Positions 1 to 64,000 of a stretch of DNA of 64,000 nt are shown here, one piece after another. The DNA is taken from assembly GCA_024244705.1 (NCBI GenBank), contig JAAEOK010000036.1, positions 1 to 64,000 of the forward strand. Reading direction: 5' to 3'. This stretch comes from Alphaproteobacteria bacterium. GTDB lineage: Bacteria > Pseudomonadota > Alphaproteobacteria > JAAEOK01. Position numbers and translations under genes: made by a program. The notes under the pieces were generated by a model. The model worked only from the letters and a program-made list of their open reading frames with translations. It had not been told where the DNA came from and did no database searches. The first letter of the stretch is position 1. Every line of letters starts with the position of its first letter.

Positions 1-120
1 CGCGTCTTCAACTCATACGACGACATCGTCGACCACTGCTGTGACGCCTGGAACAAGCTCATCGATCAGCCCTGGAAAATCATGTCGATCGGACACAGGC
101 AATGGGCACATAGGTCATGA
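1..120 (+). CDS. IS630-family transposase, C-terminal end (partial)
   Basis: The reading frame is open from the first base and stops with TGA at 118-120, giving 39 residues. They read like the end of IS630-type DDE transposases: a VFNSYDDIVDHCCDAWNKL stretch, a short Q-P loop, then SIGHRQWAH. The catalytic core lies outside the window, so it cannot be said whether the element is intact. The family call rests on recalled similarity of this short tail. The element probably belongs to a mobile insertion on the left flank, which fits the Rhs debris 1.5 kb away. Confidence 0.6.
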   Translation, partial: RVFNSYDDIVDHCCDAWNKLIDQPWKIMSIGHRQWAHRS

Positions 121-203
121 TCAACGGGATTTGGTATAACACTCCAGATCGGCGGCACGGCCAGCGAAGAATTCATCTATTTTCAATTCTGAGGACGAGC
201 GTG

Positions 204-1319
204 ATGGACCCGCGGTGGCGGAACTATTGGCGGACGGCGATCGGCACTGCATTGGGGCTGACCGTCGCCCTCTACGCGCTTGTTGTCCTGGTCGATCCGG
301 ATGATTCGCTTGCCCTTTCATTGCCGTTCGAGCGTGTGCCGGTCACCGGCAACCAGCGCTATCCCTATCCGGCCCTAGCGCGGAAGCCAAATTTCGACAG
401 TGCCGTCGTGGGGACGTCGACGGTCCGTTTGCTTCGCCCGGACAAACTGAACGAAACGTTGGGCGGCCGCTTCGTCAACCTGTCGATGGACAGCGCGACC
501 GCTTACGAGCAGGTCGAGTTGCTGGCGGTCTTCGCCCGCAACCATGCCAATGCCCGAAGGATCCTGATCGGTGTCGACAGGGTCTGGTGCGAGGTCGGCG
601 ACACATTGGTCAAGACCACGTTCCGGGACTTTCCGGAATGGCTCTATGACGACAATCCGTGGAACGACTACGTCAACCTGTTCAATGTCCGGGCCTTACA
701 GGACACCTATCGCACACTGCGCTTCGCCTTCGGCCTGCGCGCGGGCCGGTTCGGGCGGGACGGCTACGCCAACTTCCTGCCGCCGGCCTCCGAGTACGAT
801 CTCGCGTGGGCGCAGCGGAAAATCTACGGGGAAAAGGGACCGCGTCGCCCGGAGCCGGCCGATGGCGCGTCGCGGCCGAGCCCGGAAACCCGCGCGGCCT
901 GGCACTTCCCCAGTCACACCCTGATGAAGAAAGCACTCGATGCATTGCCCGTCGAGTCCGAAAAGGTCTTGTTCCTTGTCCCCTATCACCATTTCACACA
1001 AGGCGACTCCGGTTCCGAAAAGGCGGCCCGAATGGAGGAATGCAAAGACAGACTGACCGAAATTGCGGCACGGCACCCCAATACCGCCGTCCTCGACTTC
1101 ATGATCCCGTCCCGGATCACGCTCCGCGATTCGAACTACTGGGACCCGATCCATTACACGGTCGAGATTGCCGACCGCCTCGCCGAGCTTATCGCGGTGG
1201 GGATCACGAACGACTGCGCCGTCGATGGTGTCATGCACCACCTCAGCAATGAAATGGCGACCGATGATGAAGGTAGCGTCACCCTGTGTGAACTCGATAC
1301 GGGCACAACGCATCGTTGA
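204..1319 (+). CDS. Membrane-anchored SGNH-hydrolase-like protein of unknown function
   Basis: A 371-residue protein. The ATG at 204 is preferred over upstream in-frame starts because GAGGA sits 8 bases before it and the protein then begins with a short basic segment followed by one transmembrane helix (about residues 10-30). The rest should be periplasmic. The pattern GTST near residue 70, an N-S-M-D-S segment and a late YWDPIHYT resemble the Ser block and the D-x-x-H block of SGNH/GDSL folds. Related membrane-anchored proteins occur near exopolysaccharide genes, but no such neighbours are present. The substrate is unknown and the fold assignment is inferred. Confidence 0.6.
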   Translation: MDPRWRNYWRTAIGTALGLTVALYALVVLVDPDDSLALSLPFERVPVTGNQRYPYPALARKPNFDSAVVGTSTVRLLRPDKLNETLGGRFVNLSMDSATAYEQVELLAVFARNHANARRILIGVDRVWCEVGDTLVKTTFRDFPEWLYDDNPWNDYVNLFNVRALQDTYRTLRFAFGLRAGRFGRDGYANFLPPASEYDLAWAQRKIYGEKGPRRPEPADGASRPSPETRAAWHFPSHTLMKKALDALPVESEKVLFLVPYHHFTQGDSGSEKAARMEECKDRLTEIAARHPNTAVLDFMIPSRITLRDSNYWDPIHYTVEIADRLAELIAVGITNDCAVDGVMHHLSNEMATDDEGSVTLCELDTGTTHR

Positions 1320-1546
1320 ATCGAACCCCAACTTTGGGTTCGGCTTGACCTGTTTCCGCGGGAAGTGCCACTCGCTAGTTGAACGGGCCGCTGAATGAGC
1401 TGATACCAAATGCAAGACCAACTGGCTAGAGATTCTCAGGGGGATTGGTAAGGGTGCGGCGCGGGTCCCACGCGGTCTTGTGGCGTCATTGGCTGCATCG
1501 AAATGGGAACACCTGTGACGCCGACGCCGAGGATCCTGCCTGTCTG

Positions 1547-1720
1547 CCACGCAACCAACATGGCTCCCTCAACGTCGTCACCGACGCGGCCGGGCTCTTG
1601 GTCGAACGCCTTTCCTTCGACGCCTGGGGCAAGCGCCGCGAGGCCGGGTGGACGGCGATGGCCGACCCGCTCGTCTATCAGCCGATCGTCACCCCGCGCG
1701 GCTTCACCGGCCACATCCGA
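1547..1720 (+). pseudogene. Rhs/YD-repeat core fragment
   Basis: About 58 codons read NQHGSLNVVTD, then ERLSFDAWGKRRE, then TPRGFTGH. This is the characteristic RHS-repeat-associated core region seen just before the variable toxin tip of Rhs and YD-repeat proteins. No full-length Rhs gene surrounds it, and both flanks leave the frame quickly. It is therefore a remnant of a large secreted or polymorphic-toxin gene. The rest of 1320-1840 shows nothing recognisable. Confidence 0.6.
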
Positions 1721-1840
1721 AACCGCCCGCCGCGGGATGGCGTCGGGATAGGGGCATCGAGTTCGCCTCGATGCCCGGTGGCGGGGCGGGCGGCTCGGTG
1801 GTGGCGATAGGCCGCTGATCTCCCAGACCGCGCCGCATCC

Positions 1841-2869
1841 CTAGTACAACACGCCGTCGATCGGTTGCAGCGGCGGCGGCACCTCTTCATCGCCGGCCAT
1901 TTGAAGCAAGTCGATTTCGATGGTTCGGGTTATCGCGCTGATCGGCACGTCGGTGGCCCCGCCCTCGAACGGGTCCTCGGTGCTGTCGCTCACCTTTTCC
2001 ATGATGAAAAAGACCCACGAGATCAGGACCGTGAACGGGACCATGGTGAACATGTACTCGTGGCCGAGCAGCCCCGACAAGCGGTGAATCGTCAATTCGG
2101 CCTCGAAGGTATCGACGAATGCGAGCGGCAGGAGAAGGATGAACACCCAGGTGAACATCAATCCGAAATTCGCGACCTGGCGCGGAAACGGCGTGTTCTT
2201 GAGGCGCTCGCATTTGCCCTGATAATTATGGAACTCGGTAAGCAGGCCCATCATCTCGACCAGGCGGTAGCTGTCGAGAAAGCCGTCTTGGGCCAACTCG
2301 CGCAGGCGCTTGGCTTGTCGGTTGAGGATGTGTGTCGCCGGGTTGGCATAGCGCTCCATCTCCTCGACCTCGGCCGGCGACAGGTATCGGCGATAGGATT
2401 CCGGATCCTGATGAAAGGCCGGATCGTCGAACACCTTGCGATGGTCGAACAGATGCGTGACGTGCGATTCCTTCAACCGTCCGGTCTTGCGAAGTTGGTA
2501 GGCGAGCGCGTTGACCCAGGCCAGGTGGCGCCTGATCAGCTCGCGCTGAACCGTCGGGTCGACCTCCTTGTCGGGCGCATAGATCAGGTTCTGTGCGGCA
2601 CTGGCCCAAGCGCGGCTGTAATTGACGATCAGGCCGAAGAGCTGGCGCGCTTCCCACCACCGGTCGTAGGCCGAATTGCTCTTGAACCCGAGGTAGAGCG
2701 AGACCGCGATGCCGACCGTCGTTACCGGCAATAGCGGTATGGCGACGAATTTCAGACCAAGGATTTCGTGCACGTAGACGACCAGCGACGCCCACAGCGC
2801 CGCGAAAACGAGGAACAGCCACGAGTCTCGAAACAGATGTTTGGCAGTGATGCCGCTGCGGACATACAT
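1841..2869 (-). CDS. Bestrophin family anion channel
   Basis: A 342-residue membrane protein of the bestrophin/UPF0187 family, which forms pentameric anion channels. The N-terminus carries the family pattern of a first hydrophobic segment, then SLYLGFKSNSAYDRWWEAR (the NSAYDRWWEAR box is diagnostic) and a second pair of helices around residues 235-290. It begins 6 bases after the stop of the carbonic anhydrase gene on the same strand, so the two are almost certainly co-transcribed. Some bestrophin-like proteins conduct bicarbonate, and the pairing makes HCO3- a plausible ion here. That is inference. Confidence 0.9.
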   Translation of the reverse strand: MYVRSGITAKHLFRDSWLFLVFAALWASLVVYVHEILGLKFVAIPLLPVTTVGIAVSLYLGFKSNSAYDRWWEARQLFGLIVNYSRAWASAAQNLIYAPDKEVDPTVQRELIRRHLAWVNALAYQLRKTGRLKESHVTHLFDHRKVFDDPAFHQDPESYRRYLSPAEVEEMERYANPATHILNRQAKRLRELAQDGFLDSYRLVEMMGLLTEFHNYQGKCERLKNTPFPRQVANFGLMFTWVFILLLPLAFVDTFEAELTIHRLSGLLGHEYMFTMVPFTVLISWVFFIMEKVSDSTEDPFEGGATDVPISAITRTIEIDLLQMAGDEEVPPPLQPIDGVLY

Positions 2870-2875
2870 CGACGG

Positions 2876-3517
2876 TTACCCGGCCGCGTCCGGGCCGCCG
2901 GTCCCGATCGCCAGGGGATCGATTTCGCCTTTGCTCACGCACATGTCCTTCAAAAGGCCATCGCGGATGCTGTAGATCCAGCCGTGCACATGGAGGTCGG
3001 CGCCGCGGCGCCAGGCGTCGCGCACGATCGTCGTCGTGCACACGTTCCGCACCTGCTCGGTGACATTGAGCTCACACAGCAGATCGACCGCCGCGTCCTC
3101 ATCGAGCCCGGCAAAGCGATCGCGGTGCAGGCGGTGGACGTCCCTGATATGGCGCAGCCAATTGTCGATCAGTCCATGATCGTCGTTCGACATCGAGGTC
3201 TTGACGCCGCCGCAGCCATAGTGGCCGCAGACGATGATATGCTTGACGTGCAGGATCTCGACGGCGAATTGCAGGACCGAGAGGCAGTTGAGGTCCGACG
3301 GCACCACGACGTTGGCGATGTTGCGGTGGACGAAGACCTCGCCCGGCGGCAGGTCGATGATTTGGTTGGCCGGCACGCGGCTGTCGGCGCAGCCGATCCA
3401 CAGCAATTCCGGCGACTGCTGGCGTGAAAGGTTGAGGAAGAAATCCGGATCGCTCGCCTTGACGCTTTCTGCCCACGCCCGGTTGTGGTCGAAGAGTTTC
3501 TCATAGTCGATCGGCAT
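2876..3517 (-). CDS. Beta-class carbonic anhydrase
   Basis: A 213-residue cytoplasmic enzyme interconverting CO2 and bicarbonate. The zinc ligands are visible as C43 in CADSRVPA (with the Asp45-Arg47 dyad) and H99/C102 in CGHYGCGG. Length and motif order fit the Can/CynT-like beta class. It is the first gene of a two-gene unit with the bestrophin channel, spaced by 6 bases. Confidence 0.95.
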   Translation of the reverse strand: MPIDYEKLFDHNRAWAESVKASDPDFFLNLSRQQSPELLWIGCADSRVPANQIIDLPPGEVFVHRNIANVVVPSDLNCLSVLQFAVEILHVKHIIVCGHYGCGGVKTSMSNDDHGLIDNWLRHIRDVHRLHRDRFAGLDEDAAVDLLCELNVTEQVRNVCTTTIVRDAWRRGADLHVHGWIYSIRDGLLKDMCVSKGEIDPLAIGTGGPDAAG

Positions 3518-3535
3518 GCCGGCACGCCTCCGCCT

Positions 3536-3781
3536 TCAATTGCGGCGGAATTCCACCAGATCGGCGGGCCCGGAAGCAAGCGATTTACGCGATGGCACGG
3601 CTAATAGGCGCGTGGCGACGATGGCGAGCAGGACCAGGGTGCCGACCGCGAATGAAATCATCGACGCCACCACCGGGTCGCCGGCGTGGCGGGCGAGCAC
3701 CGCATTGATCGGCGACTGAAGGCTAAGCGTGATCCCGGCGGCGGCGACCGCCGCAATGGTCAACAGGAGATAGGGCGACAT
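3536..3781 (-). pseudogene. Truncated DMT-superfamily (YdcZ/DUF606-like) transporter
   Basis: The 81-residue reading frame begins at ATG 3781 with two hydrophobic helices (LLLTIAAVAAAGITLSLQ and a second with SFAVGTLVLLAIVATRLL) matching the first half of YdcZ-type proteins, which are usually about 140-150 residues with five helices. It then turns hydrophilic and stops at 3536. The missing second half suggests truncation. A functional short form cannot be excluded. Confidence 0.5.
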
Positions 3782-3872
3782 CGGTAGGACCTGTTTTGGC
3801 GATGAGCGTCGACGGCGTCGACTGTACGGGTCGCCCAGGGCCCAGGCAATCGGCGACCGCCGCGCCAATGTG

Positions 3873-4631
3873 CTAACAGTTCGACGCGCTTTTGCCGCCG
3901 TTGGCCGCCTTGAGCCAGGGCGCCGGGCTCCACAACGAAACCTCGCCGTTGCTCTGTGCGCCGAAGGCGACGATGCCGTCATAGAGCCACAGTACGCGAC
4001 GAACATAGTCACGGGTTTCGTCATACGGCGGAATGCCGCCATGGGCGATGACCGCGTTTTCGCCGGCGTTGTATGCCGCCAAGGCCAACGGCAGGCCGCC
4101 AGAGAAGTGATCGAGCAGCCAGCGCAGATACTTCATGCCGCCGGTGATGTTGTGCCGCGCATTGAACGGATCGCCGACGCCGAAGCGGGCGGCAGTCGCC
4201 GGGATCAGCTGCATCAGGCCTTGCGCGCCCTTGGGCGAGACGGCACGGCGGTGGAAGCCGGATTCGACCGCCATCACCGCGATCACCAGACGCGGGTCCA
4301 AGTCGTATTCGGTCGCCAGTTCGGTGACGATCTCGACATATTGGCGGGGCGGCCTCCGGAGGCGCTGGACAGCGGTGCCGTCTTCGAGCAGGGCCTGTGT
4401 GCTGCCGCCGCCGAGATAAGACCAGCCGATATCGGTCTCGGGGTGAGAGGTGCCGTTCTGCCGGCTGCCGCACGGCGCCTCCACGCCGTTTCGCGGCTGA
4501 TGGAGGGTATGCCCGTTGACTGCGTGATCCTGGGCCGACCGGAAAAGGGCGGCGGTTTCCGTGGAATCGGCAACTCCCGCGGCGAAAAACACCGCGACAC
4601 TCGCAACACAAACCCCACATGCGCGCTTCAT
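3873..4631 (-). CDS. Secreted lytic transglycosylase, SLT domain
   Basis: A 252-residue protein starting at ATG 4631, chosen because it opens a signal peptide (MKRACGVCVASVAVFFAAGVA). The C-terminal half is a GH23 lytic transglycosylase domain: catalytic Glu123 in AVESGFHRRAVS, then GAQGLMQLIP, then the LALAAYNAGE block. It should cleave peptidoglycan strands in the periplasm, releasing 1,6-anhydromuropeptides. Residues 24-95 are a low-conservation linker. It stands alone, with opposite-context or unrelated neighbours, and may act in cell-wall turnover or envelope machine assembly. Confidence 0.9.
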   Translation of the reverse strand: MKRACGVCVASVAVFFAAGVADSTETAALFRSAQDHAVNGHTLHQPRNGVEAPCGSRQNGTSHPETDIGWSYLGGGSTQALLEDGTAVQRLRRPPRQYVEIVTELATEYDLDPRLVIAVMAVESGFHRRAVSPKGAQGLMQLIPATAARFGVGDPFNARHNITGGMKYLRWLLDHFSGGLPLALAAYNAGENAVIAHGGIPPYDETRDYVRRVLWLYDGIVAFGAQSNGEVSLWSPAPWLKAANGGKSASNC

Positions 4632-4740
4632 GACAACGCAAATCCAACCCAAGACAGAGCAACCCACCCCTATATTAGGACGGTTTGGTCGATTTTCATG
4701 GGATTTCTTGTCGGACCCCACGCCTCATTCGGGCGCGTCC

Positions 4741-5378
4741 TTAGAGCGACGCATGTCGTTTTTCGACCAGATCGTGGAGCGCCTGCAGCCGGCGGTCGGG
4801 AATGCCGGCGCCATCCAGCCCCTCGACCAATCGCGCCAGGTAGTCGGCGGCGCTGCCGAATTTGCCGTGGGCGGTCGCCAGGCGCTCGACGACCTCGATG
4901 ATCGGCAGCTTGCCGAGATAGGCCTCGTAGCCGGGGTCGGCGACGAACGTGATCGCGCGGCGGGGTCGCGTTCGGTGTCCGCTTTCACCCAGACCGGGCG
5001 ATAGACGCCGCTGTACATCTCACGCCGCCACAGCACGTCGGTTTCGGTCGCGACGTCGGCCGGTGCGATGCGCAGCGCGATTCCCCGGCACGAGCCGCCG
5101 CGATCGAGACCGAGGGCGAGGCCGGGCCGCTTGGGCGTGCCGCGGGAATAGATGGTGCGCAGGCAACACGCACAGTGATAACCATAGATCCGCGCCGGCT
5201 CCGCCCGGTCGTGGCGGATCTCCGGGTTCCAGATCAACGAGCCGTAGGCGAACACCCAGATGCCGTCATGCGGATCGGCTTGTTCGACGAAGGGCAACCG
5301 GGTGGTGTCGCGCTCGGCTTGGGTCAGCACGCGGAGCGGGATTCGCTGGGGCGCTAATTTTCCTCGATTGGTGGTCAT
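4741..5378 (-). pseudogene. ChaC-type gamma-glutamylcyclotransferase, frameshifted
   Basis: The N-terminal part (ATG 5378) reads as ChaC: FAYGSLIWNPE, RTIYSRGTPKRPGLALGLD and GGSCRGIALR. After the REMYSGVYRPVWVKA block the frame becomes Arg/Ser-rich nonsense, while the minus-one frame continues the family with ITFVADPGYEAYLG, a FGSAADYLARLV block and a normal stop at 4741-4743. The shift lies around 4955-4970. Intact ChaC degrades glutathione to 5-oxoproline and Cys-Gly. This is either a decayed gene or a single-base assembly error in a GC-rich stretch. Confidence 0.75.
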
Positions 5379-5431
5379 GGACCCCGGCGAACGATGTTGT
5401 TGCTCGATCGTTGTTCTCGCCGGTCCCGGCG

Positions 5432-6433
5432 CTACACCACCTGGAAGCCGTGGGCGTAGGGGTCGCGGTCGTCGATGAAGATGGTGTTGAGCCCGGTGAT
5501 CCGCGCCCAACCCTCGATCGACGGCACGATCGCGGGGTGGTTGCCGACCCGCGCCTCGGCCTCGACGCGGCCCTTGAACAAGCTGCCGATGATGCTCTCA
5601 TGGACGAATTCGTCGCCGACCGCGAGCCGCCCCTGGGCCGCCCACTGCGCCATGCGCGCCGAAGTGCCGGTCCCGCATGGCGAACGGTCGATCGCCTTGT
5701 CGCCATAGAAGACGGCGTTGCGGGCGTCGGCCTCGGCCGCGGTCGGCGCCCCGGCCCACAGCACATGGCTGACGCCGCGAATGGTGCCGTCCTCGGGGTG
5801 GACCGGTTCGACCACGGCGTTGACCAGGTCGCGGACGATCGGACTGAGCCGCTGCACGCCGGCCGGGCCGAGGTCGGCGAGATCGCGGTAGCCTTCCTGT
5901 GGATCGACGATGGCGTAGAAGTTGCCGCCATAGGCAATGTCGAGGCGCAGCCGGCCGAGCTCCGGGCAGTCGATCTCGACGCCCTCGCTGTGAAGGTATG
6001 CCGGCACGTTGCGAATGCGCACCGCGTCGACATGACCGTCGTTCTCCCGATAAGCCGCCTCGACCACGCCGGCCGGCGTGTCGAGCCTCAGCAGGCCGGG
6101 CTCCTTGGCCGTCGCCAGGCCGCGCTCGAGGGCGACGGTGACGGTGCCGATGGTGCCGTGGCCGCACATCGGCAGGCAACCGCTGGTCTCGATGAAGACG
6201 ATGCCGAGGTCGCAATCGTCGCGGGTCGGCGGGTAGAGCAGGCTGCCCGACATCATGTCGTGGCCGCGCGGCTCGAACATCAGGCCGGTGCGGATCCAAT
6301 CGTAGCGGGCGAGGAAATCCTGGCGCCGCGCGCTCGCCGTGGTGCCGGCGAGCGCGGGCTGGCCCTCGGCGACGACGCGCACCGGATTGCCGCAGGTATG
6401 GGCGTCGATACAGAAGAATGTGTGGCTGGCCAT
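5432..6433 (-). CDS. 4-hydroxyproline 2-epimerase (proline racemase family)
   Basis: A 333-residue enzyme. Both catalytic cysteines of the two-base racemase mechanism are present: C90 in PMCGHGTIGT and C253 in SPCGTGTSA. The second Cys argues against the trans-3-hydroxyproline dehydratase subgroup, which has Thr there. The enzyme likely converts trans-4-hydroxy-L-proline to the cis-D form as the first step of hydroxyproline breakdown to 2-oxoglutarate. No downstream pathway genes are adjacent. Proline racemase activity is a less likely alternative. Confidence 0.85.
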   Translation of the reverse strand: MASHTFFCIDAHTCGNPVRVVAEGQPALAGTTASARRQDFLARYDWIRTGLMFEPRGHDMMSGSLLYPPTRDDCDLGIVFIETSGCLPMCGHGTIGTVTVALERGLATAKEPGLLRLDTPAGVVEAAYRENDGHVDAVRIRNVPAYLHSEGVEIDCPELGRLRLDIAYGGNFYAIVDPQEGYRDLADLGPAGVQRLSPIVRDLVNAVVEPVHPEDGTIRGVSHVLWAGAPTAAEADARNAVFYGDKAIDRSPCGTGTSARMAQWAAQGRLAVGDEFVHESIIGSLFKGRVEAEARVGNHPAIVPSIEGWARITGLNTIFIDDRDPYAHGFQVV

Positions 6434-6625
6434 GGCCGGTGATCTAATCCCACGGCTCGCGGTGCGTCAATCGGTATGCGCCGGGCGACTCATCCACCGC
6501 GATGACACCGCGATCCCTGGTGAAAAATCCGGGCTAGGGTTGCGCGTGGGCGCCGCAAGGGATACATCCTAGAGCGCCGGATCGAGCGATTCCGAGCCTG
6601 TGAATAAATATCTTTCGGGAACTGC

Positions 6626-7441
6626 ATGTCAGCAGAATTGGCAGAATCCGGTGCCGCTGAACCCGTGCTCGGTGCCGATGACCCGCCGCCGTTCGATTGT
6701 CTCAACGGTGCGGCGCCGGCGCCCTATGTGCTCGTCTGCGACCATGCCAGCAACCGCATCCCGGGGCCGCTCGACCGGCTCGGCCTCGACGACGCGGCGC
6801 TCGGCCGCCATATCGCCATCGACATCGGCGCCGGCGATCTCACCCGCGCGCTGTCCGAACGGCTCAAGGCGCCGGCCATTGTCGCCACCTATTCGCGGCT
6901 GGTCATCGACAACAACCGCTACCTGCACGATCCGACCTCGGTTCCGGAGATCAGCGACGGGACGGTGATTCCGGGCAACCGGGGCCTTGCTCCGATCGAT
7001 CTCGAAGCGCGGAGGGATCGGCTGTTCCGCCCCTATCACGCGGCGCTGGATACGGCGCTTGACGAAATGGTCGCCCGTGTTCCCCTGCCCGGACTGGTCT
7101 CCATTCACAGCTTCACGCCTTTTTTCAAAGGGATCGAGAGGCCGTGGCACGCCGGGTTGCTGTGGAACCGGGATCGGCGCCTGGTACGGCCGCTCTATGA
7201 TGCCCTGGCCGCCAACCGCGGCGTCATCGTTGGCGAGAATGTCCCCTATTCGGCGCGCGACCCCTATGGCTACACGGTCGCCGAGCACGCCGACGTCCAT
7301 GATCGGCCCAATATCCTGATTGAAATGCGGCAGGATCTTATCGACACTCACCAGGGCATCGAGACTTGGACCGAAATTCTCGGTGACGCCCTGGAACGGG
7401 CGCTGGCCGATGACGGACTCTATCAGGGAGAAACCCCGTGA
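6626..7441 (+). CDS. N-formylglutamate amidohydrolase family protein
   Basis: A 271-residue protein matching the N-formylglutamate amidohydrolase family: LVCDHASNRIP near residue 34, RLVIDNNRYLHDP, SIHSFTPFF, and NILIEMRQDLI toward the end. Characterised members release formate from N-formyl-L-glutamate in histidine degradation. No hut genes are nearby. Instead its TGA overlaps the GTG of a carboxylate-amine ligase gene (GTGA), so translation is probably coupled. Its true substrate may be another N-acyl or peptide-like compound made or used with that ligase. Confidence 0.85.
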   Translation: MSAELAESGAAEPVLGADDPPPFDCLNGAAPAPYVLVCDHASNRIPGPLDRLGLDDAALGRHIAIDIGAGDLTRALSERLKAPAIVATYSRLVIDNNRYLHDPTSVPEISDGTVIPGNRGLAPIDLEARRDRLFRPYHAALDTALDEMVARVPLPGLVSIHSFTPFFKGIERPWHAGLLWNRDRRLVRPLYDALAANRGVIVGENVPYSARDPYGYTVAEHADVHDRPNILIEMRQDLIDTHQGIETWTEILGDALERALADDGLYQGETP

Positions 7442-8577
7442 CGTCACTCAAGGAGCCGACCTTCACCGTCGGAATCGAAGAAGAATACCTCCTCGTCGAC
7501 CGCGAGACGCGCGACCTCGCCAGCGACCCGCCGGCCGAGGTGTTGCGCGACTGCGAAAAGGTGTTGGAAGGGCAGGTCACTCCGGAGTTCCTGCGCTCCC
7601 AGATCGAGGTCGGCACCCGCGTCTGCGGTTCGATCAAGGAGGCCGCCGAAGACCTCAAGCGCCTGCGCCGTACCATCATCGATGTCGCCGATAACTATGG
7701 CCTCGGCATGATCGCCGCCTCGACCCACCCGATGGCCGATTGGGGCGAGCAGAAACACACCGACAAGGATCGCTACAACATCCTCGCCCGCGACCTCCAA
7801 GCGGTCGCCCGGCGGCTGCTGATTTGCGGCATGCACGTCCATGTCGGCATCGAGGACAATGACCTGCGCATCGACCTGATGAACCAGGTCACTTACGTCC
7901 TGCCCCATATCCTGGCCTTGAGCACCTCGTCGCCGTTCTGGCGCGGCGACAAGACCGGGTTGATGTCCTACCGCATCGCGGTGTGGGACGAATTGCCCCG
8001 AACCGGCCTGCCGGAACGGTTCGACGGCTGGGAGCACTACCAGCGCTTCGTCGACATGATGTGCCGTTCGGGCGTGATCGAGGACGCCACCAAGCTGTGG
8101 TGGGACGTCCGCCCGAGCGCCCGTTTCCCAACCCTGGAAATGCGGGTCAGCGACATCTGCACCCGGGTCGAGGACACGATCTGTATCGCCGCCATCTACA
8201 TGTGCTGGCTCAGCATGCTCTATCGGCTGCGGCGGCGGAACCAGCGCTGGCGCATCTACTCGCCGCTGTTGATCCGCGAGAACCGGTGGCGCGCCCAGCG
8301 CTACGGCCACGCCGAAGGGTTGGTCGATTTCGGCCTCGGCCAAGTGGTTCCCTATAGCGGGCTGCTCGATGAGATCTTCGACCTGATCGGCGAGGACGCG
8401 GAGCGCCTCGACTGCGTCGAGGAGATCCGCCATGCGCGCAAGATCGTCGAGGATGGCACCAGCGCCCACCGCCAGATCGCGGCCTTCGACCAGGCTTGTG
8501 CCGACGGCGCCAGCCACCGCGAAGGTTTGATGGCGGTCGTCGACATGCTGATCGAGGACACCAAGGTCGGGCTATAG
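7438..8577 (+). CDS. Carboxylate-amine ligase, GCS2 (YbdK-like) family
   Basis: A 379-residue ATP-grasp-like glutamate-cysteine ligase type 2 homologue. Family marks include FTVGIEEEYLLVD at the N-terminus, GMHVHVGIED, and the late arginine-rich ENRWRAQRYGH. YbdK-type enzymes show weak gamma-glutamyl-cysteine ligase activity in vitro, and their physiological substrates are mostly unknown. The GTG start overlaps the stop of the upstream amidohydrolase, making a tightly coupled two-gene unit. Confidence 0.9.
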   Translation: MTSLKEPTFTVGIEEEYLLVDRETRDLASDPPAEVLRDCEKVLEGQVTPEFLRSQIEVGTRVCGSIKEAAEDLKRLRRTIIDVADNYGLGMIAASTHPMADWGEQKHTDKDRYNILARDLQAVARRLLICGMHVHVGIEDNDLRIDLMNQVTYVLPHILALSTSSPFWRGDKTGLMSYRIAVWDELPRTGLPERFDGWEHYQRFVDMMCRSGVIEDATKLWWDVRPSARFPTLEMRVSDICTRVEDTICIAAIYMCWLSMLYRLRRRNQRWRIYSPLLIRENRWRAQRYGHAEGLVDFGLGQVVPYSGLLDEIFDLIGEDAERLDCVEEIRHARKIVEDGTSAHRQIAAFDQACADGASHREGLMAVVDMLIEDTKVGL

Positions 8578-8681
8578 GCTCTGAGCGGTGTCTTAGCCCG
8601 CCAGGCTACGGACGAATGGCGACAGGTTGGCCGGTGCCGTCGGGCGGGCTATATAAGAGCAAACATTCGGGAGCAAAGAAC

Positions 8682-8978
8682 ATGGACGATTCCACACGCA
8701 CCGAGCTCGAGGCGGCCGCCTTCCGCCACCTCGTCGGGCATCTTCGCGAGCGCAACGATGTGCAGAACATCGATCTCATGAATCTGGCCGGGTTTTGCCG
8801 CAATTGCCTGTCGAAATGGTACCGCGCGGCGGCCGAGGAAAAAGGCATCGACATGACCAATGACGATGCCCGCGAGATCGTCTACGGCATGCCCTATGAC
8901 GAGTGGAAGGCGAAACACCAGACCGAGGCGACGGCGGAACAGAAAGCGGCCTACGAGCAGAACCGGCCGCGCGACTGA
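8682..8978 (+). CDS. DUF1244 family protein
   Basis: A 98-residue soluble protein beginning MDDSTRTELEAAAFRHLVGHL, followed by the family core NLAGFCRNCLSKWYRAAAEE and YGMPYDEWKAKHQ. DUF1244 is a small, well-conserved proteobacterial family of unknown function, with two conserved cysteines in the FCRNC motif. The start at 8682 has a GGGAGC upstream and removes an unconserved extension. Confidence 0.9.
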   Translation: MDDSTRTELEAAAFRHLVGHLRERNDVQNIDLMNLAGFCRNCLSKWYRAAAEEKGIDMTNDDAREIVYGMPYDEWKAKHQTEATAEQKAAYEQNRPRD

Positions 8979-9019
8979 GCGCCGAGATATCGTGACGCGG
9001 TGAGACGGCGGGCGCTCCG

Positions 9020-10360
9020 GTGACGACCTGGATCAAGAATCCGCTCGCCATCCTGGCCGACGGCGCCGCCGGTGGCGTCGTCATCGACGGCGCCGAGATC
9101 GTCGAATTGGTGGCGGCCGGCGCGGCGCCGCGGACAGCCATCGATACGGTCTTCGATGCGTCGCAACATGTTGTCCTGCCGGGGCTGATCAACACCCACC
9201 ACCATTTCTACCAGACCCTGACCCGCGCCCATCCCGAGGCGCTCGACAAGGAGTTGTTTCCCTGGCTGCTGGCGCATTATCCGGTATGGGCGCGGATGAC
9301 GCCGGAATCGGTGCGGGTTGCGGTGCGGATGGCGATGGTCGAGTTGATGCTGTCGGGGTGCACGACGACCTCCGACCATCACTACGTTTTTCCGCGGCAT
9401 ATCGGCGACGCCATCGATATCGCGGTCGACGAGGCGCGCCGGCTCGGTATGCGGGTCGTTCTGACGCGCGGCTCGATGGATTTGTCGGAGAAGGATGGCG
9501 GGCTGCCGCCCGACGAGGTCGTGCAGCCGGCCGAAATCATCCTCGCCGACAGCGAGCGGCTGATCAAAGCCCACCACGAAACCGGCCCCGGGGCCATGGT
9601 GCAGATCGCCCTCGCGCCCTGCACGCCGTTCACGGCGTCGCGCGAGTTGATGCGCGATACCGCCGAGCTCGGGCGCCGGCTCGGCGTTCGCCTCCATACC
9701 CATCTCGCCGAGACCGAGGACGAGAACGCCTATTGCCTCGAGCATTTCGGCCACCGGCCGCTCGACTACCTGGATTCCGTCGGCTGGCTCGCCGATGACG
9801 TATGGCTGGCCCACGGGGTATTTTTCAACAGCGACGAACGAAAGCGTCTCGGCGCGGCGGGCACCGGGATTTGCCATTGCCCGAGTTCGAACATGATCCT
9901 CGCCTCCGGGTTCTGCCCGGTGCCGGATCTCGAGGCCGAGGGCTGCGCGGTCGGGCTCGGCGTCGACGGCTCGGCGTCGAACAACTGCTCCAACCTGATC
10001 CAGGAAGTCCGTCAGGCCCTGCTGCTGCAGCGGGTGGCGCGCCGCGACCCGACGATCAGTCACCGCGACGCCCTGCGCTGGGCGACGCGGGGGTCGGCGG
10101 CCTGCCTCGGCCGCACCGACATCGGCGAGATCGCGGTCGGCAAGCAGGCCGACCTTGGCCTCTACCGGCTCGACGATTTGCGCTTCTCGGGCCATGGCGA
10201 TGCGCTCGCCGCGCTCATCCTGTCGGGCGCCCACGGGGTCGACCAGTTGATGATCGCCGGCCAGTGGCGGGTGGTCGACGGCGCCATTCCCGGTTTCGAT
10301 GTGGGCCAATTGCGGGCCCAACACCAGGACGCCGCCGCGCGGTTGGCCGCACCGTCTTGA
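9020..10360 (+). CDS. 8-oxoguanine deaminase (amidohydrolase superfamily)
   Basis: A 446-residue metal-dependent deaminase starting at GTG 9020. Metal ligands of the TIM-barrel amidohydrolase fold are visible: HHH at residues 60-62 in INTHHHFYQT, His in LHTHLAETEDE, His in WLAHGVFF and Asp in GVDGSASNN. The overall pattern matches the 8-oxoguanine deaminase group (product urate), which is close to hydroxyatrazine-type hydrolases. It could serve purine salvage or removal of oxidised guanine. Substrate assignment within the group is by family resemblance. Confidence 0.85.
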   Translation: MTTWIKNPLAILADGAAGGVVIDGAEIVELVAAGAAPRTAIDTVFDASQHVVLPGLINTHHHFYQTLTRAHPEALDKELFPWLLAHYPVWARMTPESVRVAVRMAMVELMLSGCTTTSDHHYVFPRHIGDAIDIAVDEARRLGMRVVLTRGSMDLSEKDGGLPPDEVVQPAEIILADSERLIKAHHETGPGAMVQIALAPCTPFTASRELMRDTAELGRRLGVRLHTHLAETEDENAYCLEHFGHRPLDYLDSVGWLADDVWLAHGVFFNSDERKRLGAAGTGICHCPSSNMILASGFCPVPDLEAEGCAVGLGVDGSASNNCSNLIQEVRQALLLQRVARRDPTISHRDALRWATRGSAACLGRTDIGEIAVGKQADLGLYRLDDLRFSGHGDALAALILSGAHGVDQLMIAGQWRVVDGAIPGFDVGQLRAQHQDAAARLAAPS

Positions 10361-10427
10361 TCGCCGCCCGGGGCGCCGCTATCGTGCCGCTCTCGCGCTC
10401 TCATATCCGGACAAACAGGAGTAACGC

Positions 10428-10670
10428 ATGACCAATATCGGCGGCATCGCCGCGGACCAGTTGCGGTCCTACATCGAACGCATCGAGCGGCTGGAAGAGG
10501 AGAAGGCCGCGCTGGCAGCCGATATCCGCGAGGTCTTCGCCGAGGCCAAAGGAAACGGGTTCGACGTCAAGACGATGCGGCAGGTGCTGCGCCTCCGTAA
10601 ATTGGATCGCGCCGACTTGCAGGAGCAAGAGGCGATTCTCGATGTCTACCGGCGCGCGCTGGGTGTGTAG
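10428..10670 (+). CDS. GapR-type DUF2312 DNA-binding protein
   Basis: An 80-residue protein matching the GapR/DUF2312 family almost end to end: DQLRSYIERIERLEEEKAAL forms the first coiled-coil helix, then EVFAEAKGNGFDVK, then the basic MRQVLRLRKLD segment. In Caulobacter GapR clamps overtwisted AT-rich DNA ahead of replication forks and assists topoisomerases. A short leader with GGAGTAACGC precedes the ATG. Confidence 0.9.
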   Translation: MTNIGGIAADQLRSYIERIERLEEEKAALAADIREVFAEAKGNGFDVKTMRQVLRLRKLDRADLQEQEAILDVYRRALGV

Positions 10671-10725
10671 GACGATGTCCGGTCCCGGTATCCCACCCGG
10701 CCCGCGGCAGCGATAGGCGAGGGTC

Positions 10726-11580
10726 ATGCAAAGCCATGCCGACTCGCCCTGTATCTTTATCGGCGGCCGCCGTCGTACCGGCACGACGATGGTGCACGGC
10801 CTGATCTGCAAAAGCGACGACACCATCGAACTGACGCGGGAGTGCACCTATCTGTGGCAGTTGATGCACGCCTACGGCGTCTCGAACGCTCTGTTCGACG
10901 ATCATGTTTCCGACTACTTCGAGTCCCGGGAGGAATTCACCGCGTTTCACCGCGAGGCCGTCGACCGCTATCTCGGCCATGTCGCGGCGCGCTTCGGCCC
11001 CGAGCGCCGGATCGTCCAGAAGGCGCCACGGCTGACGCCGCACTTCGAGGACCTTGCCGGCCTGTGCCCGAACGCAAAATTCCTGGTCATGATCCGCGAT
11101 CCCCGCGATACCGTGGCCTCGCAATGGGGACGCTGGCATCGCATCAACAAGCGCCTCAACATCGTCGACGAATTGCAGCGCTTCGTCGGGCTTTATAAGT
11201 CTCTCAACCAATCACGGCAGGTCTTGGGCGGCGGGCGGTTGCTGTTCGTGCGCTACGAGGGGCTGGTCGTGTCGCCCCGCGAGACGCTCGGCGAAATCGC
11301 CAAGTTCCTCGATATCTCGCCGCCCGCCACCGACGACGATCTGTCCTGGCCGGTGAAGCGGCCGCCGGCGGACCCCAGCAGTACAGAGCTCGACGGACAG
11401 CCGCCGTCACGGTCGCGTGTCGGCGCCTACAAAGGCATTCTCAAGAAGGACATCCTCGACGCCATCGAACGCAACCGGGCGGTTATCGCGAAGGAAACCG
11501 GCATCGACTGCTTCGCCGCCGACGAGCCGGAAAACAAGGAACGCTTTGCCAACACCTGGCCGCTCGCCGCGCCGAATTAG
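10726..11580 (+). CDS. Sulfotransferase family protein
   Basis: A 284-residue PAPS-dependent sulfotransferase-like protein. The 5'-phosphosulfate loop appears as FIGGRRRTGTTMVHGLI near residue 12, and the 3'-phosphate-binding block as FLVMIRDPRDTVASQW near residue 122. It probably sulfates a sugar, lipid or protein acceptor. No glycan or lipid cluster adjoins it, so the acceptor is unknown. It begins 56 bases after the GapR gene on the same strand. Confidence 0.85.
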   Translation: MQSHADSPCIFIGGRRRTGTTMVHGLICKSDDTIELTRECTYLWQLMHAYGVSNALFDDHVSDYFESREEFTAFHREAVDRYLGHVAARFGPERRIVQKAPRLTPHFEDLAGLCPNAKFLVMIRDPRDTVASQWGRWHRINKRLNIVDELQRFVGLYKSLNQSRQVLGGGRLLFVRYEGLVVSPRETLGEIAKFLDISPPATDDDLSWPVKRPPADPSSTELDGQPPSRSRVGAYKGILKKDILDAIERNRAVIAKETGIDCFAADEPENKERFANTWPLAAPN

Positions 11581-11805
11581 GGCGACGGCCAGATGGCGGC
11601 CTGTTCATCGTCGGCGGGTTCGTAGCGCATGGCCCAATGCTCCGTTTTGGGGCTTGATTCACATTTGAACCATTGCGAACAACAACTGCCGCAAGTCCGA
11701 ATATGGAAGCATAGCGGACTCATACCCGTGGCATTGGGGATGTCCGCTTTTGACCCTTTTGAGACGTTCCTCCACGAAACCGGGGCAGCTCCAACACAAC
11801 CCAAG

Positions 11806-12570
11806 CTATCGTGCGTGCCTCCAGCCCTTGACCAATCGACGGGCACACCAAATCGCTGCGAAAAGCCAAAAGATCGCGACTGCAATCAAGCCGACCACAT
11901 TGACCGTGGTTGGCTGATGAATTGCCTTGTCAGGCCTGTCTTCGAATATCGTCAGAACAATGATTCCTGGCACGGTCCCGAGCAGAGTCCCGACCGAGTA
12001 GCGCCCAAAGCCGATACGGAGGACGCCAGCGGCCAGGCCGCTCAGCATCAAATTTACGACCTGTGACCAGTTGACGGCCGCAACGGCCAAAATCTCGTGA
12101 CCGGCGAGCATTGCGGTGACCTGATCCAACTGGCGACTGAACAGGAATCCCAGGCTCCTTCGTGCAAAGACTCGCCCCAAGCCGTAAAAGGCCAAAGCGT
12201 TCAGCAGACAGCCGAGGATCGCGTAAATGAAACCCCACAAGGGGCCAAATAACGCAAGACTCGCAAGGATGATCAACGTGGTCGGCAGCATCAGCAGCCC
12301 ACTGACCGGATAAGCAGCCAGAACAACAATCACGGCCACCGGACTGTTCCCAAGGGCTCGCACTCGGTCGAGGAACTGGCCCAGGTCAACCCAGTCCCGA
12401 AGTGGCGTAACCTGCCACGCCACTGCAACTCCGCTGAGGACTCCGAAAGCCGCCAAGCCGATCAAAAGCCTTGTTACCGCCCAGCTTCGATCGTTGTCGG
12501 GGCCCCTGTCCTTCTTGATAGCGTCTTGATGATTGGTTGCCCTAATTGCAAGCTTCCTTGTCTTGATCAT
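11806..12570 (-). CDS. TVP38/TMEM64 family membrane protein
   Basis: A 254-residue protein with about five to six hydrophobic segments and a VTT (DedA-like) domain: YPVSGLLMLPTTLIILASLA, then FGPLWGFIYAILGCLLNALAFYGLG, then a late NWSQVVNLMLSGLAAG. Homologues are implicated in lipid scrambling or membrane homeostasis. It is divergent from the antiporter gene across a 160-base spacer. Codon use looks less GC-biased than the core genes, consistent with an accessory region. Confidence 0.85.
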   Translation of the reverse strand: MIKTRKLAIRATNHQDAIKKDRGPDNDRSWAVTRLLIGLAAFGVLSGVAVAWQVTPLRDWVDLGQFLDRVRALGNSPVAVIVVLAAYPVSGLLMLPTTLIILASLALFGPLWGFIYAILGCLLNALAFYGLGRVFARRSLGFLFSRQLDQVTAMLAGHEILAVAAVNWSQVVNLMLSGLAAGVLRIGFGRYSVGTLLGTVPGIIVLTIFEDRPDKAIHQPTTVNVVGLIAVAIFWLFAAIWCARRLVKGWRHAR

Positions 12571-12731
12571 CTGTTAAATCGTCTCCCAAGCTCCCAGCCC
12601 GCGGCTATCAGAGTGGCAGTTTTCATGCCCTTGCTTTCGGGTGGCAGAGCCTAGCGAACGAGATACCTCTGTCCTTTTGGCCGCCGAGATGAGTTAAACG
12701 GTAGCAGGTCCGAGGGCGACTGGAGAAACGG

Positions 12732-14468
12732 ATGCATGTTGAGACGCTAAATCTACGCGAGGTGGTGATTTTTCTCTTCGCCGCCGGCATCGTCGTGCCG
12801 CTAGTTCATCGCCTGAGAATCAGTCCGGTCTTCGGCTTTCTGATTGTCGGGCTTGCGATCGGACCCCATGGCGTGGCGCGCTTCGCCGACGCGCTGCCGT
12901 GGCTGCGCTATGCCGTGATTACCGACCTGGCCGGCGTCCGCCCCCTGGCCGAACTGGGCGTCGTGTTCCTGCTGTTCATGATTGGGCTCGGACTCTCGCT
13001 TGATCGGTTATGGGGAATGCGGCGCCGGGTTTTCGGACTAGGGGGCGCGCAGGTCGTCCTGACCAGCGCAGTGATTGCTGTTATTGCTTCGTTCTTCGAT
13101 AATACCCTGGCCGCTGCAGTCGTGCTCGGCGCCGGCTTCGCGTTGTCCTCGACAGCGATAGTCATGCAGTTGTTGTCTGAGAAGCGCCGCCTGGGTACGG
13201 CAACGGGCCGCACCAGCTTTGCCATCCTTTTGTGCCAGGACTTGGCAGTGCTGCCAATCCTGTTTCTAGTCGGTGCCTTTACAGCCCAGAGCGACGGTCA
13301 GGTGCTGGCCGCATTTACCTGGGCGATCGGCCAGGCGTTTGTCGCGGTCGCGGCTATCCTGGCTATCGGCCGGTTGGTGATCCGACCGGTGTTTCGCTTC
13401 GTCGGCAGCACCGCTAGCCGTGAAATGTTTCTGGCGTTCGTTCTGTTGATCATAGTCGGCACCGCGCTCGCAACCGAACGGGTTGGCCTGTCAATGGCGC
13501 TAGGCGCATTCCTCGCCGGGCTATTGTTCGCCGAAACCGAATACCGACATGAAATCGAGGTCGACATCGAACCGTTCAAGGGCCTGCTGCTCGGCCTCTT
13601 CTTTGTTTCAGTGGGCATGAGTATCGACCTTGCCCAAGTGGCCGCCAAACCACTCTGGTTGCTTGCCTCGGTCTTCGGACTGTATCTCGTCAAAACACCA
13701 ATCGTTTACGCCCTTGCGCGATGGTTCGGCGAGCCCCGATCGGTGGCGCTGGAAGCTGGTCTACTGTTGGGCCAGGGTGGTGAGTTCGCCTTCCTTGTTG
13801 TCGGCATGGCCTATAGGCTTGGCCTGATGCCATACGATACCGCCCAGTTCATGCTGATCGTCACTGGCATAACGATGATCGCGACACCGCCGGTGGCCCA
13901 TATCGCCCGCAAGCTGGCCCACGCTACTGAAACCCGAGAAGCGGACCGTGGCCAGCGCGACAGCGATATTCCGACTGGACTTTCCGGCCATGTCATTGTT
14001 GTTGGCTATGGCCGCGTCGGCCAGATGCTCGGCTCAGTGCTCGCCGGTCAAGAGATCCCGTATGTCGGGCTCGATGTCGACGCAGATATGGTCGCACGCT
14101 TCCGGGCTGCCGGCGCCGGCATCTTCTATGGGGACGCGAGCCGAGCAGACATGTTACGCAGGTTCGACGTCGACAAGGCCGCGGCGCTAGTAGTGACTAT
14201 GGACAGCCCGCATACTGCGGAGCATGTGGTCGCGACCGCCCGCCAGCACTGGCCGGATCTCATAGTCTACGCGCGCGCCCGTGACCGCGCGCATGCGGCA
14301 CGGCTTATTGCCCAGGGCGCCACCCACGTTATCCCCGAGACCATCGAGGCGAGCCTGCAACTCGGCGAAATGGTGTTGATGGGTATCGGTATCCCGGATC
14401 AGGCGGCCCGCCGCATCATCGAGGCGCGCCGCCAAGCAGAGCAGGTCGCGGTAGACGAGAGCCGGTGA
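12732..14468 (+). CDS. CPA2 monovalent cation:proton antiporter (Kef-type)
   Basis: A 578-residue membrane protein. Residues 1-385 form the Na+/H+ exchanger domain with about 12 helices, including GVVFLLFMIGLGLSLDRLW and LAVLPILFLVGAF. Residues about 415-530 form a cytoplasmic TrkA-N (RCK) domain with the dinucleotide-binding GHVIVVGYGRVGQMLG. This is the architecture of KefB/KefC-like K+ efflux or YbaL-type antiporters. The gene starts at ATG 12732 after GGAGAAACGG. No KefF/KefG partner is adjacent. Confidence 0.93.
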   Translation: MHVETLNLREVVIFLFAAGIVVPLVHRLRISPVFGFLIVGLAIGPHGVARFADALPWLRYAVITDLAGVRPLAELGVVFLLFMIGLGLSLDRLWGMRRRVFGLGGAQVVLTSAVIAVIASFFDNTLAAAVVLGAGFALSSTAIVMQLLSEKRRLGTATGRTSFAILLCQDLAVLPILFLVGAFTAQSDGQVLAAFTWAIGQAFVAVAAILAIGRLVIRPVFRFVGSTASREMFLAFVLLIIVGTALATERVGLSMALGAFLAGLLFAETEYRHEIEVDIEPFKGLLLGLFFVSVGMSIDLAQVAAKPLWLLASVFGLYLVKTPIVYALARWFGEPRSVALEAGLLLGQGGEFAFLVVGMAYRLGLMPYDTAQFMLIVTGITMIATPPVAHIARKLAHATETREADRGQRDSDIPTGLSGHVIVVGYGRVGQMLGSVLAGQEIPYVGLDVDADMVARFRAAGAGIFYGDASRADMLRRFDVDKAAALVVTMDSPHTAEHVVATARQHWPDLIVYARARDRAHAARLIAQGATHVIPETIEASLQLGEMVLMGIGIPDQAARRIIEARRQAEQVAVDESR

Positions 14469-14807
14469 GCAAAGGCTGAGTGAACTCGCGACTGCCGCGA
14501 AAGTAAGAGATCAGCTTGGCGCATGGGGCGCAAAAGCGTCAGCGTGTTGTGCTGCCTGTCTCCTTTTCCGAAGCCACCCAGTCGGCGGGCAATCGCTCCT
14601 GCATGTGTTTGAGTGGGCCCGCCCTTCCCCCATTTTGCCGCGTGATACGGCCAAGGACGCTTCGCGGTTCCGCCGTACCAACCAATTGTGTATGGCCGGT
14701 AATAGCTAGGAGCCGTCGTTGTCGGCGACGGCCGACAGGGTCGCCATGGGGTGCTAAGCGGAAAGTCCGCAAAGTTTCGGCCGATCCCCGTTATTGAGTA
14801 GGCGGCC
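14469..14807. other. Intergenic stretch without a recognisable gene
   Basis: No convincing coding region is visible on either strand. The right part (from about 14707) resembles the sequence found downstream of the SDR gene at 25185: a TAGGAGCC start, a CGTTGTCGGCGACGG hairpin-like core, then GATCCCCG. It therefore belongs to the same duplicated segment as the SDR remnant that follows. Confidence 0.5.
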
Positions 14808-14935
14808 CAGAACTTCTCGACTCAGGGCCTGAGGTCGAGCTCGTGGGTCCAGGCGCTGCGCGCCCGGTGGTTGAGCTGGAAGTAGGTTTCGGCGATCGCC
14901 TCCGGGGCGAGTAGGGATTCGGGCCCGCGCTCCCG
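14808..14935 (-). pseudogene. Remnant of the SDR gene (3' end only)
   Basis: About 128 bases match the last 40 or so codons of the two SDR genes at 20641 and 25185. The match covers the block coding for LLAPEAIAETYFQL and SAWTHELDLRP. A G-to-A change turns the conserved Trp codon near the end into TGA, and the upstream three quarters of the gene are missing. It is a dead third copy. Confidence 0.8.
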
Positions 14936-14956
14936 ATCGCCTCTCTTGACCGAAAC

Positions 14957-15264
14957 GACCGCCCGCGATGATGTCAGTCGTTTGCCAAACCAAGGTGTCG
15001 ATCACGTGTAAAGCGGTCCAACACTCCGCTGTTATTCCATGGCCTTGATCAAGTCAGACCATTCATCGATTGATTTGGCGAATGCGCGTTCGGTGAGGTC
15101 TTCGATATATGAGCGACCTTGGTCCGACAGCGCTTGAACTTCATAAGCGACGCGAACGCGGGTCCGGTCAGGTCCTTCCGGTCTACATTGCACATCGACG
15201 AACGCCACGCGGGAAGCGGGCATCAGTCTCAGATAGCGCACATGCCATTGATCGGGTTGCCAAG
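14957..15264. repeat. 308-bp direct repeat, copy A
   Basis: This segment matches 19925-20232 in the same orientation with no gaps and about nine mismatches counted by eye (roughly 97 percent). It carries the 3' part of an SRPBCC gene plus its downstream flank. The match ends abruptly at a GGGTTGCCAAG shared by both copies. Confidence 0.85.
15032..15264 (-). pseudogene. Truncated SRPBCC-domain gene
   Basis: The last 69 or more codons, from HVRYLRLMPASRVAFVDVQ to the stop, match the complete gene at 20000-20431 with only a few substitutions. The first half of the gene, including its start, is absent because the 308-bp repeat ends inside the coding sequence. An internal ATG gives an open frame, but it lacks the first strands of the fold and is unlikely to work. 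Confidence 0.8.
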
Positions 15265-15340
15265 CGACCCATCATCGCACCGTCCTCCTGCAAGTAAGCA
15301 GGAAGCACGGAATCACGGCTCGAAATCGATTACAACAGCG

Positions 15341-15365
15341 ACTTTATCAACGGTATCGACCCTAA
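15341..15365. repeat. 25-bp direct repeat, left copy
   Basis: A 25-base string starting ACTTTATCAACGG is identical to 21610-21634 in the same orientation. Flanking bases differ, so this is a discrete short repeat. The two copies bracket a 6.27-kb segment of accessory and broken genes. Confidence 0.75.
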
Positions 15366-15455
15366 GGCGACATGCACAGGCTTCGCATGTAGGTCACGCG
15401 GACACCCGCGGTGCCTTGATGACGTGTCTCAGTAGAAATCGAGGGAGATTCGCCC

Positions 15456-16055
15456 TCAGGCGCTCGGCCGATGGGTTTTGACAAACTGCTCGATGGCCCT
15501 GAGATATTCCTCGCCAATCGCCCTGAGGCCGCTCTCGCCGTCAGTTATGCGTGATGAATCGGCTAGATCGTCCAGATTCGTCGTCTCGCTCTCGCCCGCG
15601 GCGATGATGTGGATAAACCACTCCGATGAGCTCGTATATTCATCCCAGATGAGATAGCCGCTGGCGGGCACGTCAATGCCGGCCGGGGTTGTGGCGCGCT
15701 TTGCGCTAACACTCTCGAACAGATTTCGACGTTCGATCATCGAGACGAAGCCTTGGTGGAAAATGGCTTCTCCGCTCGCAGCATAATCGATGGCTTCGGC
15801 AGGTTGGTATGGATAGTCGGAACGGAAAATCGCGCGGAGATGCGATTGTGGCGGTCCAACTATGATTACGGGGCCGCCGATCGGCGATGATAGCGGTGTC
15901 ACCGGTTCAACCATTGCCCGATGGGTTAACTCCTCAATATGATCGAGCGCCGCTTCGGTGCCGTGGAATATCTGACCGTCAAGAGTAATTCGGGGACCAC
16001 AAGCGCCGACGGCGAGCGGCAGGAAAACCAGGATCAGACCAGCAATCGCTCTCAT
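15456..16055 (-). CDS. Predicted lipoprotein of unknown function
   Basis: A 199-residue protein with a lipoprotein signal: MRAIAGLILVFLPLAVGAC, with the lipobox LAVGAC placing the modified Cys at residue 19. No domain is recognised in the mature part, which is acidic and mixed alpha/beta in appearance. It lies 33 bases downstream of another lipoprotein gene on the same strand, and the two are probably co-transcribed and may work together at the outer membrane. Confidence 0.7.
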   Translation of the reverse strand: MRAIAGLILVFLPLAVGACGPRITLDGQIFHGTEAALDHIEELTHRAMVEPVTPLSSPIGGPVIIVGPPQSHLRAIFRSDYPYQPAEAIDYAASGEAIFHQGFVSMIERRNLFESVSAKRATTPAGIDVPASGYLIWDEYTSSSEWFIHIIAAGESETTNLDDLADSSRITDGESGLRAIGEEYLRAIEQFVKTHRPSA

Positions 16056-16088
16056 GGCGACCTCCCATGACAGAGTCCACCTTTCCCC

Positions 16089-17348
16089 TCAGTTCATCCG
16101 GTAGGGCGTAAACTCTTGTGCCGGTCCACGCAGCGGGATCTCCATCGTATAAACCGTCTTCGTTTCGACGTCGGCAACCGGGACGATCAACGTCGCGTCG
16201 AGGATCGGACCATCGAAACCGCCCCGATGGAAATAGACGAACCCGTCGGCGATCTCGCTCGGCTCGAGCTTTGCGACCTCGAACGCGCTCGCGTCGAGGA
16301 CGCGAGTTGCGGCTTCGCCTGTGTCGATCGCCTCCTGCCGCCTTGCGGCATCGAGTAGGCCCATGAACAGAAACGGCACCATCGCCAAGCCGGGTCCCGC
16401 CGGGACGTGAGGGAAGGAGCCGCCGTAATAGGGCGCCAGAAGTGCGCTCAGTTCGTGCTCGTCGAGCTGCTCGACTTGTGTCCCGTCGTCGAGCCTCGCG
16501 ACGATCCGCGAGCGGTGGGTTTCGAGTATGCCCGGACCGTAGTTCCTCATGTGAACGCGGATCGGGACGACTTGGGATCGGCGCAGATCGAGTCCGGGAA
16601 ATTCTGCGGCTTGCCGGTCAGTTTCAAGATAGGGATCGACGACAACTGAGACGAAGTTTTCCAATACACCTGCGACGGCCGCCGGCCCGAAACCTTCCGG
16701 AAGGTCCGCGGGCTTCAGGACTCGGGCCGCCACGGCGGCGGTCGCATAAGGGAACGCCCCAGGCCCCCAACGCCCTTCGGCAAACTGATGAAATTTTTGT
16801 GCGAATTCCAATGCTGCATTTTCCATCGCCGCCTTTGTTGCGACGCCGATTTGCCCCTGGTACTCCTGCCCACGCCCGTGTGCAATCAACTTGTCGATAC
16901 GTGCTCCGTCTCTGCTAAAGAGGTCGAACTCGTAAGTGATCTTCGCTACAAACGGCGGCCTTTCAAAAATCGATACCTCATAAGCCCCAAGATAGTGTTC
17001 GAAATTACTGATCCTGGGCGCAATGATAGCATCTATTCCCGGATGGTCACTCGGCGCGAGGGATGTGCCAGGCAGTTCAACGGCGTTTTCAAAGAGAGCC
17101 GCGAACATATCTCGGAACATCGCGATGCTATCCTTGCCGAGAGCGTAGCCATCGCCCACCGGCGCCCACTCATAATCGCGAAGATCGGGACTGTAATAGA
17201 CGCCCACGGTCTTGCTCACGACCTCGGGGAAGGCCGGAGCGTCCGCACTCGGATTTACCCGCCGTATTTCGCATCCGCCTGCAAACAGGGCGATTAGCAA
17301 GGCACCCACGCCAACCCATCGTGTCAATATCTTTGATTGCGGTCGCAT
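16089..17348 (-). CDS. Predicted lipoprotein of unknown function (419 residues)
   Basis: The ATG at 17348 is chosen because it opens a clear lipoprotein signal (ILTRWVGVGALLIALFAGGC), whereas the longer frame adds an unlikely extension. The mature part has a segment around residues 40-180 with YYSPDLRDYEW, ENAVELPG and a P-R-ISNFEHYL region typical of lipoproteins that bind or report on small ligands, but no named family is recognised. The C-terminal half contains VPIRVHMRNYG and a beta-rich region. It is the first gene of a two-lipoprotein unit. Confidence 0.65.
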   Translation of the reverse strand: MRPQSKILTRWVGVGALLIALFAGGCEIRRVNPSADAPAFPEVVSKTVGVYYSPDLRDYEWAPVGDGYALGKDSIAMFRDMFAALFENAVELPGTSLAPSDHPGIDAIIAPRISNFEHYLGAYEVSIFERPPFVAKITYEFDLFSRDGARIDKLIAHGRGQEYQGQIGVATKAAMENAALEFAQKFHQFAEGRWGPGAFPYATAAVAARVLKPADLPEGFGPAAVAGVLENFVSVVVDPYLETDRQAAEFPGLDLRRSQVVPIRVHMRNYGPGILETHRSRIVARLDDGTQVEQLDEHELSALLAPYYGGSFPHVPAGPGLAMVPFLFMGLLDAARRQEAIDTGEAATRVLDASAFEVAKLEPSEIADGFVYFHRGGFDGPILDATLIVPVADVETKTVYTMEIPLRGPAQEFTPYRMN

Positions 17349-17538
17349 TTCGTCGTTCCACCAATGCGACATTCCGTAGCGTGCCCCGACCTTCGCCGCA
17401 TTGATGTGTATCAGCCCCCGGTTGCCGAGCGAGATCGTTTTCCGATAGGAACGTCTAGAACAGGGAAGGTCTATCGCAGCGGGACGTTGACGCATATCAA
17501 CGCGTCCGAGTGCGATCTACGCTAGCCGTGTTTTCTTA

Positions 17539-18319
17539 ATGCGTAGGATGTTGAGCCTCCTTATGAAGTCGACCTTGCCCTTGGGTTTTGGCGTTGTCCT
17601 AACGGTTCTCGTCGTCGCCTGTGCGATTCAACGCACCGATCTCTCCGTTGTTAGGGAAGGCGCGACCCGCGCGCAGGTTGAGCGCGTCCTCGGAAAGCCG
17701 ATCAAGAGCGTCGGCATAGAGAACGGGCGGATCGACATTTACGAGTACAACCGAGGGTATGAACCGAAGCCGAGGAGAACCGCCGACTTGGGCAAAAGTG
17801 CTGCAGGGTTGGATATTGTTGCCTATCATCATCCCTGTCGCTCATTCGATCAACTATGAGGGACAGCGGGCGGAGATCGCTATCTTCTATGGGCCTGACG
17901 GACGTGTGGAAAAGACGGTCCGCAAGCAAGCAGGGAAACCGGGACTTGCCCACGAGCGTTATTGGAAGGAAGAGCAAGGCAGAGCGGACAAAGGCGATGC
18001 GAATGCCCAATGGAACCACGCCATAAACTATGCCATGGGCCCGGAACGGATTGACTACATTTGTCGCGCAGCAATGCAAGGACAGCCGGTGGCACTATAT
18101 TCGCTCGGTCGCATGCGAGCAGAAGGTGACTACTTCTCCGATGCACCTGTCACAGCTGATTCGGTTCGCGCCTACATGTGGTACACGCTGTCTGACGAGA
18201 AGGCCTTTGCCAAGGCAGCGAACTACCGCAACGATCTCAGCAAGTCCATGACTCCCACCGAAATCGCCGAGGGCGAGCGTCTTGCTGCCGAGTGGACTCC
18301 CGTCCGCCCATGTCCGTGA
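17539..18319 (+). pseudogene. OmlA/SmpA-like plus Sel1-repeat lipoprotein gene, frame-disrupted
   Basis: The first frame (17539) encodes a signal with VLTVLVVAC, then a SmpA/OmlA-type block REGATRAQVERVLGKP and YEYNRGYEP. The family-like continuation (a hydrophobic segment, then AEIAIFYGPDGRVEKTV and a Sel1-like repeat AMQGQPVALYSLGRMRAEGD) lies in the next frame and runs to 18319. The shift occurs around 17765-17800. The second frame has its own ATG at 17759, so two overlapping genes are possible, but the joined product looks like one known architecture. Confidence 0.6.
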
Positions 18320-18459
18320 AATGACCGGTTCTCGCTAGGGAGCGAAGTTCGGCAGGGTTTCGTAATTAGTCCGGCTTCGGGCGGCAAGCTGGCACAATGA
18401 CCGAGTGCGCGCCACCGGTCCGCGCTCGACTTTGTTCCGCTTGCAATCCTAATCGATCT

Positions 18460-18924
18460 CTATTCGGTGAAATCTATCCGACCGTCCGGCAGCATATAGA
18501 GAATCAGCGCCCGGCCGCCCCTGACTTCTGGGTGATGGTCAGAGCCCGGCTCGAAAACGCACCAGCCGCGGCCTTGTCCGCAGAAAGTAGTCGTTTCCAT
18601 GACCGGCATGACCATGCAGGTTTCGCCTGTCGGATGACGGTGGTGGGGGCCGCGAAAGTCGGTTATGTCGACAACATCAACGCTGAACCCAGCGCTTGCA
18701 GGTCCGGGCTCGATGACGCGGCCAAAGCGTCACCCCTCACCACCCTCTTGGCACATCCAACCGGCCGCAATCGCCGCGTGGCAGGCCCGCTCGATGGCAT
18801 TGAATTGCTCGCCGTTGGCGGGAAAGAGCCGGTTCAAATCTTCCGCCAGGTCAGCATTGATCGGCGCTCCCCGAATCGCTTGTGTCACCGGTTGAATCAG
18901 GATCTCGAAGTCCTCAATGTCCAT
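18460..18924 (-). pseudogene. DUF4863 (PnbB-like) gene with an in-frame TGA
   Basis: From ATG 18924 (GGAG 7 bases upstream) the frame reads MDIEDFEILIQPVTQAIRG and reaches WMCQEGGEG, then TGA at 18730-18732. It continues in the same frame with RFGRVIEPG, FRGPHHRHPTGE, GWCVFEPGSDHHPEV and a final LILYMLPDGRIDFTE, stopping at 18460. The joined sequence is a complete DUF4863 protein, related to 4-hydroxylaminobenzoate lyase. A single nonsense change explains the break. Confidence 0.8.
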
Positions 18925-19264
18925 AGTAGGCTCCCTACTTTGCACCGGGCACTCTCCACCGGCCGTCTATAACGGACTGATCCACAGCGTGTCCGCTTCG
19001 CCCATGATTTCGTTTGCGCCGCCGCCATGATCAGACTTTCCTGGCAGTATAGCCGAAGGCCTGTTTCTGACCCTTTCCGGATCTTCAGCGGACACGGGTT
19101 TCTGATGATTCTCGACAGCGAGAGATGACCTCGGCGACGCATTAATCGCGCGATGCTTTTGGCGGCACGTCCAAACCCGCCCGGCGCAGCCCATCCATCA
19201 AGCCCTCGATAAGCTCCGAAGGCATGCCGCGCGTTCGAAACGGCGCACGAGGGACCGCACAAGA
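18925..19264. other. Intergenic stretch, no recognisable gene
   Basis: Several short open frames occur, but none has a ribosome site or a recognisable product. A minus-strand string GMPSELIEGLMDGLRRAGLD just downstream of the GNAT gene looks like the tail of a lost helical protein, but no family could be named. It probably holds gene debris. Confidence 0.4.
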
Positions 19265-19924
19265 TCAGGCGGTGAGGTCCTTGACCAGAAGCAGCGATTC
19301 GGTGCTGTCACAAACCCAGCCGTCCTTGATAATCGGGCGCCGGGCGACTTCGCGATAACCGTGGCACTCGTAAAGCCGACGTGCTCCGATGTTCCGGTCG
19401 AAGACGATGAGGCTCGTTTGCTTGCAGTCCCGGTCCCTCGCGAACCTTTCGGCCGCGCCCAGCAGGTGGCCGCCGATTCTTCCGTTGCGAAATCCCGGAA
19501 GCACGGCCAGCGCGTTGATGTACCAGCTTCCGGGAGCGAGGTCTTCGAGCTCCTGGAGGGGCACGAACATGGCCGGAAAGTCGGGTCCGATCACGACCGG
19601 TTCATCCGGCAAGGGATACCCGACGAGACCGCCCGCCGCGGTGCCGTCGATTTCCGCAATGTGACCATTGAGATAAGAAAACCCGCCCTCGCGCCGCCGG
19701 GCTCGGCGTTCCCCGACATCCCACAGGCTTTCGTCGGGGTCGGCCATCTTGGCCCATAGGTGTGCGGTCAGGCCCTCCGAGGCCATATCGATGAAACGCG
19801 ACAGGGCGGGCGCGTCGTCGGGCGTGGCAGGGCGTAGAGATATCTGGAATGAGGTCAATTTATGAGGCCTCGCCGAATCCAAGAATACCGAATTGGTCGA
19901 CAGCGACCCAGCCGGAACCGCCAT
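19265..19924 (-). CDS. GNAT family N-acetyltransferase
   Basis: A 219-residue acetyl-CoA-dependent acetyltransferase. The N-terminal beta-alpha unit is ISLRPATPDDAPALSRFI. The acetyl-CoA site appears as INALAVLPGFRNGRIGGHLLGAAE around residue 145, followed by a typical NIGARRLYECHGY motif. The substrate is unknown. The start codon sits exactly at the edge of the 308-bp repeat, so the upstream flank may have been replaced. Later in-frame starts would also fit. Confidence 0.85.
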   Translation of the reverse strand: MAVPAGSLSTNSVFLDSARPHKLTSFQISLRPATPDDAPALSRFIDMASEGLTAHLWAKMADPDESLWDVGERRARRREGGFSYLNGHIAEIDGTAAGGLVGYPLPDEPVVIGPDFPAMFVPLQELEDLAPGSWYINALAVLPGFRNGRIGGHLLGAAERFARDRDCKQTSLIVFDRNIGARRLYECHGYREVARRPIIKDGWVCDSTESLLLVKDLTA

Positions 19925-20232
19925 GACCGCCCGCGATGATCTCAGTCGTTTGCCAAACCAAGGTGTCGATCAAATGCAAAGCGGTCCGACACTCCGCTGT
20001 TATTCCATGGCCTCGATCAGGTCAGACCATTCATCGATTGATTTGGCGAATGCGCGGTCGGTGAGGTCTTCGATATATGAGCGACCTTGGTCCGACAGCG
20101 CTTGAACTTTATAAGCGACGCGAACGCGGGTCCGGTCAGGTCCTTCCGGTCTACATTGCACATCGACGAACGCCACGCGGGAAGCGGGCATCAGTCTCAG
20201 ATAGCGCACATGCCATTGATCGGGTTGCCAAG
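19925..20232. repeat. 308-bp direct repeat, copy B
   Basis: This is the partner of 14957-15264. Here the repeat forms the 3' part and downstream flank of a complete SRPBCC gene, so this is the likely source copy. It starts directly beside the start codon of the GNAT gene. Confidence 0.85.
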
Positions 20233-20431
20233 TGAGACAGGTCCAGAACGTCTTCTCGTCGCCCTCTCCGGTCGTGAAGATCATTTCCTCGCATGTTTCG
20301 CCGGACGCAGGTCGAATATAGGTGGGGTTCCATCCCGGTACCCATGCCTCCTCACCTTTTGGCGTGAATAACGGGAATGCCTCGGAAGCGGGGTAATCCA
20401 CTACGATTTCGTGGGAGAATTCCTTTTTCAT
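20000..20431 (-). CDS. SRPBCC-family (START-like) protein
   Basis: A 143-residue protein beginning MKKEFSHEIVVDYPASEAFPLFTPKGEE and ending with a long C-terminal helix, SIDEWSDLIEAME. The pattern of an N-terminal strand, a W-x-P-G-W region and a long closing helix fits the SRPBCC ligand-binding cup. Members bind hydrophobic ligands, or act as dehydrases, or as AHSA1-type stress proteins. No ligand can be inferred. It lies in a segment that was partly copied to 14957. Confidence 0.75.
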   Translation of the reverse strand: MKKEFSHEIVVDYPASEAFPLFTPKGEEAWVPGWNPTYIRPASGETCEEMIFTTGEGDEKTFWTCLTWQPDQWHVRYLRLMPASRVAFVDVQCRPEGPDRTRVRVAYKVQALSDQGRSYIEDLTDRAFAKSIDEWSDLIEAME

Positions 20432-20640
20432 CGGTCACTTCAAATAAGGAGTTCTGACGATGGTCGGCGATCTTGAGATCATAGTCCCGTATCGCCCGCG
20501 GCGTCAAAATCGTGATCCGAGATTCGTCCGCTTTCGGCTAAGAGCCGCCCTTCGGGGCAACGAACGGCAGGACCCCTTGGGGAGTTTCAAAGCGAAAGGC
20601 GCAATAGATATTAGCCGATCCCGGTTATTGACTAGGCGGC

Positions 20641-21393
20641 CTAAAACTTCTCGACCCAGGGCCTGAGGTCGAGCTCGTGGGTCCAGGCGCTGCGCGCCTG
20701 GTGGTGGAGCTGGAAGTAGGTCTCGGCGATCGCCTCCGGCGCGAGCAGGGATTCGGGTCCGCGCTCTTTCTGCAGGTGGGCGTACTTGTCCGACAGGATC
20801 TGGCCGTCGATGATCGTATGGGCGACGTGGACGTTCTGCGGCCCAAGCTCGCGCGCCAAGCTTTGCGCCACCGCCCGCAAACCGAACTTGGGCGAGGCCA
20901 AATTGACGAAATTGGCGCCGCCACGTATTGAGGCGGTCGCGCCGGTGAAAATGATCGTGCCCTTTCCGCGGTGGGCCATCCGCCTGGCCGCCGCCTGGCC
21001 GACGAGGAATCCGCCATAGCAGCCGACCCGCCAGCAATGCTCGAAATCCTCGGGGGCGATATCGAGGACCGAGGCGCGGACGAAAGCGCCGGCGTTGTAG
21101 ACGACGAGATCGGGCTCGCCCAACTCCTCGACCGCCGCCTCGAAGAACTTGTCTACGTCCTTGGCCTTGGTCGAATCGCAGTCATAGGCGCGCGCCTTGA
21201 TCGTCATGTAGTTGTTGATCTCCTTGGCCAGGGGCTGGAGATGGCTTTTCTTGCGCGCCGCCAGGCCGACATTCATGCGGGCGTTGGCGAAGCGCCGTGC
21301 CAAGGCCGCGCCCAAACCGGGCCCGACGCCGACGATGAACGCTGTTCCGCTGGGCTCGATCGGCTCCGGCTCAGAGGTCTTACCGGCGCCCAC
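20641..21393 (-). CDS. Atypical short-chain dehydrogenase, twin copy 1
   Basis: A 250-residue SDR-fold protein starting at GTG 21393, supported by GAGGAGG 9 bases upstream. The nucleotide-binding loop is GVGPGLGAALARRF (residues 22-35), and YNAG replaces the usual NNAG. The catalytic Tyr of YxxxK is absent: K169 is preceded by leucine at the expected position. Over its last 240 residues it differs from the gene at 25185 at only about three positions. Its N-terminus differs, so the 5' ends diverge. It is probably an NAD(P)-binding protein with altered or no oxidoreductase activity. Confidence 0.85.
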   Translation of the reverse strand: MGAGKTSEPEPIEPSGTAFIVGVGPGLGAALARRFANARMNVGLAARKKSHLQPLAKEINNYMTIKARAYDCDSTKAKDVDKFFEAAVEELGEPDLVVYNAGAFVRASVLDIAPEDFEHCWRVGCYGGFLVGQAAARRMAHRGKGTIIFTGATASIRGGANFVNLASPKFGLRAVAQSLARELGPQNVHVAHTIIDGQILSDKYAHLQKERGPESLLAPEAIAETYFQLHHQARSAWTHELDLRPWVEKF

Positions 21394-21717
21394 GACGAAT
21401 TCCTCCTCGCCGCCACCGTCCAGAACCTCAGACGCTTGGCAAAGCTCGCCGCCATACCACCGCCAAACCCGAAACCAGCGTAATTGCCATGCAAGGAGAC
21501 CGATGAAGTAGAGGCAAAAAACACCTAAGACCCGCCCGGGAGTAAGTACGGGCGGAAACCAAAGGTCCGCTTCTACTAAGAGCGGACGGTCAGCGCGGTC
21601 TCATCGCCCACTTTATCAACGGTATCGACCCTAACCAGTCGTCGCGGATTTCGCCTAATAACTGCACCGGACGCATGCTAGGGTTCGGTTGAGACCAGTA
21701 GGATTGGTGCTTGGATT
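21394..21717. other. Intergenic stretch with two hairpins and the right 25-bp repeat
   Basis: No gene is recognised. Two short inverted repeats are visible: CCGCCCG/CGGGCGG at 21532-21538 and 21549-21555, and GTCCGCT/AGCGGAC at 21565-21571 and 21581-21587. On the minus strand the first is followed 10 bases later by a run of six T, so it may be a weak terminator. The right copy of the 25-bp repeat lies at 21610-21634. Confidence 0.5.
21610..21634. repeat. 25-bp direct repeat, right copy
   Basis: Identical to 15341-15365. It lies 84 bases before the start of the large cyclase gene. Confidence 0.75.
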
Positions 21718-24700
21718 ATGGATGTTGGAGCCTGGCTGAGGGGGCTTGGGCTGGAAAAATACACCGAAGCGTTCGCTGAGAATGGGGTGGACGCGGCCTT
21801 GCTTCCTGAACTCACCAACGATGACCTAAGAGACTTAGGGGTAGTCCGACTGGCCGATCGAAAGCGGTTACTCAAAGCCATTGCAGGTCTATTTGAGGGC
21901 GATGGACACGGCGGGATAATACAGGCTCAGCCAGTGGCGCCCATGGGTGAGCGCCGCCAGGTTACAGTACTGTTCGCCGATCTCTCAGATTTCACCCGGC
22001 TGTCAAGTGAACTCGGCGCTGAGGAGACCCATGCGCTCCTCAACCGTTATTTCGAGACGGTTGATGGCATTGTCGAAGGGTACGGCGGGACGGTCGATAA
22101 GCACATCGGCGATAACGTGATGGCGGTCTTCGGCGCACCTGTCGCCCACACTGACGATCCAGAGCGCGCCATACGGGCTGCCACCGACATCCATCAGGCC
22201 ATGACGGGTTTGAGCGACGAGCTGGGTCGAGATCTGACGGCCCATATCGGCATCGCCAGCGGCCAGGTAGTAGCCAGTGGGACGGGTAGCGACACTCACC
22301 GCGAATACACCGTGACAGGCGATACAGTCAATCTCGCCTCGCGCTTAGACGATATGGCCGAGGCGGGCGAGACCTTCATTTCGGAGGCTGTGTGGCGCGC
22401 TGCCTCGCACATGGCCATCTATTCGTCACGCGGCCAAGTCTCGATCAAGGGTATTAGCCGGAAGATCGAAGTCTGGGCAGTTCAACAGCTAGTCCCGGAG
22501 CCATCATCTGACCGCCTGACAGCCTTCGTCGGTCGCCGCATGGAGCTGCGCCAGTTCGTGGTCTTGCTTGACGAGGCATTGGAGCACGGGACGGGTCACA
22601 GCCTCTTGGTTCGTGGCGAGCCCGGGATTGGCAAGACGCGCTTGATCGAAGAGTTCGTCAGGATCGCAGCCGATAATGGATTTGCGCCACACAAGGCTCT
22701 GATCTTCGATTTCGGTGTTGGCAAGGGACAGGACGCCATTCGCGCTTTGGTGCGCAGTGTGCTGGGGATTCCTCCTGGAAGTGGTAAGAGCAGTCGGCAA
22801 GCGGCTGTCGAGGCGGCCGTCCGCAATGGCGCCGCTGACCCCGACCAGAGGGTCTTCCTGAACGATCTGTTGGATCTACCGCAACCGGTGGCGCTGCGCT
22901 CCATCCACGATGCCATGGACAACACTACCCGCATCCACAGCACGCAAATGCTGGTTAGCAGACTCGTCAAGCAGGCTGGCGGGCAGCGTCCCATTCTCAT
23001 GGTCGTCGAGGACGTGCATTGGGCTGACGGGCTGACGCTGGCCCACCTGGGCAACCTTGCGTCAACGGTCGCCCACTGCCGCGCCGTCTTGGTCATGACG
23101 TCGCGTGTGGAAGGCGTCCCACTCGATCAGGACTGGCGTGCGTCTCTAGCGAGCAGTTCGCTGACCACGATCGATCTCGGACCACTTCAAGACGTCGACG
23201 CGAGGAAGATTGCCGGTCACCTGCTCGAGCGCACAAGCCCACTCGTAGAAAGCTGCATCATCAAGGCCGGGGGCAATCCACTGTTTCTCGAAGAGCTGCT
23301 CCGCAACGCTGATGAGGGCACCGGCGAGGATATGCCTGGCTCGATTAGGAGTCTTGTGCAAGCCCGGATGGATCGTCTGCCGCCCTCGGACAAACAGGCC
23401 CTACAGACTGCCTCCGTGGTCGGCCAGCGGTTTACTTTGCCGATCCTCAGGCATTTGCTGAATAGCCATGACTACGACTGCGGGAAACTCGTCGAGCATC
23501 ACTTGGTCAGACGGGAGGCTGACGACTACTTGTTCGCGCACGCGCTCATCCGGGAAGGAGTCTACGCCTCGCTGCTCACAGCTCGCCGCAAGAAACTGCA
23601 CAACAGGACTGCCGAGTGGTTCTCGGAGCAGTGTCCTGATCTGAAAGCGGAGCATTTGGACCGCGCCGAAAATCCGGCAGCGGTGAGGGCCTACCTCGCA
23701 GCAGCCGAAAGCGAGGCCAAGCTTTATCACTATGAGCGTTCCATGGAGCTTGTAGCGCGGGGGCTTGAACTCGCTGAAGATCAGGGCGAGCGATATCTTC
23801 TGACATGCCTCAGGGGCGACCTACTGCATGAGGTTGGCGAAATCCGAGCATCAATTGACGCTTTTACCGAGGCTCGAAACCTTGCGATCGACGACCTTGA
23901 ACTTTGCCGGGCCGAGATTGGCTTTGCCAGTGGAATGCGTATGATCGACGACTATGATGAGGCGTTCGCTGTGCTCGACCGAACAGAGCCATTGGCGAGA
24001 AGCAACGGTTATCACTTGCAGCTTGCGCGTCTTCATCACCTAAGAGGAAATCTTTGTTTCCCATTGGGGCAGATCGATCGCTGCTGGGAGGAGCACAACC
24101 AGGCGCTCGCGTGCGCCCGCTCAGCGGGATCACTGGAATGGGAAGCGCGTGCCCTGGGTGGCCTTGCCGACGCTGAGTACGCCCGGGGCCGTTTGTTGAC
24201 GGTGGAATGCTACCTCGATCGCTGTATGGAAATCTGCCGGAGCGAGGGGTTCGGTCGGATTGAAGTCGCGAATATCTCCATTCTTGGTGGCGGGGGCAGC
24301 CGTTACTATAGGGGAGACCTTACGGGAGCGCTTGAGGTGAGCCTCGAGGCCGAGGCTTTGGCAAGGAAGGTGGGCCACGAGCGGGCGGAAATCCTTGCGC
24401 AAATCGGATGCTACATCAGCCTGGTCGCTATGGCCGAGATGGACCGAGCCCGCCAACATATAGCTCGGGCAAAGGAACTCGCGGAGAGGCTTGGCGCCAG
24501 GCGGTTTGTTGCACGTGCCTTGCAATTCGAGGGCAGAATAGACCATTGGAACAGCAACATGGATGCGGCACTCAACAAATTTCGAGAGGCTATGGCGATC
24601 AGCCGCGAAACGGGTATTCGATACGCGGGACCTGCTATTCTAGCGGATATTGCACTTACGACCGGTGATGGTGTCGAACGCCGCGAAGCACTTGAGGAAG

Positions 24701-25017
24701 GCGAATACTTGCTGGAAGGCGGTTGCGTAAGCGCCAGCTATTTCGAGTTCTATATTGGGGCGATGGAAACGTCGCTTCGAATTGGAGACTGGGATCGTGT
24801 GGATCGCTACGCCGCGGCTCTGGAAGACTATACCCGCGAGGAGCCCCTTCCGCTCATTGACTTCTTCATCAAGCGGGGACGCGCGCTCGCAGCTTTTGGG
24901 CGCAACAACCACAACGAAGACGTGGTCTCTCAAATACAGCGCCTACGCGACACGGCCGAACAGATGAATCTACAAACGGCCTCGCCAGCGATTGAAGCGG
25001 CGTTGCGTACACTCTAA
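21718..25017 (+). CDS. SAM-domain adenylate/guanylate cyclase with ATPase and TPR region
   Basis: A 1099-residue cytoplasmic protein. Residues 1-60 form a SAM domain (WLRGLGLEKYTEAFAENGVD). Residues 80-250 form a class III cyclase catalytic domain with metal-binding D88 (LFADLSDFT) and D132 (HIGDNVMAVFG). Residues about 265-600 form an AAA/STAND-type ATPase with Walker A GEPGIGKT at 300-307 and Walker B ILMVVEDVHWAD. The remainder to the C-terminus is helical and TPR-like. This architecture is known for multidomain cyclases in proteobacteria and actinobacteria. It probably makes cAMP in response to an unknown signal. The DNA is less GC-rich than its neighbours. Confidence 0.9.
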   Translation: MDVGAWLRGLGLEKYTEAFAENGVDAALLPELTNDDLRDLGVVRLADRKRLLKAIAGLFEGDGHGGIIQAQPVAPMGERRQVTVLFADLSDFTRLSSELGAEETHALLNRYFETVDGIVEGYGGTVDKHIGDNVMAVFGAPVAHTDDPERAIRAATDIHQAMTGLSDELGRDLTAHIGIASGQVVASGTGSDTHREYTVTGDTVNLASRLDDMAEAGETFISEAVWRAASHMAIYSSRGQVSIKGISRKIEVWAVQQLVPEPSSDRLTAFVGRRMELRQFVVLLDEALEHGTGHSLLVRGEPGIGKTRLIEEFVRIAADNGFAPHKALIFDFGVGKGQDAIRALVRSVLGIPPGSGKSSRQAAVEAAVRNGAADPDQRVFLNDLLDLPQPVALRSIHDAMDNTTRIHSTQMLVSRLVKQAGGQRPILMVVEDVHWADGLTLAHLGNLASTVAHCRAVLVMTSRVEGVPLDQDWRASLASSSLTTIDLGPLQDVDARKIAGHLLERTSPLVESCIIKAGGNPLFLEELLRNADEGTGEDMPGSIRSLVQARMDRLPPSDKQALQTASVVGQRFTLPILRHLLNSHDYDCGKLVEHHLVRREADDYLFAHALIREGVYASLLTARRKKLHNRTAEWFSEQCPDLKAEHLDRAENPAAVRAYLAAAESEAKLYHYERSMELVARGLELAEDQGERYLLTCLRGDLLHEVGEIRASIDAFTEARNLAIDDLELCRAEIGFASGMRMIDDYDEAFAVLDRTEPLARSNGYHLQLARLHHLRGNLCFPLGQIDRCWEEHNQALACARSAGSLEWEARALGGLADAEYARGRLLTVECYLDRCMEICRSEGFGRIEVANISILGGGGSRYYRGDLTGALEVSLEAEALARKVGHERAEILAQIGCYISLVAMAEMDRARQHIARAKELAERLGARRFVARALQFEGRIDHWNSNMDAALNKFREAMAISRETGIRYAGPAILADIALTTGDGVERREALEEGEYLLEGGCVSASYFEFYIGAMETSLRIGDWDRVDRYAAALEDYTREEPLPLIDFFIKRGRALAAFGRNNHNEDVVSQIQRLRDTAEQMNLQTASPAIEAALRTL

Positions 25018-25184
25018 CGGTCGTGGAGCAGAGGTCTTGGAGCGCTGGTGGGGGAGCGTGCCGGTGCAGCCGAAACCGCTCTAGGAGCCGACGTTGTCGG
25101 CGACGGTCGGCGAGACCGCTTGGGGAGATTCAAAGCGAAAGACGCGCAAACGTTTCAGGCGATCCCCGTTTCTGAGCGCGCGGC
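25018..25184. other. Convergent spacer with the shared SDR downstream motif
   Basis: The spacer lies between the cyclase gene and the SDR gene, which converge. A GCCGAC/GTCGGC inverted repeat at 25087-25092 and 25106-25111 lies inside a block resembling 14707-14790 and 20540-20640, the downstream flanks of the other SDR copies. No T-run follows, so a terminator is not claimed. Confidence 0.4.
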
Positions 25185-25931
25185 CTAGAACTTCTCGACC
25201 CAGGGCCTGAGGTCGAGCTCGTGGGTCCAGGCGCTGCGCGCCTGGTGGTGGAGTTGGAAGTAGGTCTCGGCGATCGCCTCGGGCGCGAGCAGGGATTCGG
25301 GACCGCGCTCCTTCTGTAGGTGGGCGTATTTGTCCGACAGGATCTGGCCGTCGATGATCGCATGGGCGACGTGGACGTTCTGCGGCCCAAGCTCGCGCGC
25401 CAAGCTTTGCGCCACCGCCCGCAAACCGAACTTGGGCGAGGCCAAATTGACGAAATTGGCGCCGCCACGTATTGAGGCGGTCGCGCCGGTGAAGATGATC
25501 GTGCCCTTTCCGCGGTGGGCCATCCGCCTGGCCGCCGCCTGGCCGACGAGGAATCCGCCATAACAGCCAACTCGCCAGCAATGCTCGAAATCCTCGGGGG
25601 CGATGTCGAGGACCGAGGCGCGGACGAAGGCGCCGGCGTTGTAGACGACGAGATCGGGCTCGCCCAACTCCTCGACCGCCGCCTCGAAGAACTTGTCGAC
25701 GTCCTTGGCCTTGGTCGAATCGCAGCCAAAGGCGCGCGCCTTGATGGTCATGTAGTTATTGATCTCCTTGGCCAGGGGCTGGAGATGGCTTTTCTTGCGC
25801 GCCGCCAGGCCGACGTTCATGCGGGCGTTGGCGAAGCGCCGTGCCAAGGCCGCGCCCAAACCGGGCCCGACGCCGACGATGAACGCTGTTCCGCTGGGCT
25901 CGATCGGTTGCGTCTTTGACACTTTGGCCAT
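25185..25931 (-). CDS. Atypical short-chain dehydrogenase, twin copy 2
   Basis: A 248-residue SDR-fold protein, nearly identical to the gene at 20641 after the first dozen residues. It has the same GVGPGLG loop, the same VYNAGAFVRAS and the same ASPKFGLRAVAQSLARELGP in which Lys is kept but the catalytic Tyr is missing. It starts 4 bases after the stop of the indolepyruvate oxidoreductase gene, so it is the second gene of that operon and probably the ancestral copy. A role in aromatic or branched 2-oxoacid handling is only suggested by this context. Confidence 0.85.
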   Translation of the reverse strand: MAKVSKTQPIEPSGTAFIVGVGPGLGAALARRFANARMNVGLAARKKSHLQPLAKEINNYMTIKARAFGCDSTKAKDVDKFFEAAVEELGEPDLVVYNAGAFVRASVLDIAPEDFEHCWRVGCYGGFLVGQAAARRMAHRGKGTIIFTGATASIRGGANFVNLASPKFGLRAVAQSLARELGPQNVHVAHAIIDGQILSDKYAHLQKERGPESLLAPEAIAETYFQLHHQARSAWTHELDLRPWVEKF

Positions 25932-25935
25932 GGCT

Positions 25936-28900
25936 CTACTCCGCTGCCGTCATATGCGGTGTGGGGTTGAGGAGGTTCTCGAGCATTCTCGCGCGGTCGG
26001 CTTCGGCGGCCGCGACATGACGTTCTTTGACATGGCCATAGCCGCGAATGTGTTCCGGAAGCGACGCAATCTCGACTGCCAGCGAATGATTGTCGTGGTT
26101 GAGATTTTCGAGCAGGGTCTCGACGGTGGTCTCGTACTCGCCGATCAGGGCGCGCTCCCGTTTCCGCTCCGCGCTGCGGCGGAAGACGTCGAACGCGGTC
26201 CCGCGCAAGCCCTTGAACCTGGCCAGCACGCTGAAAGCACGCAGCATCCAGGGCCCAAAGGTGCGCTTCTTGAGGTGCCCGGTCTGCGGATCGCGCTCCG
26301 CCAACAGCGGCGGGGCGAGGTTGAATTCGAGGCGGTAGTCACCTTCGAACTGGTCGCCGAGGTGGCGCAGGAAATCGCCATCGGTATAGAGCCGGGCGAC
26401 CTCGTACTCATCCTTGATCGCCAGCAGCTTGTAGTAATAGCGCGCGACCGCCTCGGTCAGGCCGGTCATGCCAGCCGCCTTGTCCTTCTCGACAGCCGCG
26501 ACGCGCGCGACGAGGTCGGCGTAGCGTTGCGCATAGGCCTGGTCCTGGTACGCGGTGAGGTCGGCCACCCGTCGCGCCACGGTCTCGTCCAGGGACACGG
26601 ACAGATGGTGTTCATCGTTGGGCGCCTCTTCGGGCAGCGCCGCCTGGCGCACCGCTTCGAGGTCGACGGCAGCCCGGCGGCCCCACTGGAAGGCGCGTTT
26701 GTTGGCATCGACGGCGACGCCGTTGAGCGCGATCGCTTCCATCAACGCCTCCTCGGAGACCGGGACCAGGCCCTTCTGCCAGGCAAATCCGAGCATGAAC
26801 AGGTTGGTGGCGATCGAGTCGCCGAGCAGCGCCGTCGCCAGCCGCGTCGCGTCGACCGCGTCGGTCGCGTCGGGTCCTACCGATTGGCGTAGAATGTCGA
26901 CCATTTCGGCGCCCGGAATCCGGAGATCGGGGTCGTGGGTGAAGTCGCCGGTGATCGTTTCCTGGGCATTGACGACAACACGCGTCGAGCCGGCCCGCAT
27001 CTTGGACAGCACGTCCCGGCTGGCCGCGACGACCAGGTCGCAACCGAGGATCAGATCGGCTTCGCCGGCGGCGATACGGACGGCGTGGATGTTATCGGGC
27101 GTGGGCGCAATGCGAATATGGGAGGTGACGGCGCCGCCCTTCTGGGCCAGCCCGGTCTGGTCGAGCACGGTGATGCCTTTGCCTTCGATATGGGCCGCCA
27201 TGCCGATCAGCGCGCCGATGGTCACCACGCCGGTGCCGCCGATGCCGGTGACTATGATGCCGTACGCCGGCTGGTCGATGGCCGGCAGCTCCGGCGCCGG
27301 CAGAGCCTCGGCGGCGGCCGCACTCTGTCCCTCGGCCTTGCGTTTGCGCACCCGGCCGCCGTGCACGGTCACGAAGCTCGGGCAGAAGCCCTTGAGGCAC
27401 GAATAATCCTTGTTGCAGGATGACTGGTCGATCTTGCGCTTGCGGCCAAACTCGGTCTCGACCGGGATCACCGACAGGCAGTTCGATTGCACGCTGCAGT
27501 CGCCGCAGCCCTCGCACACCCGCTCGTTGATGAATATCCGTTTCGGCGGGTCGGGAAAAAGGCCGCGCTTGCGCCGGCGCCGTTTCTCGGCGGCGCAGGT
27601 CTGGTCGTAGAGCAGGACCGACACGCCCTTCCACTCACGCAATTCGCGTTGCACGGCATCGAGATCGTCGCGATGGTGGAAGGTGACCCCGGCGGCGAAG
27701 TTGGTGCCGACCGGGTACTTGTCGGGCTCGTCGGACACGACGGCGATGCGGCCGACGCCCTCGGCTGCGACCTGACGGGAGATATCATCGACCGACAGCC
27801 CGCCTTCGACCGGCTGGCCGCCGGTCATGGCGACGGCGTCGTTGTAGAGGATCTTGTAGGTGATGTTGACGTCCGCGGCGACCGACGCGCGGATCGCCAA
27901 AACCCCCGAATGCTTGTAGGTTCCGTCGCCCAGGTTGGTGAAAATGTGGTCGGTCGAGACGAATGGCGATTGGCCGACCCAGGGCACGCCCTCGCCGCCC
28001 ATATGGGTGAAGGTGTCGGTTTCGCGGTCCATCCATAACGACATGAAATGACAACCGATGCCGGCCGTCGCCCGGCTGCCCTCGGGCACGCGGGTCGACG
28101 AATTGTGCGGGCAACCCGAACAGAAGTAGGGGATGCGGGTCACCGTCGGCGGGATGATTTCGAGCGCGCGCTCTTTCTGGTCGAGGAATTCGAGCCGTTC
28201 CTTGATCCGCGAGCTGGTATAGAAGCGGTCGATCCGGGCCGCGATGACGCGGGCGATATGCGCCGGCGTCAGCTCGTCCATCGAGGGGATCAGCCATTTG
28301 CCGTCCTCGTCGAATTTGCCGACGACGCGCGGCCGAACGTCTTCGCGCCAATTGTACAAATGCTCCTTGAGCTGGTTCTCGATCACCGCGCGCTTCTCTT
28401 CGACGACGAGGATTTCCTCAAGCCCTTCGGCGAAGTGGCGCATGCCCTCGCGCTCGATCGGCCAGGTCATGGCGACCTTGTAGACCCGGATGCCGATCTC
28501 GGCCGCGTGGGCGTCGTCGATGCCGATATCGTCGAGCGCCTGCATGACGTCGAGGTAGGCCTTGCCGGTGGTGATGATGCCGAGTCGCGGATTGGGGCTG
28601 TCGATGACGGTGCGGTCGAGTTTGTTGGCGCGGGCGAAGGCGATCGCCGCATAGAGCTTGTGTTTCTGCAGGCGGATCTCCTGATCCTGCGGCGGCCAGT
28701 CCGGCCAACGGATGTTGAGGCCGCCCGGCGGCATCTCGAAATCGTCGGGCAGGACGATACCGGCGCGATGAGGGTCGATATAGACGGAGGCCGAGCTCTC
28801 GACTGTTTCCGCGGTCACCTTGAAGCCGATCCAGCAGCCCGAATAGCGTGACATCGCCCAGCCGTAGAGCCCGAAGTCGAGGAACTCCTGGACGCCCGCC

Positions 28901-29418
28901 GGGTCGAGGATCGGCATCATCGCCGACATGAATTCGTGCTCGCTCTGGTGGGGCAGGGTGGAGGAGCGGCAGGCATGATCGTCGCCGGCAATCGCCAGGA
29001 CGCCGCCGTATTTCGATGTCCCGGCGGCGTTGGCGTGTTTGAACACGTCGCCACAGCGGTCGACGCCGGGACCCTTGCCGTACCACATGCCGAATACGCC
29101 ATCGACGGTGGCGTCGCCGTGGAGGCCGACTTGCTGGCTACCCCACACCGCGGTCGCCGCCATGTCTTCGTTGACGCCGGGCTGAAAGTGGATCTTGTTG
29201 TTTTCGAGGAATCGCCGCGCCGCCCACAACGATTGGTCGAGCCCGCCGAGGGGCGAGCCGCGGTAGCCGGAAATGAAACAGCCGGTGTCGAGGCCGGCCG
29301 CCACGTCCCGCTGGCGCTGCATGATCGGCAACCGCACCAGGGCCTGAATCCCGCTGAGGAATATGCGTCCCGATTCGAGTTGGTATTTGTCGTCGAGTGA
29401 GACGGCGGCAAGGGCCAT
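25936..29418 (-). CDS. Indolepyruvate ferredoxin oxidoreductase family protein (fused alpha-gamma)
   Basis: A 1160-residue thiamine-diphosphate enzyme. ATG 29418 follows GGGAGG by 8 bases and removes a 22-residue unlikely extension. The pyrimidine-binding part opens with LSGIQALVRLP and RGSPLGGLDQ. The central ThDP part carries YFCSGCPHN and GIGCHFM. A Cys-rich iron-sulfur region follows (VCEGCGDCSVQSNCL, then CNKDYSC). The C-terminal gamma-like domain contains GIGGTGVVTIGALIG. It should oxidatively decarboxylate aryl- or branched-chain 2-oxoacids to acyl-CoA, passing electrons to ferredoxin or another carrier. Confidence 0.93.
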   Translation of the reverse strand: MALAAVSLDDKYQLESGRIFLSGIQALVRLPIMQRQRDVAAGLDTGCFISGYRGSPLGGLDQSLWAARRFLENNKIHFQPGVNEDMAATAVWGSQQVGLHGDATVDGVFGMWYGKGPGVDRCGDVFKHANAAGTSKYGGVLAIAGDDHACRSSTLPHQSEHEFMSAMMPILDPAGVQEFLDFGLYGWAMSRYSGCWIGFKVTAETVESSASVYIDPHRAGIVLPDDFEMPPGGLNIRWPDWPPQDQEIRLQKHKLYAAIAFARANKLDRTVIDSPNPRLGIITTGKAYLDVMQALDDIGIDDAHAAEIGIRVYKVAMTWPIEREGMRHFAEGLEEILVVEEKRAVIENQLKEHLYNWREDVRPRVVGKFDEDGKWLIPSMDELTPAHIARVIAARIDRFYTSSRIKERLEFLDQKERALEIIPPTVTRIPYFCSGCPHNSSTRVPEGSRATAGIGCHFMSLWMDRETDTFTHMGGEGVPWVGQSPFVSTDHIFTNLGDGTYKHSGVLAIRASVAADVNITYKILYNDAVAMTGGQPVEGGLSVDDISRQVAAEGVGRIAVVSDEPDKYPVGTNFAAGVTFHHRDDLDAVQRELREWKGVSVLLYDQTCAAEKRRRRKRGLFPDPPKRIFINERVCEGCGDCSVQSNCLSVIPVETEFGRKRKIDQSSCNKDYSCLKGFCPSFVTVHGGRVRKRKAEGQSAAAAEALPAPELPAIDQPAYGIIVTGIGGTGVVTIGALIGMAAHIEGKGITVLDQTGLAQKGGAVTSHIRIAPTPDNIHAVRIAAGEADLILGCDLVVAASRDVLSKMRAGSTRVVVNAQETITGDFTHDPDLRIPGAEMVDILRQSVGPDATDAVDATRLATALLGDSIATNLFMLGFAWQKGLVPVSEEALMEAIALNGVAVDANKRAFQWGRRAAVDLEAVRQAALPEEAPNDEHHLSVSLDETVARRVADLTAYQDQAYAQRYADLVARVAAVEKDKAAGMTGLTEAVARYYYKLLAIKDEYEVARLYTDGDFLRHLGDQFEGDYRLEFNLAPPLLAERDPQTGHLKKRTFGPWMLRAFSVLARFKGLRGTAFDVFRRSAERKRERALIGEYETTVETLLENLNHDNHSLAVEIASLPEHIRGYGHVKERHVAAAEADRARMLENLLNPTPHMTAAE

Positions 29419-29667
29419 GCCTCGGTACCTCCCAAAGAATGCGCGCGGCGAGTCAAAAGTAGTGCCGGGACGGGATAGTGGCAACGGCCACCGAGCCGGC
29501 TCACGGCATTTATGTCAGTATTATTGACCTAATTGGCTTCGCCGTCAAGGGATCCGCAAGCGCGCGCCGCGAAATCGGTCCCCAGGGCAAATGATCCATC
29601 AGTGGATGATTTTGTCACCGTTTGCCGCTATACGGTCGCGGTCCCTCACTCGCACGGAGCCGGTTAC

Positions 29668-30648
29668 ATGAAAGTCATTGTCACGGGCGCGGCCGGCTTC
29701 ATCGGCTACCACGCCGCGGTCGCGTTGCTCGACGCCGGCGCCGCGGTGGTCGGGGTCGACAACCTGTCACCCTATTACGACGTCTCCTTGAAAGAGGCCC
29801 GGTTGGCGAATTTGACCGACCGCGAGGGGTTCGAGTTTCGCCGCCTGGATATCACCGACCACGACGGGATGGTTGCCCTGACCGAGGCCCATCCGGATAC
29901 CTCCCACGTCCTTCACCTCGCGGCGCAGGCGGGGGTCCGCCACTCGCTGACCCATCCCGAGGACTATATCCAAATCAATCTCGTCGGCCATTTCGAGGTC
30001 CTCGAGGCGTGCCGGCGGCTGGGTGGCCTTGACCATCTCGTCTATGCGTCGTCATCGTCGGTCTATGGCGGCCTGCCCCATTTGCCTTATAGCGAATCCG
30101 ATCCGGTCAACACGCCGGTCTCGCTCTATGCCGCGACCAAGAAGGCGGATGAATTGATCAGCCACAGCTACGCCCATCTGCACCGTATGAAGATGACCGG
30201 GCTGCGGTTTTTCACAGTCTACGGCCCGTGGGGGCGGCCGGACATGTCGGCCTTCATCTTTACCAAGGCGATCCTCGGCGGCGAGCCGATCGAAGTTTTC
30301 AATCACGGCGACATGCGGCGCGATTTCACCTATGTCGACGACATCGTCGCCGGCGTCATGGCGTGCCTCAAGGCGCCGCCGGAGGACGATGGGACCGCCG
30401 CACCGCACCGCATCTACAATATCGGCAACAATCGGGCCGAGGAATTGATGCATTTCGTTGGCCTGATCGAGGAGGCCTGCGGCCGCAAGGCCGAGATCCG
30501 CTTCCAGCCGATGCAGCCCGGCGACGTCAAGGAGAGCTGTGCCGACATCAGCGCAATCAAGCGCGACCACGGTTTCGAGCCGACCACCGACATCGACGTC
30601 GGCATCCCGCGCAGCGTCGCCTGGTACCGCGAGTTCTACGGCGTCTGA
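29668..30648 (+). CDS. UDP-glucuronate 4-epimerase-like NAD-dependent epimerase
   Basis: A 326-residue extended SDR. ATG 29668 (GGAG 9 bases upstream) places the Rossmann loop MKVIVTGAAGFIGYHAA at the very start. The catalytic region reads ASSSSVYGG, then SLYAATKKADEL with Tyr and Lys of YxxxK. The TVYGPWGRPDMS motif is typical of the UDP-glucuronate 4-epimerase (CapI/LspL-like) group, giving UDP-galacturonate for surface polysaccharide. It is a single gene, with no glycosyltransferase cluster next to it. Confidence 0.88.
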   Translation: MKVIVTGAAGFIGYHAAVALLDAGAAVVGVDNLSPYYDVSLKEARLANLTDREGFEFRRLDITDHDGMVALTEAHPDTSHVLHLAAQAGVRHSLTHPEDYIQINLVGHFEVLEACRRLGGLDHLVYASSSSVYGGLPHLPYSESDPVNTPVSLYAATKKADELISHSYAHLHRMKMTGLRFFTVYGPWGRPDMSAFIFTKAILGGEPIEVFNHGDMRRDFTYVDDIVAGVMACLKAPPEDDGTAAPHRIYNIGNNRAEELMHFVGLIEEACGRKAEIRFQPMQPGDVKESCADISAIKRDHGFEPTTDIDVGIPRSVAWYREFYGV

Positions 30649-30802
30649 TTGCGCGGCCGAAGGTCGCACAGCCTATCCGGACGGATAGGTGCGGGGCCAT
30701 GTCCGGCCGGGTACATTTGTGTTTGGGCCGCGAATAACGCGGCCCGGTGAGGCTGACGCCGGCAACTCGCCGATAGATTCACGCTGAGGAGAAATAACCG
30801 AC

Positions 30803-31270
30803 ATGCGATTTGCACACATTGCCAAGATATGGACTGTCGTCCTGGGCCTTGCCATCGCCATAGCGGCGGCACCGGTATCGGCCGGGGACGCCCGGCAGGA
30901 ACTCGACGCACTCAATGCCGACTGGGTCAAGTTGTTCAAGGACAAGGATGCGGCGGCCATCGCCGCGTTCTATGCCGACGACGGATTGTTTTTGCCGCCA
31001 AACGCGGCGCCGATCCAAGGCCAGGGACCGATCGGCGAGATGTGGACCACGCTGACGCAGATGCCGGGCGTCGCGTTCAGCATTGCGACCGAACGCCTCG
31101 AGATCGCGGCTTCCGGCGACCTGGCCTACGATTACGGGGTCTATGATCTCGCCTACGACGGCGATAACGGCCGCGTCACCGACCGGGGCAAATATGTCGT
31201 CGTGTGGAAGCGTGTCGACGGCGGGTGGCGCGTGGCCGCCGACATATTCAACAGCAACGGTGCGCCATAG
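30803..31270 (+). CDS. Secreted SnoaL/DUF4440-like protein
   Basis: A 155-residue protein with a signal peptide (MRFAHIAKIWTVVLGLAIAI, cleavage near APVSAGD) and an NTF2-like domain: LNADWVKLFKDKDAAAIAAFYADDG at the start and GKYVVVWKRVDGGWRVAADIF at the end. Such cone-shaped domains bind small ligands or act as isomerases or dehydratases. The location is probably periplasmic and the function is unknown. GAGGAG lies 10 bases upstream of the ATG. Confidence 0.85.
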   Translation: MRFAHIAKIWTVVLGLAIAIAAAPVSAGDARQELDALNADWVKLFKDKDAAAIAAFYADDGLFLPPNAAPIQGQGPIGEMWTTLTQMPGVAFSIATERLEIAASGDLAYDYGVYDLAYDGDNGRVTDRGKYVVVWKRVDGGWRVAADIFNSNGAP

Positions 31271-31347
31271 ACCTGTTTGGATTTCGGTGAGGCCGCGGCA
31301 CGACCGTCCCATCGGCGGCTTCTCCGATACCACGATTCCGGCGGCGT

Positions 31348-33141
31348 CTATTTCCCGTAGAGGGCGTCGAGCTGCGGCCCGTATTCGGCGCGGACGACGT
31401 GTCGCCGTATCTTCAAGGTCGGCGTCATCATGTTGTTTTCGACCGTGAAAGGGTCCGGTGCGATGAGGAACCGTCGTACTTTCTCGATCGACGACATTTC
31501 GCCGTTGACCCGATCGATCGCCGCCGCGACGACGTCCCTGAAACCGGGATCGTCGGCGAGAACGGCGAGGTCGGCAGGCATGCCATTCGCTTTCGACCAG
31601 CTCTCGACGATTTCCGATTCCGGGACGATCAAAGCCACCAGGTACGGCCGCCGATCGCCGTAGACCATCGCCTGGCTGATCTCCGGCTGCAGGGTCAGAA
31701 ACCCCTCGACGCGCTGCGGCGACACGTTATCGCCGCCGGAATTGACGATCAGGTCCTTCTTGCGGTCGGTGACCTGGATATAGCCGTCCTCGTCGATGCG
31801 GCCGACGTCGCCGGTATGGAGCCAATCGTCGCGAATGGTCGCCGCCGTCGATTCGGGATCGTTCCAATAACCCTGCATGACCAGTTCACCGCGGATGAGA
31901 ATTTCTCCGTCGTCGGCGGTCCGCACTTCGACACCGGTGAGCGGCGGCCCGACGGTGTGCAGTTTGAGCTTCTCGACCGGGTTGCAGCTGACGATGGGCG
32001 CCGCCTCGGTCTGACCATAGCCCTGCAGCAGACGCACGCCGAGCGCGGTAAAGAAGCGGCCGACCTCGTAGTTGAGCGGGGCCCCGCCCGAGACGAAGAA
32101 CTTGAGCCGACCGCCAAACCGCTCGCGCACCTTCTTGCGCACGAGTAGATCGAGGATATTATCGACGATTCGTTCGAGCAGGGTTAGGCCGTCCGCGTTC
32201 TCATAGCGTTTGGAACCGAGGATGACGGCGCGCTCGAAAAGGCGCTCCTTGACGCCGCCGCTGCGTTTCAGCTGGGTCCTGATGCGTTGCAGGATGGTCT
32301 CGTAGAGGCGCGGCACCGCGGTCATGATCGTTGGCCGTGCCTCGGCCATGTTGGCGACCAGGCTCTCGACACCCTCGGCGTAGTAGATTTGGGCGCCGAT
32401 ACAAATCGGAAGGAACTGCCCCGCGGTGTGCTCGTAGGCATGGGATAGCGGCAGGAAGCAGAGGAAGACCTCGGAATCGATCGCGACGTGCTTCTTGAAG
32501 ATGTTGAACGCGCCGTCGCAGTTCGAAATCACCGCGCCGTGGCTGAGCATGACGCCCTTGGGCGAGCCGCCGGTGCCGGAAGTGTGAATGATGCAGCACG
32601 TATCGGTGCGCTCGATGCGACCGACCGCGTCGGACAGATCGTCCGGCTGCGCCGCCCCCTTGGCCTTGATTTCGTCCCAGCCGAAAACGGTTGGGCCGAT
32701 ATCCTGGTGCAATTCGAGGGGCTCCATCGAGATCACGGAATCGACGCTCTGCGCCGTGTGGGCCGCCGGCAAAAGGGCGCGCGCCAACTTTCGGTCGGAT
32801 ACGAAAACCGCCTTGGCGCCGCTGTTGTTGAGGATGTGGAGGTGGTCTTCGACGGTGTTGGTCGTGTAGGCCGGTACGGTGATAGCGCCGCACGCCATGA
32901 TGGCGCAATCGGCGATCAGCCACTTCGGTTGGTTTTCGGCGACCAGGGCGACGCGGTCGCCGGGCTCGATTCCAATCGCCTTGAGACCACGATAGATGTT
33001 GCTGATTTCGTCGCGGACTTCGATCCAGCTCTGCGGGGAATAGTTTCCATCTCGCTTCGACCATAGGAAGGGCCGGTCGCCCAGGCGCCCGACGGAATCG
33101 AGAAGAAGCGAGAGCAGGTTGGGTGCTTGCTCGAAACTCAT
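31348..33141 (-). CDS. Long-chain acyl-CoA synthetase (AMP-forming)
   Basis: A 597-residue ANL-family ligase. The AMP-binding loop is HTSGTGGSPKGVMLSH. Other marks are GYGQTEAAPIVS and the hinge region TGDVGRIDEDGYIQVTDRKK, followed by NSGGDNVSPQRVE. Its overall build resembles FadD15-type long-chain acyl-CoA synthetases. It should activate fatty acids for breakdown or lipid synthesis. The start at 33141 (MSFEQAPNLLSLL) is preferred over an ATG three codons earlier. It is divergent from the pepF-like gene. Confidence 0.92.
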   Translation of the reverse strand: MSFEQAPNLLSLLLDSVGRLGDRPFLWSKRDGNYSPQSWIEVRDEISNIYRGLKAIGIEPGDRVALVAENQPKWLIADCAIMACGAITVPAYTTNTVEDHLHILNNSGAKAVFVSDRKLARALLPAAHTAQSVDSVISMEPLELHQDIGPTVFGWDEIKAKGAAQPDDLSDAVGRIERTDTCCIIHTSGTGGSPKGVMLSHGAVISNCDGAFNIFKKHVAIDSEVFLCFLPLSHAYEHTAGQFLPICIGAQIYYAEGVESLVANMAEARPTIMTAVPRLYETILQRIRTQLKRSGGVKERLFERAVILGSKRYENADGLTLLERIVDNILDLLVRKKVRERFGGRLKFFVSGGAPLNYEVGRFFTALGVRLLQGYGQTEAAPIVSCNPVEKLKLHTVGPPLTGVEVRTADDGEILIRGELVMQGYWNDPESTAATIRDDWLHTGDVGRIDEDGYIQVTDRKKDLIVNSGGDNVSPQRVEGFLTLQPEISQAMVYGDRRPYLVALIVPESEIVESWSKANGMPADLAVLADDPGFRDVVAAAIDRVNGEMSSIEKVRRFLIAPDPFTVENNMMTPTLKIRRHVVRAEYGPQLDALYGK

Positions 33142-33262
33142 GAGCCGCAATCTCGTGCCATTTCGTTCGTCGGGCCCCGCGCTTCCGGGTTCTGGTCGTC
33201 AGTTCCCGCTTGGTTGGCCGACAATCCAGTCCTATATCCGATGAGAACTCAAGGAGGAACTG

Positions 33263-35068
33263 ATGACCGTCACACCCGCCGCCACCCGATCGCCCGATCT
33301 CGGCACCTTGCCCGAATGGGATCTGAGCGATCTCTACCCGGGGCCGGAGTCGACGGAATTGCAAAATGCCCTCGCGCGCGCGCGCGATGACGCCAAAGCC
33401 TTTCGCGACCGTTACCGCGGCCGTCTCGAATCCCTCAGCGGTGATGACCTGGCCGCGGCGATCGCCGCCTACGAAGCGATCGAGGAAGTCCTCGGCCGGG
33501 TCATGAGTTTTGCCGGCCTGCGTTACGCGGCCGACGTCGCCGATCCGGACCGGGCGCGGTTCAATCAGGACATGCAGGAAGCGGTCACCGATATCTCCAC
33601 CCAATTGTTGTTTTTCACCCTCGAGATCAACCGGCTCGGCGATGCCGTCATGGAGGGCAAGCTCGAGTCGCCGGAGTTGCGGCATTACGCGCCCTGGATC
33701 CGGGACGTTCGGGCGTTCCGCGATCATCAGCTGGCCGACGACATGGAGGAGCTCCTGCATGAGAAATCGGTCGCCGGGCGCGCCGCCTGGGTCCGCCTTT
33801 TCGACGAGACGATCGCGGCGCTGCGGTTTCCGGTCTACGACCGGGAGCTGACCAGCCAGGAAGTGCTCAATCTGCTGACCGACACGGACGAAAATGTGCG
33901 GCAGCAGGCGGCCGAATCCATCGGCCGGGTACTCGGCGTCCATGCCCGGACCTTTGCCCTGATCACCAATACGCTGGCCAAGGACAAGGAGATCGAGGAC
34001 CGGTGGCGCCACTATCCAAGGCCGGTATCGTCGCGGAACCTGGTCAACCAGGTCGAGGATGAGGTCGTCGATGCCCTGGTCGCGGCCACGCGCGCCTCGT
34101 ACCCCCGCCTCTCGCACCGCTACTACGCGCTCAAGGCCAGGTGGCTGGGCAAGGATCGGCTCGCCTATTGGGATCGCAACGCGCCGTTGCCGGAGAGCGA
34201 GGACCGGCTCATCCCATGGCCCGCAGCCGCGGACATCGTGCTCGGCGCCTATGGCGCGTTTTCGGGCGAGATGGCGGATATCGGCCGGCGCTTTTTCGGC
34301 ACCGGGTGGATCGATGCGCCGGTAAGGCCGGGCAAGTCGCCGGGAGCCTTCTCCCACTCCACCGTGCCCAGCGTGCACCCCTATATCCTGGTCAACTACC
34401 AGGGCAAGACCCGCGACGTCATGACCGTAGCCCACGAATTGGGCCATGGCGTTCACCAGGTGTTGGCGGCTCCGCAAGGATTGTTGCTGGCCGATACGCC
34501 GTTGACCCTCGCCGAGACGGCATCGGTGTTCGGCGAGATGCTGACTTTCCAGGCATTGTTACGCGCGACCGATGACGCGGCCCGTCGCCGCGCCCTGATC
34601 GCCGCCAAGGTCGAGGACATGCTGAACACGGTGGTCCGGCAGATCGCTTTCCACGAGTTCGAGCGCAAGGTCCATGACGAGCGTCGCGCGGGCGAATTGT
34701 CGATCGATCGTCTCAACGAGATATGGTTCGAGGTCCAAGGCGAGAGCCTGGGCCCGGCGATCGAACTGGATGGCGATTATCGCTACTATTGGACCTATAT
34801 TCCGCACTTCATCCATTCGCCGTTCTACGTCTACGCCTATGCCTTCGGCGATTGCCTGGTGAATGCGCTTTATGCCGTCTATCAGGAATCGGAATCGGGC
34901 TTCGCCGACAGGTACCTGGATATGTTGCGTGCGGGCGGCACGAAGCGGCATCGCGAACTGCTCGAGCCGTTCGGCCTCGATGCCGGGGATCCGGCGTTCT
35001 GGCAGCGCGGACTCGGCGTCGTCGAACAATTGATCGATGAGCTGGAAGCGCTCGACGGGGCCGTGTGA
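33263..35068 (+). CDS. M3-family oligoendopeptidase (PepF-like)
   Basis: A 601-residue zinc metallopeptidase. The active site is HELGH at residues 391-395 in TVAHELGHGVHQ, with the downstream Glu in the LAETASVFGE motif. Length and motif order match PepF/M3B oligoendopeptidases, which degrade short peptides in the cytoplasm. AAGGAGGAACTG precedes ATG 33263. The stop overlaps the GTG of the ABC1 kinase gene (GTGA), so the two are translationally coupled. Confidence 0.93.
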   Translation: MTVTPAATRSPDLGTLPEWDLSDLYPGPESTELQNALARARDDAKAFRDRYRGRLESLSGDDLAAAIAAYEAIEEVLGRVMSFAGLRYAADVADPDRARFNQDMQEAVTDISTQLLFFTLEINRLGDAVMEGKLESPELRHYAPWIRDVRAFRDHQLADDMEELLHEKSVAGRAAWVRLFDETIAALRFPVYDRELTSQEVLNLLTDTDENVRQQAAESIGRVLGVHARTFALITNTLAKDKEIEDRWRHYPRPVSSRNLVNQVEDEVVDALVAATRASYPRLSHRYYALKARWLGKDRLAYWDRNAPLPESEDRLIPWPAAADIVLGAYGAFSGEMADIGRRFFGTGWIDAPVRPGKSPGAFSHSTVPSVHPYILVNYQGKTRDVMTVAHELGHGVHQVLAAPQGLLLADTPLTLAETASVFGEMLTFQALLRATDDAARRRALIAAKVEDMLNTVVRQIAFHEFERKVHDERRAGELSIDRLNEIWFEVQGESLGPAIELDGDYRYYWTYIPHFIHSPFYVYAYAFGDCLVNALYAVYQESESGFADRYLDMLRAGGTKRHRELLEPFGLDAGDPAFWQRGLGVVEQLIDELEALDGAV

Positions 35069-36429
35069 GCGACGATCCGGCGGACGACGGCGACCCGCTC
35101 TCCGGCGAGGATGACAGCCTTGGCGGTCGGGTTCGCCGTTATGCCCAGGTCGGCACCGCAGTCGGTACACTCGCGGCGCGCCTGGCCGGCCAGCGTTTCT
35201 TCGGCGTGTCGATCGACCGCGGCCTGCACGCCAAGGAGTTGACCACCGCGCTCGGCGGACTCAAGGGGCCGTTGATGAAGGTCGCTCAGTTGATGAGCAC
35301 GATCCCCGATATGCTGCCCGGCGAGTACGCCGAACAGTTCACCGAACTGCAGTCGAATGCCCCGGCCATGGGGTGGGTCTTCGTCCGCCGCCGCATGGCG
35401 ACCGAACTCGGTGGCGATTGGCAGAAGCGGTTTGCGTCATTCGGCCGCGAGGCCGCACGGGCGGCATCGCTCGGACAGGTCCATCGCGCCACAGGGCTCG
35501 ATGGGCGGCAGCTCGCGTGCAAGCTGCAATACCCCGACATGGCGTCGGTCGTCGAAGCCGACCTGCGGCAGCTCCGCATCATTTTCTCGATCTACGAGCG
35601 CTACGACAAGGCGGTGTCGACCGGTGAAATCCACAAGGAGATTTCGGCCCGCCTGCGCGAGGAATTGGACTACGCCCGAGAGGGCCGGCACATGCGGCTC
35701 TATCAGCTCATGCTGGCCAAGGAGCCGGGGGTCTTCGTGCCCGAACCGGTCGACGAGTTGTCGACCGACCGCCTGCTGACGATGACCTGGCTCGATGGCG
35801 AACCGCTGCTCGATTTCGTCGATTCCCACCAGGACATGCGCAATGCCGTCGCCTACAACATGTTCCGCGCCTGGTACGTGCCGTTCTACGATTACGGCGT
35901 GATCCATGGCGACCCGCATCTCGGCAACTACACCGCGCGCCGCGACGGCACGGTCAACCTGCTCGATTTCGGCTGTATCCGCGTCTTTCCCCCGTCCTTC
36001 GTCGGCGGCGTGATCGATCTCTATCATGCGTTGCGCGACGACGATCAGGACCTGGCGGTGCATGCATACGAGACTTGGGGTTTCCGCGATCTCGGCAAGG
36101 ACGTGATCGAAGTGCTCAACCTGTGGGCGCGGTTCGTCTACGCGCCGCTGATGGAGGACAAGGTGCGCCGCATTCAGGCCGAACAGGGCACCGTCTACGG
36201 CGCCCGAGTCGCCGAAAAGGTGCATAGCGAGCTGCGCCGGCTCGGCGGCGTCATGCCGCCGCGGGAGTTCGTCTTGATGGACCGCGCGGCGATCGGTCTC
36301 GGCTCGGTCTTCCTGCGCCTCAATGCGGAGATCAATTGGTACCGGATGTTCCACGAACTGATCGGCGACTTCGACCTTTCCGCCTTGGCGAAGCGTCAGA
36401 AATCCGCCTTGAAAAAGGTCGGGCTGTGA
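35065..36429 (+). CDS. ABC1/AarF (UbiB-like) atypical kinase
   Basis: A 454-residue protein of the ABC1/ADCK/UbiB family. The family's Lys-motif helix reads GPLMKVAQLMSTIPDMLP, with KVAQ at 72-75 in place of the usual KxGQ. The nucleotide-binding Lys is in RQLACKLQYPD, and the catalytic and metal residues are in IHGDPHLGNY and NLLDFGCIRVF. Members support ubiquinone biosynthesis or lipid homeostasis. COQ9, UbiX and this gene all lie in the window but not together. Translation is coupled to the upstream peptidase. Confidence 0.9.
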   Translation: MSDDPADDGDPLSGEDDSLGGRVRRYAQVGTAVGTLAARLAGQRFFGVSIDRGLHAKELTTALGGLKGPLMKVAQLMSTIPDMLPGEYAEQFTELQSNAPAMGWVFVRRRMATELGGDWQKRFASFGREAARAASLGQVHRATGLDGRQLACKLQYPDMASVVEADLRQLRIIFSIYERYDKAVSTGEIHKEISARLREELDYAREGRHMRLYQLMLAKEPGVFVPEPVDELSTDRLLTMTWLDGEPLLDFVDSHQDMRNAVAYNMFRAWYVPFYDYGVIHGDPHLGNYTARRDGTVNLLDFGCIRVFPPSFVGGVIDLYHALRDDDQDLAVHAYETWGFRDLGKDVIEVLNLWARFVYAPLMEDKVRRIQAEQGTVYGARVAEKVHSELRRLGGVMPPREFVLMDRAAIGLGSVFLRLNAEINWYRMFHELIGDFDLSALAKRQKSALKKVGL

Positions 36430-36469
36430 GCGGTTGGGCGTCGCGTCGCGACCGCAATCGTTGATCCCC

Positions 36470-36679
36470 ATGCGACGGCGCATCGTCGGTTTCCACCGTG
36501 ACGAGGACGGCCATTGGGTGGCCGACCTCGATTGCGGCCATGCCCGCCACGTTCGCCACCATCCGCCGATGGCCGAGCGCCCCTGGGTGCTGACCGAGGA
36601 TGGCCGCGAGGCCAAGATCGGCGCGGTCGTCGATTGCATAACCTGCGACGATGACGCAACGGGTGCCGGCGGGGATTGA
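36470..36679 (+). CDS. DUF3565 family protein
   Basis: A 69-residue protein, MRRRIVGFHRDEDGHWVADL, then CGHARHVRHHPP and RPWVLTEDGR, ending with a second Cys pair (DCITCDD). The Cys and His pattern suggests metal binding. The family is small, common in proteobacteria and uncharacterised. The internal ATG at 36470 matches the usual family N-terminus. Confidence 0.85.
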   Translation: MRRRIVGFHRDEDGHWVADLDCGHARHVRHHPPMAERPWVLTEDGREAKIGAVVDCITCDDDATGAGGD

Positions 36680-36714
36680 TCGCCTATGCGATGCTCCCGG
36701 CCTCCGCTCCCGTC

Positions 36715-37362
36715 TTAAGCTGGGATTTCCTTGCCGGCGATCATCGTTCCTTCGGTCAACGATCGTGCAACCTCGTCCGCCTCCGACACCCAGCCGAAAT
36801 GCGTCGCGATATCGTAGAGGCTTGATTCCTGTTCACGCGGTCCCGTCGCCGCGACACAGTCGTCCGGCACGACAATGCGGTAACCATGAAAGAACGCGTC
36901 GTGGGCGGTCGAGCGCACACAGATATTCGTAACCACCCCCATGACGACGACGGCGTCGACCTCCATGTCCTTCAAAGTGAGGTCGAGGTCGGTGTTGAAG
37001 AAGCCCGAAAAGCGTCGTTTGACGACGCGGATATCGCTGTCTTGTTGGTCCAGCGCGTCGACAATTTCGGCACCCCAGGTTCCTTCGATACAATGTGGTT
37101 CCCTTTTGAGAAACTCGCGGTCCCGCCGCATCTCGGGGCGGTGGCAATCATTGACGAACGCCACCGCGGCTCCACCCGCGCGAGCCGCAGCGATCACCGT
37201 ATTCTGAGGCCCGTAGAGCCGCTCCGCGCCGGGCAACACCATGGCGCCGCCTTCACTGCAAAAATCGTTGAGCATGTCGACCACGAGTATGGCCGTGTGA
37301 TGCGGCGACAGGATCAGTGTGTCATGGTCGTGACGATGAGCTGAAAAGGTGTCCTTCGGCAT
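36715..37362 (-). CDS. Isochorismatase-family cysteine hydrolase
   Basis: A 215-residue hydrolase of the nicotinamidase/isochorismatase fold. The catalytic triad is visible as D29 (LVVDMLNDF), K115 (VVKRRFSGF) and C148 (VVTNICVRSTAHDA), with the preceding cis-peptide region VVTN. Substrates in this family include nicotinamide, isochorismate, ureidoacrylate, carbamoyl compounds and others. Nothing nearby identifies the substrate. Confidence 0.88.
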   Translation of the reverse strand: MPKDTFSAHRHDHDTLILSPHHTAILVVDMLNDFCSEGGAMVLPGAERLYGPQNTVIAAARAGGAAVAFVNDCHRPEMRRDREFLKREPHCIEGTWGAEIVDALDQQDSDIRVVKRRFSGFFNTDLDLTLKDMEVDAVVVMGVVTNICVRSTAHDAFFHGYRIVVPDDCVAATGPREQESSLYDIATHFGWVSEADEVARSLTEGTMIAGKEIPA

Positions 37363-37674
37363 TTGCGTTCTCCCGACGGTTCCAGGACCGTAGTCTCATG
37401 CATATGCTTTTTGGGCTAGTTTGCGTTCTAAGTTTCAGCAAGGTGGCCTGCAATGGAGAAAGCGGTCTGGACTGATAGGCCGATGCTTCCCGAATAGCGC
37501 CTCCAACCGACCAAAGACGGTAGCAAATCCAACCCTTGAGGTCCATTTGACTCCTGGTTGGAACATGGCATGGCGATCTGGGGGCAGCCGTTGCCGAATG
37601 CGAGGACGCCCTATATACGTTGATTGCAGCCGCAGCCCACGGCGGATGACCGGAATCATGCCAAGTGAGAGACC
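37363..37674. other. Intergenic stretch, no recognisable gene
   Basis: The spacer lies between the divergent hydrolase gene and the glycosyltransferase-methyltransferase gene, and it presumably holds both promoters. A plus-strand frame at 37421-37678 has no recognisable product and no ribosome site. No clear repeat or structured element is seen. Confidence 0.4.
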
Positions 37675-39081
37675 ATGAGCGTGCATCGAATCTTCATCGG
37701 CTACGACCCGCGCCAGCCGCTCGCCTATAACGTCGCGCAATTCTCGATTGCGCAGCGCGCCAGCGAACCGGTTTCGATCAGCCCGCTGATGATCCGCCAA
37801 TTGCCGCTCACCCGCACCGGCCTGACCGCCTTCACGTTCAGCCGATTTCTCGTGCCGTGGCTCTGCGATTACGAGGGCTGGGCCCTGTTCATGGACTGCG
37901 ACGTCATCGTCCTCGGCGACATCACCGAGCTCTTCGCTTTGGCCGACGACCGCTACGATGTCATGGTCGTCAAGAACCCGCGCTATTTCGAATGGCCCTC
38001 GGTGGCACTGTTCAATTGTCCGCGGTGCCGCACGTTGACACCCGAGTTCGTCGAGGATCCGGCGAACGTCCCGCTCGATCTCAAGACCTGGATCGACGAG
38101 GAACGCATCGGCGACCTTCCCGAAACGTGGAACCATCTGGTCGGTTACGATCCGCCCAGAGAGGGAGTCAGGCTGGCCCATTTCACCCAGGGCGCGCCGT
38201 TCTGGCCAGAGGTCGAAGGCTGCGAGTTTGAACTCGAGTGGTTCCGCGACCATCGCCGTATGAATCATGTCGAGCCGTGGGCCAGCATCATGGCGAAGTC
38301 GGTCCATGCCGCGAACGCCGGGGGGAGGCGGGTGGCCAATCTTCAGCTGCCCGACGGCGGGCGAGCGGCGGAGGCGGACCGTCAAGGCGTCTCGGCGGTG
38401 CCGCGCATCCCAACTCCGATTTTCGACCCTGAGTTGAGCCGTCATTCACCGAGCCCGCGCTACCGGGAATTGATCGCGCTCTACCGTGAAATGCATGAAA
38501 TGGGCATGCCCGACCAGGGTCGATCGCCCGAGCAAACCTTCGACGGCGCCAGCCTCGGCACGCATGCCGCGCGCATCAAGACACTGGTCGACGCCCATCA
38601 CACCGAAACCCTGCTCGACTACGGTGCCGGCAAGGCCAATTCTTACGACAACATCCCGATCAAAGCTCTGGACGGCGAAGTATTTCAAGGTCTTCGCCAA
38701 TATTGGGGAATCGAAGATATCACCCTCTACGACCCCGCCTATGCACCCTACGACGCGGTCCCCGAGGGCCGCTTCGACGGCGTCATCTGTACCGACGTTC
38801 TCGAGCATTGCCCGGAACAGGATATGGGCTGGATCGTCGACGAACTGTTTGGCTATGCCAACAAATTCCTCTTCGCAAGCGTCGCCTGTTTCGCCGCGAA
38901 GAAGACGCTACCCACCGGCGAGAACTGCCACATTACGATCAAGGTGCCGGAATGGTGGACGGCGGTGTTTCGCGCCGCCGCCCGCAACTATCCCGATGTG
39001 CGTTGGACGCTGGCGCTCGGCGTCCCGACGCCGCGTGTCGATGCGGCCAATGAAGTCCAAGCGATCTTCGTCGACGGCTGA
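37675..39081 (+). CDS. Glycosyltransferase-methyltransferase fusion protein
   Basis: A 468-residue protein with two catalytic-looking halves. Residues 1-225 resemble a GT8-like nucleotide-sugar transferase: IFIGYDPRQPLAYNV, a FSRFLVPWL helix, and the metal-binding DCD at 74-76 in WALFMDCDVIVLGD. Residues 255-468 resemble a class I SAM-dependent methyltransferase: LDYGAGKAN at 314-322 as motif I and CTDVLEHCPEQD at 372-383. A Pro-rich linker around 240-255 joins them. It may glycosylate and methylate one acceptor. Neighbours do not identify it. Confidence 0.75.
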   Translation: MSVHRIFIGYDPRQPLAYNVAQFSIAQRASEPVSISPLMIRQLPLTRTGLTAFTFSRFLVPWLCDYEGWALFMDCDVIVLGDITELFALADDRYDVMVVKNPRYFEWPSVALFNCPRCRTLTPEFVEDPANVPLDLKTWIDEERIGDLPETWNHLVGYDPPREGVRLAHFTQGAPFWPEVEGCEFELEWFRDHRRMNHVEPWASIMAKSVHAANAGGRRVANLQLPDGGRAAEADRQGVSAVPRIPTPIFDPELSRHSPSPRYRELIALYREMHEMGMPDQGRSPEQTFDGASLGTHAARIKTLVDAHHTETLLDYGAGKANSYDNIPIKALDGEVFQGLRQYWGIEDITLYDPAYAPYDAVPEGRFDGVICTDVLEHCPEQDMGWIVDELFGYANKFLFASVACFAAKKTLPTGENCHITIKVPEWWTAVFRAAARNYPDVRWTLALGVPTPRVDAANEVQAIFVDG

Positions 39082-39100
39082 CGCCGCTACACGCAGCACA

Positions 39101-40765
39101 TCATGATGCGGTGACGGTCGCTGTTGGGTTTGCGGGAACTGCTGTCGATATGCCCAGATCGGGCGCGTCAGGCAACGAGAATATTTCGCGTTTGCCGCGT
39201 ACGCCACGGAGTTCGTGTTCGCCGAGGGAAACCAGCTCGTGGTCGACGCTGCCTGCAATGGCCGAAGAAAGCAGCACGGGAACGCCAAGCGGCTTGGTCA
39301 GCGCTTCGATCCGGGATGCTTCGTTGACCGCCGGACCGATGACCGTAAAGTCGAGCCGCCCGACGGTGCCGATATTGCCGAACGTCAGATCGCCACGATG
39401 CAGCCCGGTGCCGAAAACCAGTGGCGGCTCGCCGCCGGCCACACGTTCGAGATTGTTGGCCGCCATTCGGGCTTGGGCATCGCGGACCGCGGCGAGAGCC
39501 CGGGCGCCGGCTTCCGGATTGGGCGTGTCGGGGTCGGTGATCGGAAAAATCGCCAGCACCGCGTCGCCGATGAATTTCAGAACCTCGCCGCCATGGTCGA
39601 TGACCGCGCCGGCGACGGCGTCGAAATACTGATTGAGGGTCGCTAGAAAGTCCTCACGCGACAGCGATTCCGCCAGCGATGTCGAATTGCGCAAATCCGA
39701 AAACCAGATCACCGCATGCAGATTCTCCCCATCGCCGCGCTTGACGAGGCCGTTCATCACGCGCTCGCCCGCGTTGCGGCCGAGATAGGTTTTCATCAAC
39801 GTCATCGACGAAACGCGATGGGCATGGGCTTCGAGTTGCCGACTGAGACTCGGCAGAATCTCGTAAATTTGTCCCAAATCGTCGGTCGAAAATCCGCCGC
39901 GCCGATCCGAGACCAGGGTCATGATATTGACCTGTCCGTCCGAGAAACGCAGCGGCATGGCCACGTAATCGGTGGCGCCTTCTTCGACCAGATCGACCAG
40001 GACCGGATAGTCGAGCCGCGGGTCGTCCCCTTCGAGCCGGCGGCGGATGCCGCCTTCGCCGTTGAGGATCGCGGCGAACGGACTGTCCTGGAAGGCCGCG
40101 GTTTGGACCGCCTCGTGCGAGGCCTCGTACTCAGAAATTCCGTCGACACCGCGCTGCCACGTATAGCCGCGGGCCACCAATTGAGGGTTCAGGGTGCGCA
40201 CGAGCAGACGCAATCGCCACAGCGGAAATCCGTGTCTCACGAGGGCGTCTGCCAACCGCGCGACGAAATCCTTGGTCGTCTTCGCCTGCCAAGCTTCCTG
40301 AACCAGCCAATCGACGAACGGGTTGGATTTGGTCGACGAATCGTCGGCCGGTTGCTCGGCCAGCGCGCTGTCGCCGACGTACCAGGTGTCGACCGCGTTC
40401 CAGTCGAAGGCGATGTAGTCCTTGACCAATGCCGATTCGTCGAACGGCTCCTCATAACTCCAGGCGGCATTCGCGGCGGAACGGTCGCCGACGGTCAGCG
40501 TCCAATAGGAGGCGTCGCCCTTGAACGGGCAATTGGTGTGGTGGCTGCTGCGTTCCATGAGGTCCGTGCGGACGTCTTCGCGCGGGAAGTAATAGACCCA
40601 CGGCAGCCGGGTCTCGCGCATGACCAGAGACCGCTCGCTGTCGGCCACAACGGTGCCGTTGACCACCGCCCGCACGCGGCTGGCGGCGGGTTCGATGACC
40701 ACGCGATAGCCGGCGTGCGCCGGCTGCCGATCGGAGGCGGCGGCCATTTCCAAGACTTCCGGCAT
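39101..40765 (-). CDS. DUF427-domain adenylate/guanylate cyclase
   Basis: A 554-residue protein starting at ATG 40765 (MPEVLEMAAASD). Residues about 18-115 form a DUF427 domain with its signature SHHTNCPFKGDASYW and AWSYEEP. Residues 155-315 look GAF-like (YVAMPLRFSDGQVNIMTLVS). Residues 345-540 form a class III cyclase domain with metal-binding D357 (VIWFSDLRNSTSL) and D401 (KFIGDAVLAIF). It lacks membrane helices, so it is cytoplasmic. It probably makes cAMP under control of its N-terminal sensor region. It converges on the glycosyltransferase-methyltransferase gene. Confidence 0.85.
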   Translation of the reverse strand: MPEVLEMAAASDRQPAHAGYRVVIEPAASRVRAVVNGTVVADSERSLVMRETRLPWVYYFPREDVRTDLMERSSHHTNCPFKGDASYWTLTVGDRSAANAAWSYEEPFDESALVKDYIAFDWNAVDTWYVGDSALAEQPADDSSTKSNPFVDWLVQEAWQAKTTKDFVARLADALVRHGFPLWRLRLLVRTLNPQLVARGYTWQRGVDGISEYEASHEAVQTAAFQDSPFAAILNGEGGIRRRLEGDDPRLDYPVLVDLVEEGATDYVAMPLRFSDGQVNIMTLVSDRRGGFSTDDLGQIYEILPSLSRQLEAHAHRVSSMTLMKTYLGRNAGERVMNGLVKRGDGENLHAVIWFSDLRNSTSLAESLSREDFLATLNQYFDAVAGAVIDHGGEVLKFIGDAVLAIFPITDPDTPNPEAGARALAAVRDAQARMAANNLERVAGGEPPLVFGTGLHRGDLTFGNIGTVGRLDFTVIGPAVNEASRIEALTKPLGVPVLLSSAIAGSVDHELVSLGEHELRGVRGKREIFSLPDAPDLGISTAVPANPTATVTAS

Positions 40766-40870
40766 GGGCTCGATCCGTTCGAATGAATTTCGAAAAAGCG
40801 GGCAATACCGCGCCCGGTTACGGATCATAGATTGTGATCGGTTGGCGCTTTGTCCAGCGCCCAACGCGCC

Positions 40871-41131
40871 CTACTCGACCGGCGAATCCGCCGTCCGTCG
40901 CTCTTCTTCGGGGGTCTCGACCGCTTCGGTACCCTCCGCCGCTTCGGTACCCTCGGCTGCTTCGGTGCCCTCGACCGCTTCGGCGCCCTCGGCCGCTTCG
41001 GTGCCCTCACCGTCGTCGGCTCGGCGCTGCTCGGCGCGCGCGGCTTTGGCTTCGGCGCGCGCCGCCTTCTTGGCGGCCTTGGCCCGTTGGCGCTCCATTC
41101 TATCGAACTTGTAATTCGGTTTGCGTGCCAT
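40871..41131 (-). CDS. Small protein with basic N-terminus and acidic repeats
   Basis: An 86-residue protein. Residues 1-40 are strongly basic (MARKPNYKFDRMERQRAKAA, then Lys/Ala/Arg helix). Residues 42-71 hold five near-perfect copies of a six-residue acidic unit, EG(T/A)EA(A/V). The last part is acidic. The head looks conserved-like, while the tail is low complexity. It may be a nucleic-acid-associated or ribosome-associated small protein. No function is assigned. Confidence 0.6.
   Translation of the reverse strand: MARKPNYKFDRMERQRAKAAKKAARAEAKAARAEQRRADDGEGTEAAEGAEAVEGTEAAEGTEAAEGTEAVETPEEERRTADSPVE
40919..41008. repeat. Five 18-bp coding tandem repeats
   Basis: Five consecutive 18-base units encode the acidic hexapeptide repeats of the small protein above. 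Units differ at only a few positions, as expected of a minisatellite that can change copy number in frame. Confidence 0.8.
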
Positions 41132-41170
41132 TCCTTCTCCTACGACTTGTTCGAACTTTCGGCGGTCGCC

Positions 41171-41599
41171 CTATCTGTCCCGGCGCGCCGTAATCCGATT
41201 TTCCAATTGCTGACGGAATTCGTCCTCGATTTCCTGATATTGCCGCATTTGCGCCGAACTCAAGATCGGCCGAAGCTTGTTTTCCGTTCTTTCATTGATC
41301 CCGTGCAGCTGTTTGATGAGGTCCCATTTTTGCCTCAGGGTCATGTACTTGGCCGATTTCAGGTCGCCCTGGAGCCCGAAATTTCCCAACACCTTCTCGC
41401 GTTCCTGGACGCTGGCGACGAGGATGGGTCGGACTTTCGATTTCTGTTCCGGTGTCAGATCGAGCCGGTCCTTGGCATCCTGAAGCTGCGTCAGCAGTCC
41501 GTCGAGTGACTGAGACGCGCTCGGCAGAGCCGGCGCCAAGATCAAGGCGACCGCCAGCGCGACATATTTTATCGTGTGCAATGGCCGAAGGTGCGTCAT
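41171..41599 (-). CDS. Periplasmic Spy/CpxP-like LTxxQ protein
   Basis: A 142-residue exported protein. ATG 41599 opens a signal peptide (IKYVALAVALILAPALPSAS). The mature part is all helical with two LTxxQ-like motifs: LTPEQKSKVRPIL and LSSAQMRQYQEI. Spy and CpxP proteins are periplasmic chaperones or stress sensors. The motif spacing and length fit, though overall similarity is weak. Confidence 0.7.
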   Translation of the reverse strand: MTHLRPLHTIKYVALAVALILAPALPSASQSLDGLLTQLQDAKDRLDLTPEQKSKVRPILVASVQEREKVLGNFGLQGDLKSAKYMTLRQKWDLIKQLHGINERTENKLRPILSSAQMRQYQEIEDEFRQQLENRITARRDR

Positions 41600-41785
41600 T
41601 TCCTGCCTTCTCCTTGTGCCCATGATCGCGCGCCGAATTCACGACCGCATTGGCGCTGTCGCGCCCTATCGCCGGTCGGGCTTGAGTATATCCGTGCCAA
41701 GCCGTTTTTGCTGCTGTGATTTGCGCCTGGCGCATGAAGCCGGCGTGGCGCGCCCGAATTCGGCGGCGAACGTGGGGAAAGAATC

Positions 41786-41813
41786 AAAAACGCCCGCCAT
41801 CACGGACGGGCGT
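41786..41813 (-). terminator. Rho-independent terminator of rpsU
   Basis: On the minus strand, a 7-bp stem ACGCCCG/CGGGCGT with a 10-base loop is followed directly by TTTTT. It lies about 26 bases after the rpsU stop. Confidence 0.85.
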
Positions 41814-41839
41814 CCCGACGATGCTTTCCGACGAACGGT

Positions 41840-42043
41840 CTAATAGCCTTCGCGTTCCATTCGTTTGCGGGCCAGCTTGCGGGCGCGGCGAACCGCTTCC
41901 GCTTTTTCGCGGGCACGCTTTTCGGAGGGCTTCTCGTAACTGCGGCGGAGCTTCATTTCGCGAAAAATGCCTTCGCGCTGCATCTTCTTCTTGAGTGCGC
42001 GAAGGGCCTGATCGACATTGTTGTCGCGTACGATAACTTGCAC
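41840..42043 (-). CDS. rpsU: 30S ribosomal protein S21
   Basis: A 67-residue basic protein, [20 protein letters not shown], then [17 protein letters not shown] and a Lys/Arg-rich helix to the end. It matches S21 over its full length. The start is GTG at 42043, with GAGGTG 7 bases upstream. Longer upstream ATG frames add unrelated residues. S21 assists mRNA start selection on the 30S subunit. It is divergent from def-COQ9, and the rpsU/COQ9 neighbourhood recurs in alphaproteobacteria. Confidence 0.95.
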
Positions 42044-42195
42044 GTCGAAACACCTCGTGAATTGTTCAAAGGCTGTTCGGACCACATCCCTTGAGGATGG
42101 GCGCGGTACATAACACACCGGCGTAGCCCTGTGAAGGGGGGAGTTCCCCGCGTCCGGCGCTTTATGTGGCGGCCGATAGGCCCTATATCCATGCC

Positions 42196-42756
42196 ATGGC
42201 GATCCTGAAAATAGCCCGCATGGGGTACCCCATCCTACGCCAATCGGCGCTGCCGGTGGACGACCCGTCGGCGCCCGAGGTCCACGCGCTTGTCGCCGAT
42301 ATGGAGACGACATTGCGCGATAGCGGGGGTATCGGGCTGGCCGCGCCGCAGGTCCATGTGCCCTTGCGTCTTGTCATCCTGGAGGTTCCGGCCGAACGGT
42401 CGGGTGAGGATGCGATCCCGCTGATGACATTGATCAATCCCGAAATCGACGTTCTGAGCGACGAGCAGGAGCTCGGCTGGGAGGGCTGTCTGTCACTCCC
42501 CGATATGATCGGCGCGGTCCCGCGTTACACGCACATCCGGTATCGGGCCACTGGATTGGATGGCGAAACGATCGACCGCGAAGCCCGCGGCTATCATGCC
42601 CGCGTTATCCAGCACGAATGCGATCACCTCGACGGCGTGCTGTATCCGATGCGTATGGCCGATTTGTCGTTGTTCGGCTATGTCGAGGAGTTGGAAAAGG
42701 GGCGAGGTGCCGCGCCCGATCCGGTGCCGGAGGAGGAACCAGATGACCGACCGTGA
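42196..42756 (+). CDS. def: Peptide deformylase
   Basis: A 186-residue metalloenzyme that removes the N-formyl group from new proteins. All three family motifs are present: GIGLAAPQ at 45-52, EGCLSLP with metal ligand C98, and QHECDHLDG with H140, catalytic E141 and H144. ATG 42196 gives the usual [14 protein letters not shown] start. Its 3' end overlaps the COQ9 gene by 14 bases. Confidence 0.95.
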
Positions 42757-43384
42757 TATCCAGAACGCGGCGCTTCTCGAGGCGACGCTCGCCCACGTCC
42801 CCTTTGACGGCTGGACGGCGGCGGCGCTGAAACATGGCGCCCGGACGCTCGGTTTGAGCCGCGCCGATGTGCTGATCGCCTTTCCCGGCGGCGCCATCGA
42901 CGCGCTCGAAGCATTCCTGCGCCGAGCGGACATTCACATGTTGGAGACGATGTCCGATCACGACCTCGATGCCATGCGCGTTCACGAGCGGGTCACCCTT
43001 GCGGTGCGGCTGCGCCTCGAAGCCAATGCGCCCTACCGAGAGGCCATTCGCCGCGGCCTATCGGTTTTGGCGCTGCCACAGAATATCGGGCTCGCCGCGC
43101 GCAGCCTCTATCGCACCGTCGACGCTATCTGGTACGCCGCCGGCGACCGCGCGACCGACTACAATTACTACACCAAGCGCATGCTCCTCGCTGGGGTCTA
43201 TAGTTCGACCCTGATCTACTGGCTCGACGATTCGTCGGACGATTTCGCCGACAGTTGGGCCTTTCTCGACCGGCGTATCAAGGACGTGGGGCAGGTTCCG
43301 AAGGCGATCGGTCGGATCAAGAAGCTGGTCGATGGCCTGCCCGATCCGTTCCGCATGATGCGGCCGCGCCCGAGCCGGCGTTAG
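42743..43384 (+). CDS. COQ9 family ubiquinone biosynthesis protein
   Basis: A 213-residue lipid-binding protein with the COQ9 fold. The N-terminal helix-turn-helix-like part is ATLAHVPFDGWTAAALKHGA. The C-terminal domain contains LPQNIGLAARSLYRTVDAIWYAAGD and the conserved DYNYYTKR. COQ9 presents ubiquinone intermediates to COQ7 in mitochondria, and bacterial members are alphaproteobacterial. A strong GGAGGAGG lies before ATG 42743 inside the end of def. Its stop overlaps the stop of the convergent purK gene. Confidence 0.93.
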   Translation: MTDRDIQNAALLEATLAHVPFDGWTAAALKHGARTLGLSRADVLIAFPGGAIDALEAFLRRADIHMLETMSDHDLDAMRVHERVTLAVRLRLEANAPYREAIRRGLSVLALPQNIGLAARSLYRTVDAIWYAAGDRATDYNYYTKRMLLAGVYSSTLIYWLDDSSDDFADSWAFLDRRIKDVGQVPKAIGRIKKLVDGLPDPFRMMRPRPSRR

Positions 43385-44496
43385 CAGTCAGAACGCCGGC
43401 GACTGGTGTCGGCGATCGGGAAAACCCGCGTGACGTGCCCCATCTTGCGCCCGGGCCGCGCCTCGCGCTTGCCATAGAGGTGGAGGTGGGCGCCGGCTTC
43501 GGCGAGGTAGAGGTGCCAGTCGTCGACGTCGTTGCCGAGCAAGTTGATCATTTCGGCGTCGGAATGGCGTTGCGTGGCGCCCAGAGGCAGGCCGCAGACG
43601 GCGCGGACAAACTGCTCGAACTGGCTTGTCGCGCAGGCGTCGATCGTCCAGTGGCCTGAATTGTGCGGCCGCGGGGCAATCTCGTTGACCAGGAGATGCC
43701 CGTCGCGGGCTACGAACAATTCGACCGCGAGAAGGCCGACAAGATCGAGGGCCTCGGCAATCCGTGCCGCGACCGCCTCGGCCTCCGCCGCCAGCTCCGG
43801 TGAGATCTTCGCCGGCGCCACGGTGGTGTGGAGAATGTGGTCGCGGTGCCGGTTCTCGACCGGGACATAGGACGCGACCGAGCCGTCGAGGCCGCGCGCA
43901 ACGATCACCGAAGCCTCCATGACGAAATCGACAAAGCCCTCGAGGAGGCCTTCGTCGGAGCCCATCTCGGCCCAAGCGGCGGCGGCATGCGTATCGTCAC
44001 CGATCATGACCTGGCCCTTGCCGTCATATCCGAACATGGTCGATTTGAGGACCACCGGACGACCGATTTCGGCCAGCGCGACGTCCAGGTCGGCGATCCC
44101 CGTCACGCCTCGATACGGGGCGGTCCGGGCGCCGTACCGGTTCAGAAACTCCTTCTCGCGCAATCGGTTTTGAGCCAGATAAAGCGGTGCCGGGCCCGGG
44201 CGCACCGGGACCGCTTGCTGCAGGAATTCGACGCTCGCCGCGGGGACGTTCTCGAATTCGTAGGTGACGACGTCGACGGCGGCGGCGAATCGGGCCAGCG
44301 CGGCACGGTCGTCATAGGCGGCGACCGTTGCCGTCGCCGCAACCTGCATGGCCGGGCTGTCCGCTTCCGGGCCATAGATGTGGCAGCGGTAGCCGAGCCG
44401 CGCCGCCGCGAGCGCGGTCATCCGGCCCAACTGTCCGCCGCCAAGGATGCCGATCGTGCCGCCGGGAGCGACGACGCCACGATCGGTGTCGGTCAC
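43381..44496 (-). CDS. purK: 5-(carboxyamino)imidazole ribonucleotide synthase
   Basis: A 371-residue ATP-grasp enzyme of purine synthesis that carboxylates AIR to N5-CAIR. It begins [18 protein letters not shown] and has [20 protein letters not shown] and [17 protein letters not shown] 44496 overlaps the purE stop (GTGA), coupling the two genes. Confidence 0.95.
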
Positions 44497-44996
44497 GTCT
44501 TGTCCGCGGGTGTCTCCGCAACCGCCGCCGTCTGCCGCGCCCGCCAATCGTCAAGCGCGGCGGCGACAGCCTCATCGCCCAGCGCGACAATGGACCCGGC
44601 CAACAGGGCCGCGTTTTTGGCGCCGGCAACGCCAATCGCCAACGTCGCAACGGGAATACCGGCGGGCATCTGGACGATCGACAACAGACTGTCCAGTCCG
44701 TTGAGCGATTGGCTTTCGATGGGCACGCCGAGCACCGGCAGCGGCGTCATCGATGCGGTCATCCCGGGCAGGTGCGCGGCCCCGCCGGCGCCCGCGATGA
44801 TGACCCGCAGTCCACGACCGCGTGCTTCCTTGGCATAAGCGTAAAGTCGGTCCGGCGTCCGGTGGGCGGAGATTATCCTCGTTTCATAGGCGACGCCAAT
44901 GGCGTCAAGAACATCGGCCGCCGCCTTCATCGTTTTCCAGTCGGACTGGCTGCCCATGATAATGCCGACCGGAGGTGCTGATGCCGCTTCGTTCAT
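44493..44996 (-). CDS. purE: 5-(carboxyamino)imidazole ribonucleotide mutase
   Basis: A 167-residue enzyme converting N5-CAIR to CAIR. Motifs are [34 protein letters not shown] and the [19 protein letters not shown] block. It is the first gene of the purEK unit. Confidence 0.95.
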
Positions 44997-45072
44997 GTGA
45001 CAGGCGTCCCCTTGCGGAAAAGCGCGGGATTATACGTCCGTGCCCCGGTTTGGCAAGCAAGCGCCGCATCGG

Positions 45073-45279
45073 TCACGCGACTATGTCCGGGAAGAGCTGG
45101 TCTTCGAGCCGCTGAATCTCGTCCTTGAGGCGCAGCTTGCGTTTTTTCAGGCGCTGAATCTGGAGCTGGTCGAACGGTCCCTTCGAGGTCAGATTTCCAA
45201 TGATATCATCGAGGTCGCGATGCTCGCTACGCAACCCGTCAAGGCGCCGATGCAAGGCTTGCGTATCCCGTTCGTCCAT
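45073..45279 (-). CDS. YdcH family (DUF465) small coiled-coil protein
   Basis: A 68-residue protein, LHRRLDGLRSEHRDLDDIIG then QLQIQRLKKRKLRLKDEIQRL, matching the DUF465/YdcH pattern of an acidic helix followed by the conserved Lys-rich helix. It forms a helical hairpin and its function is unknown. A second, shorter member lies at 49393. Confidence 0.88.
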   Translation of the reverse strand: MDERDTQALHRRLDGLRSEHRDLDDIIGNLTSKGPFDQLQIQRLKKRKLRLKDEIQRLEDQLFPDIVA

Positions 45280-45454
45280 AGGCCGGTGTGATTATCGTAG
45301 GATCGGAAAGTGTAACAAAACTTCGCTCGAAGTGACAGCGCGGCCTCGATCCGATTGTCGGCTTCCGAGTCCGGCGATCCTCCTGCCGGCGGACTTGATG
45401 ATGCGCCGAGGATCGGGGAAACTGTGCGCAAAAGGGGTTGCCGCCGCGATTCGG

Positions 45455-46006
45455 ATGACTGATTTCCCACCCACCGAGTTCTGGGACTTTTCCCTGGCGG
45501 TCTATGGCCATGACGGCGTCGCGGAGGCTTGCCTCGGGTTTCAGGACAACTATGGCGTCGATGTCAATTTACTGTTGTTTTGCGCGTGGATGGGGGCCAG
45601 CGGGCGCGGCCATGTCGGTGGCCCGGATCTCTATGAGCTTTCCGACATGGTCGAAGATTGGCATCATTCGGTGGTCCGCTATCTGCGCACCCTGCGCACC
45701 GACCTTCGCGACGGACACGAACCGTTTCCCGACATACTCGTCGAGTCGGTGCGCCGGCGCTTACAAAAGGTCGAAATCGATACCGAACACGCGGAGCAGG
45801 TCGTTCTCGCCTCGTGGGCCGATGACCGGCCACCGCATGAAGTCAGCACCGAACAGGCACTGATCGACGCCGATTCCAACATGATGGTCTATCTCGGCGC
45901 GTTGACGCCGCGGCCTTCGACGGGCGATCACGAAAACGTCGAAATCATTCTGTCCGGGTGCGCCGCCTGGCTCTCGGACCGGGCCGAAGAGACGACCGCG
46001 ACATGA
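45455..46006 (+). CDS. TIGR02444 family protein
   Basis: A 183-residue soluble protein, FWDFSLAVYGHDGVAEACLG, then QDNYGVDVNLLLFCAWMGA, matching the TIGR02444 family. Members are small alpha-helical proteins of unknown function in proteobacteria. The ATG at 45455 matches the family start. The longer frame reads unlike protein. Confidence 0.85.
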   Translation: MTDFPPTEFWDFSLAVYGHDGVAEACLGFQDNYGVDVNLLLFCAWMGASGRGHVGGPDLYELSDMVEDWHHSVVRYLRTLRTDLRDGHEPFPDILVESVRRRLQKVEIDTEHAEQVVLASWADDRPPHEVSTEQALIDADSNMMVYLGALTPRPSTGDHENVEIILSGCAAWLSDRAEETTAT

Positions 46007-46051
46007 TCGCCGAAAACGTGCATACGTTTTTCCGTCGGCGCCATTCGCCCA

Positions 46052-46357
46052 CTACCACGGCCTGACGAACAGCGCCCACAGAGCGGCGACAATGGTACCC
46101 CCGCCGGCGGCCGAGACGAGGACGATGGCCGCCCAAAAAGCGCGCGGCTGGGTGCGGCGCTGAATCACCGCGGTTTGGAACCTGATCTGTCCTTTCGCCA
46201 CGCCGCCGCCGGCCATCGCCAATCCGAAACAGCCGAGGCACAGCGTGCTCAGACCAATGGCAAGGTTCTGCGAAACATCGTCTTCGGTGACCAGCAAGGC
46301 CAAACCGAAGATGACGAACAGAGCCGCACAGGCCCACATCACGCGGTCGAAAGACAT
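46052..46357 (-). CDS. Small hypothetical membrane protein
   Basis: A 101-residue protein with three hydrophobic segments (about residues 7-23, 32-50 and 74-97) and a basic loop, KGQIRFQTAVIQRRTQPR, between the second and third. It is probably an inner-membrane protein. No family is recognised. Confidence 0.55.
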   Translation of the reverse strand: MSFDRVMWACAALFVIFGLALLVTEDDVSQNLAIGLSTLCLGCFGLAMAGGGVAKGQIRFQTAVIQRRTQPRAFWAAIVLVSAAGGGTIVAALWALFVRPW

Positions 46358-46569
46358 CGCAAGACACTACTCGGTGGTTGGGCCCGAATTCGAGGAAGAC
46401 GGGCGATGAGTCATAAAATGCACCTAATTTCCGCCGCTCACAATCGGGATGCACGCCGGTTTGGCAGGGCTTTCGGCACCGTCCCAAGATATCCGCCGAT
46501 GCTCCATCGACCGCGGGTCGGAAGCTATGATTCTACGACGATCGATCGAATTCGCGGAAAGGCGCCATC

Positions 46570-46722
46570 ATGTCGTGGCGGCGGTGCTTGGTACTCGTGT
46601 CCTTGATTCTGACCGTCGAGGGCGACTGGATGACGACATCACAGAAGGTTTCGATGAGTGACGAAACGGCGGTTAGGGAGGCGGTCGATCCGACAATTCT
46701 TCGAACCCTAACACGCGCGTAG
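46570..46722 (+). pseudogene. Truncated DUF4440-like gene (5' part only)
   Basis: A 50-codon frame reads a hydrophobic start CLVLVSLILTVEGD, then MTTSQKVSMSDETAVREAVD. It resembles the start of the NTF2-like gene at 47988 (a signal, then MATDQEDSMDDEKAVRDAVD), but diverges and stops right after. It overlaps the end of the convergent 345-codon gene. It is most simply a duplicated and truncated copy. Confidence 0.6.
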
Positions 46723-47745
46723 TTTCCGCAGCGCGGATACAGCACTTTCGCCTTCGAGCGCCAGAAATTCCAATCGGGCCTTGATGGCGCGGCAAGTGGC
46801 TATCGCTTCGGGAAAGTCGGCATCGGTCCAGAATCGCTTGGCATTGTCCCAATAGCCGGCCGCATCGAGGAAAGACACGCCGAAATAGTAGGCATCGGAG
46901 GTTCGGTTGTAGAATGTCTGGTCGACGACGAACGAGCCGTCGGACGCCAGCGACTGGCTCACCGTCCAATGTACCAACTCGCCGATTTGCTGGGCGGTCA
47001 GAGCTTTTTCGGACTCACTCAATAGGGGCCAACCGAGAGCGAATATCCTGACGACATCGTAGTTGTTGTGATTGTTGTACCGGCCACGGTGCAGCCAGCC
47101 ATATGGATAGTCCCTATCCTTGATTTCCAGTGTCGTGCGGACGATTCGATCCAGGTAATTCACTTGCCCGCGCCGATAGGCCACCGTGTGATACGTGAAA
47201 CTTAGATCGGCGCTCCTATACAGCTTGCCCCGTGATATGTACCACGCACCCCAATAGCCTGCGCGCGAGTCCTGCCATGAGTCGAGGAAGCCCCGATAGA
47301 CACCGGCCAGGCTATGGTCGATCCCAGGGCTCCGTCCATGTTCCCGATAGAGTCTACGCAGATTGGACTTGAATAGGACCTGTGAGACCACCGTCGTCGC
47401 GGCGCCGAGCTCGTCGCGATTGTCACGTCCGGTACTGGCAATTTCCGAAACACGAAGGGCCTCGAGGTAAGCGAGCAATGCATTTGGCGATGAAATTCGA
47501 TCGAGAAAGCCCAAGTCGTGCTCGGGTGGCCTGCCTTGTTCGCTCAGTTCGTTGAGGCCGTCGAGGCCTCGTTGACGCACTTCGCGATTACGTTCGTAGT
47601 CCGCATCGTAGGCGATGAAATCTCTCAATATGAGGGCATCAAAATCGACGTCCGTCGCCGAGGTCGACTGCGCCCTGGCCGGATCGGCCGCGATCATTGA
47701 CAACAGAGCGGACGCAATAAGCACAGCGACAAATCGATAGGACAA
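46708..47745 (-). CDS. Secreted protein of unknown function (345 residues)
   Basis: The protein has a signal peptide (FVAVLIASALLSMIAADPARA, cleavage near residue 25) and a helical mature part rich in Trp, Tyr and Arg: RGFLDSWQDSRAGYWGAWY, LSFTYHTVAYRRGQVNY and a HNNYDVVRIFALGWPLL segment. The pattern recalls alpha/alpha-toroid proteins such as secreted lyases, but no catalytic motif is clear. It lies between a truncated DUF4440 copy and a full DUF4440 gene. Confidence 0.6.
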   Translation of the reverse strand: MSYRFVAVLIASALLSMIAADPARAQSTSATDVDFDALILRDFIAYDADYERNREVRQRGLDGLNELSEQGRPPEHDLGFLDRISSPNALLAYLEALRVSEIASTGRDNRDELGAATTVVSQVLFKSNLRRLYREHGRSPGIDHSLAGVYRGFLDSWQDSRAGYWGAWYISRGKLYRSADLSFTYHTVAYRRGQVNYLDRIVRTTLEIKDRDYPYGWLHRGRYNNHNNYDVVRIFALGWPLLSESEKALTAQQIGELVHWTVSQSLASDGSFVVDQTFYNRTSDAYYFGVSFLDAAGYWDNAKRFWTDADFPEAIATCRAIKARLEFLALEGESAVSALRKLRAC

Positions 47746-47987
47746 TGGCGGACCTCCTCGGATTAGATATGTGAGCTTGTCCTGGCAGAAATAAGGCCCA
47801 AACCGTTCCGACGTTCAACACCCGGATTTCCTAGATGTATTTCTACTTCGATGACGTGCGTTGGTGAGGTCATCCGGTGAATGTCGAGGGGGCCCGGGCT
47901 GTCGGGCGAACCTTTGGTCGACCGGCTGCCGAACAGGGGTTAGAATTCCGCCGGTGTATATCCAATTGGTTGAATGGCACAATCCTG

Positions 47988-48500
47988 TTGAAACGGTGGG
48001 CTGTGGTGCTGGTGTTCGTGTTGCTGACGGGCGCTGCAGGCGCCGGCGGCGAAAAGATGGCGACGGACCAGGAGGATTCGATGGACGACGAAAAGGCGGT
48101 CAGGGACGCGGTCGATCAATGGTTCGTAGTCTTGAACGCGATGTTGAACGGCGATCCGAAACCCTTCGCGGAATTGTATTCGCACGCCGATGACGCCACC
48201 TATATGGGTGCCGAGGGCACCTTTCGGATCGGCTGGGACGCAATCCATGCCGACTGGACGGCGCAGGCCGAAAAGAGCTCTAGCGGCACTGTGGAAGGTC
48301 ACGACATTCATATTGTCGTCGGCGGCGACATGGCGATGGCCGCGCACTACACCAAGGGCGCGGTCAAGCGGCCCGATGGGCAAATCGCGGAAAACCTCCT
48401 TCGGGAAACCAGCGTCTTCCGCAAGGAGGACGGCCAGTGGCGCATAATCGGCCATCACGCCGACGGACTTCCGTACTGGGAAAAAGCGTTCGACGAATAG
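47988..48500 (+). CDS. Secreted DUF4440/SnoaL-like protein
   Basis: An NTF2-like domain with LNAMLNGDPKPFAELYSHAD, TYMGAEGTFRIGWDAI and a closing FRKEDGQWRIIGHHADGLPYW. TTG 47988 gives a 170-residue protein opening with a plausible signal, LKRWAVVLVFVLLTGAAGAG. ATG 48057 would give a cytoplasmic form. The start is therefore uncertain. Members of this fold bind steroids or small ligands, or act in stress responses. The function is unknown. Confidence 0.75.
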   Translation: MKRWAVVLVFVLLTGAAGAGGEKMATDQEDSMDDEKAVRDAVDQWFVVLNAMLNGDPKPFAELYSHADDATYMGAEGTFRIGWDAIHADWTAQAEKSSSGTVEGHDIHIVVGGDMAMAAHYTKGAVKRPDGQIAENLLRETSVFRKEDGQWRIIGHHADGLPYWEKAFDE

Positions 48501-48522
48501 GCAGCCGGGCACCCGGCCCAAT

Positions 48523-49125
48523 CTAGCCGGTCTTCGACCTTTTGCGTTTGCCGCTGAGCTCGCCCCAGCGTCGGACCTTGCCGGTATCGATGCCGAAAAG
48601 ATCGAGCACTCGGCCCACCGAATGGTCGAGGATGTCGTCGATCGATTGCGGCGCGGCATAGAAGGCCGGTAACGGCGGGGCCACGATCGCACCCATCTCG
48701 GAGACCGTCAGCATATTGCGCAGGTGGACGTTGTGGAACGGCGTCTCGCGCACCATCAACACCAGGCGGCGGCGCTCCTTGAGAACGACGTCGGCGGCGC
48801 GGGTCAGCAAATTCGAGGTTACACCCGAGGCAATCTCGCCGAGCGTTCGCATCGAACACGGGGCGATGACCATGCCCGAGGTCCGAAAGGACCCGCTCGA
48901 TACGGCGGCGCCGACATCGTGCACCGGATAGACCCGATCGGCGAGGGCTCGAATGTCCGCCATCTTGCGATCCATCTCATAGGCGATGGTCAACTCCGCC
49001 GATTGTGAGACGATGAGGTGGGTTTCGATCGGCAGTGGTTTCAGCGTCTCGAGCATGCGGACGCCATAGGCCACGCCGGACGCGCCGCTGATCCCCACGA
49101 TGAGCCTTGGATGTTCCGACATCAT
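48523..49125 (-). CDS. ubiX: UbiX-type flavin prenyltransferase
   Basis: A 200-residue enzyme that prenylates FMN to supply UbiD-type decarboxylases. It begins LIVGISGASGVAYGVRML (flavin-binding loop) and continues SSGSFRTSGMVIAPCSM and RLVLMVRETPFHNVHLRNM, both family signatures. No UbiD partner lies in the window, so it may serve ubiquinone synthesis or a distant decarboxylase. Confidence 0.92.
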   Translation of the reverse strand: MMSEHPRLIVGISGASGVAYGVRMLETLKPLPIETHLIVSQSAELTIAYEMDRKMADIRALADRVYPVHDVGAAVSSGSFRTSGMVIAPCSMRTLGEIASGVTSNLLTRAADVVLKERRRLVLMVRETPFHNVHLRNMLTVSEMGAIVAPPLPAFYAAPQSIDDILDHSVGRVLDLFGIDTGKVRRWGELSGKRKRSKTG

Positions 49126-49392
49126 CGGTCTTTACCATGCGTCGCGGCGCAGGGTAAAGCGGGGCTGGCGACTCCCAAGAGCGCAATATTGTTGCGTTTT
49201 CAGGCTCCCGGGACCGGCAAAATTGACGACCGACCGGTGCCGGTTCTATCTTGAATCGGGAAATCGGGTCCAATCGCGGCGGTGCCGTTTACGCGCGAGG
49301 TCATCCCCTTGCAAAGGTCGGCGCCGGGCGCGCGGTAGATCACCGCGACTTTGGCCCGAGGACGACACAGTCCGAATTGGAGGGAGGACAGC

Positions 49393-49560
49393 GTGACGCA
49401 AGATGATCGGATCAGGGCTCTCCACGACAAGCATGCCGAACTCGAAGCCACCATCGAGGAAGAGGAGCGCCGCCCCATGCCGGATGCCGCCACTCTACAG
49501 GATTTGAAGCGGCAAAAACTGGCAATCAAGGATCAGATCGCGAATATGGAAGATCACTAA
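49393..49560 (+). CDS. YdcH family (DUF465) small protein
   Basis: A 55-residue coiled-coil protein starting at GTG 49393 with GGAGGGAGGAC upstream. It reads IRALHDKHAELEATIEEEE, then LQDLKRQKLAIKDQIANME, the DUF465 hairpin with its conserved Lys-rich second helix. It is the second family member in the window. Confidence 0.85.
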   Translation: MTQDDRIRALHDKHAELEATIEEEERRPMPDAATLQDLKRQKLAIKDQIANMEDH

Positions 49561-49605
49561 CGAAACGGCGGTCGCCGCGATTCAGGCGCTGCGGTCGCCG
49601 GTAGT

Positions 49606-51201
49606 TTAGATTGTCTCGGTCAGGTGTTGCCGCGCCATTGCGCGCAATGTGCCGCGCTGGATTTTCACACCGTTGGGACTCTGCGTTACCGGAAAGGCGT
49701 CGATGGCGACGATCGCGGCCGGGACCTTGAACCCGGCAAGGTTCCGCCGGCATCGAGCCGTTAGCGCCGCGCCGTCGACGGCCGCTCCTTCGGTGGCGAT
49801 CACAAAGGCGACGGCGCGCGGCCCGTCGCGCGTGTCGACGCCGACGACCTGGCATTCGGCAACGCTGGGGTGGTCGGTGATTTGTGTCTCGATTTCGGCC
49901 GGGCTGACGAGGTAGCCGCCGAGCCGCAGCACGTCGCCCATCCGCGAGAGGAACACGAACCCGCCATCGCCTGTCGTGTGGCCGAGGTCGCCCGTGCGCA
50001 GGAACCCGTCATCGGTCATGGCCGCAGCGGTCGCCTCGGGGTCGCGGTCATAGCCGCTCATCAGGCTCGGACCCGACACTTCGAGTTCACCGTTCTGGCC
50101 ATGGGCGAGTGTCGCGCGCGACTCGGGATCGACGGCGCGTACCCGCGCGGTTTCCGCCGTCAGCAGGCCGCCAGCCAAGGCCCGTTCGGCCACCGGCCGC
50201 TCCGGCGGTTGCCGGGAAAACAGGGCCTGGACCTCGCTCATGCCATAGAGCCCGTGCAACCGCACACCATGCCGCTCGCCGTCAATGACGATGCCGCCGA
50301 GCGACGGGTCGAAGGCCGCGAAGCCGCAGGCCACGAGCGACCGCAGCGCAGTGCGGTCGCGGTCGGCGTCGAACAGGCGATGGAACATTTCGTCCGAGCC
50401 GTTGAAATGGGTGACATGGCATTCCCGTATCATGGCACAGGCCGCGGGGCCGTCGAACGCCGGCAACAGGATGGACGGCCGGCCCGCCGCCAGCCCCGCC
50501 ATCATCTGGGCGTGGCCGAACGTTCCGCAGAGCGGAAGGGCCTGAAGCAGAACGCTGCCGGAGGCGGCATAGGCGAAGGCGCGCGACGTGTTTCCCGCGT
50601 GGGCGACCAACGACCGCTGGGCGTGGAGGACGAATTTCGGCGCCCGCGTCGTCCCCGAGGTGGTGAAGATCACGGCGCCGGCATCGGCGCCAACGCGGCC
50701 GTCGGCGAGCGGCGGCCGTTCGAACAGGTCGCTGTAGCGGATTGCCGGCCAGCTTAAATCCGCTGCTCCCGCACCGTCCTCTTCATAGAGGAGCAGGGTC
50801 TCGAGCGCGGGCAGGTCTTGGCGCGGGATGTCGGCGAGGATGCCGGGAAAATCGATGCCCTTGAATCCGGGCCAGAACGCCAGGATTTTAGCGTCCGAGC
50901 GGCCGACGATGTCGGCGACCTCGGCGCTGCGGAACCGCGTATTGACGGCGACCGCGATCGCGCCGAGACGGGCGCAGGCGAAAAACAGGACCGGCCATGC
51001 CGGCACGTTGGGCAGCCACAAGGCAACCCTGTCGCCGGCGGTCACGCCCAGGTCGGCGAGACCCTGGGCGGCGCGGCGGCTTTCCGCGGCAAGAGCGTGA
51101 AAGGAAATCGGTTCGTCGCGATAAACAAATGCCGGCGCCGCGCCGTAACGGGCCGCCAGGTTGTCGAGAAACGCCCATGCCGTGTCGCCGGGCATTGGCA
51201 T
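49606..51201 (-). CDS. AMP-dependent acyl-CoA ligase
   Basis: A 531-residue ANL ligase. The P-loop region reads FTTSGTTRAPKFVLHAQRS, followed by LHGLYGMSEVQALF and the hinge TGDLGHTTGDGGFVFLSR. In place of the usual Lys just after the hinge it has SRMGDVLRLGGYLVSP. The catalytic C-terminal Lys is in NGVKIQRGTL. Its ATG overlaps the stop of the upstream ligase gene (TAATG), so both are made together. The acid activated is unknown. Confidence 0.88.
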   Translation of the reverse strand: MPMPGDTAWAFLDNLAARYGAAPAFVYRDEPISFHALAAESRRAAQGLADLGVTAGDRVALWLPNVPAWPVLFFACARLGAIAVAVNTRFRSAEVADIVGRSDAKILAFWPGFKGIDFPGILADIPRQDLPALETLLLYEEDGAGAADLSWPAIRYSDLFERPPLADGRVGADAGAVIFTTSGTTRAPKFVLHAQRSLVAHAGNTSRAFAYAASGSVLLQALPLCGTFGHAQMMAGLAAGRPSILLPAFDGPAACAMIRECHVTHFNGSDEMFHRLFDADRDRTALRSLVACGFAAFDPSLGGIVIDGERHGVRLHGLYGMSEVQALFSRQPPERPVAERALAGGLLTAETARVRAVDPESRATLAHGQNGELEVSGPSLMSGYDRDPEATAAAMTDDGFLRTGDLGHTTGDGGFVFLSRMGDVLRLGGYLVSPAEIETQITDHPSVAECQVVGVDTRDGPRAVAFVIATEGAAVDGAALTARCRRNLAGFKVPAAIVAIDAFPVTQSPNGVKIQRGTLRAMARQHLTETI

Positions 51202-52823
51202 TACAGCGCGGCCGCGCGGTCGCGGAGGACGAACTTCTGGACCTTGCCGGTCGAGGTCTTTGGCAGGTCGGCGAAGACGACCGTCTTGGGGCATTTGAAA
51301 TGGGCCAGGTTGTCGCGGCAGAACGCGATGATGTCCTCGGCGGTCGCCGCTTCGCCGTCTTTCAGGGTGACGAAAGCGCAGGGTGTTTCCCCCCATTTCT
51401 CGTCGGGTCTTGCCACCACCGCCGCTTCGAGCACCGCCGGGTGGCGAAAGAGTACGCCCTCGACCTCGATCGTCGAGATGTTCTCGCCGCCGGAAATGAT
51501 GATGTCCTTCGACCGGTCCTTGAGTTCGATATATCCGTCGGGATGCATCACGCCGAGATCGCCCGAATGGAACCAGTCGCCGGCGAAAGCTTCCTCGGTC
51601 GCCCGTGGGTTCTTGAGGTAGCCCTTCATCACGATGTGGCCCTTCATCATCACTTCGCCCATGGTCTCGCCATCCCACGGCACCGGCGCCAGGGTCTCGG
51701 CGTCGGCGACGGTCAACGCCTCGAGCATCGGATAGCGCACCCCCTGGCGCGACTTTACGCGGGCCCGTTCGGCGGCCGGCAGCCGATCCCATTCGTCATG
51801 CCAGGCACAGACCACGGCCGGTCCATAAACCTCCGTCAGGCCGTAGACATGGGTGACGCGGATGCCCATCTCCTCCATCCGCTCGAGCACTGCCGGAGGC
51901 GGTGGCGCCGCCGCCGTCATGAATTCCACTTGCTGAGAGAAATCCCGCCGCTCGGCCTCGGTCGCATTAATCAGCATACCGAGGACGACGGGCGCGCCGC
52001 AGAGGTGGGACACGCGGTGATCCGCGAACGCCGCGAACATGGTCTTCGCCTCGACCCGGCGCAGGCAGACATGGGTACCGGCCATCGCCGTGATCGTCCA
52101 CGGGAAGCACCAGCCGTTGCAATGGAACATCGGCAGCGTCCACAGATAGATCGGGTGGTGGGGTAGGGCCCAGACCATGATGTTGCTGACCGCATTGAGA
52201 TAGGCGCCGCGATGGTGATAGACGACGCCTTTCGGGTTTCCCGTGGTGCCCGACGTGTAGTTGAGGGCGATCGCGTCCCATTCGTCAGCGGGCAACGACC
52301 AGTGGTAATCGGCGTCGCCCTCGTCGAGGAAGGCCTCGTAGTCCTTTTCGCCGAGCAGGTCGCCGCCCACCGCCGCCGGATCGTCGATGTCGATGATCAG
52401 GATGTCGCGTTCGACCTTTGCCATCGCCTCGGCGATGATCGGCGAGAACTCGCGATCGGTGATGAGCACCTTCGCTTCGCCGTGATCGAGGATGAAGCCG
52501 ATGGTCTCCGCGTCCAATCGGCAGTTGAGCGCATTGAGCACGGCACCGGTCATCGGGACGCCGAAATGGGCCTCGAATATCTCCGGTATATTGGGCGCCA
52601 TAACGGAGACGGTGTCGCCTTTTCCGATACCGCGCCGGGACAGCGCCGAGGCCAGCCGCCGGCAGCGGTCATAGGTCTCACGCCAAGTGAAGCGCCGTTC
52701 GCCATGGATGACCGAGGTCCGATCCGGGTAGACCGCCGCCGCCCGTTCGAGAAAGGTTAGCGGCGACATCGATGCGTAGTTGGCGGCGTTCTTGCCGAGG
52801 TCCTGGTCGTAGATTTTGGTCAT
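51201..52823 (-). CDS. Acyl-CoA synthetase (AMP-forming)
   Basis: A 540-residue ANL ligase: NYTSGTTGNPKGVVYHHRG as the ATP loop, HVYGLTEVYGPAVVCAWHDE, HSGDLGVMHPDGYIELKDRSKD as the hinge, and PKTSTGKVQKFVLR with the catalytic Lys. The pattern resembles medium/short-chain or methylmercaptopropionyl-type acyl-CoA synthetases. It is the first gene of a two-ligase unit and is divergent from an SDR gene. Confidence 0.9.
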   Translation of the reverse strand: MTKIYDQDLGKNAANYASMSPLTFLERAAAVYPDRTSVIHGERRFTWRETYDRCRRLASALSRRGIGKGDTVSVMAPNIPEIFEAHFGVPMTGAVLNALNCRLDAETIGFILDHGEAKVLITDREFSPIIAEAMAKVERDILIIDIDDPAAVGGDLLGEKDYEAFLDEGDADYHWSLPADEWDAIALNYTSGTTGNPKGVVYHHRGAYLNAVSNIMVWALPHHPIYLWTLPMFHCNGWCFPWTITAMAGTHVCLRRVEAKTMFAAFADHRVSHLCGAPVVLGMLINATEAERRDFSQQVEFMTAAAPPPPAVLERMEEMGIRVTHVYGLTEVYGPAVVCAWHDEWDRLPAAERARVKSRQGVRYPMLEALTVADAETLAPVPWDGETMGEVMMKGHIVMKGYLKNPRATEEAFAGDWFHSGDLGVMHPDGYIELKDRSKDIIISGGENISTIEVEGVLFRHPAVLEAAVVARPDEKWGETPCAFVTLKDGEAATAEDIIAFCRDNLAHFKCPKTVVFADLPKTSTGKVQKFVLRDRAAAL

Positions 52824-52959
52824 GCCGCCTCACCGCACGGTTTGGGTCGTTCCTCGACCCATTATAGAAAATTTCTCCGCTTTGCCATCGTTCGGCTTGG
52901 CAACGCCCGATCAATGCGGGTATCCCTGTGTTTGAGATCTTTCGGCGCGGGAGGAAAGC

Positions 52960-53727
52960 ATGCGGCTCAAGGACAAAGTGGCGGTTATCACCGGCGGCGC
53001 CGACGGGATCGGGCTGGCCTGCGCCGAGCGGTTTGTCGCCGAGGGCGCCAAGGTGGTATTGGGCGACATCAACGAAGAGAAGGGCGCCGCCGCCGCCGCC
53101 CGGCTGGAGAACACGATCTTCAAGCGCTGCGACGTATCGCGGAAAAGCGATGTCGAAGCCCTGATCGCCGCCGCCGTCGAGGCCTTCGGAAGGATCGATA
53201 TTTGTGTCAGCAACGCGGGGACGATCCACACCGCGGATTTCCTGGATATCGAGGAAGCCGATTTCGACCGCGTCATCGCGGTCAATCTCAAAGGCGTGTT
53301 CCTGTCCGGACAAGCCGCCGCGCGGCAGATGGTGGTGCAAGGCCATGGCGGAGTCATTATCAACATGTCGTCGGTGAACGCCGAGCTGGCGATCCCCAAT
53401 CAGGTGCCCTACGTGACCAGCAAGGGCGGGGTCCGGCAGCTGACCAAAGTAATGTCGCTGTCGCTGCTGCCGCACGGTATTCGGGTTAACGCCATCGGCC
53501 CGGGCAGCATTCGTACGGAAATCCTCAAGAACGTCATGACCGACAAGGCGGCACGCGACAAGATCATGTCGCGCACGCCGATGGGTCGAGTCGGTGAGCC
53601 CGAGGAGATCGCGTCGGTCGCGCTGTTCCTGGCGAGCGACGATTCGAGTTACTTGAGCGGACAGACGATCTATCCAGACGGTGGTCGCATGGGCCTCAAC
53701 TACGTCGTCCCGGTGACGGAGGGATAG
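52960..53727 (+). CDS. Short-chain dehydrogenase/reductase
   Basis: A 255-residue classical SDR with TGGADGIGLA as the cofactor loop, SNAGTIH, the catalytic Ser in NMSSVNAE, and Tyr and Lys in VPYVTSKGG. The C-terminal YPDGGRMGLNYVVP is typical of glucose- or hydroxyacid-dehydrogenase-like members. The acidic residue after the second strand (GDINEE) suggests NAD preference. A cupin gene follows on the same strand after 50 bases. Confidence 0.9.
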   Translation: MRLKDKVAVITGGADGIGLACAERFVAEGAKVVLGDINEEKGAAAAARLENTIFKRCDVSRKSDVEALIAAAVEAFGRIDICVSNAGTIHTADFLDIEEADFDRVIAVNLKGVFLSGQAAARQMVVQGHGGVIINMSSVNAELAIPNQVPYVTSKGGVRQLTKVMSLSLLPHGIRVNAIGPGSIRTEILKNVMTDKAARDKIMSRTPMGRVGEPEEIASVALFLASDDSSYLSGQTIYPDGGRMGLNYVVPVTEG

Positions 53728-53777
53728 AATTATCTGGGGTCGATCGGCGGGCGCGATCGATCTACGGCACCAAGGCA

Positions 53778-54221
53778 ATGACGGGAGGCTTGGACGTGAC
53801 CGATTCTGAAACGCACGGCTCACCAGCAAGCGGCCCGGTGCCGCCGGGATTCTCGGTCAGTCACGCCAAGGACACGCCCTTCGTTTCGGGCGGCCTGCGC
53901 GCCTTCTTCGAGTATCGCGACTTGGCGATCAAGGGCGCGACGACGGGTCGATTCGGGGCCCACGTCATTCGGGCACGGGCGGGGACCGAGGCGGTGCCGC
54001 AATGGCATACCCACGACGTCGAATTTCAAATGGTCTACGTTACCCGCGGCTGGGTCGTGTTCGAATATGAGGGCGTTGGCGAGGTGCGGCTCGAACCCGG
54101 GTCATGCGTCCATCAGCCGCCCGGCATCCGCCATCGCGAACTCGCCCATAGCGATGACCTGGAACTGATCGAAATTACCCTGCCGGCCGAGTTCGAAACG
54201 ACCACGTTGGATGACGTCTAG
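53778..54221 (+). CDS. Cupin-domain protein
   Basis: A 147-residue protein with a single cupin barrel. Motif 1 reads WHTHDVEFQMVYVTRGWVVFEYEG and motif 2 PGSCVHQPPGIRHRE, giving the usual His, His, Glu and His metal set. It may be a small isomerase, a dioxygenase or a ligand-binding protein, probably working with the preceding SDR. The start could be ATG 53778 or a later GTG. Confidence 0.85.
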   Translation: MTGGLDVTDSETHGSPASGPVPPGFSVSHAKDTPFVSGGLRAFFEYRDLAIKGATTGRFGAHVIRARAGTEAVPQWHTHDVEFQMVYVTRGWVVFEYEGVGEVRLEPGSCVHQPPGIRHRELAHSDDLELIEITLPAEFETTTLDDV

Positions 54222-54283
54222 ACGATTCCGAATCGACGAAACCCGAAAACGGCTCGGGTTCCGCCGACCGTCCGACGCGTCGC

Positions 54284-55012
54284 CTATGGTGCCGTGTCGT
54301 CGCCCTCCGCGGGAGCCGGGGCCTCGGCTTCCGGAGCCGGCGTCTCGGGTTCCGGAGCCGGAGCCTCGGGTTCCGGTGCGGCCTCGGATTCCGACGCGGC
54401 CTCGGGAGCCGCGACAGCCGGAGTGCTGGCCTTCGCCGACGCGGTCTCAGCCCGTCGCGCTTCCCGCTCCGCCTTGTTCTTCGCCCGCTCGAGCTTCTTG
54501 CGCGCCTGCATGATCACGCCTTCCAGCTCATCCATCGTGCATATGCCCAGTTCGACCGGGCTGCGTTGGCGGATGTTCGACGCATTCCAATGGGTGCGCT
54601 CGCGGACCGCGGTGATCGTGTTCTTCGTGGTCCCAATCAGCTTGCCGATTTGCGCGTCGGTGACCTCGGGGTAATTCTTCAGAATCCAGGCGATCGCATC
54701 GGGTTTGTCCTGACGTTTCGAGACCGGCGTGTAGCGGGCGCCCTTGGGCCTCGCCACCGGCTCCGGCAACCCGGTCTGCAACAGATTCATGTGGGCCTTC
54801 GAATTGGATTCGGCACGAACGATTTCATCGCGCGTCAGCTGACCGCTGGTGATCGGTGATAACGGTGTCACGGCGCCGGCATCGCCGTCGGCGATGGCCT
54901 GCACCTCGAGCAGGTGCAAGCCGCAGAATTCGGCGATCTGCTCGAAGGTCAGTGTCGTGTTATCGACCAGCCAAGCGGCGGTCGCCTTGGGCATCAACGG
55001 CAACTTCGCCAT
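54284..55012 (-). CDS. trcR: Cell-cycle transcriptional regulator TrcR (DUF1013)
   Basis: A 242-residue protein. Residues 1-165 match the alphaproteobacterial DUF1013/TrcR family: LMPKATAAWLVDNTTLTFEQ, EFCGLHLLEVQAIADGDAG and the helix-turn-helix-like KNYPEVTDAQIGKLIGTTKN. The C-terminal 60 residues are an Ala/Pro/Glu tail. DUF1013 proteins bind promoters in the CtrA-type cell-cycle network. The gene is divergent from the spacer at 55013-55150. Confidence 0.88.
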   Translation of the reverse strand: MAKLPLMPKATAAWLVDNTTLTFEQIAEFCGLHLLEVQAIADGDAGAVTPLSPITSGQLTRDEIVRAESNSKAHMNLLQTGLPEPVARPKGARYTPVSKRQDKPDAIAWILKNYPEVTDAQIGKLIGTTKNTITAVRERTHWNASNIRQRSPVELGICTMDELEGVIMQARKKLERAKNKAEREARRAETASAKASTPAVAAPEAASESEAAPEPEAPAPEPETPAPEAEAPAPAEGDDTAP

Positions 55013-55150
55013 GTGTCCTCCGAATCATGGGACGCCGCGGCGTACGCGGCAAGGTGTCTGTTAGATTGCGCCGTTATATAGGGGATTATGCCGCGGTGCG
55101 AAAGCCTGCAAACGCCGTCAAAGAAAGCGTGCTGCCGCCGCCGACCCGCG

Positions 55151-56482
55151 CTACCGCATCGCGGCGCGGTAAAGCTGCCAGGGTTCGGGCACCCCTTTCA
55201 ACTCATGAACACCCGCATCGTCGAAGGCGATTCCGGAGCCGGCAACCAGGTCTTTGACGGTCCGGGAAACCAAGATCTCATCGGCCCCGGCGATGGCGGA
55301 AACCCGGGCCGCGATATGCACCGCCAGACCGGCCAGGGTGTCCCCGGAAATCTCGCATTCACCGGTATGCAGCCCGACCCGAATATTGAGGCCAAGCCGG
55401 CCGACCACCTGGATTGCGGCGTTGGCGCACTGGATCGCGCGCGCCGGGCCATCGAAGGCCGCGACGAAGCCGTCGCCGGTCGTGTCGATTTCATGGCCAT
55501 GAAAGGAGGCAAGCTCGGCGCGTACGGCCGCGTGATGGGCATTGAGCAGGTCGGTCCAGTCGAGATCGCCGGATTCGGCGGCTTTCCGCGTCGAGTCCAC
55601 GATGTCGGTGAACATGATCGTGTACAGGGCGCGGTCGCTTATTGCCGGTGATGGCCGGGCCCCAGTGAGGAACTCCTCGACGCAGCGGAGGATCTCGTCC
55701 GATCCGTCGAGCCATGGCAGATGGTCGTCGGAATCGATCTCGCGGAATATGGCGCCCGGAATTTGGTCGGCCAGATAATGGCCGTGGCCGATCTCGAGCG
55801 CGCGGTCGCCCGTTGCATGGACGATCAGGGCGGGGATGCGAATCGTCGGCAGGACGTCGCGGATGTCGATCTCCATATTGGCCCTCGTCAGTGCTGAGGC
55901 GGAGGCCGGGCTCGCGCTCATGCGCAAGAAACGCGCCCACCACTGCCGGAACCGCTCGTCGTCGACATGGCTTGGCGCGCGTTCCTCGAGGGCGAAAGGC
56001 GTTCCCCACGATTTCTCGATCAAACCAATCCAGGCTTCGATTTCGGCGCGCTCCGGCCCATAAGGCTAGTGCGCCGTTCGCGTCCGCCGGGCATAGCTGC
56101 CGATCATGATGAGGCCGGTCGTGCGCTTGGGGTAGGTCGCGGCAAACAGAGCGCACATTGACCCGCCTTCCGAATATCCGAGCAACGCCGCCTGCTTCGA
56201 ACCGACGGCGTCCATGACCGCGCGCACGTCATCCATGCGCTCCTCGAGCGTGGGCGTATCGGTGACCCGGTCCGACAGGCCGGTGCCCCGCTTGTCGAAC
56301 AGGATCAGGCGCGAGAACGACGCCAGCCGGCGCAGAAACCGCTCCATGGTCGGCTCCTCCCAGAGGACGTCGATATTGGAGATCCAGCCGGGGACGAATA
56401 CGAGGTCGATGGGGCCGTCACCCACGACCTGATAGGCGATATTGACAGAGCCACTGCGGGTGTATCTGGTTTCCGGGGTCAC
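55151..56482 (-). pseudogene. Alpha/beta-hydrolase plus class III cyclase gene with an in-frame TAG
   Basis: The frame starts at GTG 56482 (GAGG upstream): VNIAYQVVGDGPIDLVFVPG, then the nucleophile motif GYSEGGSM. TAG at 56066-56068 interrupts it, and the same frame resumes PYGPERAEIEAW, completes the hydrolase with RIPALIVHATGDRALEIGHG, and adds a cyclase domain with FTDIVDSTRKAAESGD and DTTGDGFVAAFDG. Hydrolase-cyclase fusions of this kind are common. A single Tyr-to-stop change explains the break. The downstream piece could restart at an internal ATG. Confidence 0.8.
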
Positions 56483-56646
56483 TATGGCCTCTAAAAAACG
56501 GCGGAACGAATGCGCGACCAAGCTCGATCGCAGTCTAGACCGGCTAAGCGGCGTCCGAAAGCCGTCCGTCCCAGGGCCGATGCTACGCAGCAGCCGAGCA
56601 TCGACGTCGATATGATTGCTTGGTTCGGGTCGACGAACCAGCGGCG

Positions 56647-58242
56647 ATGACGGTCACGACAAAGACGCTGGCCGAAGGGATCGCCGATCGCCTCGCCGAT
56701 ACGTGCGTTGGTCGTATCTTCGGCATTCCGGGCGGCGGATCGAGCCTCGATCTCATCGACGCGGCGGCGGCGCGCGGGATCGATTTCGTTCTTACTCGAA
56801 CCGAGACCGCGGCGGCGTTGATGGCCGCGGTGACCGGCGAACTGACCGGGACGCCAGGTGTCGCGCTGGCGGGGATCGGCCCCGGGGCGGCCAGTATCGT
56901 CAACGGCGTGGCCTATGCCCAGCTCGAACGGTCGCCGCTGATCCTGTTCACCGATGGTCCGGCATCCTCGCAGCATCAGGCGTTCGATCAGAATGCCTTG
57001 TTTCGGCCGGTGACCAAGGCGCAGGGGCGGCTCCGTCCGGCGACCGGCCTAGCCGATCTCGCAGTCGGTATTCAGGCGACGTTGACGCCGCCCTTCGGAC
57101 CGGTGCAGTTCAATCTCAGCGCCGAAGACGCGGTTGCCCCCGTTTCGGACCCCGCCGATGGTGAGGCGCGCCCGCCGCGTCCGCCGCCCGCGGTCGAGAT
57201 TCCCCCCGATGCCGTCGAATTGCTCCACAATGCGCGTCGGCCGGTGGTCATCGGCGGGCTCGAAGCGCGCTATGGCCGGAATCCGGCCGCTCTGCGGCGG
57301 TTGGCGGAAGCGCTCGCATGCCCGGTGTTCTTGACCTACAAGGCCAAAGGCGTCATCGCCGATTCGTCGCCGTGGCTGGTCGGGCTGTTCACCGGCGCGG
57401 AGGCCGAGGCCGAAAGCCTGGACCGAGCCGATCTGATCCTGTGCTTCGGTCTCGATCCGGTCGAAATTATTCCCCGACCGTGGCGCTACCGCGCGGCGGT
57501 TCTCGATCTGCGCCTGTGTCCGGAACCGGTATTGCCGATGGAACCTGCAGGCCGCATTATCGGCGACTTGAGTTCGATCGCCGATGAATTGATCGGGCTC
57601 GTCGAGAGGTCCGAGTGGTCGGTTGCGGAGGTCGCCGCGCTCCGCCGAGGCATGCGGGACCGGCTCGCTCTCGACGGTGTCGGTCATACCGCCCAGTCGG
57701 TCGCCGAGACGGTTTGCGCCGGTGCGCCGCGCGGGTGTCGGGCGACAATCGATTCGGGTGCCCATATGTTCAGCGTCATGTCCTGCTGGCAGGCCGAAGC
57801 GCCTTACGGAGTCCTCAAATCGAACGGGCTTTCGACGATGGGCTACGCGCTGCCGGCGGCGATCGCCTCAGCGCTGGCGGAGCCCGACCGCCGGACGGTT
57901 GCGATCACCGGCGACGGCGGACTGATGATGTGTCTGGGCGAGATGGCGACCGCCATCGAACGCGGCTGTCGCGTCACGGTCGTCGTGCTCAACGACGCGG
58001 CGTTGTCGCTGATCGACATCAAGCAGCAGCGCCAACAACGGCAGAGCCGGGGCGTGCGGTACCCATGCGTGGACTTCGCTGCCGCCGCCCGGGCGCTAGG
58101 CTGTCCGGCGTGGCGCGTCGCCGCGGAGGATTCGCTCGAGCCGGTGCTGGCGGAAGCCTTTGCGATCGACGGGCCGGCGCTGATCGACATCGTGACCGAC
58201 CCCAGCGGCTACGGCGATCAATTGGTGAATCTTCGCGGTTGA
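56647..58242 (+). CDS. Thiamine-diphosphate-dependent enzyme (acetolactate synthase large-subunit-like)
   Basis: A 531-residue ThDP enzyme. ATG 56647 is favoured over a start 9 codons earlier because it matches the family N-terminus, TLAEGIADRLADT. The conserved Glu that activates ThDP lies in TRTETAAALMA. The cofactor motif is GDGGLMMCLGEMATAIERG with the closing Asn in VLNDAAL. Fold and length match acetolactate synthase, benzoylformate decarboxylase and related enzymes. The substrate is undecided, and no regulatory small subunit lies nearby. Confidence 0.88.
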   Translation: MTVTTKTLAEGIADRLADTCVGRIFGIPGGGSSLDLIDAAAARGIDFVLTRTETAAALMAAVTGELTGTPGVALAGIGPGAASIVNGVAYAQLERSPLILFTDGPASSQHQAFDQNALFRPVTKAQGRLRPATGLADLAVGIQATLTPPFGPVQFNLSAEDAVAPVSDPADGEARPPRPPPAVEIPPDAVELLHNARRPVVIGGLEARYGRNPAALRRLAEALACPVFLTYKAKGVIADSSPWLVGLFTGAEAEAESLDRADLILCFGLDPVEIIPRPWRYRAAVLDLRLCPEPVLPMEPAGRIIGDLSSIADELIGLVERSEWSVAEVAALRRGMRDRLALDGVGHTAQSVAETVCAGAPRGCRATIDSGAHMFSVMSCWQAEAPYGVLKSNGLSTMGYALPAAIASALAEPDRRTVAITGDGGLMMCLGEMATAIERGCRVTVVVLNDAALSLIDIKQQRQQRQSRGVRYPCVDFAAAARALGCPAWRVAAEDSLEPVLAEAFAIDGPALIDIVTDPSGYGDQLVNLRG

Positions 58243-58291
58243 ATGAGCGGTCAAGTCTTGGCCGTCACAGCGACCCGGCGGCGGGCCGGTC

Positions 58292-58573
58292 CTATGCAGG
58301 ATTATCCTCAGCAACCACTTTCAAGAGGCTCTCGACATCCATGATCGGCGTGATGTGATTGACATTTAAATCGGTCCATTGATGGAACAGTTTGGTCACC
58401 GACGCCGCGTCCGCCGCCTCGAATATTACCCATCCCTCGAGTTGGGTGACCGACAGCCATGACCCCAGGATTTTGACGTCCGCCGGCTGCCCGATCATCA
58501 TCTCCTGCAGTCGCCTCAGATTCTCGTCGCGATGTTCGGGTTCGATCAAGCAATGCAGTATGAACATCATCAT
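58292..58573 (-). CDS. DUF3303 family protein
   Basis: A 93-residue protein with the DUF3303 pattern: MFILHCLIEPEHRDENLRR, KILGSWLSVTQLEGWVIFEA and HITPIMDVESLLKVV. The fold is a ferredoxin-like barrel of unknown role. It is probably co-transcribed with, but does not overlap, nearby minus-strand genes. Confidence 0.8.
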   Translation of the reverse strand: MMMFILHCLIEPEHRDENLRRLQEMMIGQPADVKILGSWLSVTQLEGWVIFEAADAASVTKLFHQWTDLNVNHITPIMDVESLLKVVAEDNPA

Positions 58574-58609
58574 CGTTCTCCGTGCTGTCCGTTCTCGATC
58601 ACGGGTATC

Positions 58610-59611
58610 CTAGACCGTCAGGATGATCTTGCCGATATGGGCGCTCGAATCCATCAGCGCATGCGCCGCCGCGGCTTCGGCGAGGGGATAGGTCGCGTGG
58701 ACGACCGGACCGATTTGCCCGGAATCGAGGAGCGGCCACACGTTGTCCTCGAGCGCCGCGGCGATGGCGGCTTTCTGGGCGATGGAGCGCGGCCGCAGGG
58801 TCGAGCCGGTTATGGTCAATCGCTTCATCATCATCGGGCCGAAATTGACTTCGGCCTTGGCGCCGCGGAGGAAGGCGATTTGCACCAGACGCCCTTCGAC
58901 GGCGAGCGCGCTGATGTTGCGCTGGATGTAATCGCCGCCGACCATGTCGAGGATAAGATCGACTCCCTTGTCATCGGTGAGGCCGCGGACGACCTCGACG
59001 AAGTCTTCGTCGCGATAGTTGATGCCCCGCTCGGCGCCGAGCTCCTCGCAGGCGCGACACTTGTCGGCCGAGCCGGCGGTGGCGAAGACGCGGGCGCCGA
59101 AGGCATTGGCCAATTGAATTGCGGTGGTGCCGATTCCGCTCGACCCGCCATGCACCAGAAAGGCTTCGCCGGGGACCAGCCGGCCGCGTTCGAACACATT
59201 GGTCCACACGGTGAAATAGGTCTCCGGCACTGCCGCCGCGCGAATCGGATCGTAGCCGGTGGGGAAGGGGAGGCATTGCAGCGCCGGGGCGACGCAGTAT
59301 TCGGCGTAGCCGCCGCCGGCGACCAGGGCGCATACCTGATCGTCGACTTTCCACCGATCGTTGTTGTCGCCGACAGCGACGATGGTGCCCGCAACCTCGA
59401 GCCCGGGAATGTCCGTGGCGCCCGGCGGCGGCGCATAATTTCCCTCGCGTTGCAGCACGTCGGGTCGATTGACTCCGGCCGCCGCCACCTTGATCAAGAC
59501 CTCGTTGTCGCCGGGGACCGGGAGATCCCGCGCGCCCGCCACCAGGACGTCCGGTCCGCCGGGCTCGGTGATTTCGATCGCGGTCATCATGTCGGGCAGG
59601 GCGGATGTCAT
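58610..59611 (-). CDS. NAD(P)H-quinone oxidoreductase, PIG3/zeta-crystallin-like
   Basis: A 333-residue medium-chain dehydrogenase without catalytic zinc. Marks are VAAAGVNRPDVLQREGNYAPP, GLEVAGTIVAVG, and the NADPH-binding VHGGSSGIGTTAIQLA followed by FATAGSADKC. The C-terminal RSIAQKAAIAAAL region fits the PIG3 subgroup. It reduces quinones by one electron in related proteins. It begins at ATG 59611, with a second in-frame Met soon after. Confidence 0.9.
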   Translation of the reverse strand: MTSALPDMMTAIEITEPGGPDVLVAGARDLPVPGDNEVLIKVAAAGVNRPDVLQREGNYAPPPGATDIPGLEVAGTIVAVGDNNDRWKVDDQVCALVAGGGYAEYCVAPALQCLPFPTGYDPIRAAAVPETYFTVWTNVFERGRLVPGEAFLVHGGSSGIGTTAIQLANAFGARVFATAGSADKCRACEELGAERGINYRDEDFVEVVRGLTDDKGVDLILDMVGGDYIQRNISALAVEGRLVQIAFLRGAKAEVNFGPMMMKRLTITGSTLRPRSIAQKAAIAAALEDNVWPLLDSGQIGPVVHATYPLAEAAAAHALMDSSAHIGKIILTV

Positions 59612-59704
59612 AGGCGGCTCTTTTCGTGTGCGCGTGTGGACGGTGTTGCAGGTCTAGTCTCTCCGCGCCAGACTGACAACCCCCGCACCGACGAGGTATG
59701 GATC

Positions 59705-59887
59705 ATGGAGCCGGACGACCTGGAACCGCAGAAACAAGCGAAGCCCAAAAAGAACCTGGATCCGATGTCGATCGACGAATTGGAGGGCTATATCGCGGAA
59801 CTCGAGACCGAGATCGAACGCGTCAGGGGCGACATTCGAAAGAAGCAGGCGCACCGCGCCGGCGCCGATGCGTTTTTCAAGAAGTAG
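59705..59887 (+). CDS. DUF1192 family small protein
   Basis: A 60-residue protein: DPMSIDELEGYIAELETEIE, then an RVRGDIRKKQAHRAGADAFF end. This is the DUF1192 pattern, an alphaproteobacterial small coiled-coil family of unknown role. It is read from ATG 59705 to TAG 59885-59887. Confidence 0.88.
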   Translation: MEPDDLEPQKQAKPKKNLDPMSIDELEGYIAELETEIERVRGDIRKKQAHRAGADAFFKK

Positions 59888-59957
59888 CTTGGCCGGGTAG
59901 CCCGTTCGCCGGTGGTCGGCGACAAGGAACTGAATTTAGAAGCGAAGGAGTTGTCGG

Positions 59958-60740
59958 GTGTTGAAGGGAAAATCCGCGTTGATTACCGGGTCGACCAGTG
60001 GAATCGGATTGGCGATCGCGACCGCGCTTGCCCGAGACGGTTGCAACGTGATGTTGAACGGGCTGGCGGACGCCGCCGAGATGGCGGATATCGCGGCCGG
60101 GCTGACGCGCGACCACGGCGTCAAAGCCGCTTTCAACGATGCCGATATGAGCAAGCCGGACGAGGTCGCCGCGCTGGTCGGCGCGACCGCCGAGGAATTG
60201 GGTGGGGTCGATATCCTGGTCAATAACGCGGGGATTCAGCATACCGCGCCGGTGCATGAATTCCCGACCGAGATGTGGGACGCCATCATCGCGATCAATC
60301 TGTCGGCGGTGTTCCATGCGATACGCGCGGCGCTTCCCCCCATGCGGGAAAGAGGCTGGGGTCGCGTGGTGAACACAGCATCGGTCCACGGTCTGGTGGC
60401 ATCGGTCAACAAGGCCGCCTACGTCGCGGCAAAGCATGGAATCGTCGGCCTGACCAAATCCGTCGCTCTCGAGAACGCCGGCACCGGCGTTACCTGCAAC
60501 GCGGTCTGTCCGGGCTGGGTGAGGACGGAATTGATCGAGCGGCAGATTGCGGCGCGGGCGGCCGAGCAGGGCATCGAGATTGAGGCCGGTGCCCGCGACA
60601 TTCTGCAGGAAAAACAGCCGTCCCAGCAGTTCGTGACCGTCGAACAGGTCGCCGGGCTGGTCGTGTTCCTGTGCAGCGATGCCGCCGCCCAGATTACCGG
60701 CGTGGCGGTCCCCATCGATGGCGGATGGACGGCGCAGTAA
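59958..60740 (+). CDS. bdhA: 3-hydroxybutyrate dehydrogenase
   Basis: A 260-residue classical SDR: TGSTSGIGLAIATAL, NNAGIQHTAPVHEF, Ser in NTASVHGLVAS, and YVAAKHG. The later QPSQQFVTVEQVAGLVVFL matches D-beta-hydroxybutyrate dehydrogenases, which oxidise 3-hydroxybutyrate to acetoacetate in PHB turnover. GTG 59958 follows GAAGGAG by 7 bases. Confidence 0.9.
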   Translation: MLKGKSALITGSTSGIGLAIATALARDGCNVMLNGLADAAEMADIAAGLTRDHGVKAAFNDADMSKPDEVAALVGATAEELGGVDILVNNAGIQHTAPVHEFPTEMWDAIIAINLSAVFHAIRAALPPMRERGWGRVVNTASVHGLVASVNKAAYVAAKHGIVGLTKSVALENAGTGVTCNAVCPGWVRTELIERQIAARAAEQGIEIEAGARDILQEKQPSQQFVTVEQVAGLVVFLCSDAAAQITGVAVPIDGGWTAQ

Positions 60741-61009
60741 CGATTTCACGGGATCCAGGCCAGGATCTACCCGGTCCCTGACGGCGGCGCGCCGTATCGA
60801 TTCCGAATTTTTGGCTTAAAATCAGGCGTTTGGCGTGATTTTGACGCGGGTTGGCCGTTGCCGCGCTCATCGAACGTTAACCTTTGGCAGGTATCGTGAC
60901 GGTGCCGGTTCGAGGCCCGATTTGGCTAAAATATTGCTATAATTTCAATCAATTATCAGAATAATACAGAATAAAATTCCTTAAAATGTGGCTAGACATG
61001 GTTAATTCA
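60741..61009. other. AT-rich intergenic leader region
   Basis: The region holds no gene. From about 60915 base composition drops sharply to AT-rich, with a TATAAT at 60938-60943. A nine-base inverted pair, AACGTTAAC at 60873-60881 and GTTAACGTT at 61020-61028, lies 140 bases apart. One GATTC (a GANTC methylation site) lies near 60799. No DnaA box is seen. Confidence 0.5.
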
Positions 61010-61025
61010 TTAACTTTATGTTAAC
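61010..61025. promoter_or_regulatory. CtrA-type box TTAA-N7-TTAAC
   Basis: The sequence TTAA, seven bases, then TTAAC is the full consensus for CtrA, the cell-cycle response regulator of alphaproteobacteria. It lies in a sharply AT-rich island, about 90 bases before a strong terminator, with no gene between on the plus strand. Confidence 0.6.
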
Positions 61026-61039
61026 GTTTAGCCGTTAGG

Positions 61040-61153
61040 GTGGCAATTGCGGGGAGAACACCACTACCGGCAACCCGGACGACATCCAACCCTCGTTGAC
61101 GCCTCCCTGTGATCCTTGGAGCCGCCCTGACCCCGGCGGCTCCAAGTCTTTCT
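61040..61153 (+). ncRNA. Candidate small RNA under CtrA control
   Basis: If transcription begins 20 to 40 bases after the CtrA box, a transcript of about 100 bases would end at the hairpin at 61115-61146. It would carry a CCTCCC string near 61102-61107, a motif able to pair with ribosome-binding sites, as in several alphaproteobacterial small RNAs. No open frame with a ribosome site is seen. The boundaries and existence are inferred. Confidence 0.35.
61115..61153 (+). terminator. Strong intrinsic-type hairpin
   Basis: A perfect 12-bp stem CTTGGAGCCGCC/GGCGGCTCCAAG with an 8-base loop (61115-61146) is followed by TCTTTCT. It lies 375 bases after the bdhA stop, too far to be its natural terminator, and points toward the plus strand. 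Confidence 0.75.
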
Positions 61154-61167
61154 GGGTTCCGAAAAAT

Positions 61168-61965
61168 CTAATTACCTGATTTTAAAGAATTTTCTCGATT
61201 AGGCGTCGGCGCCGCGAGGACGCCGGACGCGGTCTGAGTGGGACCGTTCAGCGGGCCGATTGCGACCGGCGGGCCGGCGATTTCGCGCACCAATTTGTGC
61301 AGGATCGCCTTGGCGAAATCGAAATAATCGTCGGCGCGAACGACGAATGCGGCGTGGCCGCCGATGACATTGTTGATGTAGTAGTCGTCGAGCCGGAAAT
61401 TGTCGTTGAGGATCGTCAATCCGTTGATCGTGATGCCTTTGGCAACGGCGATGTCGCGGAAATCACCGGGTTGCGCGCCCTGATTGGCGGAGCCGTCGCC
61501 CGAGACGTCGATCGCCAGCCGCGCGGCATCGTAGTCGTTGATCTCGAGTTGGCGGGTGGCGAATTGGAGCGCGCCGGCGATCGCCGTGCTGCCGCCGTTG
61601 CCGTAGCGGGCGACGCCATCGATCTCGGTGGCGAAGACGGCGGCGCCGGCGGCGTCATTGATATGCATCCAGTCGATCGACAGTTCCTGGTTGTACCAAT
61701 CCGACCATTGAATCAGCGACACCGCGATCCCGTTGGGGCCGGCGAGCTCGATCGCGTCGAGAACCGCGGGGTCGCGAAACGCCTGGGCGAGCCCCTTCAT
61801 TTGTAAGTGAAATTCCTGAAGGTCGACACTCGACGACACGTCGACGGCCAGGACCAGCTCCAGGTCGACCAGCTTGCGGGCACTATTTTCGGTCTGAGCC
61901 GGTGCATGGCTTGCGGCCAAGAGCACACCGAGCGCGATGAGCGGAAGGAGCGGTCGCGGTCCCAT
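61168..61965 (-). CDS. DUF1194 secreted von Willebrand A-like protein
   Basis: A 265-residue protein with a signal peptide (LLPLIALGVLLAASHAPAQ) and a DUF1194 domain. The metal-site motif DVSSSVD gives D-x-S-x-S, and the domain continues ISLIQWSDW-like (VSLIQWSDWYNQ) and AIDVSGDGSANQG. DUF1194 proteins are VWA-like and probably bind metal and protein partners in the periplasm. It converges on the candidate small RNA. Confidence 0.85.
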   Translation of the reverse strand: MGPRPLLPLIALGVLLAASHAPAQTENSARKLVDLELVLAVDVSSSVDLQEFHLQMKGLAQAFRDPAVLDAIELAGPNGIAVSLIQWSDWYNQELSIDWMHINDAAGAAVFATEIDGVARYGNGGSTAIAGALQFATRQLEINDYDAARLAIDVSGDGSANQGAQPGDFRDIAVAKGITINGLTILNDNFRLDDYYINNVIGGHAAFVVRADDYFDFAKAILHKLVREIAGPPVAIGPLNGPTQTASGVLAAPTPNRENSLKSGN

Positions 61966-62111
61966 CGGCCCACTCTAGCTTGAATCGGGCCGGCAGCCCA
62001 ACCCGTCGCTGGTCGTTCATGCGGGTGTCGGAGTGTGCAATCCGGAATTCGCCTGCTATAAGGTGGCGCGCCCGGAACCGGGGCGTTTCCATCACTAACG
62101 GCGGACAGGAA

Positions 62112-63407
62112 ATGGTCGAGCCCAACTACCTGAAATTCGACACCTTGAGCCTTCACGCGGGGCAGCATCCGGACCCCGATTTTGGCGCCCGCGCGGTGCC
62201 GATCTTTCAGACCACCAGCTATTTGTTTCCGGACACCGAATACGCCGCCTCGCTGTTCAATCTCGAACGCGCCGGCCACATCTATTCGCGCATTTCGAAC
62301 CCGACCGTGGCGGTTCTCGAGGAACGACTGGCCGCGCTCGAAGGCGGCGTCGGCGCGGTCTGCACGGCCAGCGGCCAAGCGGCACTCCATCTCGGCGTCG
62401 CCACGCTGATGGGCGCGGGCGACCACATCGTCGCCTCGTCGTCCCTCTACGGCGGCAGCCACAACATGTTCACCCATACGCTGCCGCGCTTCGGCATCAC
62501 CACCAGCTTCGTCGAACCGCGCGACACCGATGGGTTCGCCGCCGCGATCCGCCCGGAAACGCGCCTCGTCTTCGGCGAGACCCTGGGCAACCCGGGCCTC
62601 GAGATCATCGATCTCGAAGCGGTGACGGCGATCGCCCATGCGGCCGGCGTTCCGGTCATGGTCGACAACACCTTCGCGACCCCCTATCTGTGCCGGCCGT
62701 TCGACTACGGCGTCGATATCGTCATGCATTCGGCGACCAAGTTCATCGGCGGGCACGGCATCGCCATCGGCGGCGTCCTCATCGACAGCGGCAACTTCGA
62801 TTGGGAAGGTTCGGGCCGATTCCCGACCCTCACCGAGCCCTATGCCGGCTACCATGGACTCGACTTCGCCGAGGAATTCGGACCCGCCGCCATGATCATG
62901 CGCGCCCGCGCCGAAGGGCTGCGCGATTTCGGCGCCTGCATGAGCCCGGCCAACGCCTTCTATTTGCTGCAAGGCGTCGAGACCCTGCCGCTCCGCGTCC
63001 AGCGCCATGTCGAGAATACCCGCAAGATCATCGAGTTCCTGATGAATGCGCCGGAGGTGGCATGGGTCAGCTATCCAGAGCTGCCCGATCATCCCGATCA
63101 CGAGCGGGCCAAGCACTATTTGCCCAAGGGATCGGGAGCGGTCTTCAGCTTCGGCATCAAGGGGGGACGCACGGCGGGCCGTAAGTTCATCGAGGCGCTG
63201 CGCCTGTTTTCCCATCTCGCCAATGTCGGCGACGCCAAGTCCCTGGTCATCCACCCGGCGAGCACCACCCATCAGCAAATGGATGCCGACGCGCTCGCCG
63301 CCGCGGGTATCGGCGAAGAGCTGGTTCGTCTGTCGGTTGGCCTCGAAGACGCCGACGATTTGGTCGACGATTTGCGCCAGGCCCTGCGCGCGTCCCAGAA
63401 GGCCTAG
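62112..63407 (+). CDS. metY: O-acetylhomoserine aminocarboxypropyltransferase (PLP)
   Basis: A 431-residue Cys/Met-metabolism PLP enzyme. ATG 62112 follows GGACAGGAA. It has LHAGQHPDP, YSRISNPT, the PLP-binding Lys K210 in HSATKFIGGHG, and VDNTFATPYLCRP. The 430-residue length and GGH after the lysine fit MetY, which makes homocysteine from O-acetylhomoserine and sulfide. No known SAM riboswitch is visible upstream. Confidence 0.9.
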   Translation: MVEPNYLKFDTLSLHAGQHPDPDFGARAVPIFQTTSYLFPDTEYAASLFNLERAGHIYSRISNPTVAVLEERLAALEGGVGAVCTASGQAALHLGVATLMGAGDHIVASSSLYGGSHNMFTHTLPRFGITTSFVEPRDTDGFAAAIRPETRLVFGETLGNPGLEIIDLEAVTAIAHAAGVPVMVDNTFATPYLCRPFDYGVDIVMHSATKFIGGHGIAIGGVLIDSGNFDWEGSGRFPTLTEPYAGYHGLDFAEEFGPAAMIMRARAEGLRDFGACMSPANAFYLLQGVETLPLRVQRHVENTRKIIEFLMNAPEVAWVSYPELPDHPDHERAKHYLPKGSGAVFSFGIKGGRTAGRKFIEALRLFSHLANVGDAKSLVIHPASTTHQQMDADALAAAGIGEELVRLSVGLEDADDLVDDLRQALRASQKA

Positions 63408-63414
63408 GACCGGC

Positions 63415-64000
63415 ATGGAGATCGCCGTCAACGACCGCCGCGTCTATGCCCACACCGGTGGACGCCCGTTCGACCCCGCCCAGCCGGCGCTGGTCCTGGT
63501 CCACGGCGCCGGCATGGATCACACGGTGTGGTCGCTGCAGACCCGCTACTTCGCCCACCATGGCCGCAGCGTACTGGCGGTCGACCTGCCCGGCCACGGG
63601 CGGTCGGAAGGGCCACCGCTGGCATCGGTCGAGGCGGTGGCCGACTGGATCGCCGAGCTGGTCGCGGCGGCCGGGTGTGAGCGCGCGGCGCTCGCCGGCC
63701 ATTCGCTCGGCGCCCTGGCGTCACTGGAATGCGCGGCGCGGCATCCCGAACGGGTGCGCGCCCTGGCATTGCTCGGCTGCACGGCGGCGATGCCGGTTCA
63801 CCCCGATTTGTTGAACGCGGCCCAGACCGGCGATCACCTGGCCATGGACCTGGTGACGGACTGGGGCTTCGGCCGGCCGGCCCACGTCGGCGGCCATCGC
63901 GCGCCGGGCATGTGGATGACAGGTGGCGGACTGCGCCTGCTCGAAGAAGGTCCGAGCGGTGTCTTGGGCGTCGACATGGCCGCGGCCAATGCCTATCAGG
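63415..64000 (+). CDS. Alpha/beta-hydrolase, 3' end cut by window
   Basis: The first 195 residues of an alpha/beta hydrolase. The oxyanion region is VLVHGAGMDHTVWS, and the nucleophile S97 lies in the elbow AGHSLGAL. The frame is open to the window edge. It begins 7 bases after metY and is probably in its operon. The substrate is unknown. Confidence 0.85.
   Translation, partial: MEIAVNDRRVYAHTGGRPFDPAQPALVLVHGAGMDHTVWSLQTRYFAHHGRSVLAVDLPGHGRSEGPPLASVEAVADWIAELVAAAGCERAALAGHSLGALASLECAARHPERVRALALLGCTAAMPVHPDLLNAAQTGDHLAMDLVTDWGFGRPAHVGGHRAPGMWMTGGGLRLLEEGPSGVLGVDMAAANAYQ

Follow-up and report, generated by a model that had tools for sequence, protein, structure and literature searches.

What kind of element occupies the 427 bases between the stop codon of bdhA (60740) and the 3' end of a DUF1194 gene (61168) in the alphaproteobacterial contig JAAEOK010000036.1? 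An earlier note on the window, i.e. the whole stretch of 64,000 nucleotides that was analysed, had seen a CtrA box and a hairpin there and had suggested a cell-cycle small RNA, plausibly a new family member. The reading that we favour, at a probability of roughly three in four, is that positions 61048–61153 would form a free-standing, CtrA-activated gene for a trans-acting small RNA, a relative of BjrC1505 that represses its targets through an anti-Shine-Dalgarno core. The genes around it are:

58610–59611, minus strand: PIG3-type quinone oxidoreductase (QOR; TIGR02824, 499.5 bits), the upstream neighbour common to the loci of this RNA family
59705–59887, plus strand: DUF1192 protein (PF06698)
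59958–60740, plus strand: bdhA, 3-hydroxybutyrate dehydrogenase (TIGR01963), between QOR/DUF1192 and the small RNA
61168–61965, minus strand: DUF1194 (VWA-like) protein (PF06707), convergent with the small RNA
62112–63407, plus strand: MetZ-like O-acetylhomoserine sulfhydrylase (NF006004), a downstream neighbour also at several family loci

Since the intergenic region is flanked by the 3' ends of bdhA and of the DUF1194 gene, no gene starts in it on either strand. From the end of bdhA it is 270 bases to the box and 375 to the hairpin, the latter being the distance given earlier. The element itself is composed as follows:

60900–61050, no strand: AT-rich promoter island, with a GC content of 0.31–0.35 at 60900–61049 versus about 0.6–0.7 farther out
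61010–61025, plus strand: CtrA box TTAA-CTTTATG-TTAAC (TTAACTTTATGTTAAC), conserved, with one mismatch at most, at 137 of the 141 family loci
61036–61041, plus strand: −10-like element TAGGGT, 11 nt past the second TTAA, a position that matches the family's TAnnnT
61048–61153, plus strand: predicted small RNA of about 105 nt, BjrC1505-like by its RF02356 match and by our own model R1
61096–61110, plus strand: conserved single-stranded core TTGACGCCTCCCTGT, nearly invariant in 50 diverse members
61102–61107, plus strand: anti-Shine-Dalgarno CCTCCC inside the core
61115–61146, plus strand: terminator hairpin with a perfect 12-bp stem (61115–61126 pairs with 61135–61146)
61147–61153, plus strand: T-rich tail TCTTTCT, directly past the hairpin

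The perfect box, the abrupt AT-rich island, the 12-bp hairpin with its T-rich tail and the CCTCCC string had all been claimed in the earlier note, and each of them was recovered at the stated coordinates. The box is the only exact match to TTAA-N7-TTAAC in the window, where 0.02 would be expected and 2 of 100 shuffled sequences had one. Taken alone, an exact box is weak evidence, the motif not being over-represented in the genome (over both strands of its 4.5 Mb, 28 exact matches versus 35 for the reversed pattern); the observation at 61010–61146 stands far above chance because it is conserved in relatives. Among 141 distinct loci gathered by the core sequence, with the box absent from the query, 60 have a perfect TTAA-N7-TTAA, versus 0.48 on average and 3 at most when their upstream segments are dinucleotide-shuffled, and the 137 that carry it with at most one mismatch compare with a shuffle mean of 10.6 and a maximum of 16. 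These loci share descent and are not independent draws; the stronger argument is the comparison of the box columns with those adjoining them. In a logo of 88 representatives (identity <75%), the TTAA columns hold 1.2–2.0 bits, the spacer mostly <0.4 and the preceding flank mostly <0.1. The consensus of these representatives reads TTAACC-N5-TTAA, followed by a TAnnnT-like −10 that lies exactly 11 nt past the box in 24 of the 88 and within range in 42, versus 21.8 in shuffles. Family boxes are mostly found 65–78 nt upstream of the core, their first base clustering 80–93 nt before ACGCCTC. Judged by its sequence, this arrangement is that of a CtrA-activated promoter (TTAA-N7-TTAAC with a −10 about 11–14 nt downstream); the window has the same layout, which would place the transcription start at about 61048. 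The arrangement is comparable to that of the Caulobacter small RNA gene ccnA, with its CtrA box at −23 relative to the start (PMC8959179).

The genome encodes CtrA (71% identical to Caulobacter CtrA over 225 aa), and the region upstream of ctrA carries GTTAAC half-sites; in the ctrA leader no obvious match to the small RNA core was found by eye. About 1.9 kb from ctrA, an exact CtrA box (L315, G000:C85:81825–81840) lies upstream of a hybrid-kinase-like gene which, as judged by eye, resembles cckA. Several further exact boxes are packed into about 100 bp ahead of a crotonase-like gene (L300–L306, G000:C32:96138–96241), a cluster that might represent either a promoter under strong CtrA control or something akin to an origin.

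The segment 61040–61160, which spans the predicted transcript, folds at −48 kcal/mol (z −2.7). In 50 diverse members three helices covary, with 86% of cells paired and 58 double-change cells versus 16.8 ± 3.5 in shuffles, a number that none of 500 shuffles reaches, and sliding the structure lowers pairing to 37–49%. Pairing reaches 97% in the terminator helix, where compensatory changes are seen as well; the core, which lies between helices 2 and 3, remains unpaired and nearly invariant. The T tract of the window is weaker than the T6–T9 of most relatives.

At a permissive threshold, Rfam yields a single plausible match, that of the family RF02356 (BjrC1505) to 61003–61149 over its full length (29.1 bits, E 7.7e-4); at the gathering threshold, which for RF02356 is a curated cut-off of 50 bits, Rfam gave no match in the window. 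On sequence grounds, the window RNA is a divergent homologue of BjrC1505, not a curated member. Of the earlier proposal, the part concerning a conserved CtrA-box RNA family stood, while the family itself is not new. BjrC1505, a small RNA of Bradyrhizobium japonicum, has the core TTGACGCCUCCCUGU, the GC-rich terminator and the upstream box region in common with the window, where the single-stranded core and the 3' terminator helix are both retained; the standard 5' hairpins of Rhizobiales members (GAGTGG..CCACTC) are replaced there by a different 5' fold. The locus corresponds as well, with QOR upstream on the opposite strand and MetZ downstream, bdhA and the DUF1194 gene intervening. Positions 1–45 of the RF02356 model align to 61003–61047 in the window, i.e. 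the CtrA-box promoter was seemingly modelled as RNA. On the 88 box-anchored representatives, the 5' helix of that model pairs in 52% of cells versus 29–48% when slid and is thus unsupported; we therefore infer that the 5' end of the model is promoter rather than RNA.

Hairpin, CCTCCC core and upstream box, whose joint conservation had been put forward as a check, are kept together across many alphaproteobacterial families. Model R1 scores window positions 61040–61149 at 47.9 bits (E 6e-11), the window being among its 50 training sequences. In a sample of 385 genomes of the class, blastn returned repeated matches to precisely the core and the hairpin, and of 289 class genomes searched with the RF02356 model, 43 have a match at E ≤ 0.01, as opposed to 0 of 14 control genomes, Caulobacter vibrioides among the latter. 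A DNA pattern of the core and the terminator start, TTGACGCCTCCCTGTKN{3,14}GCCGC, occurs in at least 118 stretches of named genomes; the matches listed include Bradyrhizobium, Rhodopseudomonas, Nitrobacter, Mesorhizobium, Phyllobacterium, Bosea and Chelatococcus, and further Stappia, Roseibium, Sneathiella, Rhodospirillaceae and others. R1 gave matches in 238 of 385 genomes of the class, a number that does not measure the size of the family, because alpha-R8-like RNAs and terminators are mixed in among the matches at weak E-values. No match was obtained at E 0.001 by blastn of the region against genomes of the same class put up as relatives, nothing with the DUF1194 protein as bait in genome contigs, and no relative by blastn of plasmids and phages with one Rhizobium-type query. 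Two loci (L020 in G377 and L049 in G209) hold tandem BjrC1505-like copies that are spaced by about 200 nt and precede an RcdA-like gene, those of L020 with a TTAA box each, and one genome (G001) has dispersed copies (L039, L062). As far as sequence can tell, the small RNA family is widespread in Alphaproteobacteria, usually just before rcdA.

CtrA is a master switch of the cell cycle, and the product of rcdA is an adaptor for CtrA degradation. The usual order at family loci is TrcR, QOR on the opposite strand, the small RNA, and rcdA or MetZ. QOR is found upstream in 49 of 86 loci; among 110 loci, rcdA follows in 91, at a distance of up to 1 kb and in the same orientation, and MetZ in 7. The assignment of RcdA relies on an NCBIfam equivalog (205.7 bits, cut-off 170) and PF07323. 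By gene order, the window locus (QOR, DUF1192, bdhA, small RNA, DUF1194, MetZ) is the MetZ version with two genes added, a context that the earlier note had missed. An rcdA gene was not found in the whole genome to which the window belongs (97% complete, such that a missed copy is possible; the Caulobacter control was positive). In 33 family-bearing genomes rcdA is detected in 30, in some of them elsewhere, and in 3 none was detected.

Given this linkage, the element could instead be the 5' leader or attenuator of a CtrA-driven rcdA, where termination at the hairpin sets RcdA levels and the small RNA is a by-product. The 91 loci with rcdA close by on the same strand speak for such a role, as do agrobacterial rcdA orthologues, in which transcription has several starts and CtrA motifs lie at an unusually great distance upstream (PMC10469942). 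We nevertheless consider it unlikely. In the window no rcdA lies downstream, and the search of the whole genome yielded none, so that the RNA is not an rcdA leader here; box and core persist in the 3 genomes without detectable rcdA and in several that have it elsewhere; the downstream genes vary (MetZ, convergent DUF1194); extra copies occur both in tandem and dispersed; and the single-stranded core is conserved beyond the needs of termination alone. At one further locus (L133:1618), the small RNA points the other way with respect to QOR and rcdA, possibly by an assembly artefact, and therefore cannot be an rcdA leader there. At other loci, read-through from the small RNA into rcdA is plausible.

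We likewise doubt that the TTAA boxes are bound by some other factor or are a mere AT-rich promoter element with CtrA uninvolved, a view that draws on the sequence-only nature of the evidence and on the lack of motif excess in the genome. The free spacer of TTAACC-N5-TTAA and the preferred distance to the −10 correspond to the CtrA consensus, however, CtrA is present in the genome, and a CtrA-driven small RNA has a precedent in CcnA (PMC8959179). It is far less probable still that the hairpin terminates a long bdhA 3' transcript and that the box is a chance AT-rich match. Although bdhA does lie upstream on the same strand, the recurrent neighbours of the family are QOR, rcdA and MetZ, and core, box and hairpin are conserved jointly; these other contexts refute in the main what had been named in advance as an outcome fatal to the small RNA. 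An open GTG frame of 19 codons starts near the −10, at 61040, yet we give hardly any credence to a short leaderless protein as the product, as family members show indels of varied length there and conserve base pairs instead.

For the free-standing small RNA, we propose the following mechanism. CtrA would bind the TTAA-N7-TTAA box, which, lying 11 nt ahead of a weak −10, would stand in for a −35 element, such that high levels of CtrA~P switch the RNA on. The transcript would end at its own hairpin terminator, and the exposed UUGACGCCUCCCUGU, probably together with Hfq, could then pair with a set of mRNAs at their Shine-Dalgarno regions (GGGAGG) and repress them. CtrA would thereby gain a post-transcriptional repressing arm. 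The reading as a translational repressor acting in trans follows from the anti-Shine-Dalgarno seed and from the closest characterised small RNAs with the same seed, which act on ribosome-binding sites with Hfq. A search of 30 family-bearing genomes with the 11-mer complement of the core, CAGGGAGGCGT, gave no conserved target with an 11-nt match before a start codon; 11 of the 72 CAGGGAGGCGT sites examined, some of which are the small RNA itself, precede an open frame of at least 60 codons, and no two of these 11 are homologous. The lack of a conserved long target site fits a short seed with many targets. In the window's genome, the best target lead, albeit a weak one, is an EF-G-like gene (L272, G000:C81:61105–61117) that has TCAGGGAGGCGTC, a 12-nt complement of the core, just before its GTG start, which lies 14 nt past the first matched base.

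To our knowledge, CtrA-driven small RNAs of known role are nearly limited to CcnA. In the open-access literature searched, BjrC1505 is mentioned in one paper, as a table entry, and RF02356 not at all; the family therefore seems functionally uncharacterised. As far as this literature shows, which proves no absence, neither a CtrA promoter nor a link to rcdA has been reported for the family, nor how broadly it occurs. What is new is the link of an uncharacterised small RNA family to CtrA and rcdA, while the kind of RNA itself is not. The CtrA box and the site before rcdA make the family a candidate post-transcriptional arm of the CtrA network, directly testable in many genera amenable to laboratory work, such as Bradyrhizobium, Mesorhizobium, Phyllobacterium, Stappia and Bosea. 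Moreover, where CtrA boxes have been reported far ahead of rcdA, they may in fact be those of the small RNA. We regard it as possible, if somewhat short of an even chance, that across Alphaproteobacteria an ancient small RNA, encoded in the region upstream of rcdA, is paired with the CtrA circuit; a single promoter driven by CtrA~P would then give a CtrA-dependent riboregulator and, where transcription reads through, the adaptor for CtrA destruction as well, and lineages that lost rcdA would have kept the RNA arm.

Among known systems, GspR and EcpR1 of Sinorhizobium meliloti are cell-cycle small RNAs acting in trans and tied to CtrA, GcrA and DnaA. GspR, for which there is no known promoter signature (PMC5928217), differs from the window family in its locus, and EcpR1 has a sigma-70 promoter stimulated by ppGpp (PMC7143759). 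CcnA (CCNA_R0094) of Caulobacter crescentus shares with the window family a CtrA box near the start, a C-rich pairing loop and a cell-cycle context; it is a 182-nt RNA in the replication origin whose CCCC pairs with GGGG (PMC8959179), whereas the window family has the QOR-rcdA/MetZ locus and the core GCCUCCCUGU. The window's neighbours, bdhA, DUF1194, QOR and MetZ, do not place it at the chromosome origin, and the conserved unpaired core of the family is without the CCCC of CcnA loop A.

The alpha-R8 family (MmgR, SisA-D; Rfam RF00519 'suhB'; SorX) resembles the window RNA in its single-stranded CCUCCCU anti-Shine-Dalgarno core and its terminator, but has another 5' part, ACGUCUCCCAGACGUGAAG, and neither the CtrA box nor the QOR/rcdA/MetZ synteny. 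RF00519 has no match in the window at E ≤ 10, and the window core reads UUGACGCCUCCCU where alpha-R8/MmgR/SisA has the 10-mer UUUCCUCCCU. A second CCUCCCU small RNA candidate in the window's genome, L231:1478–1530 on the plus strand (G000:C88:12977–13029), is alpha-R8/mmgR-SorX-like, lacks a CtrA box and scores 31 bits with RF00519, under its cut-off of 41. Divergent R1 matches form two groups, one with the box and mostly the synteny, the other reading ACGUCUCCCAGACGUGAAGCCUCCCUGUU with neither and giving weak Rfam matches to suhB/mmgR and SorX; the latter are an internal negative control. This split makes CCUCCCU plus terminator a module of two small RNA families, the CtrA box going with one. 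The Caulobacter SisA-D RNAs, of the alpha-R8 kind, act via the CCUCCCU anti-Shine-Dalgarno core (PMC12559287), and by analogy the window RNA and the alpha-R8 RNAs likely work in the same way.
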